From Pseudomonadota bacterium (lineage in GTDB: Bacteria; Pseudomonadota; Alphaproteobacteria; Rhodospirillales; Rhodospirillaceae): 61,606 nucleotides of DNA. Shown piece by piece: positions 1-61,606 of the stretch (its first letter is position 1; every line of letters starts with the position of its first letter). Where the stretch lies: contig JAIUPE010000007.1 in the NCBI GenBank assembly GCA_020160875.1, positions 1 through 61,606 of the forward strand, read 5' to 3'. Made by a program: the position numbers and the translations under genes. Below the pieces are notes generated by a model. The model was not told the origin of the DNA. It saw only the letters and a list, made by a program, of their open reading frames with translations, and did not search any database.

Positions 1-2
1 AT

Positions 3-833
3 AAGCGCGAGCTCTGGTTCCTCTTGCAGGGCCCCGATCAGGAAGTGCTGCCCGCGTACATGGATCACCGCGTGTCGGTGGCCGGCCTCATCAAGAAGCA
101 CCACAACTACGGTGGCACCATCGACGTGCGGAAGTACTCCGCGAAGAAGGTCGAGTCGGCCGAGCCCGTCGTCGAGGCCGTGCCTGACGAGGCCAAGCTG
201 CTCCTCTTCTCGCCTGGCCAGATCGAGACCATCAGCCAGCCCGGAATGGCCGTCGGCCAGAAGGGCTACGCGACCCTGCGTGGCCGCCTCGAGATGAGCG
301 GCGAAGAGTTCTACCTGGTCGTCACCAACCACGGCACCCGCCAGCAGGTGGCCTTCACGATCGAGGGCAAGGCGCAGAAGGGCCTCAAGAAGTACGTCGG
401 CGAGATCATGGTGGCCACGGGCGTCATCGAGAAGATGACGGGCTGGGGCGGCACCATTCAGGCCGAGGTCTGTGAGCCCCGCGCTCCCGAGTACCCGCCC
501 GTGTCGCGTGACACGATCGAGATCGCGACGGTCGAAGGCGCCTCGAGCAACCCCAAGACGGCCACCGTGAAGGTGAACCACGGCCTCGTCGTGAAGCTGC
601 CCGAGAAGCAGGGCTATGTCTGGGCCATCGAGCCCTCGACCGCCAAGCGCCTCTCGCTGCGTGAGGTGAACCTCGACCCCCATGGCCCCGTGCGTGAGTT
701 CTTCTTCACGCCGCGCAACCCCGGCCTGCTCGACGTCGACTTCTTCCTCGCGAAGACGCACAACCCCATGCAGGTCTCGAAGCAGTTCCGCCTCACGGTC
801 GACGTGAAGCCCCTCGAGGTCGTGCTGCCCTGA
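3..833 (+). CDS. 5'-truncated protein with OB-like and chagasin-like regions
   Basis: The reading frame is open from the first bases of the window, so the real start lies upstream; an internal TTG at 24 is not a convincing start. About 277 codons are visible. The first half contains a beta-rich stretch (RGRLEMSGEEFYLVVTNHG) that looks OB-fold-like. The second half (VKLPEKQGYVWAIE, then EFFFTPRNPG and a closing LTVDV strand) resembles the chagasin/inhibitor I42 layout. Both are inferences from pattern only. Codon choice is strongly biased to GTC/GTG/CTC/TCG, and the protein style recalls myxobacterial proteins rather than the alphaproteobacterial genes that follow. Function is unknown. It is probably foreign to the rest of the window (see the junction at 1580-1640). 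Confidence 0.6.
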   Translation, partial: KRELWFLLQGPDQEVLPAYMDHRVSVAGLIKKHHNYGGTIDVRKYSAKKVESAEPVVEAVPDEAKLLLFSPGQIETISQPGMAVGQKGYATLRGRLEMSGEEFYLVVTNHGTRQQVAFTIEGKAQKGLKKYVGEIMVATGVIEKMTGWGGTIQAEVCEPRAPEYPPVSRDTIEIATVEGASSNPKTATVKVNHGLVVKLPEKQGYVWAIEPSTAKRLSLREVNLDPHGPVREFFFTPRNPGLLDVDFFLAKTHNPMQVSKQFRLTVDVKPLEVVLP

Positions 834-906
834 GTTTCAAAACCTGCGCACCCCGGCGCGATGCCGGGTCTACCGCGCGAAGCTGAACCCCCTCTGGAGG
901 AATGCC

Positions 907-1809
907 GTGAAGCGACTGTGCGTGGCAGTGCTGGTGACGATGAGCTCGATGGCGTTGGCGCAGGAGATCGGCACGGAGATCACTCCGGTGACGCCGGGCT
1001 CGGGCACCACCAAGCCCGCCAACCAGCCCAACGACAACCCGTACGCCAACAACCCGCCTTCCAACACGGGCGACAAGCAGGCCGAGGTGAAGCCTGCCGC
1101 CAAGCCGGTCTCGGCTGACGGCATTCTTTCGGCGCAGAAGGGCGCCTTTGGCGTTCGCGCGACGTTCGGCGGCCAGGGCATCGGCCTCGCGGGTCGCGGC
1201 ACCGCCGCGGCGCCGGTCGACACGGGCTCGCTCGGCTTCTCGTACTGGGGCAGCGATCAGTTCACGCTGCTGTTCGACGTCGGCGTCGGTCTCGGAATCT
1301 CTGGCGGCGGCGTGCTCTTCGGCTTCGGCGCGACGATCGGCATGGACTACCACTTCCGCAGCTCGACCGACGCACTGCGGCCGCTCATCAACGTGCAGGT
1401 CGGCATTGGCAGCGGCATCGCGGCCGACATCGGCAACGCGCTTCAGCTGACCGCACAGTTCGCGGGTGGTGCCGAGTACTTCTTCAGCCCCAGCTTCTCG
1501 GTCTCGGGCCGCATCGGCCTGGGTCTGCGTCTTCCCTTCTCGTCGGGCAGCATGACGCTCACCACGTTCACGCCCGCCGCGATTCCGCCCGAGATCAAGA
1601 AGCGCGCGAAGCGACTGGCGAGAAGGGTGCGCGCGAACGTCATTGGACCCTGGCCGCCATTTCTCGTGCTACGCGCACCCCCTCCGATATGCCGCGGTCT
1701 TCGGGGTAGTAGGACGACGTGTCGGCGATTTGCAGGCCGCGAATCTCGCTCTCGATCGGCGGCAGCATGTCGCGGAAGCCCGGCGGGCAGATTGGTTGCG
1801 CATATTTAA
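907..1809 (+). CDS. Outer-membrane beta-barrel-like protein, 3' end chimeric
   Basis: A GTG start at 907 follows a GGAGG site at 896-900. Residues 1-18 form a signal peptide ending ALA-Q. A Pro/Asn/Thr-rich linker (about 30-65) is followed by alternating glycine/hydrophobic/aromatic strands (about 75-215) that look like an eight-stranded-type beta barrel. After residue ~225 the composition changes abruptly to Arg/Pro/Cys-rich, and this tail lies antisense to the oxidoreductase gene ending at 1640. The barrel therefore lacks its natural C-terminus, and the last ~70 codons are read-through of unrelated sequence. The barrel part is well supported; the full frame is not a natural protein in my reading. 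The role is unknown; small barrels of this kind are often surface proteins. Confidence 0.5.
   Translation: MKRLCVAVLVTMSSMALAQEIGTEITPVTPGSGTTKPANQPNDNPYANNPPSNTGDKQAEVKPAAKPVSADGILSAQKGAFGVRATFGGQGIGLAGRGTAAAPVDTGSLGFSYWGSDQFTLLFDVGVGLGISGGGVLFGFGATIGMDYHFRSSTDALRPLINVQVGIGSGIAADIGNALQLTAQFAGGAEYFFSPSFSVSGRIGLGLRLPFSSGSMTLTTFTPAAIPPEIKKRAKRLARRVRANVIGPWPPFLVLRAPPPICRGLRGSRTTCRRFAGRESRSRSAAACRGSPAGRLVAHI
1580..1640. other. Probable chimeric junction
   Basis: Left of here, two plus-strand genes share myxobacteria-like protein style and codon choice. Right of here, minus-strand alphaproteobacterial genes begin, the first with an intact C-terminus and stop at 1640. The beta-barrel frame loses its strand pattern at about 1590-1620 and continues only as antisense. 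No insertion sequence or integrase is visible at the point of change. An assembly or library chimera is the simplest explanation; a recent transfer breakpoint is possible. The exact base cannot be fixed by eye. Confidence 0.55.
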
Positions 1810-2920
1810 GACGGCCCAGGGCGGAGGTGATGCGGTCGCTGTCCTGCAGGTTGGGATTGATCCGCTTGAGGTAGCCGAACGACTCCGCGATCAGGGCGTC
1901 ATCGCTCCACGCGAATTTCGGATGCGTGATCGGCATATAGTAGGGCACGTAGACGACGGTGTCGCCAACGGGGCGGAGATTCGAGAACTCGACAATCCCG
2001 GGGATCTCAATGGCTGGATCGTTGATGTTCAACCAGAAATTTTTGGTCACGGAGTGTTTGAGTTTATGCACGACGCAGACCACACCGATGTTCTCCAGGC
2101 GCGCGTAGGCGTCTTTCACCGGCGCGGGCAGGCCCGGAATCAGTTTCGGGACCAGCGGCAACGGCATGGTCGAGATTATGTGAGTGAAATCGTGACGCAC
2201 GCCGCCGGCGGTCAATCCTGTCACCATCCCATTTTCGATATGCACTTCGCTGACCGGCGCGCCCAGATGAATGCGCCCGTTCATTGCTTCGATTCGTTCG
2301 ACCAGGCGCTTCACCAGCGTCTCGGAGCCACCTTCGATATAACCGAGCTCTTCCTGGAAAAGGTTACGCCGCGACGTGCCGACACGCTTGAGGCGCGTCC
2401 ACATCCAGGCGGCGGAGATCTTGTCGGCGTACTCAAAGAACTTTAGGGCGAACAACTTGTCCCACAGCACGTCCCAACCGCGCTGTCCGCACCAGTCCTT
2501 GAGCCATTTGTCGGCTGTGATTTTGTCGAGCTTCGACCAATCGCTGCGCTTGGTGGACAGAAAGGCCATCAGGCCGTAGCGGATCTTTGAGATGAGTCCG
2601 AGATGCGGGAACGTCAGCAGCGAGATCGGATCGCCCCATGGATAAAGGCGGCCATTATAGAAGTAGCCCATCGCCGTGGGCCGCCAGCGCATGGCCTCTT
2701 TAAGTCCAATTTCATTGAGCAAATCAAAGGTCGGTTGATCGGCCTTGCAGACAAAATGGTAGAACCGCTCGATGCTGAGGCCGCCGAGATCGAAGTGCGC
2801 GGCCATGCCGCCCGCGACTTTGTCCGCTTCGAAGACGTCAACCTGGTGGCCGGCTTTCGCGAGATGGTAAGCGGCCGCGAGACCCATGGCGCCGGCGCCG
2901 ATGACTGCGACCTTGACCAT
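1640..2920 (-). CDS. FAD/NAD(P)-dependent amine-oxidase-like oxidoreductase
   Basis: This 426-residue protein starts with a dinucleotide-binding motif (GAGAMGLAAAYHLAKAG, residues 8-24) followed by an acidic residue at the end of the second strand (VFEAD), and keeps a GG-x-A pattern (VAGGMAAHF). This is the layout of the protoporphyrinogen-oxidase / amine-oxidase / UDP-galactopyranose-mutase-like flavoproteins. Such proteins are common in cell-surface polysaccharide loci, but the substrate cannot be read from sequence. It is the last gene of the minus-strand operon starting at 10131, and its ATG overlaps the stop of the preceding epimerase gene in a TGATG arrangement at 2918-2922, so translation is probably coupled. 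Its downstream neighbourhood is lost at the suspected junction. Family assignment is firm, exact reaction unknown. Confidence 0.8.
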   Translation of the reverse strand: MVKVAVIGAGAMGLAAAYHLAKAGHQVDVFEADKVAGGMAAHFDLGGLSIERFYHFVCKADQPTFDLLNEIGLKEAMRWRPTAMGYFYNGRLYPWGDPISLLTFPHLGLISKIRYGLMAFLSTKRSDWSKLDKITADKWLKDWCGQRGWDVLWDKLFALKFFEYADKISAAWMWTRLKRVGTSRRNLFQEELGYIEGGSETLVKRLVERIEAMNGRIHLGAPVSEVHIENGMVTGLTAGGVRHDFTHIISTMPLPLVPKLIPGLPAPVKDAYARLENIGVVCVVHKLKHSVTKNFWLNINDPAIEIPGIVEFSNLRPVGDTVVYVPYYMPITHPKFAWSDDALIAESFGYLKRINPNLQDSDRITSALGRLKYAQPICPPGFRDMLPPIESEIRGLQIADTSSYYPEDRGISEGVRVAREMAARVQ

Positions 2921-3861
2921 CAGAACTCCAAGACCACGTCGGCGTAACGGCCTTTGAACGTTTCACGCACGGCGTCCGGGAACGGCGTGGCCGGCACGTT
3001 GAAAATATCCCACCAGGGAATCAGCTCAAATTCTTCGGGAATCACCAGCGCTTCAAGTTGTTTGGTCGTGAAGGGCGGGTCCTTATCGAACAGCGCGTAA
3101 ACCTTCAGCAGCACCCAGAACATGGAATAAGGAATGCGCACGATCATGGCGCCGGCCCCGGCTTCGCGTTTCACGGTGCGAATGATGTCGATGTAGTCGA
3201 CGCGGTCACGGCCTGTGATGTTGTACGTGCCTGTGGCGCGCTGTTCCAAGCAGGCACGGATGATGCGGCAGAAATCCAGGACGAACAGAGGCTGGCGCAG
3301 ATATCGCCCGGATCCAGGGATTGGAAACACCGGCACACGCCGCATAAACCGTGAAAGCCAACCCAGATGCTTGCGGTCGAACCAGCCGAACATCAGCGTC
3401 GGGCGCAGCACGACATGACGGATGCCGCTTTCGGCGATCACCTTCTCCTGGGCCTTCTTGCTTTCGGTGTACCAGTCGACGGCCTGGGAATTGATCACGG
3501 ACGAACTGATGTGAACGATATAGGGCACATCGTATTTCTTGCAGGCGGCGATGGCCTGAACGGTGGACTCGACGTTGTTGCGCGTGAACGCGCTCTCGTC
3601 CTCGCCGCCGATCTGGGCCTGCAGCATCACAACGGAATTGGCGCCGGCAAATGAGTCCTGCCATGAGCCGGACGCGGCCATGTCTGCTTCGATAACGGTA
3701 AGCTCGGGATGCAGTTTGCGTAGCACAGCGACGTTTGGCGCGTGTTTGTCCACGATGACGAGGTTGGTGAACCCTTCGTCTTTCAATTGAACGACGAGAT
3801 TCTGGCCGACAAGGCCGGCGCCGCCGAGGAGGACGATTTTATCGGTCTTATTCAGGCTCAT
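2920..3861 (-). CDS. NAD-dependent epimerase/dehydratase-like SDR
   Basis: This 313-residue extended short-chain dehydrogenase has an N-terminal Rossmann motif (GGAGLVGQNL, about 13-22), an HISSS segment holding the catalytic serine and a YTESKK active-site motif (YxxxK). The C-terminal part (about 220-310) is the variable substrate region and carries hydrophobic stretches. Enzymes of this type act on nucleotide sugars or isoprenoid-linked substrates. Its place between DprE2-like and flavoprotein genes suggests modification of the lipid-linked sugar or its acceptor, but that is inference. Ten bases separate it from the upstream gene, and its stop overlaps the start of the downstream gene. Confidence 0.8.
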   Translation of the reverse strand: MSLNKTDKIVLLGGAGLVGQNLVVQLKDEGFTNLVIVDKHAPNVAVLRKLHPELTVIEADMAASGSWQDSFAGANSVVMLQAQIGGEDESAFTRNNVESTVQAIAACKKYDVPYIVHISSSVINSQAVDWYTESKKAQEKVIAESGIRHVVLRPTLMFGWFDRKHLGWLSRFMRRVPVFPIPGSGRYLRQPLFVLDFCRIIRACLEQRATGTYNITGRDRVDYIDIIRTVKREAGAGAMIVRIPYSMFWVLLKVYALFDKDPPFTTKQLEALVIPEEFELIPWWDIFNVPATPFPDAVRETFKGRYADVVLEF

Positions 3862-3871
3862 TGCGGATGAT

Positions 3872-4609
3872 CTAGAGACGGGTACGCCGAAAAATGGCGT
3901 CGGGGACCGATCTGATGATCAGCATGATCCAGCGCCAGAACCACGGCGTATATAGTATCGCCGCGGCGCCTTCCATGGCGGCTTTGATGTCCGCCGCGAC
4001 CTTTGCGGGCGTTGCCCACAAGGGCCCCCCCTTGGCGAGACCCGCAGTCATCGGCGTGTCGACGAAACCTGGCTTCACCAATGTGACATTGACCCCATGA
4101 CGGCTCATGCGGTGGCGCAGGCCTTGCACGAAAGCGCCCAGCCCTGCCTTGGCGCTGCCATAGACGTAATTGCTTTGGCGGCCGCGGTCGCCCGCGACCG
4201 AGCCAATCACAGCAATCGAGCCCGCGCGTTGCAACTCCATGACATTGGCGATGTGCGTGAGCAACGAGGCGGCGCTGAGGAAATTGATCCCGATTTCCCG
4301 CACCATCATCTCGGCGCTGGTCTCCGCGGCGCGCTGATGGGTCAATGTCCCATGCGCGATCAGCACGCGGTCCAGCGTTCCGAGGGCGCTTTGTGCGCGG
4401 GCGACCAGGTTGGCGTGGAGTGAGAGGTCGCCGAGATCGGCGCCAGCGGTCTCGACGTGGGCCGCGCCGCGCGCGCGCAAGTCGGCGGCGATGGTCGCGA
4501 GCCGCTCTTCGTTGCGCGCCACCAAAAAGAAGCGCGCGCCTTTTTTTGCGTAAAGCCGTGCGACGGCCTGAGCAATGGCGGACGTCGCGCCGAAGATGAC
4601 CACGTTCAT
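3872..4609 (-). CDS. DprE2-like SDR (2'-keto reductase)
   Basis: I chose the ATG at 4609 because it overlaps the DprE1-like stop by four bases (ATGA), and the protein then opens directly with the Rossmann strand MNVVIFGATSAIAQA. The frame is open further upstream, but that extension is Arg-rich and unlikely. The 245-residue product has the classical SDR core, with IGSVAG carrying the catalytic serine and VYGSAKAG (YxxxK, about residues 150-157). Its C-terminus (WRWIMLIIRSVPDAIFRR) resembles the membrane-associating tail of mycobacterial DprE2. DprE2 reduces the 2'-keto intermediate produced by DprE1 to give decaprenylphosphoryl-arabinose. Being next to a DprE1-like gene makes the assignment strong; the actual sugar is inferred. 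Confidence 0.85.
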   Translation of the reverse strand: MNVVIFGATSAIAQAVARLYAKKGARFFLVARNEERLATIAADLRARGAAHVETAGADLGDLSLHANLVARAQSALGTLDRVLIAHGTLTHQRAAETSAEMMVREIGINFLSAASLLTHIANVMELQRAGSIAVIGSVAGDRGRQSNYVYGSAKAGLGAFVQGLRHRMSRHGVNVTLVKPGFVDTPMTAGLAKGGPLWATPAKVAADIKAAMEGAAAILYTPWFWRWIMLIIRSVPDAIFRRTRL

Positions 4610-5952
4610 GCCGCGGCCCCTGCGCTTACGCGGCGCCAGAAGCTGGACGAGAACCCGGGATCGATAAGACGCGCGAAATCCGTCCACTGCGGATAACCGG
4701 CCTGAAAGTCGGCGGCGGAGACCCGACCATCCTTGGCGGCGTAGATGCGGCCACCGGCCGCGCGGGTGATGGCGTCGAGGCGGGACAGCAGGGCAAGTGT
4801 CGGTGCGCCGTCATTGGCGAAGTCGAGGGCGAGGGTCGTTCCAGGCATGGGGAAGGACATCAATCCGGGCGAGGGTTTATCACCGAAGGTCTTTAGCACC
4901 GCCAGGAAAGATCCGACACCGGCTTGCGAGATCTCGGTGAGCAGTGCGCGGGTCGCTTCGCGCTCGGTCGCCGCAGGAACGACACATTGGTACTGATAAA
5001 AGCCCCGGTTGCCATAAAGGCGGTTGAACTGGCCGATAGCGTCGAGTGGGTAGAAGGCCCCGTCAAAGGGCACCACTTTGCGTGTGGGTTTGCGCGAGGC
5101 ACGGCGGATATAAAGCGCGTTGAAGACCGCCAAGGTGACCTTGTTCAATGCGATGTTCGGCAAATTGACCGGAAGCGCGAGGCGCGGGTCCTGAAGCGGT
5201 GGCGCGGGACGGGTTGCGGCGACATGGCGTGAACGCGAGAAGATGCCGCGCCCCATGGACCTTCCCCGCGCCAGGCAGTCGATCCAGGCGACGGTATATT
5301 CCCAGTCTCCGAGCGACTCATTGGTCAAGGCGTAGAAATCGTCCAACGTGTCATAGCGGATATCTTCGTTTTCGACCCAAGGGCCGGGCACGGCCTTCAA
5401 TGCGATGCGCGCCGATAGGATCAGTCCCGTCAGCCCCATGCCGCCGAGGGTGGCGCGAAAGAGCGCGGCATTTTCATCGGGTGAGCACGTCAGTACCATT
5501 CCGTCGGAGCGCATGAGACGCAGCGATAGGATGTGATTGCCGAAGCAGCCGGCGCCGTGGTGGTTCTTGCCATGTACGTCGTTGGCGATAGCACCGCCGA
5601 GGGTGACGAACTTCGTGCCCGGTGTGACCGGCGGGAACCACGTTCCGCCGTGTTGCGCGCATAGCTCCAGGACGTCCTTCAACGTAATGCCCGCTTCGGC
5701 ATCGAGCACGCCGGCGGTCGCATCGAAACTACGGACGTGATCCAGCGCGCGCATGTCGATCAGGACATTGTCCGCGTTAAGGCCGCTGTCGCCGTAGGAG
5801 CGGCCAAGCCCGCGCGCCAGGACGGGGCGCGGGCCGCATTCCTTGAGAATAGCGGGCAATTCGTCGGCGAAGGCCGGCTGCGCCATATGATGCGTAAAGT
5901 GGTGGGCGCGGCCCCAGCTCAGCGCATCCTTGCGTTGATGCAGGGCGCCCAT
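4606..5952 (-). CDS. DprE1-like FAD-dependent epimerase oxidase
   Basis: This FAD_binding_4 (VAO-type) oxidase epimerises the 2' position of polyprenylphosphoryl-ribose together with DprE2. The start at 5952 is preferred because its ATG overlaps the UbiA-fusion stop (TGATG at 5950-5954). Residues about 40-200 form the FAD domain: ARGLGRSYGDS, then GGAIANDVHGKNHH and AGCFGNHI, which match the flavin-binding signature of DprE1. Near the C-terminus the active-site lysine is kept (IYAAKDGR). At the position equivalent to Mycobacterium tuberculosis Cys387, the residue attacked by benzothiazinones, the aligned motif PGTTLALDF shows alanine. Length (448 residues) fits the family (about 460). The likely product is a lipid-linked arabinose or related pentose. 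Confidence 0.87.
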   Translation of the reverse strand: MGALHQRKDALSWGRAHHFTHHMAQPAFADELPAILKECGPRPVLARGLGRSYGDSGLNADNVLIDMRALDHVRSFDATAGVLDAEAGITLKDVLELCAQHGGTWFPPVTPGTKFVTLGGAIANDVHGKNHHGAGCFGNHILSLRLMRSDGMVLTCSPDENAALFRATLGGMGLTGLILSARIALKAVPGPWVENEDIRYDTLDDFYALTNESLGDWEYTVAWIDCLARGRSMGRGIFSRSRHVAATRPAPPLQDPRLALPVNLPNIALNKVTLAVFNALYIRRASRKPTRKVVPFDGAFYPLDAIGQFNRLYGNRGFYQYQCVVPAATEREATRALLTEISQAGVGSFLAVLKTFGDKPSPGLMSFPMPGTTLALDFANDGAPTLALLSRLDAITRAAGGRIYAAKDGRVSAADFQAGYPQWTDFARLIDPGFSSSFWRRVSAGAAA

Positions 5953-7430
5953 CAGAGATTTGCAAGCAGGCCGAGGATCGCGCACAGCGCGCCAAGGGCA
6001 AGCGAGACGCGGTCCTTCAAGGCGAAGACCACCACATCATCATGCATCTCGCCGCGACCCGCGAATAACCATGCTCGCCCCAACCAATAAGCGAGGACGG
6101 CGCACACCATCCACAACAGCTCCGGGCGGTTGTATGCGCTCACGGGCGATAAGGGATCGATCAGGAACAGGAAGAAGACCAGGATCGAACAGAAGCCGCT
6201 GGCGATGCCGAGCGCCATCAAGGTCGCGGCGTCGGCCGCGTGGTAGCCGCGTCCTGTCAGGTGGCTGCGGCCTTCGGCGGCCATCACGCGGCATTCGCTG
6301 TAGCGCTTCACCGTCGCCAGGCTAAAGAAGAAGAACATGGAGAACACGAGCAGCCACGGCGAAATGGAAGTTTCGGAGGCCGCGATGCCCGCGAGGATGC
6401 GCACGGTGAAAAGGAAACCGAGCGCCAGAAGGTCGAGGATCGGCGTGCGCTTAAGTGCATAAGAATAGGTGAGGGTCACGCCCAGATAGACGAGCGCGAC
6501 AGCGGTGAACGTCCATGGCAGTTGGGAGAGAAGAGCGGCGACGACAAGCGCCATCGCCGGCAGCGCCCTGAACGCGGAACGCAGCGGTAATGTCCCCGAG
6601 GCGAGCGGACGTTTCGACTTTGAGCGGTGCATGCGGTCCGCGCGCAAGTCCACAAGGTCGTTGAAAAGATAAGAAGCGGATGCGAGTAGGCTGAAGGTGA
6701 AAAAGCCGAGGGTCACCCGGCCGATCAGGCTCAGGTTCAAGAAATCGCCCGACAGCAGCAGCGGCACAAACAACAGCGCATTCTTGGCCCATTGCTGTAC
6801 CCGGAACGCGCGCGCCCAGGTGGCTGCGGTGACCTTCGGCGTCGCGAAAGCGCCCACGACGGTGACCGCGGGCGAGAGGTGGTCCCGCAAGTTGCAGCCG
6901 CGGCCCGCCAGCACGGCCGAGCGGCAATACTCCCAGATCACGATGTCGCGCTGCTCATCGCCGACATAGGTGAAGTTCGCGCCGAAGCGCGCCTTCAGCG
7001 CGTCGAGTTTACGGCCGCCCGCGAGGTTGGCCGTACCGTCGCTGCCCTGCACGATATCGAACAGGTCGCCAAACCGCTCGGCGACACGGCGCACGATGCC
7101 ATCATCGGATGCAGAGACGAGCGCCAGCGTGCGTCCACGCGCTTTTTCGGCTCGCAGCCACTCCAGAAGCTCCTCGTTGACGGGCAAGGTATCCACATCG
7201 AGGTCAACGCGCCGCGTGAATTCGCGCTTCAAATAGGCTTTGCCGCGCAGGAGCCAGAAGGGGATGAGCGCGAGGATCCAAGGTGTCGAGAACAACAGCA
7301 GCGCGAATTTTTCGTACAGGAGATCGGTGCGCAGTAGCGTCCCATCGAGGTCCACAACCAGCGGCACCTGAACGTCGTCGATCGCCGGCCGGGCATTCTC
7401 GTTCATCGAACCTGTCTCGCGAACGTCCAT
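5952..7430 (-). CDS. HAD phosphatase-UbiA prenyltransferase fusion (DPPR synthase-like)
   Basis: The 492-residue protein has two parts. Residues about 15-210 form a HAD hydrolase: VDLDGTLLRTD (motif I, DxDGT), LVSASDD (motif II) and YVGDEQRD (motif IV). Residues about 215-490 are a UbiA polyprenyl transferase with NDxxDxxxDR (FNDLVDLRADRMH) and several membrane helices. In mycobacteria separate proteins make decaprenylphosphoryl-5-phosphoribose (UbiA-type) and remove the 5-phosphate. Here one polypeptide probably does both, feeding the DprE1/DprE2 pair downstream. The start is either ATG 7430 (AAGGA nearby) or ATG 7406; the frame is open much further upstream but overlaps the YfhO-like gene and looks non-coding. 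The gap from the upstream stop is 22 bases. Confidence 0.85.
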   Translation of the reverse strand: MDVRETGSMNENARPAIDDVQVPLVVDLDGTLLRTDLLYEKFALLLFSTPWILALIPFWLLRGKAYLKREFTRRVDLDVDTLPVNEELLEWLRAEKARGRTLALVSASDDGIVRRVAERFGDLFDIVQGSDGTANLAGGRKLDALKARFGANFTYVGDEQRDIVIWEYCRSAVLAGRGCNLRDHLSPAVTVVGAFATPKVTAATWARAFRVQQWAKNALLFVPLLLSGDFLNLSLIGRVTLGFFTFSLLASASYLFNDLVDLRADRMHRSKSKRPLASGTLPLRSAFRALPAMALVVAALLSQLPWTFTAVALVYLGVTLTYSYALKRTPILDLLALGFLFTVRILAGIAASETSISPWLLVFSMFFFFSLATVKRYSECRVMAAEGRSHLTGRGYHAADAATLMALGIASGFCSILVFFLFLIDPLSPVSAYNRPELLWMVCAVLAYWLGRAWLFAGRGEMHDDVVVFALKDRVSLALGALCAILGLLANL

Positions 7431-7452
7431 AAGTCCTTGGGTCTCTGCAATT

Positions 7453-10131
7453 TTACGGCACCGCTGGCGCCGCGTCAGCGGAATTCTCAACGCGGCTTCT
7501 ATACCGGCGCCAAGCAGCGAGCGCAAAGCCCGTGAGAAGGAGAAGGGCGGCGCCCGCCGCGCCGAAGGCCGCCGCGGCGAAACCAGGCGGTTCGTAGCGA
7601 AAGGCGACCTCGGCCGATCCCGCCGGAAGCTCAATGGTCTGGAACGTATGATCGGCAAGTCCGATCGGCGTGTCGTTGCCGTTTACCGTTGCGGTCCATC
7701 CCGTCATGTGGACATTCAAGCGAACGAGCTGCGAGGCGCGCCGGCAGGACGTTTGCATTTTATCGTAAGAACGTAAGGTCACGTCGCAGTCCGGCGCCGA
7801 GGCATAGGGCCGGACGTTCTCAAGTTCAAAGATCGACATGGACCGGCTGACATGGACTGGTTTTGGCCGGCCGGCGGGGACAAAGGCCAACTCGATGCCG
7901 TAGCCATCGGTGAGCGGCGAGGGGCTTTCCAAGGCACGCTGCAGCGGCGCATCGCCGCCCCGTGGATAGGTCCAGAGGACTCCGGCAGTCTTGCCTTCCT
8001 TCCGGAATTCAACGGTATAAGCGCCCCCGGCCTCCAGTGTGAGCGGCCGATCCAATGGGATGAGGGCAAGTTGACCGTCCTCGATATTCGCGAAGTCCGC
8101 TGTGCCCTCCGCGCATGTGTCGCCGGAACACAACCGCGCGGCTAGAAGGCCGGTCGTTGTATTGCGGAAATTGCTGGTGCGTACCGTGAGTGCTTCCACC
8201 TGTGTCGTTGTGGTGGTGTGCCGGCTTGCGATCCTCAGAACGCCGCCTTGCGGAAGAATGATCGGCTTCTCATCGCGCCAGATCACCTCGCCCGCCGGTT
8301 CGGCATAAAAGTTCGGAGCCGCCATCACATATTTTACACCCGCCTGTGCGTAGGCCGGCAAACGCTGACGCAGAAGCCGTCGGCGGTCGCTGAGTTCTTT
8401 GCCCGCGAGTGCTGGAGATTCCGGTAAGAAAATATTGCTGGCATACTCGTCGATATGCCTGCGCACATATTCAATTGTGCGCAGCGGTGAGGGCAGGTCA
8501 TCAAAGTTGATGAGGCCCACGCCAAACGCCGCGCCGAAGTTTGCGCCCAGACCGAAGCTGTCGGTCTTGGCGACACGTTGATAGCCCGTGTTGGCCTGAA
8601 GGAACGCAAGTGCTTTCCAATCGATATCGCCGTCACGCGGATAGGCAAAGAAAGGCACTATAAAAAGAGCGCCGGCTTCAAGAACGGCGACGGCAATTGC
8701 GACCCGCCGCAAACGCGGCGCATGCAGCGCCGTTACGATACAGATCGTAACCAGCGTCCCCACCGCAATGCTCAAGATCACGGAGAGGGGGACGCTCTGC
8801 CAGGCGCGCGGGAGCATTTCGGCCGCGGGCGTGACGGTGGCGGCGATCACCACCATCAAAATCGCGATGGCGCCGTGCACGCACCGGCGCCGCTCTGCGG
8901 TCGTCATGTGCGGCAATCGGTCGATCATCAACGCCGCGAGGAAGATGACACAAAACAGCCAGCTTGGGTTCAGATAGCGGCCCGGCACCGCGAGTTTCAT
9001 GAGCGGAAGCGACATGAACGCCGGATAGATCCCGGGCCACCCATGACTTGCGCCTAGCGCGATCAGCAGCCACGCGCAGAGCAGAAGTTTCACGGTGCGG
9101 TATCCGGGTGCGAACAGCGACGCGGCGGCGAGGACCACCGGTGCGACGGCGATATAGCCACCAGAGCTGATGGATAGGCCGCCGATGCGCGCATCGGCGG
9201 CGGCAATGAAGTTGCCGTAAAAGTAGGGCAGAAGATAAAGGATCGCGGTCTCCTTCTCCTGCGCCATCCCGACGAATTCCTCGCCGTGTCCGCCGATGCT
9301 GGCTTCCGGAAGGTAGGTGACGAAGGCCACGAGGATCGGCGCGCTCAACGCAAGCGCGAGCCCCGCGGCGATGGAAAGATCCAGAAAGACGGCAACGGCT
9401 TCGCGGTGTGTAAGTCCGGTCAGGCGAAAAAGAGCCCACGCGATGACGAACAAGCCATAAAGATAAGCGGTCTCGGGAAAGCCGGCATAGAGCGCGAGGG
9501 CGCCCATGGCCCCGGTGACGCAAATGGCCGTGAATCTCTCGCCGTAGCCGCGTCCACGCGCCACCAAATCGCGCGAGGATTCTACGCCGAACAGCAGCCA
9601 CGGCAGGAAGGCGACAGGATTGAACGCGGCGTTGCGCAGGGTCGCGAAGACGCCGTTGAACTCGTACAGGATGGCTCCGGCAATGGCCGCTGTCGTGCCG
9701 AGACCGAAGCGGCGGAAGAAGAGATACGCGCCGGCGCCGCCGAGCCACTGCAAGAAGATGTGTTCAAGCGCTTGCCCGCTCGGTAGCAGCAGGAGGAGCG
9801 TGGGCGGGAAAAGCGCGGCCGACTGCATTTCACCTAGCAGTGGAGCGCCAAAGCCCTGAAAGTGATTCCAAAGCGGAAGGTGACCGGCGATCGCATCTTG
9901 GGCGGCGCGTAGTCCAAGCGCAAAGGATGTGATGGCGATGTTCGGATCGATCGTGGGGGCGCCCCCCAGTATCTTGAGTCCGACACCAACACCCAAGCCG
10001 CTGTGCGTATAAGTCGGGTCGATCAAGAAGGGGCCGAACAGAACGAACAGCACCAGCACAAAGGGCCCCGCCGACACGGCAAGGAGCGGTGACCAATTCC
10101 GAAGGCGTGCGGTTGGATCGCGAAAGGTCAT
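7453..10131 (-). CDS. YfhO-like multi-pass membrane protein (GT-C type)
   Basis: This 892-residue membrane protein heads the operon. I chose ATG 10131 (MTFRDPTARL); the longer frame would need a TTG at 10179. The first periplasmic loop contains PLWNHFQGFGAPLLGEMQSA, the hallmark of YfhO-family proteins, followed by about 12 hydrophobic segments to residue ~520. A soluble region then follows, with a final membrane helix near 860-880 (GFAAAAFGAAGAALLLLTGF). YfhO-like proteins have a GT-C fold and are thought to transfer sugars from lipid-phosphate donors on the outer face of the inner membrane. Standing directly upstream of the DPA-type genes, it is a good candidate user of that donor; acceptor unknown. 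No promoter could be picked with confidence in the 111 bases between it and the divergent gene at 10243. Confidence 0.8.
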   Translation of the reverse strand: MTFRDPTARLRNWSPLLAVSAGPFVLVLFVLFGPFLIDPTYTHSGLGVGVGLKILGGAPTIDPNIAITSFALGLRAAQDAIAGHLPLWNHFQGFGAPLLGEMQSAALFPPTLLLLLPSGQALEHIFLQWLGGAGAYLFFRRFGLGTTAAIAGAILYEFNGVFATLRNAAFNPVAFLPWLLFGVESSRDLVARGRGYGERFTAICVTGAMGALALYAGFPETAYLYGLFVIAWALFRLTGLTHREAVAVFLDLSIAAGLALALSAPILVAFVTYLPEASIGGHGEEFVGMAQEKETAILYLLPYFYGNFIAAADARIGGLSISSGGYIAVAPVVLAAASLFAPGYRTVKLLLCAWLLIALGASHGWPGIYPAFMSLPLMKLAVPGRYLNPSWLFCVIFLAALMIDRLPHMTTAERRRCVHGAIAILMVVIAATVTPAAEMLPRAWQSVPLSVILSIAVGTLVTICIVTALHAPRLRRVAIAVAVLEAGALFIVPFFAYPRDGDIDWKALAFLQANTGYQRVAKTDSFGLGANFGAAFGVGLINFDDLPSPLRTIEYVRRHIDEYASNIFLPESPALAGKELSDRRRLLRQRLPAYAQAGVKYVMAAPNFYAEPAGEVIWRDEKPIILPQGGVLRIASRHTTTTTQVEALTVRTSNFRNTTTGLLAARLCSGDTCAEGTADFANIEDGQLALIPLDRPLTLEAGGAYTVEFRKEGKTAGVLWTYPRGGDAPLQRALESPSPLTDGYGIELAFVPAGRPKPVHVSRSMSIFELENVRPYASAPDCDVTLRSYDKMQTSCRRASQLVRLNVHMTGWTATVNGNDTPIGLADHTFQTIELPAGSAEVAFRYEPPGFAAAAFGAAGAALLLLTGFALAAWRRYRSRVENSADAAPAVP

Positions 10132-10242
10132 GTAATGAAAACGCGGGCACGGTGGGCTATGTAGCTTATGGGCGTGCAAGGCCGTTCACAACACCGGCAT
10201 GAACCATGCTATTGATACGGCGGCCGAAATTCAAAGCGTTCC

Positions 10243-11943
10243 ATGAATCCCCTTCCCATTCGCCACGGCACCTCGCTGCCCCCATGGCTCGATCGCATCG
10301 CGCGCCTGATCGAACGTGTACCCGCCGCCGCTCTTTCGGTGATTCCCATCGCCTTTTTCGTGCTGATGGTCATTGGGTTGGTGCGTTGGTATAGCCCGGT
10401 ACCCTTCTGGGACATGTGGGATGCCTATCTGGCCGGTTATATCGCCTATCTTGACGGCGATTGGCGGTGGCTTTTTGCGCAAACCAATGAACATCGCATC
10501 TGGTTCTCGAACGTCCTGTTTTTTCTGGATCTACGCTTTCTCAACGGCCGCTCCCTTCTCCTCATTCCCGCCAATGTAGCGCTTGTTCTGGCCCTGTGGC
10601 TGACGCTCGGACTTATTTCGCGGGCTCTACTAAAGGATACGCCGCGCCTCTGGCCTGTCGTATCCCTGGCGCTCGGCCCCTTATGCCTATCGTGGCTTCA
10701 GGAGCAGAATCTCAGTTGGGGGTTCCAGAGCCAATTCTTCGTTGCCTATCTCTTTCCACTCGTGGCCTTCGCGTGTCTCGGACTGTCGGACAGATCGCCG
10801 CATGGCCGAGCATGGTTTGTGGCGTCGCTGTTGTTTGGCCTCTTGTCGCTCGGCACCATGGCGAACGGCATCGCCGTACTTCCGCTTCTTGTGTTCATGA
10901 ATCTTGCGATGCCGCGCGTCTCGTGGCGCCGCACGTTCATCATCGTCGTGGTAGCTGTTCTTTCTATAGCGGCATGGTTCCAGGGCTACTTCACCGTAGC
11001 GCGCGACCACGCGAGCCTGACTCAAGCCGCCACTTTTGTTTTGACGTTCTTCGGACTGCCCGTCGGCGAGATGCTCGGCAGTGAAAAGGCCAGTTATGTG
11101 GCTGGAACGTTTTTTATAGTCTCAACGGGGGGCTTCACGCTGTTCTGGCTGCGAACCCGCACGATTGAATCTCCTTTGGTTCTTTCTCTCGTCGCGTTCC
11201 TGATCTACGTCGGCCTGAGCTGTGCCGTGATTGCTCTCGGTCGCGCCGCGATTCAACCTAATGCCGCGTTGGTCTCACGCTATGCGACGCCATCACTGAT
11301 GGCATGGTGCGCCCTTGCGATCCTCTTCGCATACCTTTTCCGTCACCAACGAAATGTCCGGTCGGTCACGATCGTTCTCGGGATTTTAGCGGCCGCGGGA
11401 CTCTGGTCGGCACAACGGCAGGTATTCAGGGATACGGGGCCGGAACTCGTGCATCAGAGGATGGTGGGCGCTCTGGCGCTAAAGATGCGCGTCGCCGATC
11501 GCCGCGCTATCGGCGCCATTTATCCGACGGACACCGACGAGGCCTTTAATCATGTGCGCACGGTCGCGGACATGGCGGAGGTGAAAAAGTTATCGGTTAT
11601 GGCGGATCCTGATCTTACTTTTGCCGTGGGGCAGATTGGCAAACCGGCGGGTCAGGGTTTCCATGAATGTGCAGGCGCGCTTGACCAAAGCGAGGACATC
11701 GACGGCGAGCCCAATTACGTGCGGGTCTCGGGATGGGTTTTTGATGAAAAGGCGCGCCGTGTTCCGGCCTACGCTTATATTGGCGTAAATGGCGTCATCG
11801 AAGGATTGGCGGCGGCAGGTGGTGTCCGTCGCGATGTGGCGGGCGTGCGCGGCGAGCCCGCGGTCAGGAGCGGCTTTACGGGTTTCTTGCGCGGCGTCAT
11901 CGCAGAAAATGCCAGCACGCTTTACTGCGCTGACGAGCCCTAA
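10243..11943 (+). CDS. GT-C-like polytopic membrane protein (paralog 1)
   Basis: The 566-residue protein starts at ATG 10243, divergent from the YfhO-like gene. A first helix (about 27-45) leads into an extracytoplasmic loop with WDMW and TNEHRIW, conserved in the paralog at 14935-16617 (DMWE, WNEHRI). The acidic residue of this loop is where GT-C glycosyltransferases keep their catalytic Asp/Glu. About ten more hydrophobic segments follow to residue ~385. A C-terminal soluble domain (about 445-566) contains SGWVFDEKARRVPAYAYI and ends near a cysteine. I do not recognise a named family. A glycosyltransferase or polymer-modifying role is inferred from topology and from the neighbouring lipid-sugar operon. 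It converges on the SulP gene with a 4-base overlap of stops. Confidence 0.7.
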   Translation: MNPLPIRHGTSLPPWLDRIARLIERVPAAALSVIPIAFFVLMVIGLVRWYSPVPFWDMWDAYLAGYIAYLDGDWRWLFAQTNEHRIWFSNVLFFLDLRFLNGRSLLLIPANVALVLALWLTLGLISRALLKDTPRLWPVVSLALGPLCLSWLQEQNLSWGFQSQFFVAYLFPLVAFACLGLSDRSPHGRAWFVASLLFGLLSLGTMANGIAVLPLLVFMNLAMPRVSWRRTFIIVVVAVLSIAAWFQGYFTVARDHASLTQAATFVLTFFGLPVGEMLGSEKASYVAGTFFIVSTGGFTLFWLRTRTIESPLVLSLVAFLIYVGLSCAVIALGRAAIQPNAALVSRYATPSLMAWCALAILFAYLFRHQRNVRSVTIVLGILAAAGLWSAQRQVFRDTGPELVHQRMVGALALKMRVADRRAIGAIYPTDTDEAFNHVRTVADMAEVKKLSVMADPDLTFAVGQIGKPAGQGFHECAGALDQSEDIDGEPNYVRVSGWVFDEKARRVPAYAYIGVNGVIEGLAAAGGVRRDVAGVRGEPAVRSGFTGFLRGVIAENASTLYCADEP

Positions 11944-14081
11944 CGATATAACGCCAGAAGTTTGTTTGCGCGCGTAAGCGCATGGGAGACTTTGTGGATC
12001 ACCATGTGATCGAACATCGCCGCAAGATCGGGATGACTTTCACGCAAGCGTTTCAGATCCTCCCGCCGCAGCACGTAAACGGTTGAGTCGACGTCCGCGA
12101 CGATGGCTGCTGTGCGTGCCTCGCCCGTATAAAAAGCGAGTTCGCCGACCACCGATCCCGCATCCAGTTTCGCCAACCTTAAGACCCGCTTGTCGGTTGT
12201 GACTTTCACGACCTCAAGGCCGCCGCTTTCGAGGAAGTACACTTCGTTCGACATGTCGCCGTCGGCGCACAGGGCCTCGCCGCGGGTGATACGGCGTTGC
12301 TCGCAATAGCCAAGAAATGTCGCGCGCGCGCTGGCATCTGCCAGGAACTGTAGCGCGGTCGCGCGTCCCGGTGTTCCGCCGCGTCGCGCGATCAAATGGT
12401 CCTCGGCGGTTTCGATGGCGCGGTCAAGGGCGTCGAAATAGTGAATGCGCTGCGCCGCCGACGTCAGGGTGATGGCGCGTACGGCCCGTTCGGTCGGCTC
12501 GCTATAGACGAGGTAGAACGTGGTCCCTTTGTCCTGATGACGCCGGAGCATGCGCTGAAAGACGCCGACCGCTGAGCTATCTATACCGCTGACGCTGGAA
12601 AAATCGATTACGATCGCTTCGATATCCGGCGCCATGGCGCGAAATACCTTGTCGATCTTACTGGCTGATCCGAAGAACACATAACCGCGCAGGCGGTAAA
12701 GCAGTGTTTTCTCGCCGTGTTTGCGTAAGAGGTTTGTGCCGGCTTCGGATCGCGCGACGGAGCTGGTGAAGAGCGCGAGGTTGGTCGAAACGCTGGCAAT
12801 GGGCAACCGGCTGTATGTGACGATGAACACGGCGCAGGAAAGAAGCACCCCCGCCAGGAAGCCGACCATGAAGCCGAAGTTCGCGACAAGCAGAAGAATG
12901 GACACGATCTGCGCGATTTCGAGGCGCGAGGCGCTGCGACAGGGATCCCACAGCCACTGCCTGAGCATTCCGATCCCGAGGAAGAGCACGAGGCCGCCGA
13001 GGGCGGGCTTCGGCACATAAGAAATCATGTTCCCGGCGCCCAACAGCGTGGCGAGACAGAGTGCGCCCGCGATCAGCCCACCGAGCCGGTCGCCGCCGGC
13101 GCGGTGGTTCAGAAGCGAACGGCCGATCGAAAGGATGGGCGAGAACCCGCCCACCATCGCTGAAAGGCCCGCTGCGGCGGCCTGTTGCTTCAGGATCTTG
13201 TTGAGGTCGAATTCCCTCTGATAGCTCAGCTCCAGGCTCGCGATCGATAGAAGTGTCGTCACAAGGCCGACAAAGGCGACGATCAGCATCTGCGCCAGAT
13301 TGTCGAACAGGAATCCCGTATCCGACAAATCTAGTGTCAGCTCCCAAGGCGGCGTCCATGGTAATGCCGCCATGTTCTGGAACAGCCATGTATGCGCCGC
13401 GCAATATTCCGGCGGGCAAAAATCGCTTTGGAGGGCAAAATTCACGATCGCCGTCGCGCCCACCATGACGGCTGGGATGAGGACGGAACTGGCAACCCGT
13501 GGGGCCAGAACGAAAAGGATGAGCGCGATGGCGATGCCGAAAGCGAGCTCGGGTCGCCATGGATTGGCCAGGAACCTGCTCAAACCCGCGAAGCTCAATG
13601 GAATCCCAGCGATGATGTTGAGCGCGCCGCTTGCGATCAACCACCCTGTCGCCGCCAGAAAGCCGGCCATAACCGCGAACGGGATATAACGCACCAGTTG
13701 TGCGAGGTTGGCGCGGGCGACGAAAAAGAACGTCAGCGCCAGGAAGACGCCAGTCAACGCAACCGCCGCAAGCGCGAGCTGAAGCGCGAGGGGACCGGAC
13801 GGGCCACCAGGCAGCTGCATTGAGCCGAGGACGGCTAAAATGCTGGCAAGCACCGTGATGGTGTTTGAATCCGGACCGACGATGAACGACCGGCCTTCGG
13901 ACAAAACACCGACCACCGCGCCGATCACGGCGGTGATCAATGTGATGGTGATGGCGTACGCGACTAAGCTCGAAAGCGGCCCGGCAAACAACAGGGCGCC
14001 GTAAGAGAGCGAATAGATAATCGCCGAGAGTCCGGTAATGACGCCGGCCGATCCTTGGCGTATCAGGGCGGCGGCCGACAT
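11940..14081 (-). CDS. SulP-family anion transporter with STAS and cyclic-nucleotide domains
   Basis: The 713-residue protein starts at ATG 14081, one base after the racemase stop (TGAAATG), so the two are translationally coupled. Residues about 5-420 hold the SulP membrane core (GLSAIIYSLSYGALLFAGPL, then FIVGPDSNT). A STAS domain follows (about 455-560; IVIDFSSVSGIDSSAVGVF). The C-terminal ~130 residues are a cyclic-nucleotide-binding domain, with VVGELAFYTGEAR standing in for the phosphate-binding cassette and its arginine. SulP proteins carry sulfate, bicarbonate or dicarboxylates including aspartate. The racemase partner makes an acidic amino acid or dicarboxylate plausible, but this is inference. 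A fused cNMP domain suggests regulation by cAMP or cGMP. Confidence 0.85.
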   Translation of the reverse strand: MSAAALIRQGSAGVITGLSAIIYSLSYGALLFAGPLSSLVAYAITITLITAVIGAVVGVLSEGRSFIVGPDSNTITVLASILAVLGSMQLPGGPSGPLALQLALAAVALTGVFLALTFFFVARANLAQLVRYIPFAVMAGFLAATGWLIASGALNIIAGIPLSFAGLSRFLANPWRPELAFGIAIALILFVLAPRVASSVLIPAVMVGATAIVNFALQSDFCPPEYCAAHTWLFQNMAALPWTPPWELTLDLSDTGFLFDNLAQMLIVAFVGLVTTLLSIASLELSYQREFDLNKILKQQAAAAGLSAMVGGFSPILSIGRSLLNHRAGGDRLGGLIAGALCLATLLGAGNMISYVPKPALGGLVLFLGIGMLRQWLWDPCRSASRLEIAQIVSILLLVANFGFMVGFLAGVLLSCAVFIVTYSRLPIASVSTNLALFTSSVARSEAGTNLLRKHGEKTLLYRLRGYVFFGSASKIDKVFRAMAPDIEAIVIDFSSVSGIDSSAVGVFQRMLRRHQDKGTTFYLVYSEPTERAVRAITLTSAAQRIHYFDALDRAIETAEDHLIARRGGTPGRATALQFLADASARATFLGYCEQRRITRGEALCADGDMSNEVYFLESGGLEVVKVTTDKRVLRLAKLDAGSVVGELAFYTGEARTAAIVADVDSTVYVLRREDLKRLRESHPDLAAMFDHMVIHKVSHALTRANKLLALYR

Positions 14082-14082
14082 T

Positions 14083-14808
14083 TCAGGCGGCCGCGGGCGC
14101 CGCTTCCGCGCCGATGAAAAAGTTAAGCGCGGCGTCGACGAGCGCATCGTTGGAATCGACGAATTTCATCGGGTTGGCGCGATATTGACGTTCCATGCCG
14201 AACGGAATTTCCGTGCAGCCCAGCACCACAATCTCCGCGCCGCGATCCCATAGGCGCTGTGTGGCTTCATCATATAAAGGTTCGGCCTCGGCCCATTTGC
14301 ACGCTTTGTTCATCGCGATGGCTGGCGAGATCAATGTCTCGAACTCATGATCGGTCGGCGTCACGACCTCGTAACCGATGGCGGTCAATGTATCGTGATA
14401 GATGCCCATGCGGTGCGTGCCGAGGGTCGAAAGCACGCCGACACGCGCCGCATTGGGATTCTTTCGGTGAATCTGTGCGGCGCTGGCTTTGACGATGTGA
14501 AGCAGGGGCGCCGGCGAGGCGGCCTGCATTTCGTCGTACCAGCAATGCGCGCTATTACATGGGATGCAAATCGCACGCGCGCCTTGGGCGGCGAGGAAGC
14601 GGATGCCTGCCAGAAGATGGGGAAGCGGCGAGGGCCCTTGACCGATCACGCTCGCGGTACGGTCCGGTGTCGTGCAGTCGCCGTAAAGAAGGACGGGAAT
14701 ATGTTTCTGATCGACGTCGGCCGGCGTCTTTTTCACCAGTTTCCGCAGAAAATCGGCCGTCGCCAGCGGCCCCATCCCGCCTAGGACGCCCAGAAAGCTC
14801 GTCTCCAT
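14083..14808 (-). CDS. Aspartate/glutamate racemase family protein
   Basis: The start at ATG 14808 (METSFLGVLGGMGPLATADF) gives 241 residues, the family norm. The longer open frame upstream is antisense to the membrane-protein gene at 14935. The fold is recognised by the GGMGPLAT opening and the two catalytic cysteines: PCNSAHCW at about residue 85 and VLGCTEIPF at about 195. These enzymes interconvert L- and D-aspartate or glutamate without PLP, using the two cysteines as acid and base. D-aspartate or D-glutamate feeds peptidoglycan or catabolism; the actual substrate cannot be read. The gene is coupled to the SulP transporter downstream and diverges from the gene at 14935 across 126 bases. 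Confidence 0.85.
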   Translation of the reverse strand: METSFLGVLGGMGPLATADFLRKLVKKTPADVDQKHIPVLLYGDCTTPDRTASVIGQGPSPLPHLLAGIRFLAAQGARAICIPCNSAHCWYDEMQAASPAPLLHIVKASAAQIHRKNPNAARVGVLSTLGTHRMGIYHDTLTAIGYEVVTPTDHEFETLISPAIAMNKACKWAEAEPLYDEATQRLWDRGAEIVVLGCTEIPFGMERQYRANPMKFVDSNDALVDAALNFFIGAEAAPAAA

Positions 14809-14934
14809 CGTACGCCCCCATATCTCGTTCGGACCATACGCGAACGCGCGGACGAACGCATCTTTTCCGTTACATTGCATTCGGATGTCGGCCTGTCGCC
14901 CGCTATACTTGCCCGCAGGGAAGGCGAGGGGGAA

Positions 14935-16617
14935 ATGCAGGCGGTTTTTGCACCAGCCGATACACGGGTATCGGGCTGGATGTCGCGGGTTTGGGCGGCG
15001 ATGGGGCGGCCAGCCGTTCTCTGCGTCATTCCCGTTGTCTATTTTGTCCTCCTCCTTGTTGGCGTGGTGCGCGCGTACACGCCGGTCCCAACCCACGATA
15101 TGTGGGAAGGCGCGTTGCTTTCGTACCTCCGCGCGTTGGAGAACGGCTTTCTTTGGGAGACCCTCTCCTTTTGGAACGAACATCGTATCGTTCTTTCCAA
15201 GCTCCTTTTCTGGATCGACTTCGAATATTTCGATGCGCGATTTGCCTTCTTGATCGCGGCGAATGTCGTCCTCCTGCTTTCGATCTGGATCGCATTGTGC
15301 GCCCTTGGTCGGCGTCTTATCGCCAGGCGCGGCGACTGGCTCGCCGTGTGCGCCGGTCTGTCGGCGATATCGCTCTCGTGGTTGCAGCGCGAGAATCTTG
15401 ACTCGCCCTTTCAGAGCCAGTTTCTGCTCGCCTATCTCGTACCGCTGCTCGCCTTCTGTGCGCTGGCGCGCGCGATGCGCGACGCCGGGGGATGGCGCTG
15501 GTTTGCCGCTGCGCTTGTCCTCGGCGCGGCGTCGCTCGGCACAATGGCGAACGGCCTTCTGGTCTTTCCACTCCTCTTCGCCATGCAGGCCGCGCGGTGG
15601 TCTTGGCATCGCATCGGCCTAATTGTCGCGTGCGGCGCTGTGTTGACGGCGATGTGGTTCCGATCCTATTCCGGCGCGGCGGCAGCGCCGCCCATGCCGC
15701 GGGATTTTTTCTCCTTCGTCGCGACATTCATCGCGTTCCCGTTTGCAGACCTCACGGGGTCGATCGCGGGTGGGGTGATCGGCGCCGCGCTTTATATCTC
15801 GGGCCTCGCGTATGCTCTGTATCGGTGTTGGAAGGTGCGCGCCCGAATGGAGATCGATGTCTTCGCTCTTCTCGCGCTCATCGCTTTTGTTCTCGCGACG
15901 GCGATCCTCACGGCGTATGGCCGGGCGGCCGAACTCGCCAACGCGGCGCTAGTATCGCGTTATGCCACGCCATCTCTTGTCGCATGGGCCGCGCTCGCGC
16001 TACTCCTCGCGGCGGTGTCGCAAGATCGCGTCCATGCGGGCCGGCTGTTCGTTCGCATGAGCTTTGCGGTGGCGCTCTTTCTCCTCCCGATTCAATTGAT
16101 ACGGCCTCTGGGCGATGATGGGCCGGCGTTGGTGCAGGGAAGTTTCCGGGCGGCGCTGGCGTTCGAGCTCGATATTCCCGATCCGAAGGCCACGGCCTGG
16201 GTCTTTCATGTGCGGTCCAGCGAACAGTACGAGGTCCTGAGGGATGTGGCCGCCCAACTGTCATCGACACACCGCTCAATCTTCGCCGATCCGATGTGGG
16301 GGGACGCGATTGGACGCCTGGGCGGGCCTGCGGGGACCGGATACCGCGCGTGTGAAAACGCCGTCGAAGGCGTGAGTATCGTTCCGGGTGACGTCAGGTA
16401 CCGCGCCGTGCGTGGCTGGGCCGTGGATCTGCGAAGCTGGCGTCAGCCGCGTTTCGTCTACTTCGCCGCCGACGGGAAAATCGTCGGACTCGCGGTTCGC
16501 GGCGCCCCCCGATATGACGTGATCGACATTTTTTATCCGCGTAATGGATATCGCGGTTTCGACGGCTATGTTCTGGCTTCAAGCGCAACGCGGTTCGAGG
16601 TGCTTTGTCCGGAATAA
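14935..16617 (+). CDS. GT-C-like polytopic membrane protein (paralog 2)
   Basis: The ATG at 14935 is preceded by an AGGGGG stretch; an in-frame TTG at 14875 is a weaker alternative. The 560-residue protein parallels the one at 10243-11943 along its whole length: shared DMW and NEHRI in the first loop, then WLQREN, FQSQFLLAYL(V/F)PL and LGTMANG(L/I), and a late NAALVSRYATPSL(V/M)AW segment. About ten to twelve membrane helices precede a C-terminal domain from residue ~430 (VRGWAVD, DGKIVGLAV). The strong pairwise likeness shows a duplication, although the copies now flank a racemase-transporter pair. Function is unknown; a GT-C-like sugar transferase is my best guess. The gene ends at a hairpin shared with the TonB receptor. 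Confidence 0.7.
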   Translation: MQAVFAPADTRVSGWMSRVWAAMGRPAVLCVIPVVYFVLLLVGVVRAYTPVPTHDMWEGALLSYLRALENGFLWETLSFWNEHRIVLSKLLFWIDFEYFDARFAFLIAANVVLLLSIWIALCALGRRLIARRGDWLAVCAGLSAISLSWLQRENLDSPFQSQFLLAYLVPLLAFCALARAMRDAGGWRWFAAALVLGAASLGTMANGLLVFPLLFAMQAARWSWHRIGLIVACGAVLTAMWFRSYSGAAAAPPMPRDFFSFVATFIAFPFADLTGSIAGGVIGAALYISGLAYALYRCWKVRARMEIDVFALLALIAFVLATAILTAYGRAAELANAALVSRYATPSLVAWAALALLLAAVSQDRVHAGRLFVRMSFAVALFLLPIQLIRPLGDDGPALVQGSFRAALAFELDIPDPKATAWVFHVRSSEQYEVLRDVAAQLSSTHRSIFADPMWGDAIGRLGGPAGTGYRACENAVEGVSIVPGDVRYRAVRGWAVDLRSWRQPRFVYFAADGKIVGLAVRGAPRYDVIDIFYPRNGYRGFDGYVLASSATRFEVLCPE

Positions 16618-16620
16618 GAA

Positions 16621-16649
16621 AGGCCCCGGCGCGTGGTTCGCCGGGGCCT
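16621..16649 (-). terminator. Hairpin terminator for TonB receptor gene
   Basis: A perfect 11-bp stem (arms 16621-16631 and 16639-16649) with a 7-base loop sits between convergent genes. On the minus strand the stem is followed by TTTCTTATT, so it should end the receptor transcript best; on the plus strand no T-run follows. Confidence 0.75.
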
Positions 16650-16665
16650 AGCTTACGTACTTATA

Positions 16666-19659
16666 TTAATAAGCGAAGCGCGCGCCGATTCGGAACATCC
16701 GGCCGGTTCGATCGAAGTTGTCGTTATCGAGGCCGCCGTAAAAGCCGTTTTGGAGGCCGGCGGCGATCATCGGCGGATCGCGGTTGAGCGCATTCTGGAT
16801 GACCGCGTACATCGTGACGTGATCGTCCATGATTTTGTAGTTAGCCGCGAGATCGATGTACTGCACCGCGCCGATGCTGTTCTGATTAATCGTCGGCGCC
16901 GTTGCGGTCGACGCGGGACATCCGGACGAACAGACAACAAACGCGTTGTTGTAGACGCCTGAGCCCGTGCCGCGCCACGTCACCGTGCCCGAGAAGGCTT
17001 CCAGGGTGTAGGTGAACGACGTCGTCCAACGGAAGTGCGGCGTCGCGAGGCCCGGCGACAAACCAATACCGCCGCTGTCCGGCATCACGCCGGCGCCCTT
17101 GATAATCGTGGTCACGTTGGTGACGGGATCCGTATCGCTCGTATCCAGCTTAAAGACGTAGTTCGCAAGACCGCGTAGCGCGACTTCGCCGTTCATGCCG
17201 TCGATGATCCGGTCGAGCGGCGTGTTGTAGGCGAACTCGAAATCGAGCCCGTCCGTCTTCTGGGTCAGCACGTTCTGAGGCTGGACCGCCATAAACGTAA
17301 TCGGTCCGACGGTTTGACCGGCGGGCACTGGGCCGCGCTGAATGCCCGCGCACAGCGATGTGACGCCAGCGAAGCAGCGATTGAGCACGCGTTGCCCATC
17401 AAGGGTGGTAATCGCGTCCTTGATGTGGATCCGATAGTAGTCGAGCGAGGCGGTGAAGCCGTCCAGCCAGCCCGGCGAGTACACGAGGCCTAGCCCTGTC
17501 GTATCGGCTTTCTCCGGCTGCAGGTTGGGATTGCCGACGTCGGCCGAAACGATGGTAACGCTTTCGTTGTTGCGGAACGGATCGTTCACATTCCCCGTTC
17601 CGGCGCGGCCCTGATTGAACAGATCCCCCAGGTTCGGCGCACGAATGTCCCGCGACTGCGTAACGCGTAAGGTCAGGTCGCTTGTCGGAACATAGATCAA
17701 CCCGGCTTTCCAGGTCAGATTAAAGCCCGACTCACTGTACTGCGCGCCGCGCACCGCGGCGTTCAGTTCCAGCGAATCCGCCCACGACTCTTCCTTCGCC
17801 AAGGGCACGACGGTTTCGACGAAACCTTCGGTCACATGCCATTGTGCATTTGTGGCGATGTAGTTCCCGGCGAAGTACCGGCGTGCCACGTCGTCGGTGC
17901 TGGCCAAGCCGCGTACTTTTTCTTTACGGTGCTCGCCGCCGAACGCGAGCGACACCGGGCCCGCCCAAGTTGAGAAGGGCTCCCCGGTGAGGCTCGCGGA
18001 CATCACGTCCTGCGAGAGGATCGTGATGGCATAACCGGGTCGCGGCGCAAGGTATTTCCATTCCGTCGGTCCGTTCACGTTCGTCCCGAAGATATTGTAC
18101 GGGATGCACCCATCGTTTGGGTTGGTGAGGGTCGACCGGCAGACGATCGATCCGTTGGCAGGATTGCGTACGGCATCGATGGCCTGGTTGAGTCGCGCGG
18201 GCTGAATATTGTCCGGAGAGCGTGTCGAGTTGTGCGTGGAGCTGCGTGCGTAGTAGGCGTCCCACTTCCAATTTGCATCCGCGACGTTGAAATTGCCTTC
18301 TAAGCCGGCGACATAGCGGCGCAGCGTGCGCCCGTTGTCCGCCTTGATGTCGATCGGCGTGTTGCCGGTCGCGGGATCGGTGATCGACGAGCGCGGTCCG
18401 GCAGCCATGAACGAGCCCATCGTCAGGCTGGCGACGCCGAGCGTCGTCATCTGCGAGCGGATGTTCTCGGGCAGGAAAGCGTTGTCGACGCGCACGTTGA
18501 TGTTGCCGAGACGGAAGTCCGGGACCAGCGATCTGTTCAGCGCGTGGGTATAGGCCCAGGAAATCTCGGTATAGACGTTGACGTTGTCGGCGAGGTCATA
18601 GCTCAACCGGTTGAAAATGTTTGTCCGCTGAACCTCAAGATCGAGCGACGGCCATTTCCAGATATTGGATTGATCGTAGTCGCCGCCGACCATCTGCAAT
18701 CCCGAGATCTGACCGAAACGGAACGGCGCCTGCTTGCCGTCGGCCAGGAACTGAATACCGCGGAACGGCGAGTTCGTGCCGTTCAGGTTGTCGCTTAGGA
18801 TCAGGCCGCCCGCCGTGGCGTTCGATAGACCCACCGGGCCTGTGATGATGTATTGGGGCTGCCCGTTGCCGGCGACATAGGCCGGATTGACAATCAGCGC
18901 CGTCGAGTATTTTGGATCGTTCCAAGGGCGTGGATTGCCGACGATGCCGGCGGAGAACGTGTGTTCGCCGAATAACAGGATATGGCCCCGTCCGCCCGCG
19001 AACGGCGTGCCGCCGGTCAGGCTCAGCTTATAGTTCTCGTCATCGCCGTAAGTCGTGACGCCGCCCTGAATCTCACCTTTGATGCCGGTGTATTCGCGGT
19101 CCAGCACGAAGTTCACCACGCCGGCCAAGGCGTCCGAACCATAAACGGCCGACGCACCGCCCGTCACAACATCGACGCGGGATACAAGGCCGCCGGGAAA
19201 TCCATTGATATCCGGTGTCGAGCCGTTGTTCTCGAAGCCGGCGAGAGTCGCGCCGACGATGCGCTTTCCATCGAGCAGCACGAGTGTGCGCACCGCGCTT
19301 AACGCGCGCAGGTTCAGCTGATTCACGCCGCCAGTTCCCGAGCTCACGTTGGTGCTGGCGTTGGTGGTTCCGAGGCTGCCTTGCAAGGCCGGCAGGCGGT
19401 TCACAGCGTCCGCGATGTTGGGCGTGGAGATCACATTCAAGTCGTCCGAGCTCAGCACGGAAACTGGCGTTGGCGCTTCAAACCCATCGCGCACGATGCG
19501 CGATCCGGTGACAACGATTTCGTCAAGCGACGCAGGTTCGCCTTGCGCCGTTTGCGTTTGCGCGAAGCTTTGCGTTGGCGTGGCCAAGGCGAGCAGAGCC
19601 GCGGCGGCCGTGGTGGAAAGTAGATTTTTGGCAAAGACAGATTTTAAGTGCGCATGCAT
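16666..19659 (-). CDS. TonB-dependent outer-membrane receptor
   Basis: The ATG at 19659 follows a clear GGGAGGG site seven bases upstream. The 997-residue protein has a signal peptide (about 1-34, ending SFA-Q), a TonB box (LDEIVVTGSRI, about 45-55), a plug domain (about 60-190 with ALAGVVNFV and GGASAVYGSDAL) and a long beta barrel ending in an aromatic residue (RIGARFAY). This EIVVTG-type box and ~1000-residue length are typical of the expanded receptor families of Caulobacter-like and sphingomonad bacteria, which take up siderophores, carbohydrates or peptides. The substrate is not readable and no dedicated uptake operon is adjacent. Monocistronic: hairpin at its 3' end and 220 bases before the next gene upstream. 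Confidence 0.92.
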   Translation of the reverse strand: MHAHLKSVFAKNLLSTTAAAALLALATPTQSFAQTQTAQGEPASLDEIVVTGSRIVRDGFEAPTPVSVLSSDDLNVISTPNIADAVNRLPALQGSLGTTNASTNVSSGTGGVNQLNLRALSAVRTLVLLDGKRIVGATLAGFENNGSTPDINGFPGGLVSRVDVVTGGASAVYGSDALAGVVNFVLDREYTGIKGEIQGGVTTYGDDENYKLSLTGGTPFAGGRGHILLFGEHTFSAGIVGNPRPWNDPKYSTALIVNPAYVAGNGQPQYIITGPVGLSNATAGGLILSDNLNGTNSPFRGIQFLADGKQAPFRFGQISGLQMVGGDYDQSNIWKWPSLDLEVQRTNIFNRLSYDLADNVNVYTEISWAYTHALNRSLVPDFRLGNINVRVDNAFLPENIRSQMTTLGVASLTMGSFMAAGPRSSITDPATGNTPIDIKADNGRTLRRYVAGLEGNFNVADANWKWDAYYARSSTHNSTRSPDNIQPARLNQAIDAVRNPANGSIVCRSTLTNPNDGCIPYNIFGTNVNGPTEWKYLAPRPGYAITILSQDVMSASLTGEPFSTWAGPVSLAFGGEHRKEKVRGLASTDDVARRYFAGNYIATNAQWHVTEGFVETVVPLAKEESWADSLELNAAVRGAQYSESGFNLTWKAGLIYVPTSDLTLRVTQSRDIRAPNLGDLFNQGRAGTGNVNDPFRNNESVTIVSADVGNPNLQPEKADTTGLGLVYSPGWLDGFTASLDYYRIHIKDAITTLDGQRVLNRCFAGVTSLCAGIQRGPVPAGQTVGPITFMAVQPQNVLTQKTDGLDFEFAYNTPLDRIIDGMNGEVALRGLANYVFKLDTSDTDPVTNVTTIIKGAGVMPDSGGIGLSPGLATPHFRWTTSFTYTLEAFSGTVTWRGTGSGVYNNAFVVCSSGCPASTATAPTINQNSIGAVQYIDLAANYKIMDDHVTMYAVIQNALNRDPPMIAAGLQNGFYGGLDNDNFDRTGRMFRIGARFAY

Positions 19660-19879
19660 CAGAGTTCCCTCCCAGGAAGCTGTGAATTCCGAACTCAATT
19701 TCTCTAAAGGGTGAAACCAACCATTAATCCCCCCGTCCTTGTAACACGCCCCGAGGCAAAACCTTCGTATATGATTGGAATTACGTACGATTCCGCATTG
19801 CGATAGCGCGCTTCCCCAACGAGCTTCATCGCAGCCCTCACGCGATTATTTTTGAATAAACTAATGAGATCAGAAGGCG

Positions 19880-20866
19880 TTAGGGCGCGACGGGGTACGG
19901 TCCTTCTGCGAACGCCGTCGCGTGATAACCCTTGCTGCTGATCTCGGCGGCCAGCGGGCTGCGGAAGTCCCGGCCCGTGCGCAAGGCGTCCAGCGCCTGA
20001 ATAAAATCATATCCCGGTTCCCAGCCGAGGGCGCCGCGCGCGGCCGCGTTCACATAGACGCGGTCGATCGATGGAAACATCTTCCAGCCGCGCCGTGCAT
20101 AGATTTGGGCGGCTTCCGGGAACAGGCGCGTCACGACCCCGCGCGCATCGCGGCGGAGCTCGGCAAGATCATCGGTGGAAAAGGGCGTTGTCGCCGAGAT
20201 GATGTAGCTGCCAAACCCGAGGGCGGGTGCCCGCGTGGCGGCGAGCAGGTGCGCGTTCACGATGTCCGCGACGTCGGCGCGCCGATGCAGCAGTTCGTTC
20301 ACTTGCATATTGGGCGTTTGATAGGCGCCACGCATCTTTTCATTGTCGTCGGCCTCTGGGAAGAAGCGCGATGTGCGAAGAACCACGACCGGCATGCGGT
20401 CCCGCCGCGCGAACAATTCGCACAGCTGCTCGGCGGCGATTTTGGTGGCGCCGTAGATGTTCTTCGGGACGGGAGCGGTCTGCTCGGTGATCCACGCGGC
20501 TGGCGCGCCGGCTGGCGGGGTCAGCGCGGACCCGAAGGCGCTGGTTGTGCTTGTGAAGACGAAAGCGTCGACGCCGGCTTTCGCGGCTTCTTCCAGCAGG
20601 CAAAGCGTGCCGGCGACATTGGTGTCTATGAAATCCTGTTGGCTATGGGTGCCGACGTGAGGCTTGTGGAGCGCCGCCGTATGAAGGACGGTGCGAACGC
20701 CGTCCATGCAGTTGCGCACGAGTCCGCGGTCGCCGATCGAGCCGATATGGTCGGTGAACGGCGATGATTTCAGATCGAGGCCCCGTGCGGCGCGGCCGTC
20801 GCGGCGCAGGGAGCGCATCAGTGCTTCTCCCAGATGTCCCGCACTGCCGGTGACAAGCACAGTCAT
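19880..20866 (-). CDS. NAD-dependent epimerase/dehydratase family protein
   Basis: The 328-residue extended SDR opens with a Rossmann motif (VTGSAGHLGEAL, about 5-16). It has a TSTTSAFG segment with catalytic Ser/Thr and YGATK as the YxxxK motif (about 138-142). The middle contains a substrate-region helix bundle and the C-terminus has a typical GWEPGYDF segment. Enzymes of this type modify nucleotide sugars or other carbonyl substrates; the specific reaction is unclear. It stands alone on the minus strand, 321 bases from the divergent methyltransferase gene. The start at ATG 20866 gives the nucleotide-binding strand right at the N-terminus, as expected. Confidence 0.82.
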   Translation of the reverse strand: MTVLVTGSAGHLGEALMRSLRRDGRAARGLDLKSSPFTDHIGSIGDRGLVRNCMDGVRTVLHTAALHKPHVGTHSQQDFIDTNVAGTLCLLEEAAKAGVDAFVFTSTTSAFGSALTPPAGAPAAWITEQTAPVPKNIYGATKIAAEQLCELFARRDRMPVVVLRTSRFFPEADDNEKMRGAYQTPNMQVNELLHRRADVADIVNAHLLAATRAPALGFGSYIISATTPFSTDDLAELRRDARGVVTRLFPEAAQIYARRGWKMFPSIDRVYVNAAARGALGWEPGYDFIQALDALRTGRDFRSPLAAEISSKGYHATAFAEGPYPVAP

Positions 20867-21187
20867 TTTAGAAGGCCTTCAAGATCGTCAATGCCAACCG
20901 GTCCGCGCACGGACTGCTGCAGGTCTGCGCTGTGTCGCCGTGATAGCGCAGGTCGAAGGTTAGTCCAATCGCTTCCGCCACGAGACCGGCCTGCATTAGA
21001 CATAGTCGGCGCCGGCGGGGCTGGCATCGAGAGTCAAACTAAAGACTGCGCCGAGGACGGGACGCATCAAACGTGCGCGAGGCAAAGCAGGGTGCAAGAA
21101 AAGCTATCCTTGATTTTCGACCTTCGCGCGCCATTATTGGTTTCTCTTCCGGGGCCAGCAAGAGGCTCCGCAACAAAGGTTTGTGTC
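20867..21187. other. Divergent intergenic region
   Basis: The 321 bases between the SDR start and the methyltransferase GTG hold no gene I can support; the plus-strand frame is open through it but the peptide is Arg/Pro-rich and unlike a protein. It should contain two divergent promoters, but I see no convincing -35/-10 pair. Confidence 0.4.
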
Positions 21188-21973
21188 GTGGCGGAGTTCA
21201 ATCAGGTTTACGCGCGCGCGTCGTACTACGACATCGCTTTTCGCCGCGATATCGATCCCGAAGTCACCTTCATCATGGAAGAGTATCAACGCCTGAACGG
21301 GCGCCCGCTCTCCTCGGTGCTCGAGATCGCGTGCGGGCCGGGCTATCACGTCTGCGCTTTTGTGAAGCGTGGCGTATGGGCCATCGGTCTCGACCTGCGC
21401 CCCGAAATGATCGCGTTCGCGAAAGGCTATGCGAGCAGCCAAGGCGTTGAAGCGGAGTGGATCGCCGCGGACATGCGGGGTTTTTCGCTTTCCAAGCCCG
21501 TCGATGCGATCATCACGATGTACGACAGCATCGATTGTCTCGCGACCGGCGATGACCTTGTCGACCATTTCCGCACGGTGGCCAGGAATCTTACGCCCGG
21601 CGGGATTTATCTGTTCGAGGTCACGCACCCGCGTGACTGCTCGATGTTCAATTATGGATCTTATAAATACGAAGGCGAGCGCGACGGCACGAAGGTGGAG
21701 ATCATCTGGGCTGTCAACGATCCGGTTCCCGATCCCATCACCCAGATCGCCGAGGTCGAGACGATCCTGCGCGTGACCGAGAACGACCGTGTGATGGAAT
21801 TCCGCGACAAGGCGCGCGAGCGTTTCACCATGCCGCAGGAATTCATGGCTTTGATCAAGCTCGCCGGCGGTCTCGACGTCGTCGAGGTGTACGGCGATTT
21901 CGTTCAAGGTTTGCGCATGGATAATTCGCCCGCCTCGCGCCGCATGATTTTTGTTTTACGGAAGCCGGCTTAG
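21188..21973 (+). CDS. Class I SAM-dependent methyltransferase
   Basis: I place the start at GTG 21188, preceded by AAAGG at 21175-21179; the open frame further upstream is not protein-like. The 261-residue product has motif I (VLEIACGPGYHVCAF, about 45-59), an acidic post-I residue (GLDLRPEMI) and motif II/III (DAIITMYDSIDCL, then LTPGGIYLFEVTHP). The C-terminal half has beta strands typical of small-molecule methyltransferases. The substrate is unknown. Five bases later the SET-domain gene starts, so the two are very probably co-transcribed and may modify the same target. Confidence 0.85.
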   Translation: MAEFNQVYARASYYDIAFRRDIDPEVTFIMEEYQRLNGRPLSSVLEIACGPGYHVCAFVKRGVWAIGLDLRPEMIAFAKGYASSQGVEAEWIAADMRGFSLSKPVDAIITMYDSIDCLATGDDLVDHFRTVARNLTPGGIYLFEVTHPRDCSMFNYGSYKYEGERDGTKVEIIWAVNDPVPDPITQIAEVETILRVTENDRVMEFRDKARERFTMPQEFMALIKLAGGLDVVEVYGDFVQGLRMDNSPASRRMIFVLRKPA

Positions 21974-21977
21974 TCCG

Positions 21978-22523
21978 ATGAGCGCCTCGAGCGAGCTGCC
22001 GTCTCACGCCAATTATCTGTCGCCGAAGCTGACGGTGCGCGATTGCGTGGATAAACCCGGCCGCGGCGTTTACGCCGTCGAGCCCGTGGGCAAGGGCGAG
22101 CTGGTGGCGGTCTGGGGCGGACGCATCGTCACACAAGCGGTCGCCGAAGCTTTGCCGTCCGAAATTCGCCGCTACGTCGTGCAAGTCGAAGAGGCGCAGT
22201 TTCTTGCGCCCGTGGAACCCATCGACGCCGCCGAACTCATCAATCACTGTTGCCAACCCAACTGCGGGCTGAGTGGCCAGATTGCGCTTGTGGCGTTGCG
22301 TTCCATCCGGCCGGGCGAAGAGATTACCTTCGACTACGGGACGACGGACTCCAGCGCGTTCCTGTCTTTCTCCGTCGCCTGCGGCAAGTCGCCCTGCCGC
22401 AAGCGTCTGCGCCCCGACGATTGGCAGCGCCCGGACGTGCAGGACGTCAATCGTGGCCACTTCTCGCCCTATCTTCAGCGCCGCATCGACGAGGATGCGA
22501 AGCTCATCCAGGTCGCCGAATAG
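21978..22523 (+). CDS. SET-domain protein (putative lysine methyltransferase)
   Basis: The start is ATG 21978, four bases after the methyltransferase stop. The 181-residue protein is almost entirely a SET domain: GRGVYAVEPVGKGELV near the N-terminus, LINHCCQPNC (the NHxCxPNC pseudoknot motif) at about 87-96 and PGEEITFDYG at about 112-121. A cysteine-containing post-SET-like stretch follows (VACGKSPCRKRL). SET enzymes transfer methyl groups from SAM to lysine; the bacterial targets are mostly unknown. All core motifs look intact, so activity is expected. The gene converges on the HEAT/cNMP transporter gene with a two-base gap. Confidence 0.88.
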   Translation: MSASSELPSHANYLSPKLTVRDCVDKPGRGVYAVEPVGKGELVAVWGGRIVTQAVAEALPSEIRRYVVQVEEAQFLAPVEPIDAAELINHCCQPNCGLSGQIALVALRSIRPGEEITFDYGTTDSSAFLSFSVACGKSPCRKRLRPDDWQRPDVQDVNRGHFSPYLQRRIDEDAKLIQVAE

Positions 22524-22525
22524 CT

Positions 22526-25500
22526 TTAGGCCGCCGCTAGCAGGCGATTGGTTTCGCGCAAGCGCGCCCCGAACATTTTGCAGATGTGAAACAGGACTTC
22601 CGGCCGCTGCATCACCAACGTTGAGAATCGGTCGCGGTCGAGGGTCAGAAGCGTGGTGTCGGCAAGGGCGATGATGCTGGCGGAACGCGGTTGATCGTCG
22701 AACAGCGCCATTTCGCCGAAGAACTCACCTTCCCCAAGCTGCGCGACTTCCTTCTGTTCCGCGCCGATACGTACAGAAGCCTTGCCGCTTGCCAGGATGA
22801 AGAGTGCGGCGCCGCTTTCACCTTCATTTACGATGGTTTCTCCGGCGAGATAACTGTCATTCCCGAGCGCTTCATCGACCGAGAGCAGGTCATCGAGGGA
22901 CAGACCCTCGAAGAGGGGAATGGTTTTTAGGAAGATCAAGCGGCTCATGATGGCCTCCTTGTCCTTGGTGCTGACGGTCTCAATGGCGTTTTGAACGATG
23001 GGATCGATGTCGCTCGCGACGGTAAGCCCGAACTCCACGCCGGTGAGGATGGCGCCCGCGCGCATCCAGCGGTTCGAATCCTCGAGGGCGTTCTCGGCGA
23101 CTTTCTCGAGTTCGTCGGCGGTGCTGTGGCCGCGCCGGCTGGCGGTGGCGTCCATGCCGCCTTCCAGAAGCGGTAGAAGCGGCAGCACAAAGCGGCGGTG
23201 GCCGATGGACGCCACCGTCTCAACGGCATTCGCGCGGCTGCGCGCATCGCCCCCAGCCATGATGCCGCGCATGGCCTGAAGCGTGCGGCGATAACCGAGC
23301 GCCGCGACAACGGCCAATGTCGTCTCGAACGCCTGGCGATTGCGATCGGCGAGCGCGGCGGCCAGCGGCGCCCAGCGGTCATTCGCGCGCGGCGGCGGCA
23401 GCATGGCGAGACGCTTTGCGTTGCGACGCAAGGTTTTGAAGTGACGCTCCTGTAAGTGCGCGTAGAGGATATCCTCGATCTCGGCTCCACCGATTCGTCC
23501 GGCCGATTCAATGGCGGCGGCTTCGATCAGATCGTCCCCGCGCGCGAGGCTGTCGCGTAACGTCGGCAGAGCCAAGGCGCCGAAGCTGGCCACCGCTTTT
23601 GCCGCCTGCAGGCGCACTTCCTGCAACGGATCGCCGAGCGCCTGGGCGAGCACGGGCAGAGCAAAACTGTCCTGGCGCGCGGCGAGCAAACGGCAAGCGG
23701 CGCGGCGCGCGGCGCCGCGCGCGATGTCTGTAACCGCGAGCGCCTCACGCGCCCACATGTCGGCTTCTGGCGGTGCGGCGGCGCCCAGCGCGGCGGCCGC
23801 GTCGAGAAGTTCGGGCAGGCTCGCCGCGGATGTTTCCCCGCGCAGCCGCATCAAAAGCGGCCGCAACGCAGGGTCCCGTGTGCGGCGCACGATATGGAGC
23901 ACGCGAATACGAAACCGTTCCGGCCCCGCCAGGAAGCGCGACAGCGAGTCTTGTTGCGCTTGACTGGGAGCTTGCCGACGAAGAATGGCGATCACAGCCA
24001 GGGCGGCGACCGTCGGCGCCGGGTCTGCGGCGAGATCGGCGAGGCGCATGTCATCCAGGGCGCCCGGTGCGTTCATCAACGCCTCGAGTGCAAGCGCGCG
24101 CACTCCGGCGTCTTCGGCTGCCGTCAACGCGACGAGCGCGCGTGTAGAGGTCTCGCTCGGATATCGATCGATCAAGGTGAGGAACAACGCGCTCACGGCT
24201 TCCTGGCGTTTGGCGAGAAGGCTCTCGATCTCGCCCAGGACCGTTCCCAAATCGCTGCGCACCGCGAGTTCGAGCCCGGTGCTCTGAGCCTTGGGGTCGC
24301 TACTGAGAAGCAGACGCCGAATATCGTCCTGAGGGATCTGCAGTTCGCGCGCGGTGGTATCGCCGAACTCCATCGCGCCGGCCCGCAGCATGTCGCGCAA
24401 CGCCTTGGGGTAGGCGTAGCGGATCGCGACGCCGCAGGCGAGGAACGCCAGAGCGAGGCCGAAGCCCACCCAGGTCACCATGCCTTGCGCGACATGGTCC
24501 TGTACCAGCCACAAGGCGCCGCCGGTTACCGCCATGGCGAAGGGGTAGACCAGGCCGTCATTGAAGATGCGCACCTTGCCGACAAAACGGTGTGGCATGG
24601 CGTTGTAATTCGAGACGAAAATCGGTGCGTCGACGCTATGCGCCCATGGATCGTAGACCACATGACCGTAGACGGCCGAGGGCAGGGTGAATGACGCGCC
24701 CAGCGCCCCGAAAGCGCTCACCGCCATCACCGGATAGACGATGTTCATGCGCGCGACGCCGAGGCGGTTCAGCAATGGCCCCGTGATCAATGTGCTGGTC
24801 AGGATGTTCAGGACATTGAGCGCGCCGTTCAGGATGCCGAGGAAACTTGTCAGGTCCTGTTCGTCCGGGAAACGCTCGGCGTAAATCACGAAGACCTGAT
24901 ACTCGATGACGCTCTGCACGACGATGTTGAGGAACACTCCGGCTGAAATCAACGCGACAATAGGGTAGCGCGCGACCAGCGGCGCGAAGGCCGCGAAGCT
25001 CTCCCGCAGGCTTTCGTCCTCCTGGGGCCCGGGTTCACCTAAAGGCTTCGTGCGCCGCCGCAGCACGATGAAAGCGCCCAGCGTCGCGGCCAGCAGGGCG
25101 GGCATGCCGAACAAAAGCGTGGCGGGGCTGAAACCTTCCGCGCCAAGGCCTGCAAGCGCGCCGCCGAAGAGGCCGCCAAGCGCCATTCCGACCGCCAGCG
25201 CCGTCGTGCTGCGGTTGGTCTCGACCGACGTGAAATAGTCCGCCACCAACACATAGAAGATGCTGTAGCTCGTCTGCTCGAACACGCTGATGACGATGTA
25301 CAGCCCGTAAATGAGGGCGAGCGATTCGGTATGCGCGGCGGCCGCGGCCAGCACCATGACGGCCGCGCCTCCGCCGAGAAACGTGGTGAATAGGGCCGCG
25401 CGTGACCAGCGGTCGATCAGCCGTGTGAACGCGATGGAGATCGGAATCGAGATGACGGCGTAGACGACGTAGTAGACCGGGATCGCGTCCGCGCCCGCGC

Positions 25501-25615
25501 GGTTCAGGAACAGCGCGGCGGCCAGGGTCGAGCCGTAGGTGTTGGCGGTCGCCAGGACGGTCGCCAGAAGAACAAAGCTTAGAATCCGGGGAGATAAACG
25601 TGCCACACCCACCAT
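22526..25615 (-). CDS. MFS/NTT-like transporter fused to HEAT repeats and a cNMP domain
   Basis: The 1029-residue protein has three regions. Residues about 1-410 form roughly twelve membrane helices of an MFS-like or ATP/ADP-translocase-like (NTT) carrier. Residues about 430-870 are alpha-helical HEAT-like repeats: many LxxAL pairs, plus segments such as DPLQEVRLQAAKAVASFG and ARSRANAVETVASIG. Residues about 890-1029 are a cyclic-nucleotide-binding domain with an intact phosphate-binding cassette (FFGEMALFDDQPRSASI). Nucleotide-transporter relatives carrying HEAT and cNMP extensions are known from free-living bacteria. What is moved here is unknown. A cAMP/cGMP-gated carrier is plausible. Start ATG 25615 is at the first membrane helix. 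Monocistronic. Confidence 0.85.
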   Translation of the reverse strand: MVGVARLSPRILSFVLLATVLATANTYGSTLAAALFLNRAGADAIPVYYVVYAVISIPISIAFTRLIDRWSRAALFTTFLGGGAAVMVLAAAAAHTESLALIYGLYIVISVFEQTSYSIFYVLVADYFTSVETNRSTTALAVGMALGGLFGGALAGLGAEGFSPATLLFGMPALLAATLGAFIVLRRRTKPLGEPGPQEDESLRESFAAFAPLVARYPIVALISAGVFLNIVVQSVIEYQVFVIYAERFPDEQDLTSFLGILNGALNVLNILTSTLITGPLLNRLGVARMNIVYPVMAVSAFGALGASFTLPSAVYGHVVYDPWAHSVDAPIFVSNYNAMPHRFVGKVRIFNDGLVYPFAMAVTGGALWLVQDHVAQGMVTWVGFGLALAFLACGVAIRYAYPKALRDMLRAGAMEFGDTTARELQIPQDDIRRLLLSSDPKAQSTGLELAVRSDLGTVLGEIESLLAKRQEAVSALFLTLIDRYPSETSTRALVALTAAEDAGVRALALEALMNAPGALDDMRLADLAADPAPTVAALAVIAILRRQAPSQAQQDSLSRFLAGPERFRIRVLHIVRRTRDPALRPLLMRLRGETSAASLPELLDAAAALGAAAPPEADMWAREALAVTDIARGAARRAACRLLAARQDSFALPVLAQALGDPLQEVRLQAAKAVASFGALALPTLRDSLARGDDLIEAAAIESAGRIGGAEIEDILYAHLQERHFKTLRRNAKRLAMLPPPRANDRWAPLAAALADRNRQAFETTLAVVAALGYRRTLQAMRGIMAGGDARSRANAVETVASIGHRRFVLPLLPLLEGGMDATASRRGHSTADELEKVAENALEDSNRWMRAGAILTGVEFGLTVASDIDPIVQNAIETVSTKDKEAIMSRLIFLKTIPLFEGLSLDDLLSVDEALGNDSYLAGETIVNEGESGAALFILASGKASVRIGAEQKEVAQLGEGEFFGEMALFDDQPRSASIIALADTTLLTLDRDRFSTLVMQRPEVLFHICKMFGARLRETNRLLAAA

Positions 25616-25653
25616 GGGGCGCGTTGTAGCAACATCCGGCGCGCGCGGCTACC

Positions 25654-25680
25654 GGGCGAGCGGAAGTTGTCCGCTCGCCC
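25654..25680. terminator. Strong hairpin between amidase and transporter genes
   Basis: A perfect 11-bp stem (25654-25664 and 25670-25680) with a 5-base loop lies in the 73-base gap downstream of the amidase gene. On the minus strand no T-run follows, so termination is uncertain; it could attenuate transcription into the transporter gene. Confidence 0.4.
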
Positions 25681-25688
25681 AGCCGATT

Positions 25689-27278
25689 TTATTGCGCGGG
25701 CGTGGCCGCATGCGCGCGCGGTGGCGGCACACGCGCGTGCGAGGCTTGTTCATAGTCGTAGGCCAGCGCCAACAACGTGGCTTCGCTCCACGCCGTGCCG
25801 GCGAAGGATAATCCCACCGGCAATCCGTTCACGAGGCCCATGGGAACGGAGAGGATCGGATAACCGGCGACAGCCGTCGTGGTCGTGAGCGAAGCGGGGG
25901 CGGTGCCGCGTTCGGCGGGGATGGGGCCGCTTCCCGGTGTGCCGTCGGGCGGCAGCACGCCCGCCGGTCCACCCGTCGGGGTGACAATGGCGACGACATC
26001 GTATTCCTTGAGGATGCGGTCGATGCCGTCATCGCGCGTCATCTTCAAGGCTTTGGTCATGTTCTCGATGTAGGCCGGGTTCTGCCGGCCGCCCTGTGTC
26101 GCCTCGGAATCTTCCCACAGATCCATCTTGTGCATGTTTTCCCGCGGATCGGCTTTGCTGAAGGCGATGAGATCGGCGAGCGACTTCACCGTCACCGTAT
26201 CCGGCGTCGCGGCCAGATAGGCCGTGAGGTCTTCCTTGAAGTCGTGCAGCAGGGTCACGCGCATTTCAGGACGGGGATCGATCAGGATATCCGCAGGCAC
26301 CTCGATCAATTCCGCGCCTTGCGCCTTCAGGGTCGCGAGCGCCTTGTCGAACAGCGCGCCCACAACCGCTGCATTGTCACCAGACGGACGGATGACGGCG
26401 ACGCGTTTGCCTTGAAGCGCGTCTTCGCTCAGCGCCGCGACATAGTCCGTTTTATGCGCATCCGCTTCCGCCGACCATTTGTCCCAGGGGTCGCTTCCGG
26501 CCATCACCGTCAACACCATCGCGGCGTCGCGCACATTGCGGGCCATGGGTCCGCCGGTATCCTGTGTCAAACTGATTGGCACGATCCCGCGGCGCGAGAC
26601 CAGCGCGATCGTGGGCTTCACCCCGACCACGCCGTTGACGTTCGCGGGGCTGACGATGGACCCGCCGGTCTGCGTGCCGATCGTGGCGGCCGCAAAGCTC
26701 ATCGCCGCCGAGATGCCCGACCCGTTGCTCGAACCCGCCGCCGTGCGCGTGATGTCGTAAGGATTCTTCGTGCTGCCACCGACGGTGCTGCCGTTGAGCA
26801 GCGAAGACGTGCGAAATCCCGCGAACTGTTGTGTGTTGGCCTTGCCGAGAATGACCGCGCCGGCCGCGCGCAGGCGCTTCACCACTTCAGAGTCCGCGGC
26901 GGGATAATTCTTTTCAAGCGCGAAAGATCCCGCGGTTGTCGGCATGCCGACGGCGTCGAAATTGTCTTTAAAGAGGAGCGGGATGCCGTCGAGCGGGCCG
27001 ATCGCCTGCCCCGCCGCGCGGCGCTTGTCGGAGGCGCTCGCTTGCTCCAGCGCATCCGGCGCGATCATGATGATCGCGTTCAGCGGCTCTTCCATGGTCT
27101 CGATGCGGTGGATGTAAGCCTTGGTGATTTCGACCGAGGTCGTTTTGCCGGCCGCGAGATCGACGGCGACCTGAGAGAGCGGCGCTTCTTCGACGGAATA
27201 GGCTTCTGGCGCCTTTTTCTCCGAACAGGCCGCGAGCGGCAGAGCCAACGTCAGCAGGACCAGCAGGCGAGTGCGCAT
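25689..27278 (-). CDS. Exported amidase-signature lipoprotein
   Basis: The N-terminus is a lipoprotein signal (LLVLLTLALPLAAC-S; the lipobox cysteine is about residue 18), so the enzyme should sit in the periplasm, anchored to a membrane. Residues about 50-510 are an amidase-signature domain with the Ser-cisSer-Lys triad: Lys in LLFKDNFD, cis-Ser in AAGSSNGSG and nucleophile Ser in GTQTGGSIVSPA. The SIVSPANVNGVVG and ALVSRRGIVPIS segments resemble the peptide-amidase branch rather than GatA. It probably hydrolyses C-terminal or small amides. The usual TDTGGS and GGSSGGS motifs are changed to TQTGGS and GSSNGSG, but the triad is present. Length 529 is normal. Confidence 0.88.
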   Translation of the reverse strand: MRTRLLVLLTLALPLAACSEKKAPEAYSVEEAPLSQVAVDLAAGKTTSVEITKAYIHRIETMEEPLNAIIMIAPDALEQASASDKRRAAGQAIGPLDGIPLLFKDNFDAVGMPTTAGSFALEKNYPAADSEVVKRLRAAGAVILGKANTQQFAGFRTSSLLNGSTVGGSTKNPYDITRTAAGSSNGSGISAAMSFAAATIGTQTGGSIVSPANVNGVVGVKPTIALVSRRGIVPISLTQDTGGPMARNVRDAAMVLTVMAGSDPWDKWSAEADAHKTDYVAALSEDALQGKRVAVIRPSGDNAAVVGALFDKALATLKAQGAELIEVPADILIDPRPEMRVTLLHDFKEDLTAYLAATPDTVTVKSLADLIAFSKADPRENMHKMDLWEDSEATQGGRQNPAYIENMTKALKMTRDDGIDRILKEYDVVAIVTPTGGPAGVLPPDGTPGSGPIPAERGTAPASLTTTTAVAGYPILSVPMGLVNGLPVGLSFAGTAWSEATLLALAYDYEQASHARVPPPRAHAATPAQ

Positions 27279-27358
27279 CTTCTATCCTCCGGGCAGCGGC
27301 GGGAAGGACAGGCAGCTTGGCGACAACGACGGCCAAAGTAAATGCGCGGCGCGTATGA

Positions 27359-27447
27359 TGGTGCCCACTGCCGGACTTGAACCGGCACGTCCCTTTCGGA
27401 ACTACGGATTTTAAGTCCGTTGCGTCTACCAATTCCGCCAAGCGGGC
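27359..27447 (-). tRNA. tRNA-Leu (UAA)
   Basis: Read on the minus strand, the 5' acceptor GCCCGCT pairs with AGTGGGC at the 3' end. The anticodon loop CTTAAAA gives anticodon TAA. There is a long variable arm, a TTCAAGTC T-loop and an encoded CCA at 27361-27359. All cloverleaf parts are present, so the gene is intact. Confidence 0.95.
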
Positions 27448-27495
27448 ACGGGCGAGGATAGATGGGGCGTAACCTAACGGTCAGCCCGGTCGGGC

Positions 27496-27518
27496 GCAAT
27501 CGCTAGAGGCCGCGCATG
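27496..27518. repeat. 23-bp direct repeat, copy 1
   Basis: An exact copy of 28662-28684. Read on the minus strand it spells the last four codons (MRGL) and stop of the flavin oxidoreductase gene, yet lies 1.17 kb away, between the tRNA and the glycosyltransferase-like gene. It overlaps a perfect 8-bp inverted repeat (27512-27519 with 27523-27530). Confidence 0.85.
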
Positions 27519-27534
27519 CTTGGCATGCGCTACG

Positions 27535-28605
27535 CTAAGATTGTACGGCCGAATAGCGCCGGAAGAGAGCTGCGTAGGGTGTATCGGCCGTCATAAGAAG
27601 GCCCTTTGCCGCGCCGGCCGTGAAAGCAAGCGTCCCGTCTATAGACGCTCCGTCAACGCGCGCGGTTTCTGGTCCGTAGAGCGTCAAATGCGGGCGGCAA
27701 TGAAGCCATGCGGCAAATAGCGCGTATTGATCGGCACCCCAAAATGGCTTGTGCATAAGGCCATCGAGGATGTTCGCGATCGTACGCGCATATCCGGTTG
27801 GCTCCTTTCTCAATGTCACGACGCAGGCGCTGAAGTGATGCACGGGTTCAAAACGGCCCGCCCGTATGCGCATGCCGCAGCCATTCGCCAACAGATGCAT
27901 GGGATTACGCACCACAAGACCGTCGGCGTCGATCGTACAAAGTGTGTGCTCCGACTGAGCCGCCGCCTCGGCAAAGCGCAACATCCTTGCAGTGTTGTAG
28001 TAGGTTTCGGGTTTGATTCCATGCCCCGCGATAAAAGATGCCGCGTTTTCATGCGTGCTGGTGATATCGAGATCAAGTGGCGCAAGGCGGCGCCATTGGT
28101 CGGCGTCGGTATCCATCATATGGATATGGATAGGAGCTCCGGGAGATTGAACCGCGAGGGAGCGCAGTAAGGGCGCGGCAAAGATCTGAAAATATCTTTT
28201 GTCGCATGCGATAAAGAATGATGGCCGGTCAGGCCACCGACCGTGTATCGCGGGCAATCCGGATGAGGGCGGTGAATTCGGGCGAGCGGCGAACCGCATC
28301 TGGCCCATGTGCTCGGCTGGAGCCAGGTTTTGATATACCGCCAATTCGCTGTCGGCATCGGCATAACGTCCTATTAAGACCAGAACGAATGCACGTATCA
28401 GCCGGAGCGATGGGTTTGTGGGGTATTGCCGAAGTGCTTCTGCCGTCGCGGGATCGAGCTCTGAAACAATTTGTTTGCTGAAGCGAACCGGGAAATCGGA
28501 AAAGTCGAGGACATGATCCGGCGGGAGGCCAAATGCCTTCCGGCCTTCTCGTTCTTCGTTCGTAAGGCGGTTTAGTAGATTCTGAATGAGTTGAGCGACA
28601 TTCAC
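27535..28605 (-). CDS. Glycosyltransferase-like protein (GT-A type)
   Basis: The 356-residue protein has no signal peptide. Residues about 120-330 look like a GT-A nucleotide-sugar transferase: FFIACDKRYFQIFAAPLLRS at the N-edge of the fold, a YYNTARMLRFAEAA helix and the metal-binding TIDADG (DxD). A WGADQYALFAAW segment near the end is typical of such enzymes. The first ~110 residues are a helical, TPR-like stretch (ALRQYPTNPSLRLIRAFVLV). The donor and acceptor are unknown. The gene is isolated, slightly less GC-rich than its neighbours by eye, and bracketed by the 23-bp direct repeat, which suggests it arrived as a unit. Confidence 0.6.
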   Translation of the reverse strand: MNVAQLIQNLLNRLTNEEREGRKAFGLPPDHVLDFSDFPVRFSKQIVSELDPATAEALRQYPTNPSLRLIRAFVLVLIGRYADADSELAVYQNLAPAEHMGQMRFAARPNSPPSSGLPAIHGRWPDRPSFFIACDKRYFQIFAAPLLRSLAVQSPGAPIHIHMMDTDADQWRRLAPLDLDITSTHENAASFIAGHGIKPETYYNTARMLRFAEAAAQSEHTLCTIDADGLVVRNPMHLLANGCGMRIRAGRFEPVHHFSACVVTLRKEPTGYARTIANILDGLMHKPFWGADQYALFAAWLHCRPHLTLYGPETARVDGASIDGTLAFTAGAAKGLLMTADTPYAALFRRYSAVQS

Positions 28606-28661
28606 TAGCGGCGAGCCTCATCTTCACGATGATCGCACCCTACCGTTCAGCTTCGTTCCAG

Positions 28662-28684
28662 GCAATCGCTAGAGGCCGCGCATG
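28662..28684. repeat. 23-bp direct repeat, copy 2
   Basis: The second copy overlaps the native 3' end of the flavin oxidoreductase gene (stop at 28669-28671). With copy 1 it encloses 1,143 bases holding only the glycosyltransferase-like gene. Confidence 0.85.
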
Positions 28685-29655
28685 GCCTGGGCGAGAATCT
28701 CATAGGAACGTACGCGCGCCGCATGATCGAAAATCATGCCGGTGGCCATGATTTCATCGGCGCCGGTTTCGGCGATGGTTTTGGCAAGGCCCGCGCGGAC
28801 GGTCTCGGCCGATCCGACGAAAGTATAGCGCAGCATGCGTTCCACATGCGCCTTCTCCGCCGGACTCCAGATCGCATCCATATCATCAACCGGCGGCGGT
28901 AACTGCGTGCGGGCGTTGCGGATGATGCCGACGAAGGCCTGTTGCACTGAGGTCGCGATGCGTTGCGCCTGTGCATCCGTATCGGCGGCGACAACGCCGA
29001 CACCGACCACGGCATAAGGTTTGGCGAGTTGCGCCGATGGCTTGAAACGGGCGCGGTAGATGTCGAGCGCTTCCATCAAGGCATCCGGAGCAAAGTGGGA
29101 GGCGAAGGCAAACGGAAGGCCCATGTGCGCGGCGAGCTGTGCGCCGAACAGGCTCGAGCCCAGCATCCACAGCGGCACCTGCGTGCCGACACCGGGCACC
29201 GCGCGGATGCGTTGATCCGGTTGCGCGGGGCCTAACAAGGCCTGCAACTCGGCGACGTCCTGCGGAAAACGTTCCGCGGCGCCGGGATCGCGACGCAAGG
29301 CGCGCCAGGTCAGTTGATCGGTGCCCGGCGCGCGGCCAAGCCCGAGATCGATGCGGCCCGGATAAAGCGACTCAAGCGTTCCGAACTGCTCGGCGATCAC
29401 GAGCGGGGAGTGATTGGGCAGCATGATGCCGCCCGAGCCCACACGGATGGTTGACGTGCCGCCCGCGATGTGACCGATCACGACCGAGGTCGCCGCGCTG
29501 GCGATGCCCGGGAAATTGTGGTGCTCGGCGAGCCAGTAGCGCGTGTAGCCCCAGCGCTCCGCATGCTGCGCGAGGTCGAGCGAATGGCGTAAGGATTCCC
29601 CAGCGGTTGTGCCTTGGGGGATCGGTGCGAGATCAAGAACGGAATATTGGGTCAT
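28669..29655 (-). CDS. LLM-class flavin-dependent oxidoreductase (luciferase-like)
   Basis: ATG 29655 ([15 protein letters not shown]) gives 328 residues, the usual length; the open frame further upstream overlaps the divergent gene. The TIM-barrel pattern of bacterial luciferase-like monooxygenases is clear: [36 protein letters not shown] and [13 protein letters not shown]. This matches the MsnO8-type subgroup. Members use FMNH2 or F420 with an unknown small substrate. The gene is divergent from the pseudouridine synthase gene with 94 bases between. Its last codons are duplicated 1.17 kb downstream (23-bp repeat). Confidence 0.9.
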
Positions 29656-29749
29656 GGACGCCTCAAATGTGTCAGTAACGTAGGGAGCGCTATGCTCTGA
29701 TGCAACGCGCGCTTGACCCGGCCCGTATCTTTGCGGCAAAGCCTCGTCC

Positions 29750-30505
29750 ATGCCGAACCCCGCAGCAGCGCCCATTTCCCAGGCCGAGATCGAATCCCGC
29801 GTGCTTTACCGCGACGCGATGATTTTGGTGATCGACAAGCCGACTGCGATGCCGGTGCATGCCGGCTTCGGCGGCGGTCCGAACCTTGAGCAATCCTTCG
29901 TGCATCTGACCTTTGGTTTGCCGCGCACGCCCTCGCTTGCGCATCGTCTCGACCGCGATACATCGGGCTGTCTCGTACTCGGCCGGCATTCGAAAGCGCT
30001 GCGTCAGGTCGGCGATCTGTTCGCGAGCGGGAAAATTCGCAAAACCTACTGGGCCATCGTCGATGGGCGTCCCCGCGAAGACGAGGGACGTATCAAACTC
30101 GCGCTCGCCAAGATCACTGGGCAGGGCGCCGGGTGGAAGATGAAGGCCGATCCCAATGGCCAGCCGGCGATCACCGACTATAAGGTGCGCGGTTCTATCG
30201 AGACGCCGGATGGGATCCGTAGCTGGGTTGAATTTCATCCTCACACGGGCCGTACGCACCAGATCCGCGTGCATGCCGCGTTGCTCGATTGTCCCGTGAT
30301 GTGCGATCGCGTCTACGGACGCGCTGGCACCAAGGCCGCCGAAGGTCAGCTCATGCTGCACGCCCGTGCGGTGGCGATCCCGCTTTATCCCAAGAAGGAC
30401 CCGATCCGCGTGCGTGCGCCGGCGCCGGCGCATATGATCGAGTTGCTGATGGCATGCGGTTTTAAGGGCGATACGCCCGAAAAAGATGGGGCGAAGGACG
30501 CTTAG
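29750..30505 (+). CDS. RluA-family pseudouridine synthase
   Basis: The 251-residue protein carries the RluA catalytic motif HRLDRDTSG (about residues 65-73; Asp is the nucleophile), the KTYWAIVDG strand and the [15 protein letters not shown] motif (about 163-177). It lacks an S4 domain at the N-terminus. It isomerises specific uridines in rRNA or tRNA; which ones cannot be told from sequence. The start at ATG 29750 is 94 bases from the divergent oxidoreductase start. Its stop overlaps that of the convergent CinA-like gene by four bases. Confidence 0.92.
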
Positions 30506-31251
30506 GCATCGCTGCGCGGATCGCCGCCCTGGGCGCGCATCAGCGTCGCGACTTCTTCCAAGGCTTTGTCGATCAATGCACGGTCCGTGCCGCGCGCGAC
30601 AATGCTGGTGTGAAAGCCGCCGTCGCGCATCGAGGGATAACTGCCAATCGCGACGCTTGGATATTTCTTCTGAATCGCCGCAAGGCCAGTGGCGATGTCG
30701 CCCTCGCGTACGCCGGCGCCGATGTTCCCCGACAGCATCGGCGCCCCGCCTTTCAGCTGCGGCGCCAGCGATTCAAACATCGCATGGGCTATGCTCGGGA
30801 CGCCCGCGAGGACGAAGACATTCTCGATGCGGAATCCCGGCGCGATCGTCATTTCGCTCTCGATCAGGCTGACGCCCGGCCCATCGGGCACTTCCGCCAT
30901 CTTGAGGCGCGCTTCATTGAGCCGGTCGCCGAAATAAGCGGTCATGCGTTGCACAACGCCTTCATGCCGGATCACTTGGCGGCCAAACGCGCGCGCGACA
31001 CACAGCGTCGTGATGTCGTCATGGGTGGGGCCGATCCCACCCGTCGTGATCACATAGGTGTATCTGGCCCGCATTGTATTCAACGTATCGACAATGACAT
31101 CGGCGTCGTCCGGGATGACCCGGGCTTCTTTCAGCCGCACGCCGAGTTCGGCGAACCGCGCTGCGAAATACTTGAGGTTTGCGTCTTGCGTGCGGCCCGA
31201 CAGGATTTCATCGCCGATAATAAGGACGCAAGCCGTGGGGGCGTCGCTCAT
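30502..31251 (-). CDS. CinA-like molybdopterin-binding domain protein
   Basis: The start at ATG 31251 overlaps the MutT stop by four bases, and the first strand (CVLIIGDEILSGRTQDANLK) is the classic CinA/MoaB opening. TTGGIGPTHDD (about 70-80) is the molybdopterin-binding-domain signature. Only this N-terminal domain is present (249 residues); the C-terminal amidase domain of full CinA is missing, a common alphaproteobacterial arrangement. Relatives act in pyridine-nucleotide recycling (ADP-ribose pyrophosphatase-like), but that activity is not certain for this form. It is the last gene of argJ-mutT-cinA. Confidence 0.88.
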   Translation of the reverse strand: MSDAPTACVLIIGDEILSGRTQDANLKYFAARFAELGVRLKEARVIPDDADVIVDTLNTMRARYTYVITTGGIGPTHDDITTLCVARAFGRQVIRHEGVVQRMTAYFGDRLNEARLKMAEVPDGPGVSLIESEMTIAPGFRIENVFVLAGVPSIAHAMFESLAPQLKGGAPMLSGNIGAGVREGDIATGLAAIQKKYPSVAIGSYPSMRDGGFHTSIVARGTDRALIDKALEEVATLMRAQGGDPRSDA

Positions 31252-31727
31252 AGCCAATCCTGCAGGATAGGGATCAACGGGATATCCGCCGCCGGCATCG
31301 GATAATCGCGCAGTTTGTCGGCGCGCACCCAGGCCATGTTCTGGTTTTCCCGTGCCGTCAATTTGCCGCGCCACTGACGGCATACATACAGCGGCATCAA
31401 AAGATGGAACTTCTCATAAGAATGAGAGGCGAAGGTCAGCGGCGCGAGGCAGCTGGTACGGATGTCGACGCCGAGCTCCTCGTGCAACTCGCGGATGAGC
31501 GCGGCTTCGGGCGTCTCGCCTTCGTGCACCTTGCCGCCCGGGAATTCCCATAAACCTGCCAGCGGTTTTCCTTCAGGACGCTGCGTCAGAAGGATGCGGT
31601 TGTCCGCGTCGAGCAGCGCGACGGCGACGACGGTGAGAATCGGCAGGCCCACGCGCGGCTCTTCGCCGGCGCTCCAGCAGCCGTCTTCGTCGTCGAGATG
31701 CGCGCCTTCAGGTGCGGTAGGAGCCAT
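31248..31727 (-). CDS. mutT: (Deoxy)nucleoside triphosphate pyrophosphohydrolase, MutT type
   Basis: The Nudix box is complete (GGKVHEGETPEAALIRELHEELG, written here in full only as its known pattern GX5EX7REUXEEXGU, about residues 62-84). The preceding QRPEGKPLAGLWEFPGG is the MutT/8-oxo-dGTP signature. It hydrolyses oxidised dGTP so that it is not built into DNA. ATG 31727 gives 159 residues and overlaps argJ by 20 bases. The first ~28 residues are unlike other MutT proteins, so a downstream GTG (in EEPRVGLPI) may be the true start. It overlaps the CinA-like gene by four bases, and together with argJ forms one operon. Confidence 0.85.
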   Translation of the reverse strand: MAPTAPEGAHLDDEDGCWSAGEEPRVGLPILTVVAVALLDADNRILLTQRPEGKPLAGLWEFPGGKVHEGETPEAALIRELHEELGVDIRTSCLAPLTFASHSYEKFHLLMPLYVCRQWRGKLTARENQNMAWVRADKLRDYPMPAADIPLIPILQDWL

Positions 31728-32940
31728 TGATGTCGATATAGCCATGGGTGAGATCGCAGGTCCACACAACAGCGGCGCCGTTGCCGATCCCGACGTCCAC
31801 ATCGATGCCGATCTCTTGGCCCTTCATATGGGTTACCACCGGCGTTTCGTCGTAGTTCGGCACCGGGGCGCCGTCGCGTGTGATGGTCACGCCACCCACC
31901 GCGATCGTGAGCTTGTCGCGGTCGGCGCGCTCGCCGGCCTTGCCCACGGCCATGACGATACGGCCCCAGTTGGCGTCTTCGCCGGCGATGGCCGTCTTCA
32001 CCAGGGGCGAATTGGCGATGGAAAGCGCGATGCGGCGCGCCGCCTTGTCGTGCTCGGCGCCCGCGACGCGGATCTCGATGAACTTGGTGGCGCCTTCGCC
32101 GTCCCGCGCGACGAGCTTGGCCAGCTCGATCAAAAGGGAGTCGAGCGCGCTCTTGAAGGCGCCGACGCGCCGATCACTGAGGGATTCAATGGGTGTATGG
32201 CCAGCTTTTCCGGTCGCGAACAGGAGCAGGGTATCGGACGTCGATGTATCGCTGTCGACCGTCATGCAGTTGAAGCTGAGATCGGCGCCCGCGGAAATCA
32301 GGTGTTGTGCCACGCCGGGCGCGAGCGCGGCGTCGGTGAACACATAGGCCAGCATTGTGCCCATATCCGGCGCGATCATGCCGGAGCCCTTGCAAAAGCC
32401 GTTGATCGTCACGGCCTTGCCGTCGATGGACAGGCTGCGTGTCGCGAGTTTGGGGAAGGTGTCGGTGGTCATGGTCGCCTGCGCCGCGGCCAGCCAGTCG
32501 GTGGCGCTGAGCTTTTCCGCAATCAGTGGCAGCGCGTCGGTGATCTTCTCGACCGGCAGCGGCACGCCGATGGTCCCGGTGGAAGAGACGAACACTTCCT
32601 CTGGTTTGCAACCGAAGGTCTTGGCCGCCGCCGCGCAGGTCGCGCCCACATCGGCGACACCCTGTTTCCCGGTGAAGGTGTTGGCGTTGCCCGCATTGAC
32701 GACCGCTACACGGCCCGACCCGCCCTTCAGGTGGGCGCGGCAACTTTCGACCGGGGCGGACGCCGTCAGCGAGCGGGTCAGGACGCCCCCCACCGTTGTG
32801 CCGGGCTCCATGACCGCAACCATAAGGTCCGAACGCCCCTTGTAACGGATACCCGCCGCATAATGGGCAAGGCGGACGCCTGCGATCGGTGGAAGGGTGG
32901 GAACGGTCGCGGGCGCGAGCGGCGAGACTTTCGTGGCCAT
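31708..32940 (-). CDS. argJ: Glutamate N-acetyltransferase / amino-acid N-acetyltransferase
   Basis: ArgJ transfers the acetyl group from N-acetylornithine to glutamate in the cyclic arginine pathway and may also use acetyl-CoA. The 410-residue precursor shows the family motifs: VVNAGNANTFTGKQG, SSTGTIGVPL, and the self-cleavage site in GMIAPDMGTML, where the threonine becomes the N-terminal nucleophile of the beta chain (about residue 190). The usual ATML is GTML here; the threonine is intact. ATG 32940 fits the known N-terminus. The gene is divergent from secA across 292 bases and starts the argJ-mutT-cinA operon. Confidence 0.93.
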   Translation of the reverse strand: MATKVSPLAPATVPTLPPIAGVRLAHYAAGIRYKGRSDLMVAVMEPGTTVGGVLTRSLTASAPVESCRAHLKGGSGRVAVVNAGNANTFTGKQGVADVGATCAAAAKTFGCKPEEVFVSSTGTIGVPLPVEKITDALPLIAEKLSATDWLAAAQATMTTDTFPKLATRSLSIDGKAVTINGFCKGSGMIAPDMGTMLAYVFTDAALAPGVAQHLISAGADLSFNCMTVDSDTSTSDTLLLFATGKAGHTPIESLSDRRVGAFKSALDSLLIELAKLVARDGEGATKFIEIRVAGAEHDKAARRIALSIANSPLVKTAIAGEDANWGRIVMAVGKAGERADRDKLTIAVGGVTITRDGAPVPNYDETPVVTHMKGQEIGIDVDVGIGNGAAVVWTCDLTHGYIDINGSYRT

Positions 32941-33136
32941 TCGGGTTCTTCGAGCAGATGGGTGGGCGAAAAAGGGTGTGCGCTTCAATGGCATAAGCGC
33001 CTGCGGCGAACAAGTTTGTCCGCTTTACATCGGAACCGGCGGGCGATTGCCGCGCAATCACGCGACCGTTATCCGCGTCCCAGCTGAAAAAGGCCCGAAT
33101 AATCAATGAATTCAGCGAAATCTTCGGTCCCTTCCG

Positions 33137-33165
33137 TTGACTTCACCCCCCTCTGCTTCTATCTC
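33137..33165 (+). promoter_or_regulatory. Sigma-70-like promoter of secA
   Basis: TTGACT (33137-33142), a 17-base spacer and TATCTC (33160-33165). The same -35 hexamer and spacing occur before ffh and sdhC. The leader to the secA ATG would be about 60 bases. Confidence 0.5.
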
Positions 33166-33232
33166 TCTCGCCAGCGTCTACCGGCGGTCGGCTTCGGCCA
33201 CGCGCCTTCCTGTCTCCCTCCTTGAGGTTCCA

Positions 33233-35968
33233 ATGCTCGGCGCCCTCGCCAAACGCATTTTTGGGTCGCGCAACGACCGTCTTATCAAGTCCCTTCGTCC
33301 CATCGTCGAAGCCGTCAATGCCAAGGAGGCCGAAGTGGCCGCCCTGGACGATGCGGGCGTGCGCGCGCGTACCGAGTGGCTCAAAGGCCGCCTCGCGGCG
33401 GGAGAAAGCCTGGACGATATCCTCGTGGACGCCTTCGCGACCGTGCGTGAAGCCGCCAAGCGCACCCTGAAGCAGCGCCATTTCGATGTGCAGATGCTGG
33501 GCGGCATCGTCCTGCATCGCACCATGATCGCGGAAATGGGCACCGGCGAAGGCAAGACCCTCGTATCCACCCTTCCGGTGTATCTCAACGCGCTGTCCGG
33601 CAAGGGCGTGCACGTCGTGACCGTGAACGACTACCTCGCCAAACGCGACGCCGACTGGATGGGCCAGGTTCACCGCTTCCTCGGGCTTACCGTCGGCTGC
33701 ATCCAGCACAACATGAGCGATGCCGAGCGCCGCGCGGCATACGCCTGCGATATCACCTATTCGACCAATAACGAGCTCGGCTTCGACTATCTGCGCGACA
33801 ACATGAAGTACAGCATGGAGGACATGGTCCACCGCGACTTCAATTACGCCATCGTCGACGAAGTGGACTCGATCCTTATCGATGAAGCGCGCACGCCGCT
33901 GATCATTTCCGGCCCGTCGCAGGACCGCACCGATCTCTATGAGCGCGTGGACAAGATCATCCCGGACCTGAAGCCCGAACATTTCGAGAAGGATGAAAAA
34001 CAGCGTTCCATCACCTTCACCGATGCGGGCAGCGAATTCGCCGAAGGGCTGCTGCGTGAGCGCGGCATCCTGAGCGAAGGCGACCTTTACGATCTGCACA
34101 ACGTGGCGCTCGTCCACCACCTGAACCAGGCGCTGCGCGCTCACCATATGTTTAAGCGCGATGTCGACTATCTCGTGCGCGACGACAAGGTGCACCTGAT
34201 CGACGAATTCACGGGCCGCATCATGGAAGGCCGCCGTCTCTCCGAAGGTCTTCACCAGGCCATCGAGGCCAAGGAAGGCGTCGCGGTGCAAAGCGAAAAC
34301 CAGACCCTCGCCAGCATCACCTTCCAAAACTACTTCCGCATGTACCCGAAGCTGGGTGGCATGACCGGCACGGCAATGACGGAAGAAGAAGAGTTCGGCC
34401 AGATTTATGGCCTGGAAGTCGTCGAGATCCCGCCCAACGTGACGCGCGCGCGTAAAGACGAACACGACGAGGTCTATCGAACCGCCGAAGAAAAATACAA
34501 TGCGATCGTGACGCTGGTGGAAGAGTGCATCGCGCGTCAACAGCCGGTGCTGGTCGGCACGGTCTCCATCGAAAAGTCGGAAACGCTCGCTAATCTCCTG
34601 CGCAAGAAGAGCACGGTCGTCCCGCAGGTCCTGAACGCCAAATACCATGAGCAGGAAGCGCTCATCATCGCCCAGGCCGGCGTGCCGGGCGCGGTGACCA
34701 TCGCGACCAACATGGCGGGCCGCGGTACGGACATTCAGCTCGGCGGCAACGCCGAATCCCGCTTCCAGTTGGAAGAGGCCAAGCTCGGCCGCCCGCTCAC
34801 CGACGGTGAAAAGGACGCCATTCGCGCCGATATCGCCGAGAAGAAGAAGGTGGCGCTTGCCGCGGGCGGTCTCTACGTCGTCGGCACCGAACGCCATGAA
34901 AGCCGTCGCATCGACAACCAGTTGCGCGGCCGTTCGGGTCGTCAGGGCGACCCCGGTGCGTCGAAATTCTATCTGTCGCTCCAGGACGATCTGATGCGCA
35001 TCTTCGGGTCCGAGCGTATGGATTCGATGTTGCAGCGTCTGGGCCTTCAGCCCGGTGAAGCCATCATCCACCCCTGGATCAACAAAGCCATCGAGAAGGC
35101 GCAGCAGAAGGTCGAAGCGCGCAACTTCGACATCCGTAAGAACCTGTTGCAGTACGACGATGTGATGAACGATCAGCGCCGCGTGATCTTCGAGCAGCGC
35201 AAGGACATGATGCGCACCGAAGACCTTTCGGAGATGGTCGCGGATATGCGGCACGAAGTCATCGACGACATCGTGGCGAAGTTCATTCCCGCTGGCCAGA
35301 TGCAGGAATCGTGGGATTGGGCGGGTTTGCATGAAGAAAGCCTGCGCCTCCTCAACCTCGACCTTCCGGTGAAGGAATGGTCGGCGGAAGAAGGCGTCGC
35401 GGAAGAGGAAATCCGCGAGCGCATCACCAAGCTGTCGGATGAAAAGTTCGCCGACAAGGTGGGCGCTATCGGCCCGGACATCATGCGCCGCGTGGAAAAG
35501 AGCATCGTCCTGCAGATGATCGATCAGGGCTGGCGCGATCACCTCGCGCAACTCGACATGCTGCGTCAGGCCGTCAATTTGCGCGCGTATGGCCAGAAGC
35601 AACCGCTGCTGGAATACCAGCGCGAAGCCTTCGACATGTTCAATTTGCTTCTGTCGAGCCTACGTGAGCGCGTGACGGGGATCTTGTCGCGCGTCGAACT
35701 GCGCGTCGCGCCGCCGCCCGAGGACCTTGAGCCCCGCGCGCCGCAGCATGTTCAGGAAATCAAGGAGCAGGTGCAGCCGGTCGTTGGCAGCATCGCGCCG
35801 CTGCCGTCCGCGATCGACGCCCAACGTATGTTGCCGCGTGTGCAGCCTTCGCAGCGCAATCCCAGCGATCCGTCGACCTGGGGTAAGGTCGCGCGCAACG
35901 AAGCTTGCCCATGCGGTTCGGGTAAGAAGTATAAACACTGCCACGGGACCGTCGAAGAAGTCGCCTAA
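33233..35968 (+). CDS. secA: Preprotein translocase ATPase SecA
   Basis: SecA drives proteins through SecYEG using ATP. The start at ATG 33233 is preceded by TTGAGG and gives [16 protein letters not shown], the standard SecA opening, and 911 residues. NBD1 shows Walker [10 protein letters not shown] (about 101-109) and [15 protein letters not shown]; the motor C-domain has [10 protein letters not shown] and [11 protein letters not shown]; the scaffold/wing follow. The C-terminus keeps the zinc-binding SecB-contact motif [14 protein letters not shown]. All parts are intact. It is transcribed away from argJ and followed 21 bases later by a class I amidotransferase gene. Confidence 0.98.
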
Positions 35969-35989
35969 GGCTAGATCCGGAGTTCGAGG

Positions 35990-36721
35990 ATGCCGCGTGC
36001 GCGCAAGCAGGACGGCGTGAACGTCGCCGTCATCCGGCACGTCGCTTTTGAGGATCTCGGCACGCTCGGCGAGCTGTTCGCCGCGCGTGGCTGGAACGTA
36101 CGCTACATCGAAGCGCCGGTTGCCGACTGGAAGGACTTCGACCCGCTCGCGCCGGATTTGCTGGTTGTTCTCGGCGGGCCGATCGGCGTCTACGAGGACG
36201 ACCTGTATCCGTTCCTCAAGCAGGAAATCGCCGCGCTTCAGAAGCGCCTGAAGGCCGACAAGCCCACCCTCGGGATTTGTCTGGGCGCGCAGCTTATCGC
36301 GGGTGCGCTCGGCGCGCGGGTCTATCCGAACCGCGAAAAGGAAATTGGCTGGTCGCCCCTGATTCTATCGAAGGCGGGCTATACGTCGCCGGTTCGCCAT
36401 CTCGGCCCGGAACATACCTTTATGTTCCATTGGCACGGAGACACCTTCGATCTGCCGCAGGATGCCACGCTCCTCGCCGGTACGGGTGTGTGCTTTCACC
36501 AGGTCTTCAGCTGGGGCAGGAGCACGCTCGGCTTCCAGTGCCATCCCGAGGTCATCGGCCTTGATCTTGAAAAGTGGTATGTCGGGCACGCCGTGGAAAT
36601 CGCAACGACCCAGGGCGCACATGTGAAGGCGCTGCGCTCGGACGCCAAGCGTTATGCGGCGAATCTCGAAAAACAGGCGAAGCTGTGCTTCACCGAATGG
36701 CTGGATAGCCTCGGCCTCTAG
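35990..36721 (+). CDS. Class I glutamine amidotransferase-like protein
   Basis: The 243-residue protein is a stand-alone triad GATase: nucleophile Cys in LGICLGAQLIAGALG (about residue 95) and His/Glu in LGFQCHPEV (about 183-187). It resembles the GMP-synthase-like glutamine amidotransferases without a synthetase domain. It probably supplies ammonia or cleaves gamma-glutamyl bonds, but the target is unknown. The start is ATG 35990, 21 bases after secA, so co-transcription is likely. Its stop overlaps that of convergent ftsY by four bases. Confidence 0.88.
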   Translation: MPRARKQDGVNVAVIRHVAFEDLGTLGELFAARGWNVRYIEAPVADWKDFDPLAPDLLVVLGGPIGVYEDDLYPFLKQEIAALQKRLKADKPTLGICLGAQLIAGALGARVYPNREKEIGWSPLILSKAGYTSPVRHLGPEHTFMFHWHGDTFDLPQDATLLAGTGVCFHQVFSWGRSTLGFQCHPEVIGLDLEKWYVGHAVEIATTQGAHVKALRSDAKRYAANLEKQAKLCFTEWLDSLGL

Positions 36722-37725
36722 GCGCTCTGGCCGTTTGTCGGCAGATCCGGGTTCAATCCCATCAAGCTCCGGGCGAAGTGATGTGATGTGAACGGTCGCA
36801 GGTCGTTCGCACCTTCGCCGACACCCACATAGTGCACGGGCAGGCCGAACTTCTCGGCCAGCGCCACGACGACACCGCCCTTCGCGGTCCCGTCCAGCTT
36901 GGTCATCACAAGGCCCGTGACGCCGGTCATGCTCTTGAAGACCTCGACTTGCGCATGGGCGTTCTGGCCGACGGTGGCATCGAGCACCAGAAGCGTCGCG
37001 TGCGGCGCGCTCGGTTCGACCTTCTTGATGGCGCGGACGATCTTCTGCAATTCGGCCATCAGCTGATCTTTGTTCTGCAGGCGTCCAGCCGTGTCGATCA
37101 ACAGGACGTCGTCGCCGCGCTTCTTGGCCTCTAGCAACGCCTCGAACGCGAGGCCTGCCGCATCGGCGCCGGTCTCCTTGGCGAAAACCGGTGCGCCCGC
37201 CCGGTGGCCCCAAACTTTCAGTTGCTCGACCGCGGCCGCGCGGAATGTATCGCCGGCGGCGAGAGCCACCTTCTTTCCGGCATTTTTCATCTGATGGGCG
37301 ATCTTGCCGATCGTTGTGGTTTTGCCCGCACCGTTCACGCCCACCACCAGCACGACGAAAGGCTTGTGGTCCGGGTCGACAACCAACGGCCGTGCGACGG
37401 GTTCAAGGATGCGGCGGATGTCGGCGGCAAACGACTCGCGCACGTCTTCCGGTGTGATGTCTTTCCCGAAGCGCTCTTTCGCGAGCGCCTGCGTGAGTTT
37501 GGACGCCGTCGCGGTCCCAAGGTCCGCGGTAATCAGAAGATCTTCCAGTTCGGTCAGCGTCGCGTCGTCGAGTTTGCGCTTGGTCAGAATGTCGCCGATG
37601 CCGGCGACGATCTTGCTTGACGATTTGGCGAGGCCCTCGCTCAGTTTGAGCTGCCACTCGCCTTGGTATTGGTGATGAACATCATCGGAGGTTTTGCCTC
37701 CGGGCAACATATCGCGAAGAGACAT
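36718..37725 (-). CDS. ftsY: Signal recognition particle receptor FtsY
   Basis: FtsY is the membrane-bound GTPase that receives Ffh-ribosome complexes. The 335-residue protein has the N domain (about 30-100) and the G domain with GVNGAGKTTTIGKIA (G1, about 130-144), DTFRAAAVEQL, DTAGRLQNK (G3) and TKLDGTAKGG (G4). The acidic A domain of E. coli FtsY is absent, as is usual in alphaproteobacteria. It follows mtaB, with ATG overlapping the mtaB stop, in a dapF-mtaB-ftsY operon. Confidence 0.96.
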   Translation of the reverse strand: MSLRDMLPGGKTSDDVHHQYQGEWQLKLSEGLAKSSSKIVAGIGDILTKRKLDDATLTELEDLLITADLGTATASKLTQALAKERFGKDITPEDVRESFAADIRRILEPVARPLVVDPDHKPFVVLVVGVNGAGKTTTIGKIAHQMKNAGKKVALAAGDTFRAAAVEQLKVWGHRAGAPVFAKETGADAAGLAFEALLEAKKRGDDVLLIDTAGRLQNKDQLMAELQKIVRAIKKVEPSAPHATLLVLDATVGQNAHAQVEVFKSMTGVTGLVMTKLDGTAKGGVVVALAEKFGLPVHYVGVGEGANDLRPFTSHHFARSLMGLNPDLPTNGQSA

Positions 37726-38999
37726 TAGATCACGCCAACAAGAGCCGTTTCCGTGGTGCTCACGATACGTGCCGTGAGCATGGAGCCGGGCGCCGCGTCG
37801 GCGATGTTCACCGGCAGATAATGTTCACTGTGGCCCCGGCCATCTTTTTCCATCAACACACTCACGGATTTACCGACGTACGCGGCAAGACGGCGGGTGA
37901 AAGCGTCCATCCCCTTGGCGCGCAAACGCGCGGCGCGCTCCTTGATCACTACGCCGTTGACTTGCGGCATACGTGCCGCCGGCGTGCCCTGCCGGATCGA
38001 ATAAGGGAAGACGTGAAGCAGCGTCAGACCGGCGTCATCGACCAGAGCCAGGCTGTTTTCGAACATCGTTTCGTCTTCGGTCGGGAAGCCGGCGATCAGA
38101 TCGGCGCCGAACACGGCATCGGGGCGCAGGGCTCGCACACGTTCACAGAAGGAAATGATATCGGCGCGGCTGTGACGGCGCTTCATGCGCTTCAGGATCA
38201 TATCGTCGCCGGCTTGGGCGGAGATATGGAAGTGCGGCATCAAGCGCGGCTCGTCGGCGATCAGCTGGAATAAGTCCTCGTCCGCTTCGGCGGGGTCGAG
38301 TGACGACAGCCGCAGACGTTTCAATTCGGGCACCGCCATCAACAAGCGCCGGGCCATTTGGCCGAGGCTCGGTGTTCCCGGCAGGTCGCCGCCGTACCCG
38401 GTGATGTCCACGCCGGTGATCACGATTTCCTGATAGCCGCCCTGCACCAGGCCGCGCACTTCCTGGACGATGCGGCCCATGGGCACGCTGCGATTATTGC
38501 CGCGCGCGAAGGGGATGATGCAGAAGGTGCAGCGGTGGTCGCAGCCCTGTTGAACCTGTACGAAGGCGCGTGTGCGCCCATCGAAGCCTTCCACCAGATG
38601 TTCCGCCGTCTCGCGCACGGTCATGATGTCGCTGACGAGGACCTTCTCCGCCGGTTCGGCATGGAAACTCTCGGCCTTCATCTTGTGCTCGTTGCCGAGC
38701 ACGCGGTCGACTTCGGGCATCGCAGCGTAACGCGCGGGATCGAGTTGCACCGCGCAGCCGGTCGCGACGATATGCGCGCCCGGATTTTCGCGGCGCAGCT
38801 TGCGCAGGGTCTGCAAGCCTTGACGTTCTGCTTCCTTGGTGACCGCGCAGGTGTTCACGATGATGGCGTTGGAAAGACCGGCGTCGCGCGCGTGCGCGCG
38901 CATCACTTCGCCTTCATAGGTGTTGAGGCGGCAGCCCATGCTGACGACGCGCGGCGCGTGATCGCGAGGTCCCTGATTGGGCGCATCGGGCGCGGTCAT
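37725..38999 (-). CDS. mtaB: tRNA t6A37 methylthiotransferase MtaB
   Basis: MtaB adds a methylthio group to N6-threonylcarbamoyl-A37 of tRNAs. The 424-residue protein shows the N-terminal UPF0004 cysteines (SMGCRLN, NTCAVT, ATGCAVQ) for one 4Fe-4S cluster and the radical-SAM motif GCDHRCTFCIIP (CxxxCxxC, about 152-163) for the second. A TRAM-like C-terminal region follows. A start at 38999 overlaps dapF by four bases, and the stop overlaps ftsY, so all three genes are coupled. Confidence 0.93.
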   Translation of the reverse strand: MTAPDAPNQGPRDHAPRVVSMGCRLNTYEGEVMRAHARDAGLSNAIIVNTCAVTKEAERQGLQTLRKLRRENPGAHIVATGCAVQLDPARYAAMPEVDRVLGNEHKMKAESFHAEPAEKVLVSDIMTVRETAEHLVEGFDGRTRAFVQVQQGCDHRCTFCIIPFARGNNRSVPMGRIVQEVRGLVQGGYQEIVITGVDITGYGGDLPGTPSLGQMARRLLMAVPELKRLRLSSLDPAEADEDLFQLIADEPRLMPHFHISAQAGDDMILKRMKRRHSRADIISFCERVRALRPDAVFGADLIAGFPTEDETMFENSLALVDDAGLTLLHVFPYSIRQGTPAARMPQVNGVVIKERAARLRAKGMDAFTRRLAAYVGKSVSVLMEKDGRGHSEHYLPVNIADAAPGSMLTARIVSTTETALVGVI

Positions 39000-39859
39000 G
39001 CCTGCAAGCCCCGCGACAGATGCGCGTCGAGCGTGCCGCGAAAGCTGTCTTCCGCCGGGCCGGTCATGACGACATGGCCGTCGTCACGCCAGGCGATGAA
39101 CAAATCGCCGCCGTCGAGGGTCACGATAGCTGAGCGGTCGGTGAGATTACGGCGCGCGGCGGCAACAAGGGTTGCGCATGCCCCGGTGCCGCACGCCATG
39201 GTAATGCCCGCGCCGCGCTCCCAAACGCGCATCCGCAAACGCCCACGGTTGATCACCTGCACAGCTTCCACGTTGGTCCGTTCGGGAAACAACGGGTGAT
39301 GCTCAAGCTTTGGCCCGACCGCGGTAAGATCAACGGCGCTGGCATCTTTCACGAAGAACACGGCGTGCGGGTTCCCCATGCTGACGCCGACGGGATCCTG
39401 GAGCGGGCCTTCGCCGATGCCGAGGTGAAGCGTGTCGATTTCCTTGGCCAGGGGGATGCGCTGCCAGTCGGTTTGCGCGGGTCCCATGTCGACCGCGATC
39501 GCGCCATCTTGCGCGCGCCATGCGATCACCGGGCCGGCCAGTGTTTCGATGGTGATCTTTTCCTTACCCGTTTCCTCGAACAGGACCTTCGCGATGGCGC
39601 GGCTGCCGTTGCCGCAGCTCTGTACTTCGCTGCCGTCGGAATTTCGGATTCCCATGAAGGCGTCGCCACCATTGCGTGGGCGTTCAAGGATGAGGATCTG
39701 ATCGCAGCCGACGCCCGTGCGTCTGTTTGCAATGGCGCTTGCGGACTCGCCCGTGAAGCGTAACGGCGCCGTGCGGCCATCGAGCACGACAAAGTCGTTC
39801 CCGAGTCCGTGCATTTTGCGAAATGCCAGGCCAGCCGATTGTGGTTGGGCGGAAATCAT
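38996..39859 (-). CDS. dapF: Diaminopimelate epimerase
   Basis: DapF converts LL- to meso-diaminopimelate for lysine and peptidoglycan. The 287-residue protein opens with the substrate loop KMHGLGNDFVVLD. It has both catalytic cysteines, in SDGSEVQSCGNGSR (about residue 82) and in TMACGTGACA (about residue 224). Both are intact. The gene heads dapF-mtaB-ftsY; asd, further along at 48431, is the same pathway's early enzyme but is not in this operon. Confidence 0.96.
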   Translation of the reverse strand: MISAQPQSAGLAFRKMHGLGNDFVVLDGRTAPLRFTGESASAIANRRTGVGCDQILILERPRNGGDAFMGIRNSDGSEVQSCGNGSRAIAKVLFEETGKEKITIETLAGPVIAWRAQDGAIAVDMGPAQTDWQRIPLAKEIDTLHLGIGEGPLQDPVGVSMGNPHAVFFVKDASAVDLTAVGPKLEHHPLFPERTNVEAVQVINRGRLRMRVWERGAGITMACGTGACATLVAAARRNLTDRSAIVTLDGGDLFIAWRDDGHVVMTGPAEDSFRGTLDAHLSRGLQA

Positions 39860-39973
39860 GGGCGGGTTATAGGTGGGGGGGGTCCCGCTGTCCAGGGGCT
39901 GTAAGTGGCGAATGGGTGTTAATCATTTGAATTATAAAGAATTTTTATCGTTTGGTGTGTCTGGAGAAATACG

Positions 39974-41143
39974 ATGACGGGCGCGCGCGACAATTCCTCT
40001 GCGGTGCGCCTATTTCTAAAGAGCGAGGCCGCCGGCGGTATTCTTCTTATGGGTGCAGCCGTCGCGGCCATGATTGCCGCCAATAGCCCGGTGGCAGGGC
40101 TCTACACGCAAGTTTTGCAAACCTACCTCGGGCCTCTCTCGGTGCTCCATTGGGTCAATGATGGACTCATGGCGGTTTTCTTTTTCCTCGTAGGGCTGGA
40201 AATCAAGCGCGAGTTCGTCGCCGGCCACTTGGCGACGTGGTCGGACCGGATACTGCCGATGTTCGCGGCAGCCGGTGGAATGGCGGTTCCCGCAGTCGTC
40301 TACCTATTCGTTACACGCGATACGCAAGGTCTAGGGCGCGGCTGGGCAATTCCGTCCGCGACGGATATCGCCTTCGCTATTGGCGTCGTGACATTGCTTG
40401 GCAAGCGCGTGCCGATCTCGTTGAAGCTCTTTCTAACGACGGTCGCCATTGTCGACGACATGGGTGCGGTCGCCATCATTGCGCTTGCCTACACCGACAA
40501 TATCCGCGGAATCGCACTGCTCGCCGCGCTGCTTATCATGGGCGTCATGTTCGTGCTTAACCGCACGAAAGTGACCCATCTCGCACCTTATTTGCTGCTG
40601 GCCTTGGCTCTGTGGGGGGCGATCTTTATGTCCGGCGTTCATGCCACAATCGCCGGTGTGCTTGCCGCATGCATGATCCCGATCCGCAATACCGTCCTTG
40701 AAGCCCAGCAGAGCGTTTCCCCGCTGCATCGGCTTGAGCATGCGCTTCATCCATGGGTTGCCTATGCGATCGTGCCGCTGTTCGGCTTTGCGAACGCCGG
40801 GGTTTCATTGGCCGGGCTTGGGCTAGAGCATGTGCTGGCGCCATTACCGCTCGGCATCGCGCTCGGCCTGTTTTTGGGTAAGCAGGTTGGCATCTTCTCG
40901 ACCGTCTGGATTTGCGTACAGCTTCGCCTGACGCAAAAACCTAGCGGCGCGACGTGGGCGCAGGTCTATGGGATCGCGCTCTTGTGCGGCATCGGCTTCA
41001 CAATGAGCCTCTTCATCGGCGGCCTCGCCTTTAAAGACCCGCTTCTTCTCGATGAAGTGAAGATTGGGGTCTTGGGTGGCTCGGTGATTTCCGCTGTTGT
41101 CGGATATTCGTTGTTGCGGCTATCCGGACGCGAGCCCGAATAA
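39974..41143 (+). CDS. nhaA: Na+/H+ antiporter NhaA
   Basis: The 389-residue protein has about twelve membrane helices and the NhaA landmarks: VFFFLVGLEIKREFV (about 68-82), ATDIAFAIGV and the paired aspartates in IVDDMGAVAIIA (about 155-166) that bind Na+ and H+. A late GIGFTMSLFIGGLAF matches helix XI. It exchanges cytoplasmic sodium for protons in pH and salt homeostasis. A lone gene, with 114 bases upstream and 176 bases downstream before ffh. The start ATG 39974 follows a GGAG-type site (ctggagaaatacg). Confidence 0.96.
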   Translation: MTGARDNSSAVRLFLKSEAAGGILLMGAAVAAMIAANSPVAGLYTQVLQTYLGPLSVLHWVNDGLMAVFFFLVGLEIKREFVAGHLATWSDRILPMFAAAGGMAVPAVVYLFVTRDTQGLGRGWAIPSATDIAFAIGVVTLLGKRVPISLKLFLTTVAIVDDMGAVAIIALAYTDNIRGIALLAALLIMGVMFVLNRTKVTHLAPYLLLALALWGAIFMSGVHATIAGVLAACMIPIRNTVLEAQQSVSPLHRLEHALHPWVAYAIVPLFGFANAGVSLAGLGLEHVLAPLPLGIALGLFLGKQVGIFSTVWICVQLRLTQKPSGATWAQVYGIALLCGIGFTMSLFIGGLAFKDPLLLDEVKIGVLGGSVISAVVGYSLLRLSGREPE

Positions 41144-41176
41144 CATATTGTAATAAAAACAATTTTCTGAGGTTTG

Positions 41177-41205
41177 TTGACTCTCGGGCCGGAGCCGCGT
41201 ACACC
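41177..41205 (+). promoter_or_regulatory. Sigma-70-like promoter of the ffh-rpsP-rimM-trmD-rplS operon
   Basis: TTGACT (41177-41182), exactly 17 bases, then TACACC (41200-41205). The ffh ATG is at 41320, so a leader of about 110 bases is implied. Confidence 0.5.
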
Positions 41206-41319
41206 ACCGCCCGCTAAAGCCTGACAATCCGGGTTTTCGCTTCCCCTCCGGGGCCGCTCGTCCGCGTTATCGCGCACGGGCGCGGTACTGCTTTTTGGTT
41301 CTGGAATTCGTAGCGGCTG

Positions 41320-42759
41320 ATGTTCGACACGCTGACAGACAAGCTGAGCGCCGTCTTCTCCAAGCTCACCGGCCGCGGTGCGCTCTCGGAAGCCGACGTG
41401 GCCGCGGCCATGCGTGAAGTGCGCGTGGCGCTGCTCGAAGCCGACGTCGCGCTGCCGGTGGTGAAGGACTTTATCGCCAAGGTCAGCGAGCAGGCCGTCG
41501 GCGAAGCGGTCGTGAAATCCGTCACACCGGGCCAGATGGTCGTGAAAATCGTTCACGACGCGCTCGTCGACATGCTGGGCGGCAAGGACGCGCAAGGGGA
41601 CATCGATCTTGCCGCGCCCGCGCCCGTTGCCGTGCTGATGGTCGGTCTGCAGGGATCCGGTAAAACCACGACCACAGCCAAGATTGCCAATCGTCTTCAG
41701 TCTCTTTTCAAGAAGCGCGTGCTGATGGTCAGCTTGGACGTCTATCGTCCGGCCGCGCAGGACCAACTCGCCATCCTCGGTAAGCAGGTCAACGTCATCA
41801 CCCTGCCGATCGTCGCCGGTCAGCAGCCCGTGGACATCGCGCGCCGCGGTCTTACCGAAGCGCGCAATGGCGGCTTCGATGTCGTGATCTTCGACACCGC
41901 CGGCCGTCTCACCATCGACGAAATGATGATGAGCGAAGTCGCCGCCGTGCGCGACATGGTGAAGCCGCACGAGACGCTGCTCGTCACCGACGCCATGATC
42001 GGTCAAGACGCGGTCACCACCGCGCAGTCGTTCAATGAAAAGGTCGGCATCACCGGGATCGTGCTGACGCGCGTCGACGGCGACGCGCGCGGCGGCGCGG
42101 CGCTGTCCATGCGCGCCATCACCGGCCGTCCCATCAAGCTCATCGGTGTCGGCGAAAAGGTCGACGCCCTCGACACCTTTAATCCCGAACGTATCGCCGG
42201 CCGCATCCTCGGCATGGGCGACGTGGTCAGCCTCGTCGAGAAGGCGATCACGACGATCGATCAGGAGAAGGCCGAGAAGCTCGCCGCGCGCATGCAGGAG
42301 GGCAAGTTCGACCTCAACGACATGCTCACTCAGTTGCAGCAGATTCAACGCATGGGCGACATGAAGGGCCTGCTCGGCCTCATCCCCGGTCTCGGCCAGG
42401 CGGTGAAGCAACTGAAGAGCGCCGATCTCGATCCCAAACAGTTCAAGCGCCTGGAAGCGATCATTCAATCGATGACGCCGAAAGAGCGCCGTAACCCGGA
42501 TCTTATCAAGGCCTCGCGCAAGCAGCGCATCGCCACCGGCTCAGGGACTTCGGTACCTGAAGTGAACAAGCTCCTGAAGCAGCATCAGCAGATGGAGACC
42601 GTCATGAAGCGCATGAAGAAGATGGGCGGCCTCGGCGCCCTCGGCGCGATGATGGGCGGTGGCATGCCCGGCCTCGGTGGTTTGGGCGGCGGTGGGCTTG
42701 GCAAATTACCCGGCGGTGGCCTTCCGCGCCCCGGCGGCTTTCCTTTTGGTAAACGCTAA
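41320..42759 (+). CDS. ffh: Signal recognition particle protein Ffh
   Basis: Ffh binds signal sequences on ribosomes and 4.5S RNA and docks at FtsY. The 479-residue protein has an N domain, G domain (GLQGSGKTTTTAKIA, about 107-121; DTAGRLTIDEMM; TRVDGDARGG) and M domain (about 300-430) with Met-rich helices (MQEGKFDLNDMLTQLQQ) and the RNA-binding SGTSVPEVNKLLKQ. The C-terminal tail is Gly/Pro-rich (about 435-479). ATG 41320 is the family start. First gene of the rpsP-rimM-trmD-rplS cluster. Confidence 0.98.
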   Translation: MFDTLTDKLSAVFSKLTGRGALSEADVAAAMREVRVALLEADVALPVVKDFIAKVSEQAVGEAVVKSVTPGQMVVKIVHDALVDMLGGKDAQGDIDLAAPAPVAVLMVGLQGSGKTTTTAKIANRLQSLFKKRVLMVSLDVYRPAAQDQLAILGKQVNVITLPIVAGQQPVDIARRGLTEARNGGFDVVIFDTAGRLTIDEMMMSEVAAVRDMVKPHETLLVTDAMIGQDAVTTAQSFNEKVGITGIVLTRVDGDARGGAALSMRAITGRPIKLIGVGEKVDALDTFNPERIAGRILGMGDVVSLVEKAITTIDQEKAEKLAARMQEGKFDLNDMLTQLQQIQRMGDMKGLLGLIPGLGQAVKQLKSADLDPKQFKRLEAIIQSMTPKERRNPDLIKASRKQRIATGSGTSVPEVNKLLKQHQQMETVMKRMKKMGGLGALGAMMGGGMPGLGGLGGGGLGKLPGGGLPRPGGFPFGKR

Positions 42760-42792
42760 CAACAAACACGCACTTGGATAAGGAGACTACAT

Positions 42793-43170
42793 ATGTCGCT
42801 TAAGATCAGACTGACGCGCGGTGGCGCGAAGAAGCAGGCCAGCTACCGTATCGTCGTCGCTGACTCGCGCAGCCCGCGCGACGGCCGTTTCATCGAGAAG
42901 GTCGGCACCTACAACCCGCGCGTTCCGCACGATCACAAGGAACGCCTGGTCGTGAAGGAAGACCGGATTAAGCATTGGATCGGCGTTGGCGCTCTGCCGA
43001 CCGACCGCGTCGCGCGCCTGTTCTCGAAGATCGGCCTCGCGGAAGCTCCGAAGGTCAATCCGCAGACCAAGCAAGACAAGCCGAAAGCCAAGGCGCAAGA
43101 ACGTCTGAAGGCTGCTGAAGAAGCGGCGAAGGCTGCGGCGGAAGCGGCGGCCGGCGGCGAACAAGCTTAA
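42793..43170 (+). CDS. rpsP: 30S ribosomal protein S16
   Basis: S16 stabilises the 16S 5' domain. The 125-residue protein opens with [20 protein letters not shown] and has the [16 protein letters not shown] core. Residues about 85-125 form an Ala/Lys/Glu-rich extension ([19 protein letters not shown]) common in alphaproteobacteria. The ATG at 42793 has AGGAG at 42781. It lies 33 bases after ffh. Confidence 0.98.
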
Positions 43171-43185
43171 CGAAGGCGATCCTCC

Positions 43186-43743
43186 GTGGACCGCTCCTCG
43201 CGCGTATGCCTTGGCGTCGTTGTCGGCGCCAAGGGACTGAAGGGCGAGGTGCGGATCAAAAGCTTCACGGAAGATCCCTCGGACGTCGGCGCCTACGGGC
43301 CGGTGACGACAGGTGACGGACGAAAGTTCAACGTCATCGTCGTCGGCGGCAAAGAGGGTGTGGTGATCGCGAAGCTCGCGGGCGTCGCGGATCGCACCCA
43401 GGCCGAAGCGCTCAAGGGCGCGGAGCTCTTTGTGGAGCGAACCGCTCTGCCGGCGCCGAAAGAGGGCGAGTTCTATCACGCCGATCTGATCGGCGCGGTG
43501 GTGAAGCTGACCAGCGGGGAAGTGCTGGGCACGGTCAGTGGCCTGCACAACTTCGGCGGCGGCGACATGATGGAAGTGGGCGAGGGACGCGCGTCCGTCC
43601 TGATCCCACTGACATCGGAAGCGATCGCCGAACTCGACGTGAAGGCTGGCCGGGTCGTGGTTCATCCGCTGCCGGGCCTCTTGGGCGGCGACTCGGAGAC
43701 CGATGACGAGAATGGCCGGGAAACAGACGGGACGGACGGTTGA
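43186..43743 (+). CDS. rimM: 16S rRNA processing/maturation factor RimM
   Basis: RimM assists assembly of the 30S head. The 185-residue protein starts at GTG 43186. It has the N-terminal barrel (GVVVGAKGLKGEVRIKSFTEDP) and a PRC-barrel C-domain (FYHADLIGAVV, then VLIPLTSEAIAELD). A short acidic tail closes the protein. It lies 15 bases after rpsP and ends 3 bases before trmD. Confidence 0.95.
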   Translation: MDRSSRVCLGVVVGAKGLKGEVRIKSFTEDPSDVGAYGPVTTGDGRKFNVIVVGGKEGVVIAKLAGVADRTQAEALKGAELFVERTALPAPKEGEFYHADLIGAVVKLTSGEVLGTVSGLHNFGGGDMMEVGEGRASVLIPLTSEAIAELDVKAGRVVVHPLPGLLGGDSETDDENGRETDGTDG

Positions 43744-43746
43744 GCC

Positions 43747-44463
43747 TTGGAGAAAAGTGCCTCCTTTCGGGCCGTTGTGCTCACGCTGTTCCCGGAAATG
43801 TTTCCGGGCCCGCTTGGATTTTCGTTGGCGGGCAAGGCCTTAGAGGACGGTTTGTGGTCGTTGGAATCGGTGGACATTCGCGGGTTCGCGCGCGATAAAC
43901 ACCGCACCGTCGACGACAGCCCTTTCGGAGGCGGGGCCGGGATGGTGTTGCGACCCGACGTTCTGGATGCCGCCATCGGCGCGTCACACGTCGAAAGCAC
44001 GCCGCTGATATATCTCACCCCGCGCGGGCGGCTGATGGATCAGCCTTTCGTGCGCAGATTGGCGGCGGGTCCCGGGGTGACGTTGATTTGCGGGCGCTAT
44101 GAAGGTGTCGATCAGCGCCTTCTTGAATCCCGCGGCGTGGAGGAGGTCAGCCTCGGCGACTTCATCCTCTCGGGCGGCGAACCGGCGGCGCTGGCGCTAC
44201 TTGATGCTGTGATACGGCTTTTGCCCGGTGTCGTGGGCAAGACCGCAAGTTTGGAAGACGAGAGTTTCGAAACGGGTCTTTTGGAGTATCCGCATTATAC
44301 GCGGCCCGACCCGTGGAATGGGCGAGAAGTGCCCGAGGTTTTGAAGTCCGGTCATCATGCCAAAGTGCAGGCATGGCGCCGGGCGCAGGCGGAAGAGATC
44401 ACCCGCGCAAGAAGGCCCGATATGTGGGCTCGCTACGCGGAGCAAGAGAAGAAGAAAACTTAA
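43747..44463 (+). CDS. trmD: tRNA (guanine37-N1)-methyltransferase TrmD
   Basis: TrmD methylates G37 in tRNAs reading CNN/UGG/CGG codons and prevents +1 frameshifts. The 238-residue protein has the [13 protein letters not shown] opening and the SPOUT-fold SAM knot ([10 protein letters not shown] and [14 protein letters not shown], about 115-150). [11 protein letters not shown] is the tRNA-contact motif. The apparent start is TTG 43747, three bases after the rimM stop; a later start would cut into the conserved N-terminus. Confidence 0.96.
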
Positions 44464-44524
44464 CCCGGTCCGTTCCAAGGACCTCACGAAGACCAAAAAG
44501 ATAGATACGAAAAGGACGATTACG

Positions 44525-44914
44525 ATGAATACGCTGCAACAGCTCGAAAAAGATTACATGGCCGAGATGAAGGCCAAGCGCGCCGTTCCGGAATTCTCGC
44601 CGGGCGACACCCTGCGCGTTCATGTGAAGGTCACGGAAGGCCAGCGCGAACGTATCCAGGCTTATGAAGGCGTGTGCATCGCGCGCAAGAACGCCGGTCT
44701 GAACTCCTCGTTCACCGTGCGCAAGATTTCCTTCGGCGAAGGCGTGGAGCGCGTGTTCCCGCTGTTCGCGCCGATCGTCGACAAGATCGAAGTGGTCCGT
44801 AAGGGCCGCGTCCGCCGCGCGAAGCTTTATTACCTCCGTGATCGTCGCGGCCGTTCCGCGCGTATTGCCGAGGAATCGACGGGCGGTAACGACGGCGAAG
44901 GCGAAAACGCCTAG
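44525..44914 (+). CDS. rplS: 50S ribosomal protein L19
   Basis: L19 lies at the 30S-50S interface. The 129-residue protein has the N-terminal helix, the [20 protein letters not shown] strand and [15 protein letters not shown] near the end, followed by an acidic tail (GGNDGEGE). ATG 44525 follows AAGGA. It is the last gene of the ffh operon and is followed by a terminator at 44978. Confidence 0.98.
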
Positions 44915-44977
44915 ACCTCAACGTGGCCGACTCGGCGGGATTTGTTACAATTCCCGTAAGCCCCCGTTATTAAATGC

Positions 44978-45007
44978 AAATGCCCCGCGAAAGCGGGGCA
45001 TTTTTTT
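44978..45007 (+). terminator. Intrinsic terminator after rplS
   Basis: An 11-bp stem (44978-44988 with 44993-45003) closed by a GAAA tetraloop runs into seven consecutive Ts (45001-45007). It ends the ribosomal operon and insulates the octad-repeat gene. Confidence 0.92.
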
Positions 45008-45126
45008 GCAACCATTCGTTAATTTCGGGCGTATTACCCTTTGGCGAAATGGGGTAGTTTATCTGCACTCAATAGTGTGGCCCCGGGGCGAAGTTTCGGG
45101 CGTTCTATCTCCCGAATGGGGATGTC

Positions 45127-48000
45127 ATGGCGTTAAGCGCGACCGAGATTCAGGCGATGTCGACGACCGACATCGGGAATCTATCCACGACAACCGTCGG
45201 TCAGCTGACATCCACCGAAATCAATCTTTTTACGTCCGTCCAATTCAGTGCGCTGAGTTCCGCGCAGCTCGACTATCTGTCGGTGCGTGCCATCGGCGCA
45301 ATGAACGTCGGCGTTTTCAGCGGCATGAGCGCCGATCAGTTCCAGAGCTTGAACTCCAGCCAGATCCGCGCGATCGCCGTCACCAATATTCCGCAACTCA
45401 CGACCACCCATATGGCGGGCCTCGTGGCGGCGCAAATTTCCGGTTTCACGGTTTCGCAGCTCAACGCGATGTCGACGACCATCATCGCAGGCCTTACGAC
45501 CGGCCAGCTTGACGGTCTCACCACAGGACAGATCGCCGGTCTTTCCGTTACCGCATTCGACGCGCTCAGCGCCGATCAGATCCTCAGCTTCTCGGGCGCT
45601 CAGCTCGGTGCGTTGAGCGGCGCGAATTTCGGTGCGCTTGACCCCACGGAAATCGATGATTTCACCGACACGCAGATCGACGGGCTCAAGACCACGCAGA
45701 TCAAGGCGATCGATTCCGTCGATGTCACGGGCCTGACGTCCACCCAGATCGCCGGGTTCAGCACCCTGCAGATCAAGGCGCTCGATACGCGCGCGATCAT
45801 GGCCATGTCGACCACGCAGCTGCAGGGGCTCAATGCGACATTGATCGCGGCGCTTTCGACGCAGCAGATCAACGCGATGTCGACCCTGGCATTTTCTTCG
45901 TTGTCGACGACGCAGATCGCCGGACTCACGCGCTCTCAAATGGGCGGCCTGGACGCGCTGCATATGAGCGCGATGTCCGATACGGCGATCGCACACCTTA
46001 CGAGCGCACAAATCAAAGGACTGAAGTCGAGCCAGGTCGCGGCGCTTTCGACCACGCAGCTCCAGACGCTCTCGACCACACAGATCGGCTCCCTTATGCG
46101 GACGCAGGTGTCCGGGCTTAGCGATTCCGACATTGGACTGCTCACGCCTGCGCAATACGAGGCCTATTTGATGGTGCGCGGCACGCCGCTCAGCACCACG
46201 CAGATCAGCCAGTTATCGACGACGCAGTTCAGCGCTTTCTCCGCGACCATCATCAAGTCGCTGACGTCTTCGCAAGTTGCCGCTCTGACGCCGACCTTGA
46301 TTGCGCAGATGACGACGACGCAGATCGGCGGCCTGACGATGAACAATATCAAGGGGCTGACGACGACGCAGATGGCGGTGCTGTCTACGGCCAACTACGC
46401 GGCGCTCACCGAGACGCAATTGGGTGGGCTCTCGTCGAAGCAGATGGCCGCGATGAAATCAACGCAAATTGCCGCGATCTCCACGGCGAATATCGCCGCC
46501 CTGACCACAACACAGCTCGCCGGCTTCAAGGCGACGCATATCAGCTCGCTCACGTCGGCACAGATTGGCTCCATCAGTCTGGGCAACGTCATCGAACTCA
46601 CCGCCGACCAGATGCGCGCGTTCAAGTCGACGCAAATCACCGCGTTTTCCACGGCGCAGTTCGCGGCCTTCACATCAACGCAAATTGGTCAATTGGCGGG
46701 TTCGCAGGTCTCGGGCATCACCACCGCGCAGTTTGCGCAACTGACCTCCACCGAAATCGGACAGCTCAGCGCCACGGCACTCAAGGCCTTCACGACGGCC
46801 GCGATGTCCGGCCTCACCGTGGCCCAACTCGGCGGACTGGCGGCGGACGGCATCGGCGCGCTGAGCGCCACGCAAATCGGCAGCCTGTCGACGGCGATCT
46901 TCGCAAGTCTTTCGACGACGCAGCTCTCCGGACTCACGGCGGCTCAATTCAAGGCCGTGAGCATTACGCAGCTTAACGCGCTGACCACGACCAACGTCGC
47001 CGGCCTTGACGAAGACCAGATCAAGTCGCTCGCCGCGACCCAGATCGGCGGCTTGACGACGGCCCAGTTTGTCGCGCTCACCAGCACGCAGTTCAGCCAG
47101 CTCAGTAACCAGCAAATCGGCGGCATTACGATCGGTCAGCTTTCGCAGATGACCTCCACGCAAATCGGCGACCTCTCGTCGGCCTCATTGCGGGCGTTTA
47201 GTGCGACCGCCATCGCGAGTCTCAGCGCCGCTCAATTCGCGGGTTTGTCGGGTACCGATATCGGAGCTCTCTCCGGGTCCGTCGTCTCCAATCTTTCGAC
47301 GGCGATCTTCGCCAGCCTGACGACCAGCCAGGCCTCGGGCCTCACGGCCATGCAGATCAAGGCGCTGACGACCGTTCAGATCGCCTCGTTGACGGCGGCG
47401 GCGATCGGTTCGCTCGACACCACGCAAGTGCGAGCCTTGGCCGCTTCGCAAATCTCGGCCATGACTACGACCCAATTCCGTTCGCTTACCTCGACGCAGA
47501 TCGGCGAACTCTCTGCGCAGCAGATCGCAGGCGTCACCGCGACGCAAATCGCGCAAATGACCTCGACGCAAATCGGTGAACTTTCGTCTACGGCGCTCAA
47601 GGCGTTCAGCGCGACCGCCATCGCCGGGCTGACGACCACGCAGTTCGCCGGCCTCTCGTCGACCGCGATTGGCGGTCTGACGTCGTCGCAAATTGCACGT
47701 TTGTCCTCGACGCTCCTCAGCGGCCTGACGATTGCGCAGTTCTCGGGTTTCAACGCCTCACAGATCAAAGCATTCACGACGACGCAGATCACGGCGTTGA
47801 CGGGCGTGACGATCGCATCCCTGTCGGTGACGCAGGTCGGCGGGCTCGAGGCCGCCGACATCGCGGCCTTCTCGACGGTGCAAGTCACCTTCCTGACGAC
47901 AACGCAGCTTGGGGCGATGAGCGCGCAGCAGGCGGCCGCGTTCACCGGACCTCAAATCTTCGCGTTCACGACCACGCAGATCCACGCGCTTTTCGGCTAG
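45127..48000 (+). CDS. Giant octapeptide-repeat protein (119 octads)
   Basis: The 957-residue protein is MA, then exactly 119 eight-residue repeats without a phase break, then LFG. The consensus is [LFMI]-[ST]-x-[ST]-[QA]-[ILFV]-x-[AGS], e.g. [16 protein letters not shown]. Hydrophobic residues fall at 1 and 6, Ser/Thr at 2 and 4, Gln at 5, small at 8. Only octad 44 (YLMVRGTP) is clearly degenerate. There is no signal peptide, no membrane helix and no cysteine. Octads 65-115 form three 17-octad super-repeats. I do not recognise a named family and give no function; a solenoid (beta-helix-like or stacked short helices) is expected. The gene stands alone: terminator before it, and the Mpo1-like gene converges with a four-base overlap. 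ATG 45127 was chosen because the repeats begin two codons later. Confidence 0.85.
46669..47076 (+). repeat. 17-octad super-repeat, copy 1
   Basis: 408 bases = 17 octads (65-81 of the protein). Octads line up one-to-one with copies 2 and 3, for example octad 5 LSATALKA, octad 10 LSTAIFAS and octad 12 LTAAQFKA. Confidence 0.75.
47077..47484 (+). repeat. 17-octad super-repeat, copy 2
   Basis: Octads 82-98. Matching units include LSSASLRA (5), LSTAIFAS (10, identical to copy 1), LTAMQIKA (12) and LDTTQVRA (15). Confidence 0.75.
47485..47892 (+). repeat. 17-octad super-repeat, copy 3
   Basis: Octads 99-115. Matching units include MTSTQIGE (4; copy 2 has MTSTQIGD), LSSTALKA (5), FSATAIAG (6; copy 2 FSATAIAS) and FNASQIKA (12). 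Four further octads (116-119) begin a fourth, incomplete round. Confidence 0.75.
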
Positions 48001-48347
48001 CCTGAAACCCGGGCGTGGCTCACGCCCGCCCGCTCCAGGTGTGGACGCAACCGGCCTGTGATCCACAGACCGAACATCCTGAAATCACTGATGAGCGACC
48101 ATGCCGGATAGGTGAATGTCGCCGGGCGGTTACGCTCGACTGCGGCATGGGCGATCCAGGCAAAACCGTAGCCGGCCAGAGGCACCAGGAACCAAGCCGC
48201 GCCGCCCGCCAGAGCAGCATGAATCGCGCATGCGATGGCAAGGCTCGTCCCCGCATAATGCAATCCGCGGGTTGCCGGGCGCGCATGCTCGCGCAGATAG
48301 AAGGGCCAGAATTCAGCGTAGCTTGCGATCCTAAGGGGCGTCGCCAT
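47997..48347 (-). CDS. DUF962 / Mpo1-like membrane protein
   Basis: The 116-residue protein opens with the DUF962 signature [22 protein letters not shown] (given here in parts: FYLREH and [11 protein letters not shown], about 15-35). Two hydrophobic hairpins follow, then the late [25 protein letters not shown] segment (HAxxERNxPxTF). The yeast relative Mpo1 is a dioxygenase that alpha-oxidises 2-hydroxy fatty acids in the ER. A similar lipid-linked role is possible here; the paired histidines are kept. Its stop overlaps that of the octad-repeat gene by four bases. Confidence 0.85.
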
Positions 48348-48430
48348 GGGCGTTCACGCTGCTTGCTCTACGAGGCCGGGGGGCGTAGTTTGCCGCACCT
48401 TTTTTGACCCTGGAAGATGTGAAGAAGACG

Positions 48431-49492
48431 ATGCCTGACAACGCTCGCGTTCCCGCCCGTAAACAGGGTTTTGTCGTCGCGGTTATCGGCGCTACCGGCA
48501 ATGTCGGGCGCGAGATGCTCAACATCCTCTACGACCGCCAGTTCCCCGTTTCCAAGGTGATCGCGCTCGCTTCCGAGCGTTCCATCGGCAAGGAAGTTTC
48601 GTTCGGCGAGGACGAGGTCCTGAAAATTCAGGATCTCGCGACCTTCGACTTCAAGGGCGTGCATATCGCGTTGTCGTCCCCGGGTGCCAAGGTCTCTGCG
48701 GTCCACAGTCCGCGCGCCGCCGCCGCCGGCTGTGTCGTGATCGACAACACGTCGCATTTCCGCATGGACCCGGACGTTCCGCTCGTGGTTCCGGAGGTGA
48801 ATCCGGAGGCCATCGCCCGCTATAAGAAGAAGGGCATCATCGCCAATCCGAATTGCTCGACCATCCAGATGGTCACCGCGCTGAAACCGCTGCACGACGC
48901 CTTCAAGATCAAGCGCGTCGTTGTATCCACCTATCAGTCCACCTCCGGCAAGGGGAAGGACGCGATGGACGAGTTGTTCAATCAGACGAAGGGCATCTAC
49001 GCCAACCAGTCGCCTGCGGAAACCAAGTCGTTGTTCACCAAGCAGATCGCCTTCAACGTCATCCCGCACATTGATGTGTTCCTCGATAGCGGCGAGACGA
49101 AGGAGGAGTGGAAGATGGTGGTCGAGACGCGCAAGATTCTCGATCCGGAAATCAAGGTGCACGCCAACTGCGCTCGCGTCGCCACCTTCATCGGCCACGC
49201 GGAGTATGTGAACATCGAATGTGAACGTCCGTTCACCGACAAAGCGGCGCGTGAAGTGCTCTCGAAGGCGCCGGGTATCGCTGTTGTCGACCGCCGTGCC
49301 GACGAAGGTTATGTCACGCCGGCGGAGGCGGCAGGCGAAGATCCGGTGTACATCTCGCGTATTCGCAAGGATACGAGCGTGGAGAACGGCCTGTCCTTCT
49401 GGTGCGTCGCCGACAATCTGCGCAAAGGCGCGGCGCTGAACGCGGTGCAGATCGCGGAAGTGCTCGCGAAGGAATACCTGAGCGTCGGCTAA
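48431..49492 (+). CDS. asd: Aspartate-semialdehyde dehydrogenase
   Basis: Asd makes aspartate semialdehyde, the branch point for lysine/DAP, threonine and methionine. The 353-residue protein has the NADP-binding motif VIGATGNVGREML (about 18-30), the catalytic cysteine in NPNCSTIQ (about 139) and the active-site histidine region further on (HANCARVATFIGHAE). I prefer ATG 48431 over the in-frame TTG at 48404. A bidirectional terminator follows the gene. Confidence 0.96.
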   Translation: MPDNARVPARKQGFVVAVIGATGNVGREMLNILYDRQFPVSKVIALASERSIGKEVSFGEDEVLKIQDLATFDFKGVHIALSSPGAKVSAVHSPRAAAAGCVVIDNTSHFRMDPDVPLVVPEVNPEAIARYKKKGIIANPNCSTIQMVTALKPLHDAFKIKRVVVSTYQSTSGKGKDAMDELFNQTKGIYANQSPAETKSLFTKQIAFNVIPHIDVFLDSGETKEEWKMVVETRKILDPEIKVHANCARVATFIGHAEYVNIECERPFTDKAAREVLSKAPGIAVVDRRADEGYVTPAEAAGEDPVYISRIRKDTSVENGLSFWCVADNLRKGAALNAVQIAEVLAKEYLSVG

Positions 49493-49510
49493 TCCGGACG
49501 TTTCATCCAA

Positions 49511-49550
49511 ATGAAAACGGCGGCCCTTCCGGAGCCGCCGTTTTCATTTT
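49511..49550. terminator. Bidirectional terminator between asd and LysE gene
   Basis: A perfect 14-bp stem (49511-49524 with 49534-49547) with a 9-base loop. The A-rich left arm and T-rich right arm make it work on both strands for the two convergent genes. Confidence 0.9.
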
Positions 49551-49566
49551 TGGACGCTCTTTATCG

Positions 49567-50211
49567 TTACGCGGCAAGCGCGCGGTAAAGGACAACACCG
49601 AGCACGGCGACGCCCGACAGGATGATCAGTGCGCCGGAAAAGCGATTCAGCCGTTCAAGTCCGCGCTCCATCATGCTCCCGCGCCAAGAGCCCGCCGTGC
49701 CGGCGAGGATCAGCCACCAGGCCGCCGAACCTCCGAACACGCCGGTCACCAACGCGACGGCGTCCTGCGGGCCGGTCTGCGCGTGGGTCGGGCCGAAGGC
49801 GGCGAACACGCCCAACGCGGCGAACATGGTCGCCGGATTTGTGATCGCCATGCTGAAGGCGGTCATGAAATCGCGCCGCAGGCTCTGAACGTTCAGATGT
49901 CCGTCGGCCATCAGTACGGGTGCGCGGTACGTCAAAAGTCCTACGGCCAGAACGATGATGCCGCCGATCAGGCCGATGGCGACCTCATGGGCGATGATGA
50001 ACGTGCTGATCACGGTCAGGCCCAAACCGGCGATGGCGCCGAACATCATATCGGCAACCGCCGCGCCGAGACCGGCGGCGAAACCCTGAAGACGTCCACG
50101 CGCCAGGGCGCGGCGGACACAGATCATGGCGACGGGCCCGATGGGCGCCGCCAGCGCGAAGCCGGCGGCCAGGCCGCGCACAAAGGCAAACTCAAACAGC
50201 GCGAAAGTCAT
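49567..50211 (-). CDS. LysE/RhtB-family amino-acid exporter
   Basis: The 214-residue inner-membrane protein has six hydrophobic segments and the LysE signature near the N-terminus (GFALAAPIGPVAMICVRRAL, about 17-36; GxxxGP-type). LysE-family proteins export lysine, threonine, homoserine or related compounds. The substrate is unknown. ATG 50211 is preferred over a GTG at 50232; neither has a clear Shine-Dalgarno. It converges on asd at a shared terminator. Confidence 0.88.
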   Translation of the reverse strand: MTFALFEFAFVRGLAAGFALAAPIGPVAMICVRRALARGRLQGFAAGLGAAVADMMFGAIAGLGLTVISTFIIAHEVAIGLIGGIIVLAVGLLTYRAPVLMADGHLNVQSLRRDFMTAFSMAITNPATMFAALGVFAAFGPTHAQTGPQDAVALVTGVFGGSAAWWLILAGTAGSWRGSMMERGLERLNRFSGALIILSGVAVLGVVLYRALAA

Positions 50212-50353
50212 GCGTTGGGAAAAACTTTTCACAGTGAATGGATGGGCCTTTCATAACGGTTTCGAGCGTCTTCATCAAGTTTACGAGGCCGTTTTACACG
50301 TCCGCCGGGTGCGGCGCCGCGCTTGTAACCAGTGTGCGATCGGTCAAAAATAA

Positions 50354-50359
50354 TATAAT
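50354..50359 (+). promoter_or_regulatory. Possible -10 element before CitE-like gene
   Basis: An exact TATAAT in an AT-rich patch within a GC-rich genome, 42 bases before the ATG at 50396. No convincing -35 lies at 16-18 bases, so this is tentative. Confidence 0.3.
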
Positions 50360-50395
50360 CAAGTTAAGGCCTTACGCTTACCGACTCCAAGAAAC

Positions 50396-51256
50396 ATGAA
50401 CGTCCAGCGACCGCGCCGTAGTCTTTTGTATGTCCCCGCGTCCAATGCGCGCGCGCTTGAAAAGGCGCGCATGCTGCCCGCGGACGGCTTCATTGTGGAC
50501 CTTGAGGACGCGGTTCTTCCCGATGCGAAGCCGGCCGCGCGCGCGACGGCCGCGCAGTTGATTCGGGCCGGCGGTTTCGGGGATCGAGAGCTCATCGTGC
50601 GCGTGAACGCGCTCGACACGCCGTGGATCAAGGACGACCTCGCCGCGTTATCGGATGCGAAGGCGCCTGCGATCCTGGTCCCCAAGGTGAACAGACCGGA
50701 CGACTTGCTTCGCGTGGCCGGCCTGCTGTCAGATCCGGACGCGGTCCGTCTATGGGCGATGATGGAGACGCCACTCTCGATCCTCCATGCGCGCGAAATC
50801 GCCGCGTGCGGCTCGCCGCTCGCCGGCTTTATCGTCGGCACGAATGATCTTGCGAAGGATTTGCGCTGTGCGCATCCGGCGGACCGTGCGCCGATGATGA
50901 TGGCGCTACAAACCTGTGTCATGGCCGCTCGCGCCTTTGGCATCGCGGTCATTGATGGCGTGCATATTGATTTGGATGATGACGTCGGCTTTATCGAATC
51001 CTGCCGCGCGAGCCGCGCCCTCGGGTTCGACGGGCGCAGCCTCATTCATCCCAAGCAGATCGCGGGCGCCAATGAAGCTTATGCGCCTTCGGCGCCCGAC
51101 ATTGCGCGTGCGCGCAAAATTGTCGATGCGCACCGCGCCGCAGCTGCGGAGGGAAAAGCCGTTGTTGTTGTCGATGGACGCCTCGTGGAGTTCCTTCATG
51201 TACGTGAGGCCGAGCGCCTTCTTTCTCAAGCGGAAATGATTGCGGCCCTCCGCTAA
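50396..51256 (+). CDS. HpcH/HpaI aldolase/citrate lyase-family protein (CitE-like)
   Basis: The 286-residue TIM-barrel protein shows CitE-like landmarks: RRSLLYVPASNARALEKA at the start, a DLEDAV metal-ligand motif (about 35-40), a conserved Arg/Glu pair (LWAMMETPLSIL) and GFDGRSLIHPKQI near the end. It resembles malyl-CoA/citramalyl-CoA lyases more than the true citrate lyase subunit, and no citDEF partners are present. It probably cleaves or forms a C-C bond on an acyl-CoA. A terminator follows at 51261. Confidence 0.88.
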   Translation: MNVQRPRRSLLYVPASNARALEKARMLPADGFIVDLEDAVLPDAKPAARATAAQLIRAGGFGDRELIVRVNALDTPWIKDDLAALSDAKAPAILVPKVNRPDDLLRVAGLLSDPDAVRLWAMMETPLSILHAREIAACGSPLAGFIVGTNDLAKDLRCAHPADRAPMMMALQTCVMAARAFGIAVIDGVHIDLDDDVGFIESCRASRALGFDGRSLIHPKQIAGANEAYAPSAPDIARARKIVDAHRAAAAEGKAVVVVDGRLVEFLHVREAERLLSQAEMIAALR

Positions 51257-51260
51257 GCAA

Positions 51261-51291
51261 AAACGCCGCTCCCGTTCAAGGAGCGGCGTTT
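51261..51291 (+). terminator. Terminator after CitE-like gene
   Basis: An 11-bp stem (51261-51271 with 51281-51291) with a 9-base loop, five bases after the stop codon; A-rich on the left, T-ended on the right. Confidence 0.8.
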
Positions 51292-51593
51292 CTACAATCG
51301 ATGAGAGGCGAGGCTTGAGCCTAAGCGGAAGCTTCAAGCCGGCAATACATCAACGCAAAATCAGGACACGCCAGTCACGGCGCGAAATGACATCGGAAGA
51401 TGTCGGCCAGTAGGCGTGGCAAACGAACGCACTCAAGAAACCCGAAAACAGCATCAAAGCGCCGATGGAAACGTCATCATGGCCGTGACCGAGCCGGACG
51501 CATCAACACGCTAACAACGCGCAGTCGCATCCGAGAGATATAGGGCGTCTGCAAAAATAAACGCACGCCCCAGACCGTCAACGCAGGACGAAC
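51292..51593. other. Intergenic region without a recognised gene
   Basis: About 300 bases between the terminator and the stop of the Gly/Ala-rich gene. No protein-like frame and no tRNA or clear hairpin was seen. Confidence 0.4.
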
Positions 51594-52313
51594 TCACTTC
51601 GCGCGGGCGCCGGCCGCGCCAGAGACCGAGCCGGCCCCATTGGCGCCGCCGCTTACGGCGCCGGGCGTCGTGGACAGGCCGCCGGACGTTGCAGCGCTGC
51701 CGGAGACAGCGGAGTTCGCGGACGCCGGGTCGGCTTCAAGCGCGATGCTCGAAGATGAACCGCCTCCTACCGACACGCCGGTATTACGCGCCGCGCCCGC
51801 CGCGCCTTTCGCCTGACCGCGCGCGACATTTGCCGCGCCGACCGCATTTCCGGTCGCGACACCGGCCGCGCCACGGGCATGACCTTCGCCGACGCTCGAA
51901 GCGCCGGTCACGTTCCCGGTCACGACACCGGCCGTGTTGGCCGCCGCCCGGCCGGTGACATCGACGCCAGCCTCGGCATTGGCTCTCGCCGCGCCGGTCG
52001 CGCCGCCTGCCGTCGAGGCGCCAGCCTCAACGCCGCCGCGGGCCCGCGCGCGGGCCTTCCTGCCGGTGTCGTCGACCGAACCCTTGGCGCGTGAGGTTGC
52101 ACGGGCCGCACCGGAAAGATCCGGCCGGTCAAGATGACCGCCCAGACTGCCGGAGCCGCTCAAACCGCCACCCAAACCGCCGCCGCCGAGACCGCCAACC
52201 GCGCCGGCGCTGCCACCAAGCGCACCACCAGCGCTGCCGCCCAAGACCTGGGCCCCTGCCGGGCCGGCGGCGATGACCGCCATCGCCGTGACCATAAGAA
52301 ACTGCTTAAACAT
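51594..52313 (-). CDS. Secreted Gly/Ala-rich low-complexity protein
   Basis: The 239-residue protein has a signal peptide (about 1-21, MFKQFLMVTAMAV...AGPAGA-Q). The rest is Gly, Ala, Ser, Val and Arg. Residues about 22-60 are a Gly-rich run. Further on a ~22-residue unit recurs (GVVTGNVTGASSVGEGHARG, then GVATGNAVGAANVARGQAKG). No domain is recognised and no cysteine is present, so it is probably a flexible or filamentous envelope protein; this is inference. The frame is continuous with an ATG start at 52313, and the signal peptide supports it as real. It is divergent from sdhC. Confidence 0.65.
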   Translation of the reverse strand: MFKQFLMVTAMAVIAAGPAGAQVLGGSAGGALGGSAGAVGGLGGGGLGGGLSGSGSLGGHLDRPDLSGAARATSRAKGSVDDTGRKARARARGGVEAGASTAGGATGAARANAEAGVDVTGRAAANTAGVVTGNVTGASSVGEGHARGAAGVATGNAVGAANVARGQAKGAAGAARNTGVSVGGGSSSSIALEADPASANSAVSGSAATSGGLSTTPGAVSGGANGAGSVSGAAGARAK

Positions 52314-52673
52314 GCGAGCCCTCCATAAGGTGTTTTCCCGTCAAACCCACCGCGGCCATTCACCCGCGACGGGTCTATGTACAAACGCAGCCATCGCGGC
52401 AAGAAAGGGGCGCGATCCAAGGCAATGTTGGGGCGAGGTTGTGTCTGGCCTGCGTGCCGACAACCTTTGCGTACAGGGCTGGCGTGAATGGCCCGCAATT
52501 TCATATGTGCAGACCTGCCGCGCGCGGAACGCGTGAGAACAGCGATCCAATCTGACCGTTCGTTGACTTAATAAGGTCAGGTGAGTACACAACAGGTCGG
52601 GGATCGAAAATATTGGGCTCATGCCCAAAAATTTCATTATTAATCAATACGTTATACTGTAACGGACGCTTCC
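52314..52673. other. Divergent region before sdhCDAB
   Basis: 360 bases between the Gly/Ala-rich gene and sdhC. The right part holds the sdh promoter; the left part presumably holds the minus-strand promoter, which I could not pick. No gene is seen. Confidence 0.45.
52563..52591 (+). promoter_or_regulatory. Sigma-70-like promoter of sdhCDAB
   Basis: TTGACT (52563-52568), 17 bases, TACACA (52586-52591), 82 bases before the sdhC ATG. Same -35 and spacing as the secA and ffh promoters. Confidence 0.5.
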
Positions 52674-53066
52674 ATGACCCAAGCCGCGAAGTCTTCCGCC
52701 CGGCCCTTGTCGCCGCACCTTCAGATCTACCGGCTGCCCTTGGCCGCCTGGCTGTCCATCAGTCACCGCGCCACCGGCATCGGCCTGACAGCCGGCACGC
52801 TTCTTCTGACGTGGTGGCTGGCCGCCGCCGCATATGGTCCAGACGCGTATGGCGTCTTCTCGGATTTCATCAGCTCGCCCTTTGGCCTGCTGATCTTGTT
52901 CGGCTTCTCGTTCGCCCTGTTCTTCCACCTCTGCAACGGCATCCGTCATCTGCTGTGGGATGCTGGTAAGAACTTCTCGATCGAAGCGACCAAACGCTCG
53001 AACGCTTTCGTCATCGCCGGCACGGTCGTCTTGACCGCGATCGCCTGGCTCATTGCTTACCTCTAA
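52674..53066 (+). CDS. sdhC: Succinate dehydrogenase cytochrome b556 subunit
   Basis: The 130-residue membrane subunit of complex II has three hydrophobic helices. It carries the SdhC signature RPLSPHLQIYRLP (about 10-22) and SISHRATGIGL, with the haem-ligand histidine in LCNGIRHLLWD (about residue 85-95). It anchors SdhAB and reduces ubiquinone. First gene of sdhCDAB, 12 bases before sdhD. Confidence 0.96.
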   Translation: MTQAAKSSARPLSPHLQIYRLPLAAWLSISHRATGIGLTAGTLLLTWWLAAAAYGPDAYGVFSDFISSPFGLLILFGFSFALFFHLCNGIRHLLWDAGKNFSIEATKRSNAFVIAGTVVLTAIAWLIAYL

Positions 53067-53078
53067 GGGAGGCGCAGA

Positions 53079-53474
53079 ATGTCCGGTCCTTCCCATTCCC
53101 TCCGTTCGCCGCTGGGCCGCGCCCTCGGCCTCGGCTCGGCCAAAGAAGGCCTGCATCACTGGTGGACGCAGCGCCTCACGTCGATAGCGCTCATTCCGCT
53201 GGTCATGTGGTTCGTGGTCTCGCTCATCGGTCTGCGTCAGTCCGACTGGGAGCAGTACACGCTCTGGATCTCGAACCCGATCAACGCCACCGTGATGATT
53301 CTCTTCCTCGGCGTGACGTTCCATCACGCCCAATCCGGCATGCAGGTGGTGCTTGAGGACTATGTGTCCTCGCACGGTACGCGCATCGCCTCGATCATCG
53401 CCGTGAAGTTCATCTGCTATGCGCTTGCGGCGCTGAGCATCGTTTCCGTTTTGATTGTCGCGTTTGGAGTCTGA
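53079..53474 (+). CDS. sdhD: Succinate dehydrogenase hydrophobic anchor subunit
   Basis: The 131-residue protein has three membrane helices and the SdhD pattern [22 protein letters not shown] (HWWxQRxTS, about 17-38). A conserved histidine in [17 protein letters not shown] is the haem/quinone region. It pairs with SdhC. It ends five bases before sdhA. Confidence 0.95.
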
Positions 53475-53479
53475 CCGCC

Positions 53480-55264
53480 ATGGCTGCCTACAACATCGTT
53501 GATCACGAATACGACGTGGTCGTGGTCGGCGCCGGCGGCGCGGGCCTTCGCGCCACCTTCGGCATGGTGCAGCAGGGTCTCAAGACGGCCTGTATCACCA
53601 AGGTGTTCCCGACGCGCAGTCACACCGTCGCCGCGCAGGGCGGCGTCGCCGCCTCGCTCGGCAACATCGGGGAAGATAATTGGGCCTGGCACATGTACGA
53701 CACCGTCAAGGGGTCGGATTGGCTCGGCGATCAGGACGCCATCGAATACATGTGCCGCGAAGCCGTGCCGGCCATCCGCGAACTCGAGCACTACGGCGTG
53801 CCGTTCTCGCGTACCCCCGAAGGTAAGATCTATCAGCGCCCCTTCGGCGGTCACATGCGTAACTTCGGCGAAGCGCCGGTGCAGCGTGCCTGCGCCGCCG
53901 CCGACCGCACCGGCCACGCTATCCTGCATACGCTCTATCAGCAGAGCCTGAAGTACCAAGCCGAGTTCTTCATCGAATACTTCTCCATCGATCTCATGAT
54001 GGACGAAAGCGGTTGCCGCGGCGTCGTCGCCATTGACATGGCGACCGGCACCATCCACCGCTTCAAGGCGCACATGGTGGTCATCGCCACCGGCGGATAC
54101 GGCCGCGCGTATTTCTCGTGCACCTCGGCGCACACCTGCACCGGCGATGGCAATGCGATGGCCGCGCGTGTCGGTCTGCCGCTTCAGGACATGGAGTTCG
54201 TTCAGTTCCACCCGACCGGCATCTACGGCGCCGGCGTGCTCATCACCGAAGGCTCGCGCGGGGAAGGCGGCTATCTCACCAACTCGGCCGGCGAGCGCTT
54301 CATGGAACGCTATGCCCCCACCGCGAAGGACCTTGCGTCTCGCGACGTCGTCTCGCGCTCCATGACCATGGAAATCCGCGAAGGCCGCGGTGTCGGCGCG
54401 GAAAAGGATCACATCTTCCTGCACCTCGAGCATCTCGGTGCGGAAGTGCTCCATTCACGCCTGCCCGGCATCACCGAATCGGCGAAGATCTTCGCGGGTG
54501 TCGATGCGACCAAACAGCCGATCCCGGTGCTGCCGACCGTGCACTACAACATGGGCGGCATTCCCACGAACTACATGGCTGAAGTCGTGCGTCCGCAAGC
54601 CGGCAATCCGGATGCGACCATCCCGGGCCTGATGGCCATCGGCGAGGCGGCGTGCGTCTCGGTGCACGGCGCCAACCGTCTCGGTGCGAACTCGCTGCTC
54701 GATCTCGTCGTGTTCGGCCGCGCCGCGGCCTTGCGCGCTAAGGACATCGTGAAGAAAGGCGAAAAGCACCGCGCGCTGTCTAAGGACGCTTCGGATCTCG
54801 CGTTGTCGCGCCTCGACCGTCTGCGTAACGCCAACGGCTCGCTGACCACCGCGCAGATCCGCAAGAACATGCAGCGCACCATGCAGACCGATGCCGCCGT
54901 GTTCCGCACGACGAAGAGCCTGCAGGAAGGCATCGGCAAGCTCAGCCAAATCGCCGCGTCCATCAAGGACATCAAGGTCAGCGACCGCTCGCTGGTGTTC
55001 AATACCGACCTCATTGAAGCGCTCGAACTTGAAAACCTGATGACGTGCGCCGTCGCCACCATCACCGGCGCCGAGGCGCGCCATGAGAGCCGCGGCGCAC
55101 ACGCGCACGAAGATTTCCCGAACCGCGACGACGAGAACTGGAGCAAGCATACGATCGCCTACGTCGACGATCAGTATAAGGTGAAGCTCGATTACCGTCC
55201 GGTGCACAAGTACACGCTGACGAACGAGGTTCAGTACATTCCGCCCAAGGCGCGCGTTTACTAG
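53480..55264 (+). CDS. sdhA: Succinate dehydrogenase flavoprotein subunit
   Basis: SdhA oxidises succinate to fumarate. The 594-residue protein has the FAD-binding motif [12 protein letters not shown] (about 14-25) and the histidine for covalent FAD in SHTVAAQGG (about 52). Further motifs are FVQFHPTGI and the substrate region [10 protein letters not shown], with a late [14 protein letters not shown]. It is complete and of normal length. It is coupled to sdhD; sdhB follows after 83 bases. Confidence 0.98.
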
Positions 55265-55347
55265 GCGTCGTGCGCGGCCGGAAATGTGGAATCCGGTTTT
55301 CCGATAGGGTCCGCGCACCGGATAAAGAGTCGAGAAGGATCAGGCAC

Positions 55348-56130
55348 ATGGTTGAATTATCGCTCCCCAAGAATTCCCGGCCCGTGAAGGGCAAGCATCA
55401 CGCTGCGCCGTCCGGCGCGAAGAACGTGAAGCGGTTCGATGTCTACCGCTACGATCCGGATAAGGACGCGACGCCGCGCATCGACTCCTACGACGTCGAC
55501 ATGGACACCTGTGGGCCAATGGTGCTCGACGGGCTCCTGAAGATTAAGGACGAGATGGACCAGACATTGGCTTTGCGGCGGTCCTGCCGTGAAGGCATTT
55601 GCGGGTCCTGCTCCATGAATATCGATGGCGGCAATACGCTCGCCTGTCTGAAGCCCATCGAAGAGTGCAACGGCACGGTGAAGATTTATCCGTTGCCGCA
55701 CATGCCGGTGGTGAAGGACCTCGTGCCTGATCTAACCCACGTCTACGCGCAATATGCTTCGATCGAGCCGTGGATGAAGACCGAGACCCTGCCGCCCTCA
55801 TCGAGCGAGCGTCTGCAGTCGCCCGAGGAGCGCGAGAAGCTCGATGGCTTGTGGGAGTGCATCCTGTGCTTCTGCTGCTCGACTAGCTGCCCGAGCTATT
55901 GGTGGAACGGCGACCGTTATCTTGGCCCGGCCATCCTTCTGCAGGCGGCCCGCTGGATCAACGACAGCCGCGACGAAGCCACTGGTGAGCGTCTCGACAA
56001 TCTCGAAGATCCGTTCCGCCTCTACCGCTGCCACACCATCATGAACTGCACGCAGACCTGCCCCAAGGGATTGAATCCCGCCAAGGCGATCGCGGACATC
56101 AAGATGAAACTGGTGGAACGCGCCGGTTAG
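55348..56130 (+). CDS. sdhB: Succinate dehydrogenase iron-sulfur subunit
   Basis: ATG 55348 follows GAGAAGGATCAGG; an upstream in-frame ATG at 55270 would add an Arg-rich stretch not seen in SdhB. The 260-residue protein has a 2Fe-2S domain ([16 protein letters not shown], then LAC) and a 4Fe-4S/3Fe-4S domain ([35 protein letters not shown]). It carries electrons from FAD to quinone. Last gene of the operon. Confidence 0.97.
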
Positions 56131-56139
56131 GCCGCGGAT

Positions 56140-56865
56140 CTAGATCGGAATTCCGCGCTTCTTCTGGGTTCTTATCAGCCAGCGCACGTAAAGCGGGTTC
56201 TGCGGATCCATCCGCATTGCTTTGGTGAAGTCGGTTTCCGCTTCGGCAAGATCGCTGTTCACAAAGTGGCTCACGCCGCGCGCAAAGCGCCATGGCGCGT
56301 TTTCACGCCGGCTCAAAAGCGCTGTGAAATCTGCGATGGCGGCCTTCATGTTGCCGATCTCCATATGGAGCAGCCCGCGCTTTTGCCAGAGCGAGGTGCG
56401 CCGCGGATCGAGCGCGATGGCCGCGTCCAGGTCCACGATCGCATCGCGCGGCCTCTTCAGTTGGCGCAGGATATTGGCTCGCGCGCTCCGCACAAGAATG
56501 ACCGTGTGAAGCGTGTGTGTTTCGGGTAGGCGCGAATTCCAGGCGCGGAAGCCCAATTCTTTCGTGGTTTGGACCACCGGGCTTAACCGCACCGCCATGT
56601 TTAGGTCCGCCAGGGCCGGCTCCAGCTTGCCCTGATCGGCGAGCGTTACGCCGCGCCGGTAATAGGACATATAGCTTTCCGGATGCCGCCGGATCGCCTC
56701 GGAATAGGCTTCGAGCGCGCGGGCGGGCTTGCCGTTTTCAAGGGCCGCATAGGCCCGTTCAGCAAGGCGTGACTCGGAAGAGGAGAGGGCCTCTCGCACC
56801 GGATCGGCGGCGGCGATACTGACGGCCATGGCCAGCGCGATAACGCTGGAACGCAACACAACCAT
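56140..56865 (-). CDS. Exported tetratricopeptide-repeat protein
   Basis: The 241-residue protein has a signal peptide (about 1-20, ending SIAAA-D). TPR units follow: AYAALENGKPARALEAYSEA (about 38-57), YYRRGVTLADQGKLEPALADL and RGLLHMEIGNMKAAIADFTALL, with a last one near 205-225. TPRs bind protein partners, so a periplasmic scaffold or envelope-assembly role is possible but unassigned. It converges on sdhB with nine bases between and no clear terminator. Confidence 0.82.
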   Translation of the reverse strand: MVVLRSSVIALAMAVSIAAADPVREALSSSESRLAERAYAALENGKPARALEAYSEAIRRHPESYMSYYRRGVTLADQGKLEPALADLNMAVRLSPVVQTTKELGFRAWNSRLPETHTLHTVILVRSARANILRQLKRPRDAIVDLDAAIALDPRRTSLWQKRGLLHMEIGNMKAAIADFTALLSRRENAPWRFARGVSHFVNSDLAEAETDFTKAMRMDPQNPLYVRWLIRTQKKRGIPI

Positions 56866-56910
56866 TTTCCACCTCGCGTCCCCGCACGCCTTAACAACGG
56901 CGGGCTGGCG

Positions 56911-57228
56911 TCAAGGTTTCTGCGGTTTCACGGCGCAACGGTAAAAAATGCGGGTCGGCGCGAAAACCGTACATGACCATTTCACCTGATCGGCGAGGAC
57001 GGGTACGCGTCCCGTTTTGGCGCACTCCGACTCGGCCAACTTGTACACGTCCTCCGGCGTCGCGCTCTGACTGGAGTAGCAGATGGCCACCATATCGGTC
57101 GTTGAGGTCCCCACCGGCTCGCGTTGTCCGGCTTCCCGGCGGCTATCCACATAAGGGGCGGTCCCGCACGCGCTCAGCACTGTGAGGAGGGTCAAAAGGC
57201 CGGCGGCGCTGGTGAGCCTATGTCTCAT
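56911..57228 (-). CDS. Small lipoprotein of unknown function
   Basis: I use ATG 57228; a TTG at 57237 is the other option. The 105-residue protein has a lipoprotein signal ending LSAC-G (cysteine about residue 21). The mature part has four cysteines in AICYSS, SECAKTG, WSCTVF and YRCAVKP, likely two disulfides. No family is recognised. The downstream TPR gene starts 45 bases later and may be co-transcribed. Confidence 0.7.
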   Translation of the reverse strand: MRHRLTSAAGLLTLLTVLSACGTAPYVDSRREAGQREPVGTSTTDMVAICYSSQSATPEDVYKLAESECAKTGRVPVLADQVKWSCTVFAPTRIFYRCAVKPQKP

Positions 57229-57344
57229 TCTCGTCAAAAAAATCCCTCCGTGCCCGGTGTGCCCCTGCTTACCATGGGTTGTTTTAAATGCCCGGCCTGT
57301 TTATCTTTTCGCCCGGGAAATACTTTTGTCGAGGGGAGTTTTAG

Positions 57345-58274
57345 ATGTCCGCAGGGAAATATCGGCTTGTCACCCGCAGCGACTTCGACGGGCTGGTCTG
57401 CGCCGCCATCATGCGTGAACTCGGGATGATCGATGAGATCAAGTTCGTCCACCCCAAGGATATGCAGGACGGCGTGATCGAAATCACGAACCGCGACATC
57501 ACGACCAATCTTCCCTTCGTGGAAGGCGTGCACCTGGCGTTCGACCATCACGAGAGCGAGACGATCCGCGTCGGCAAGAAAGCCAACCACATCATCGATC
57601 CGAAAGCGCCTTCGGCCGCCCGCGTCGTCTATGACTATTACGGCGGCAAGAAGAAGCTCCCGCGCATCTCCGACGCCCTGATGGCCGCCGTGGACAAGGG
57701 CGATGCCGCTCAGTTCAACAAGGACGAAGTCCTGAACCCGCAAGGCTGGGATCTCATGAACTTCATCATGGACGCCCGTACCGGTTTGGGCCGTTTCCGT
57801 GAGTTCACCATTTCCAACTATCAGCTGATGATGGAGCTGATCGAGAAGTGCGTGCAGATGCCGGTGGAGGATATCCTCATGCTGCCCGACGTGGTCGAGC
57901 GCGTGGACCTTTACGTCGAGCATGAAGCGAAAGCGAAAGAGCAGATCAAGCGCTGCACCACTGTGCACAAGAATCTGGTTGTCCTTGATCTGCGCGATGA
58001 AGACACCATCTGGGCCTGCAACCGCTTCCTGATCTACGCGATCTTCCCCCAGAGCAATATCTCGATCCATGTGATGTGGGGCCTCAAGAAGCAGAACACC
58101 GTGTACGCCATCGGTAAGTCGATCTTCGATCGTTCGTCCAAGACCAATGTCGGCGAACTCTGCCTCAAGTATGGCGGCGGTGGTCACCAAGCCGCCGGTA
58201 CCTGCCAGGTGCCGAACGATCAGGCCGAGAAGACGCTGAAAGACCTGATTGAAAAGATCAACAAGGACGGCTAA
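57345..58274 (+). CDS. DHH-family phosphoesterase
   Basis: The 309-residue protein has DHH-superfamily motifs: RSDFDGLVCAAI (about 10-21) with metal-binding Asp, LAFDHHES (DHH, about 64-71) and the C-terminal GGGGHQAAGTCQV (DHHA1-type GGGH). Members hydrolyse nanoRNA, cyclic dinucleotides or polyphosphate; which applies here is not clear. ATG 57345 follows AGGGGAG. A hairpin terminator follows at 58299. Confidence 0.85.
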   Translation: MSAGKYRLVTRSDFDGLVCAAIMRELGMIDEIKFVHPKDMQDGVIEITNRDITTNLPFVEGVHLAFDHHESETIRVGKKANHIIDPKAPSAARVVYDYYGGKKKLPRISDALMAAVDKGDAAQFNKDEVLNPQGWDLMNFIMDARTGLGRFREFTISNYQLMMELIEKCVQMPVEDILMLPDVVERVDLYVEHEAKAKEQIKRCTTVHKNLVVLDLRDEDTIWACNRFLIYAIFPQSNISIHVMWGLKKQNTVYAIGKSIFDRSSKTNVGELCLKYGGGGHQAAGTCQVPNDQAEKTLKDLIEKINKDG

Positions 58275-58298
58275 TTCCGCCGCTCCGTAAGATGCGTG

Positions 58299-58336
58299 AT
58301 GTGCCGCCTCTGACATCGGGGGCGGCACATTGCTTT
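58299..58336 (+). terminator. Terminator between DHH gene and zapE
   Basis: A 10-bp stem (58299-58308 with 58321-58330), a 12-base loop and CTTTTAT on the 3' side. It lies only 20 bases before the zapE GTG, so zapE expression may partly depend on read-through. Confidence 0.7.
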
Positions 58337-58356
58337 TATGACCGCGGCGTCTTGAA

Positions 58357-59481
58357 GTGACCGACACACCCGTTCAGCGTTACCGCGCGGCCGTCGCGTC
58401 GGGCGAACTCAAGCCCGATCCGATCCAGGAACTGGCCGCCGAGAAACTCACCAGCCTTTCGCATGCGCTCGCGGGCTATACGCCCCGCGGCGGCAAAAAA
58501 AGCTGGATGGCGCGCTTTGGTCTTGGCGCCAAGAACGATGCGCCGCCGCCGCAAGGTCTTTACCTGTACGGCGGCGTCGGGCGTGGCAAATCCATGCTCA
58601 TGAACCTGTTCTTCGACGCCGTGCCCGTCGACAAGAAGGAGCGCGTGCACTTCCACGCCTTCATGCGCGATATCCACGCCGAAATTCACCGTCGCCGCCA
58701 ACTGCCGATGTACGAGGAAGAGAGGGATCCCATCCCCGGCATGGCGGAAGGTATCGCCGACAACGCGACCCTTCTGTGCCTTGATGAAATGGAGATTCGC
58801 GACATCGCCGATGCGATGATCGTCGGCCGTCTCTTCCAAAAATTATTCGAGCGCGGCGTGGTCGTCGTCACGACGTCCAATCGTCATCCCGATGATCTCT
58901 ACAAACACGGCCTGCAGCGCGACCGGTTTTTGCCATTCATCGCGATCATCAAGGAAAAGCTCGATCTCCTGGAGCTCGAGTCCGCGCAGGATTATCGTTT
59001 GGGCCGCCTCGCCGGACAGGCGGTCTATCACACACCGCTTGGCCCCGAATCCGATGCCGCGCTCGATGCCGCTTGGTCGCGATTGACCGACGACGCCAAA
59101 CCGGAAGCCGACTTTATCCTCGTCCACGGACGGCGCGTGGAAATCCCCGCCGCGGCGCATCAAGTCGCGCGTTTTAGTTTCGATGAGCTGTGCCGTACGG
59201 CCCTGGGGCCGACGGACTATCTCACCATTGCCGCACAATTCTCGACCGTGATTGTCAGGGGGATCCCGGCGATGACCGAGGAGCTGAAGGATGCGGCGCG
59301 CCGCTTCGTGACTCTCATCGACGCGCTTTATGAACATCGCACCGCGCTGATCTGCTCGGCGGCGGCGCCTCCGGCGGCGCTTTATACGGGTTCCGAAGGC
59401 GGTTTCGAATTTGCGCGAACAGCCTCGCGCCTGATCGAGATGCAGGCGGCGGATTACATCCGTCAGCGGCATATCGCCTAA
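58357..59481 (+). CDS. zapE: Cell-division ATPase ZapE (AFG1-like)
   Basis: ZapE is an AFG1-type ATPase that affects Z-ring stability in E. coli. The 374-residue protein starts at GTG 58357. It has Walker A YLYGGVGRGKSMLM (about 69-82), Walker B LLCLDEMEI (about 143-151) and the sensor TTSNRHPDDLYKHGLQR. RRFVTLIDALYEH near the C-terminus is also typical. All motifs are intact. It converges on the ChaN-like gene. Confidence 0.93.
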   Translation: MTDTPVQRYRAAVASGELKPDPIQELAAEKLTSLSHALAGYTPRGGKKSWMARFGLGAKNDAPPPQGLYLYGGVGRGKSMLMNLFFDAVPVDKKERVHFHAFMRDIHAEIHRRRQLPMYEEERDPIPGMAEGIADNATLLCLDEMEIRDIADAMIVGRLFQKLFERGVVVVTTSNRHPDDLYKHGLQRDRFLPFIAIIKEKLDLLELESAQDYRLGRLAGQAVYHTPLGPESDAALDAAWSRLTDDAKPEADFILVHGRRVEIPAAAHQVARFSFDELCRTALGPTDYLTIAAQFSTVIVRGIPAMTEELKDAARRFVTLIDALYEHRTALICSAAAPPAALYTGSEGGFEFARTASRLIEMQAADYIRQRHIA

Positions 59482-59482
59482 A

Positions 59483-60574
59483 TCAAAGCTCGCACTTGTT
59501 GTCCTGGCGCTGAGACATCTGTTTCTTGATGGCCGCGCGCGCTTCTTCTTCCGTCACATAAGGGTCGGGCAGCGGGCGCACCACCAGCAGCATGGTGCCG
59601 CTCTTGAGGTTGGCGGATGTGACCTTCGGTTGCGCTTCGTCGCCGTTCTCCAATGGCGTGATCACGGCGATCTTGAGATTCGGCATGCGCAGTTTCAAAC
59701 GCTCGACCGTGCCGAGGAAAGACTCGCTGTGAAAGTAACCGGTCGTGTGAAAGACCTTACGGCCCGGGTTCTTCTGCAAGTGATCGGCGATCGATTCCGC
59801 CATGGTGTCGTCGCGCACGACCTGCGCGGCGAAGGCGCGCATAGCCTGATCGCTCGGCGCGCGCTTCTCTCCTGGTTTCGCATGCGGGTCTCCACCATGC
59901 CCCGCGTCGCCGGTTGCAAAACCCATGAATTTGTCTTTGTACGGCCCATCTTCCAGATGAAGCGCACGCGCGGCCCAGGGCCGTTGGTCCGGCTTCATGC
60001 GCGTGAGAAATTGCGGGCCTTCGAGACCGACGCAGCGCACGACCATTCCAGGCGCATTGGCCGCGATGACCGGCAACTTGTGATCCTTGGCGAACTCCAC
60101 CAAAGGCCGGTAGCTGGTGCCGTAGTTGGCCCAGAGTTCGATACGGTCGGCCATGGTGACCTCGCCGATCTTGCCGGACATATATTCGTCGAGTACGGCC
60201 TGCTGGTCGCGTTCGAACTGTTCCATGGACAGGCTCATGGCCGGGTGGCGCGCGTACAGCTCGCGGAAAAGGGCCATTTGGGCGTGATGGACCCCGACAT
60301 GGCGATGCACCTCTCCGAAGAACACGACATCGACATCCGCCAGCAAGGTGGCGGCGCGGGAAATATCGATCACGCGCGGCCTATCGCCGTCCACCTGCAG
60401 GAGTTCGTAAGACGTCAGGTCCGGGACCGGCGCGGCGAGCATGTAGTCCGCGCCGCTGCGCACCACGGCCGGCGGCGTGAGTGGAGTTGCGCCGGCCAGC
60501 TCCGTCCGCGCGGTGCAGCTCGCAAGGAGCAGGCTGCCTAAAGTGAGAAGCGGGCTTCGGGATTTACGCGGCAT
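59483..60574 (-). CDS. ChaN-like haem-binding lipoprotein family protein
   Basis: The 363-residue protein has a lipoprotein signal (LLTLGSLLLASC-T, cysteine about residue 20). The FFGEVHRHVGVHHAQMALF motif (about 85-103) marks the ChaN/DUF399 family, and HTTGYFHSE lies further on. Campylobacter ChaN binds haem as a dimer and is linked to iron uptake; here the same is possible but unproven. It is longer than ChaN because of a C-terminal ~70-residue extension. ATG 60574. It stands alone, divergent from mdh with 229 bases between. Confidence 0.85.
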   Translation of the reverse strand: MPRKSRSPLLTLGSLLLASCTARTELAGATPLTPPAVVRSGADYMLAAPVPDLTSYELLQVDGDRPRVIDISRAATLLADVDVVFFGEVHRHVGVHHAQMALFRELYARHPAMSLSMEQFERDQQAVLDEYMSGKIGEVTMADRIELWANYGTSYRPLVEFAKDHKLPVIAANAPGMVVRCVGLEGPQFLTRMKPDQRPWAARALHLEDGPYKDKFMGFATGDAGHGGDPHAKPGEKRAPSDQAMRAFAAQVVRDDTMAESIADHLQKNPGRKVFHTTGYFHSESFLGTVERLKLRMPNLKIAVITPLENGDEAQPKVTSANLKSGTMLLVVRPLPDPYVTEEEARAAIKKQMSQRQDNKCEL

Positions 60575-60659
60575 GGGTCTTCCAGATGGGGTGGCGGGAT
60601 CGGCGGAAACTTGCCGATTTTAGTCCGCATCCCATTGATCTGTAATCAGACTTTCGTGA

Positions 60660-61606
<947 letters not shown>

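Follow-up and report, generated by a model that had tools for sequence, protein, structure and literature searches.

The window, by which we mean the whole analysed stretch of 61,606 nucleotides, carries between rplS and an Mpo1-like gene an open reading frame whose product consists almost wholly of octapeptide repeats, here called octads (Table 1). A sequence-only reading of this DNA had divided the 957 residues, in phase, into 2 residues, 119 octads and 3 residues, and we confirmed that this split is exact; no extra terminal domain is present. At period 8 the mean column entropy is 2.365 bits, compared to 3.475 ± 0.012 bits in 1000 shuffles (minimum 3.437). The octads follow the consensus [LFM]-[ST]-x-[TAS]-Q-[ILFV]-x-[AGS], with L, F, M, I or V at position 1 in 118/119, L, F, M, I, V or A at position 6 in 116/119 and Q at position 5 in 74/119. 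The weakest unit is octad 44, which matches none of the six class positions of the consensus given earlier, and nine other octads match two or three. The protein has a mass of ~97 kDa, a pI of 5.06 and 28% Ser plus Thr, lacks Cys and Trp and contains few charged residues. Its array has a higher-order spacing of 17 octads. As noted before, it has no signal peptide visible by eye.

Table 1. Features at and around the octad-repeat gene of the window.
Feature	Position	Strand	Remark
Terminator-like hairpin and T-run past rplS	44980..45007	+	by eye; conserved with ortholog
Leader conserved with ortholog L045	45008..45127	+	112/120 columns identical
Inverted repeat CTCCCGAATGGGGA, member of CTCCMGAAYGGRGA	45109..45122	+	just before start codon
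Octad-repeat protein gene	45127..48000	+	open ORF, 957 aa
119 in-phase octads, no break	45133..47988	+	one short helix per octad predicted
Higher-order repeat, 127-nt stretch three times	46736..47678	+	spaced 408 nt (17 octads)
Mpo1-like gene, convergent, synteny neighbour	47997..48347	-	Pfam name via relative L142:7710-8144

The earlier reading implied that no described family covers these repeats. This did not hold, as the protein belongs to the Pfam family PF20080, "ALTTAQ repeat", with 356.1 bits over 41 stretches against a cut-off of 26.4. We found no function for PF20080, and the profile-search output describes a repeat model only. Literature searches on ALTTAQ, PF20080 and HeliScrew returned nothing in the library covered, and further searches returned no paper about such octad proteins, judged by title. 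The octads do differ, as proposed, from RTX, pentapeptide, TPR and HEAT repeats, none of which is among the five Pfam families listed at E ≤ 1. Two Pfam families above their cut-offs, LRR_EndoS and CAAP1, lack any single passing stretch and were taken as repeat or composition artefacts; the same view was taken of the PDB matches ranking under HeliScrew4 (see below), which are mostly leucine-rich repeat proteins. A search of NCBIfam gave nothing close to any cut-off, PADLOC reported nothing, and no relatives were found among phages and viral contigs; a literature search on phage receptor-binding protein likewise found nothing.

The family is patchily distributed. It occurs in 28/73 genomes of the same taxonomic family and in 5/193 genomes sampled from the class, with the own genome counted, and relatives of the window protein are present in 14 of the 19 genus genomes. 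Among 14 control genomes only Caulobacter vibrioides gave an octad match. Plasmid records carry the family in 59 of 72,556 cases, and 41 of these 59 are from Rhizobium, Shinella or Cereibacter. A second octad gene of the own genome (L013:6831-12326, contig C42; 1831 aa, 224 octads) differs in its N-terminus and adjoins a TetR regulator gene. In the octad ORFs compared, breaks are few, frequently one 7-residue gap, and the longest array has 540 octads. It is encoded at L136:3679-16677, in a protein of 4332 aa with one 7-residue break. Proteins of up to this size in the same genus would rank among the longest uniform natural solenoids known. On a Pseudoroseomonas plasmid (L078:5066-10153), the octad coding region is spread across several ORFs and adjoins type I secretion system (T1SS) genes.

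We found an ortholog at the same site, between rplS and the Mpo1-like gene, in the MAG Rhodospirillaceae bacterium SJ625 (L045). Its array is longer, with 128 octads, and a single clean gap of 72 residues (9 octads) accounts for the difference; outside this gap the two proteins are 86% identical. Comparison of the two genes gave a dN of 0.083, a dS of 0.899 and a dN/dS of 0.093. The structural selection postulated from the unbroken phase is thus borne out, both by this ratio and by a gap of exactly nine octads. The dS of the octad gene (0.90) lies above those of rplS, trmD, rimM, lysE and asd (0.18-0.59). Position 5 is the most constrained, being identical in 117/119 octads, against 10 to 25 changed octads at each of the other positions; all 45 octads with a residue other than Q at position 5 are also non-Q in L045.

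The rplS-mpo1 site was compared at 17 loci, namely the window, L045 and 15 further ones. An octad gene is present at three (window, L045 and L192), and at four (L182, L185, L186 and L195) the BLAST matches to rplS and mpo1 lie ~90-115 bp apart. The insert was left out of the comparison for L184, L190, L194 and L196, and the stretches of L191 and L193 have no rplS match. At L183, L187, L188 and L189, a relative of family-41 glycosyltransferases (GT41) adjoins mpo1 at the position of the window's octad gene.

A structure prediction of 17 octads, as the sequence-only reading had suggested, gave an AF2 model with a pLDDT of 93.6, a pTM of 0.85 and a helix in 17/17 octads. The full-length model (pLDDT 78.6) is also predicted to have mainly one helix per octad. 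The protein is therefore predicted to be an all-helical solenoid, or screw, in which each octad supplies a short helix and a turn, and L1 and I6 are presumably in the core. At the sequence level it matches HeliScrew4 (PDB 9zem chain A) without gaps over 99 residues, or ~12 octads (window residues 769-867, E 1.9e-11). HeliScrew4 is a 120-residue protein with a solved structure, and its likeness to the window protein is known by sequence match; it is absent among the 50 Foldseek matches listed for the model, and Foldseek against the PDB gave no match at E ≤ 0.001. The strict 8-residue units set the window protein apart from mesothelin-type right-handed solenoids, which, in the excerpted text of one paper, mix ARM/HEAT repeats of 27-37 residues that are barely homologous (PMC10035497). 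The excerpted text of the mesothelin prediction paper does not mention bacteria (PMC2628672).

The array had also been likened to ice-nucleation and ice-binding solenoids, and its octad periodicity and common Ser/Thr at positions 2-4 speak for this. Ice-nucleation and ice-binding beta-solenoids carry TxT faces. In the models nearly all octads are predicted to be helical and no strand is reported, and no ice-protein family is among the five listed by Pfam at E ≤ 1. We rejected the ice hypothesis on the predicted helical fold and regard it as highly improbable.

Residue periodicity across the family was surveyed in 46 non-duplicate arrays with 60 or more octads each, some of them mutual orthologs; arrays under this length and the copy L159 were left out. 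In 37/46 arrays the highest peak of the summed residue spectrum falls at 3.35-3.55 octads, and the other nine, which peak elsewhere, count against reading 3.43 octads as a superhelical period. With pairs in similar blocks removed, the family autocorrelation still shows an oscillation across lags 1-44, and its period is 3.425 octads. For the window protein, the power observed in the band of 3.38-3.48 octads was reached by none of 1000 permutations. The Q5 column alone beats 100/100 permutations in 34/46 arrays, with a median period of 3.419, but several of these 34 columns peak near 2.0 or 2.4 octads and that of the window protein peaks at 2.11 rather than 3.43 octads, which again counts against this reading. 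Family-wide, the strongest carriers of the 3.43 signal are Q5, G8 and K7. Since the folding was phased on Q5 itself, only other positions are informative: the non-Q side is richer in acidic residues at position 2 and in Phe at position 6, and the Q side is richer in Lys at position 7. From these sequence periodicities, ~3.43 octads (27 residues) may correspond to one superhelical turn with one distinct face, and position 5, as Q or non-Q, would mark one side of the screw. This structural reading of the octad code is checkable with one structure.

We then considered the genes that accompany octad arrays, with HlyB, HlyD and GT41 assigned through NCBIfam and Pfam for ten proteins each. The claim that no secretion gene lies nearby stands for the window copy, as tblastn at 1e-10 found no relatives of HlyB, HlyD or GT41 in the 61.6-kb window, but fails for the relatives, some of which adjoin T1SS genes. 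Of 42 scanned loci, seven have a T1SS pair close to octads (L139, L146, L153, L115, L080, L078 and L075, the last as annotated; L162 was left out of the scan), and hlyB, hlyD and an octad gene are co-directional in L139, L146, L153, L115 and L199-L202. The absence of a pair from the remaining 35/42 loci, where contig ends cut some flanks, counts against export. When 580 bits or more were required of a full-length HlyB-like match (the curated cut-off of the model is 725.55), such a match was present in 8/19 genus genomes and adjoined octad genes in 7/8; the eighth (G005) sits at a contig edge, which cuts hlyD. At the curated cut-off there were matches in 0/19 genomes, and four ABC proteins among those assigned by profile also fall below it, though the HlyD partners pass their own. 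In the own genome, which is 91% complete, the best HlyB-like match reaches 392 bits and none is full-length; this too counts against export. On its contig C106, an LssB/PrtD-like ABC protein, under the cut-offs of those models, adjoins an HlyD above its own. Export of the window copy would thus need a system encoded elsewhere and is more weakly indicated than export of the T1SS-linked relatives.

A rival reading is a cytoplasmic solenoid scaffold whose groove would bind protein or nucleic acid, as in ARM/HEAT proteins, with the T1SS and GT41 links of the relatives irrelevant here. Such a scaffold would sit poorly with a protein of 28% Ser/Thr and few charged residues, with occurrence in only 28/73 genomes of the family and 5/193 of the class sample, with a gene that is present or absent at one genomic site and with relatives linked to T1SS. 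We consider it unlikely, though worth keeping in view.

Glycosyltransferase genes were sought in the flanks of 43 octad loci by tblastn, for which four GT41 sequences from such loci served as queries. The fetched flanks of 12/43 contain a GT41 relative, ~4 kb off in L080 and L147, and the order octad-GT41-octad occurs at four loci (L143, L146, L153 and L157). The enzymes of L075 and L157 bear TPR. No GT41 was detected at 31/43 loci, where contig ends cut some flanks, and this counts against glycosylation. When neighbour ORFs were picked mechanically, GT41 made up 6/75 of a first set and was not among the 25 families listed for a second set of 60. Because GT41 is present in 37/41 genomes of the lineage, part of the octad-GT41 adjacency may be due to chance. 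With regard to a C-terminal secretion signal, many members have C-termini that resemble one another by eye; over the C-terminal 67 residues, the best identity to a non-ortholog is 0.45 and the internal null reaches 0.48. Likeness of N- and C-termini to non-orthologs is therefore not clearly above the internal null and was not used as evidence. A literature search for GT41 combined with type I secretion found nothing.

An exported protein could also be an unglycosylated spacer or stalk that holds a terminus off the cell, the neighbouring GT41 enzymes modifying other surface proteins such as flagellin. Apart from its octads, the window protein has no terminal domain that could be held out, and the octad-GT41-octad arrangement at four loci points away from a bystander enzyme. 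We therefore judge a bare stalk improbable.

The best explanation overall, to which we give an even chance of being right, is that the octad protein is an exported, probably glycosylated helical fibre. Genes for neither export nor glycosylation are present in the window, and both steps are proposed from the relatives. The protein would be made in the cytoplasm, where Ser/Thr of the octads would be O-glycosylated by a TPR-type GT41 enzyme; a type I secretion system would then export the glycosylated product, which may act outside the cell as a fibre, an adhesin or a matrix protein. More tentatively, and with the balance somewhat against it, the arrays may be the structural units of a class of screw fibres, exported and glycosylated, that is so far undescribed, with ~3.43 octads per turn, a conserved position-5 face code that serves packing or binding, a TPR-GT41 and HlyB/HlyD of their own, and a genus-wide cis-element over the ribosome-binding site. 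The repeat is that of PF20080 ALTTAQ; here the whole protein consists of octads, and the context of the relatives suggests a pathway. The proposal links a repeat for which no function was found to a testable export and glycosylation pathway.

Two known systems set a precedent, in that an enzyme of the GT41 or TPR-GT type acts in the cytoplasm on a protein destined for export. In the Haemophilus HMW1-HMW1B-HMW1C system, the GT41 enzyme HMW1C glycosylates the exported adhesin in the cytoplasm; this system uses two-partner secretion and an N-linked sugar, and its enzyme is without the TPR fold (PMC3983070). The octad loci differ in their T1SS linkage and TPR-bearing GT41 (L075 and L157), and octad glycosylation is a proposal. 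FlmG of Caulobacter combines TPR and GT-B domains and O-glycosylates a protein for export in the cytoplasm (PMC7591256). Its substrate is flagellin, unlike the proposed octad substrate, and its likeness to octad-linked GT41 is by description.

The hairpin and T-run that follow rplS suggest that the octad gene is probably transcribed from a promoter of its own. A sequence scan did not list this hairpin, and the same scan gave no sigma-70-type promoter match. The leader has been kept despite strong divergence at synonymous sites within the gene (synonymous differences up to 0.52 per site). Four Rfam matches in the leader are all far under their gathering scores, and the whole leader folds no better than shuffles (z -0.59).

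Just before the start codon lies an inverted repeat of 14 nt that is a member of the pattern CTCCMGAAYGGRGA. This pattern was drawn from octad leaders, so its presence in them is not independent evidence, but its specificity is. We found 13 matches in the 19 genus genomes, and none for the reversed control pattern; 12 precede an octad gene and one an octad remnant. At the latter locus (L208, G018:C255), the remnant that follows the element and a leader ORF amounts to about three octads and looks like a decayed octad gene. In 11/13 matches, a leader ORF 22-40 codons long starts 5-7 nt past the element, and its stop lies at most 16 nt from the called octad start in 9 of the 10 with an octad gene (L215 excepted). 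In the window and in L206, the octad ATG itself is 4 nt past the element. Exact CTCCMGAAYGGRGA occurs within 300 nt of 11/46 octad genes, a count that includes both the window gene and its ortholog, and six further genes have a version that deviates at one or two positions. The second own gene has no CTCCMGAAYGGRGA within 300 nt, and genes with N-termini resembling its own by eye are without the element at up to two mismatches.

The arms of the element pair in 97.5% of cells, compared to 36-66% for slid partners. No pair has changed on both sides and shuffles score equally, so pair counting cannot separate an RNA hairpin from a DNA dyad; G-U changes lean towards RNA. The 3' arm is likely the ribosome-binding site, from which we would guess at a hairpin controlling translation. 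Such a hairpin-like element over the ribosome-binding site would probably control this gene and part of the family. Being confined, in the genus, to octad genes, the element offers a handle on the timing of their expression. Elsewhere in the window, on the minus strand at 51594-52313, we observed a gene for a Gly/Ala-rich low-complexity protein of 239 aa with a signal peptide apparent by eye.
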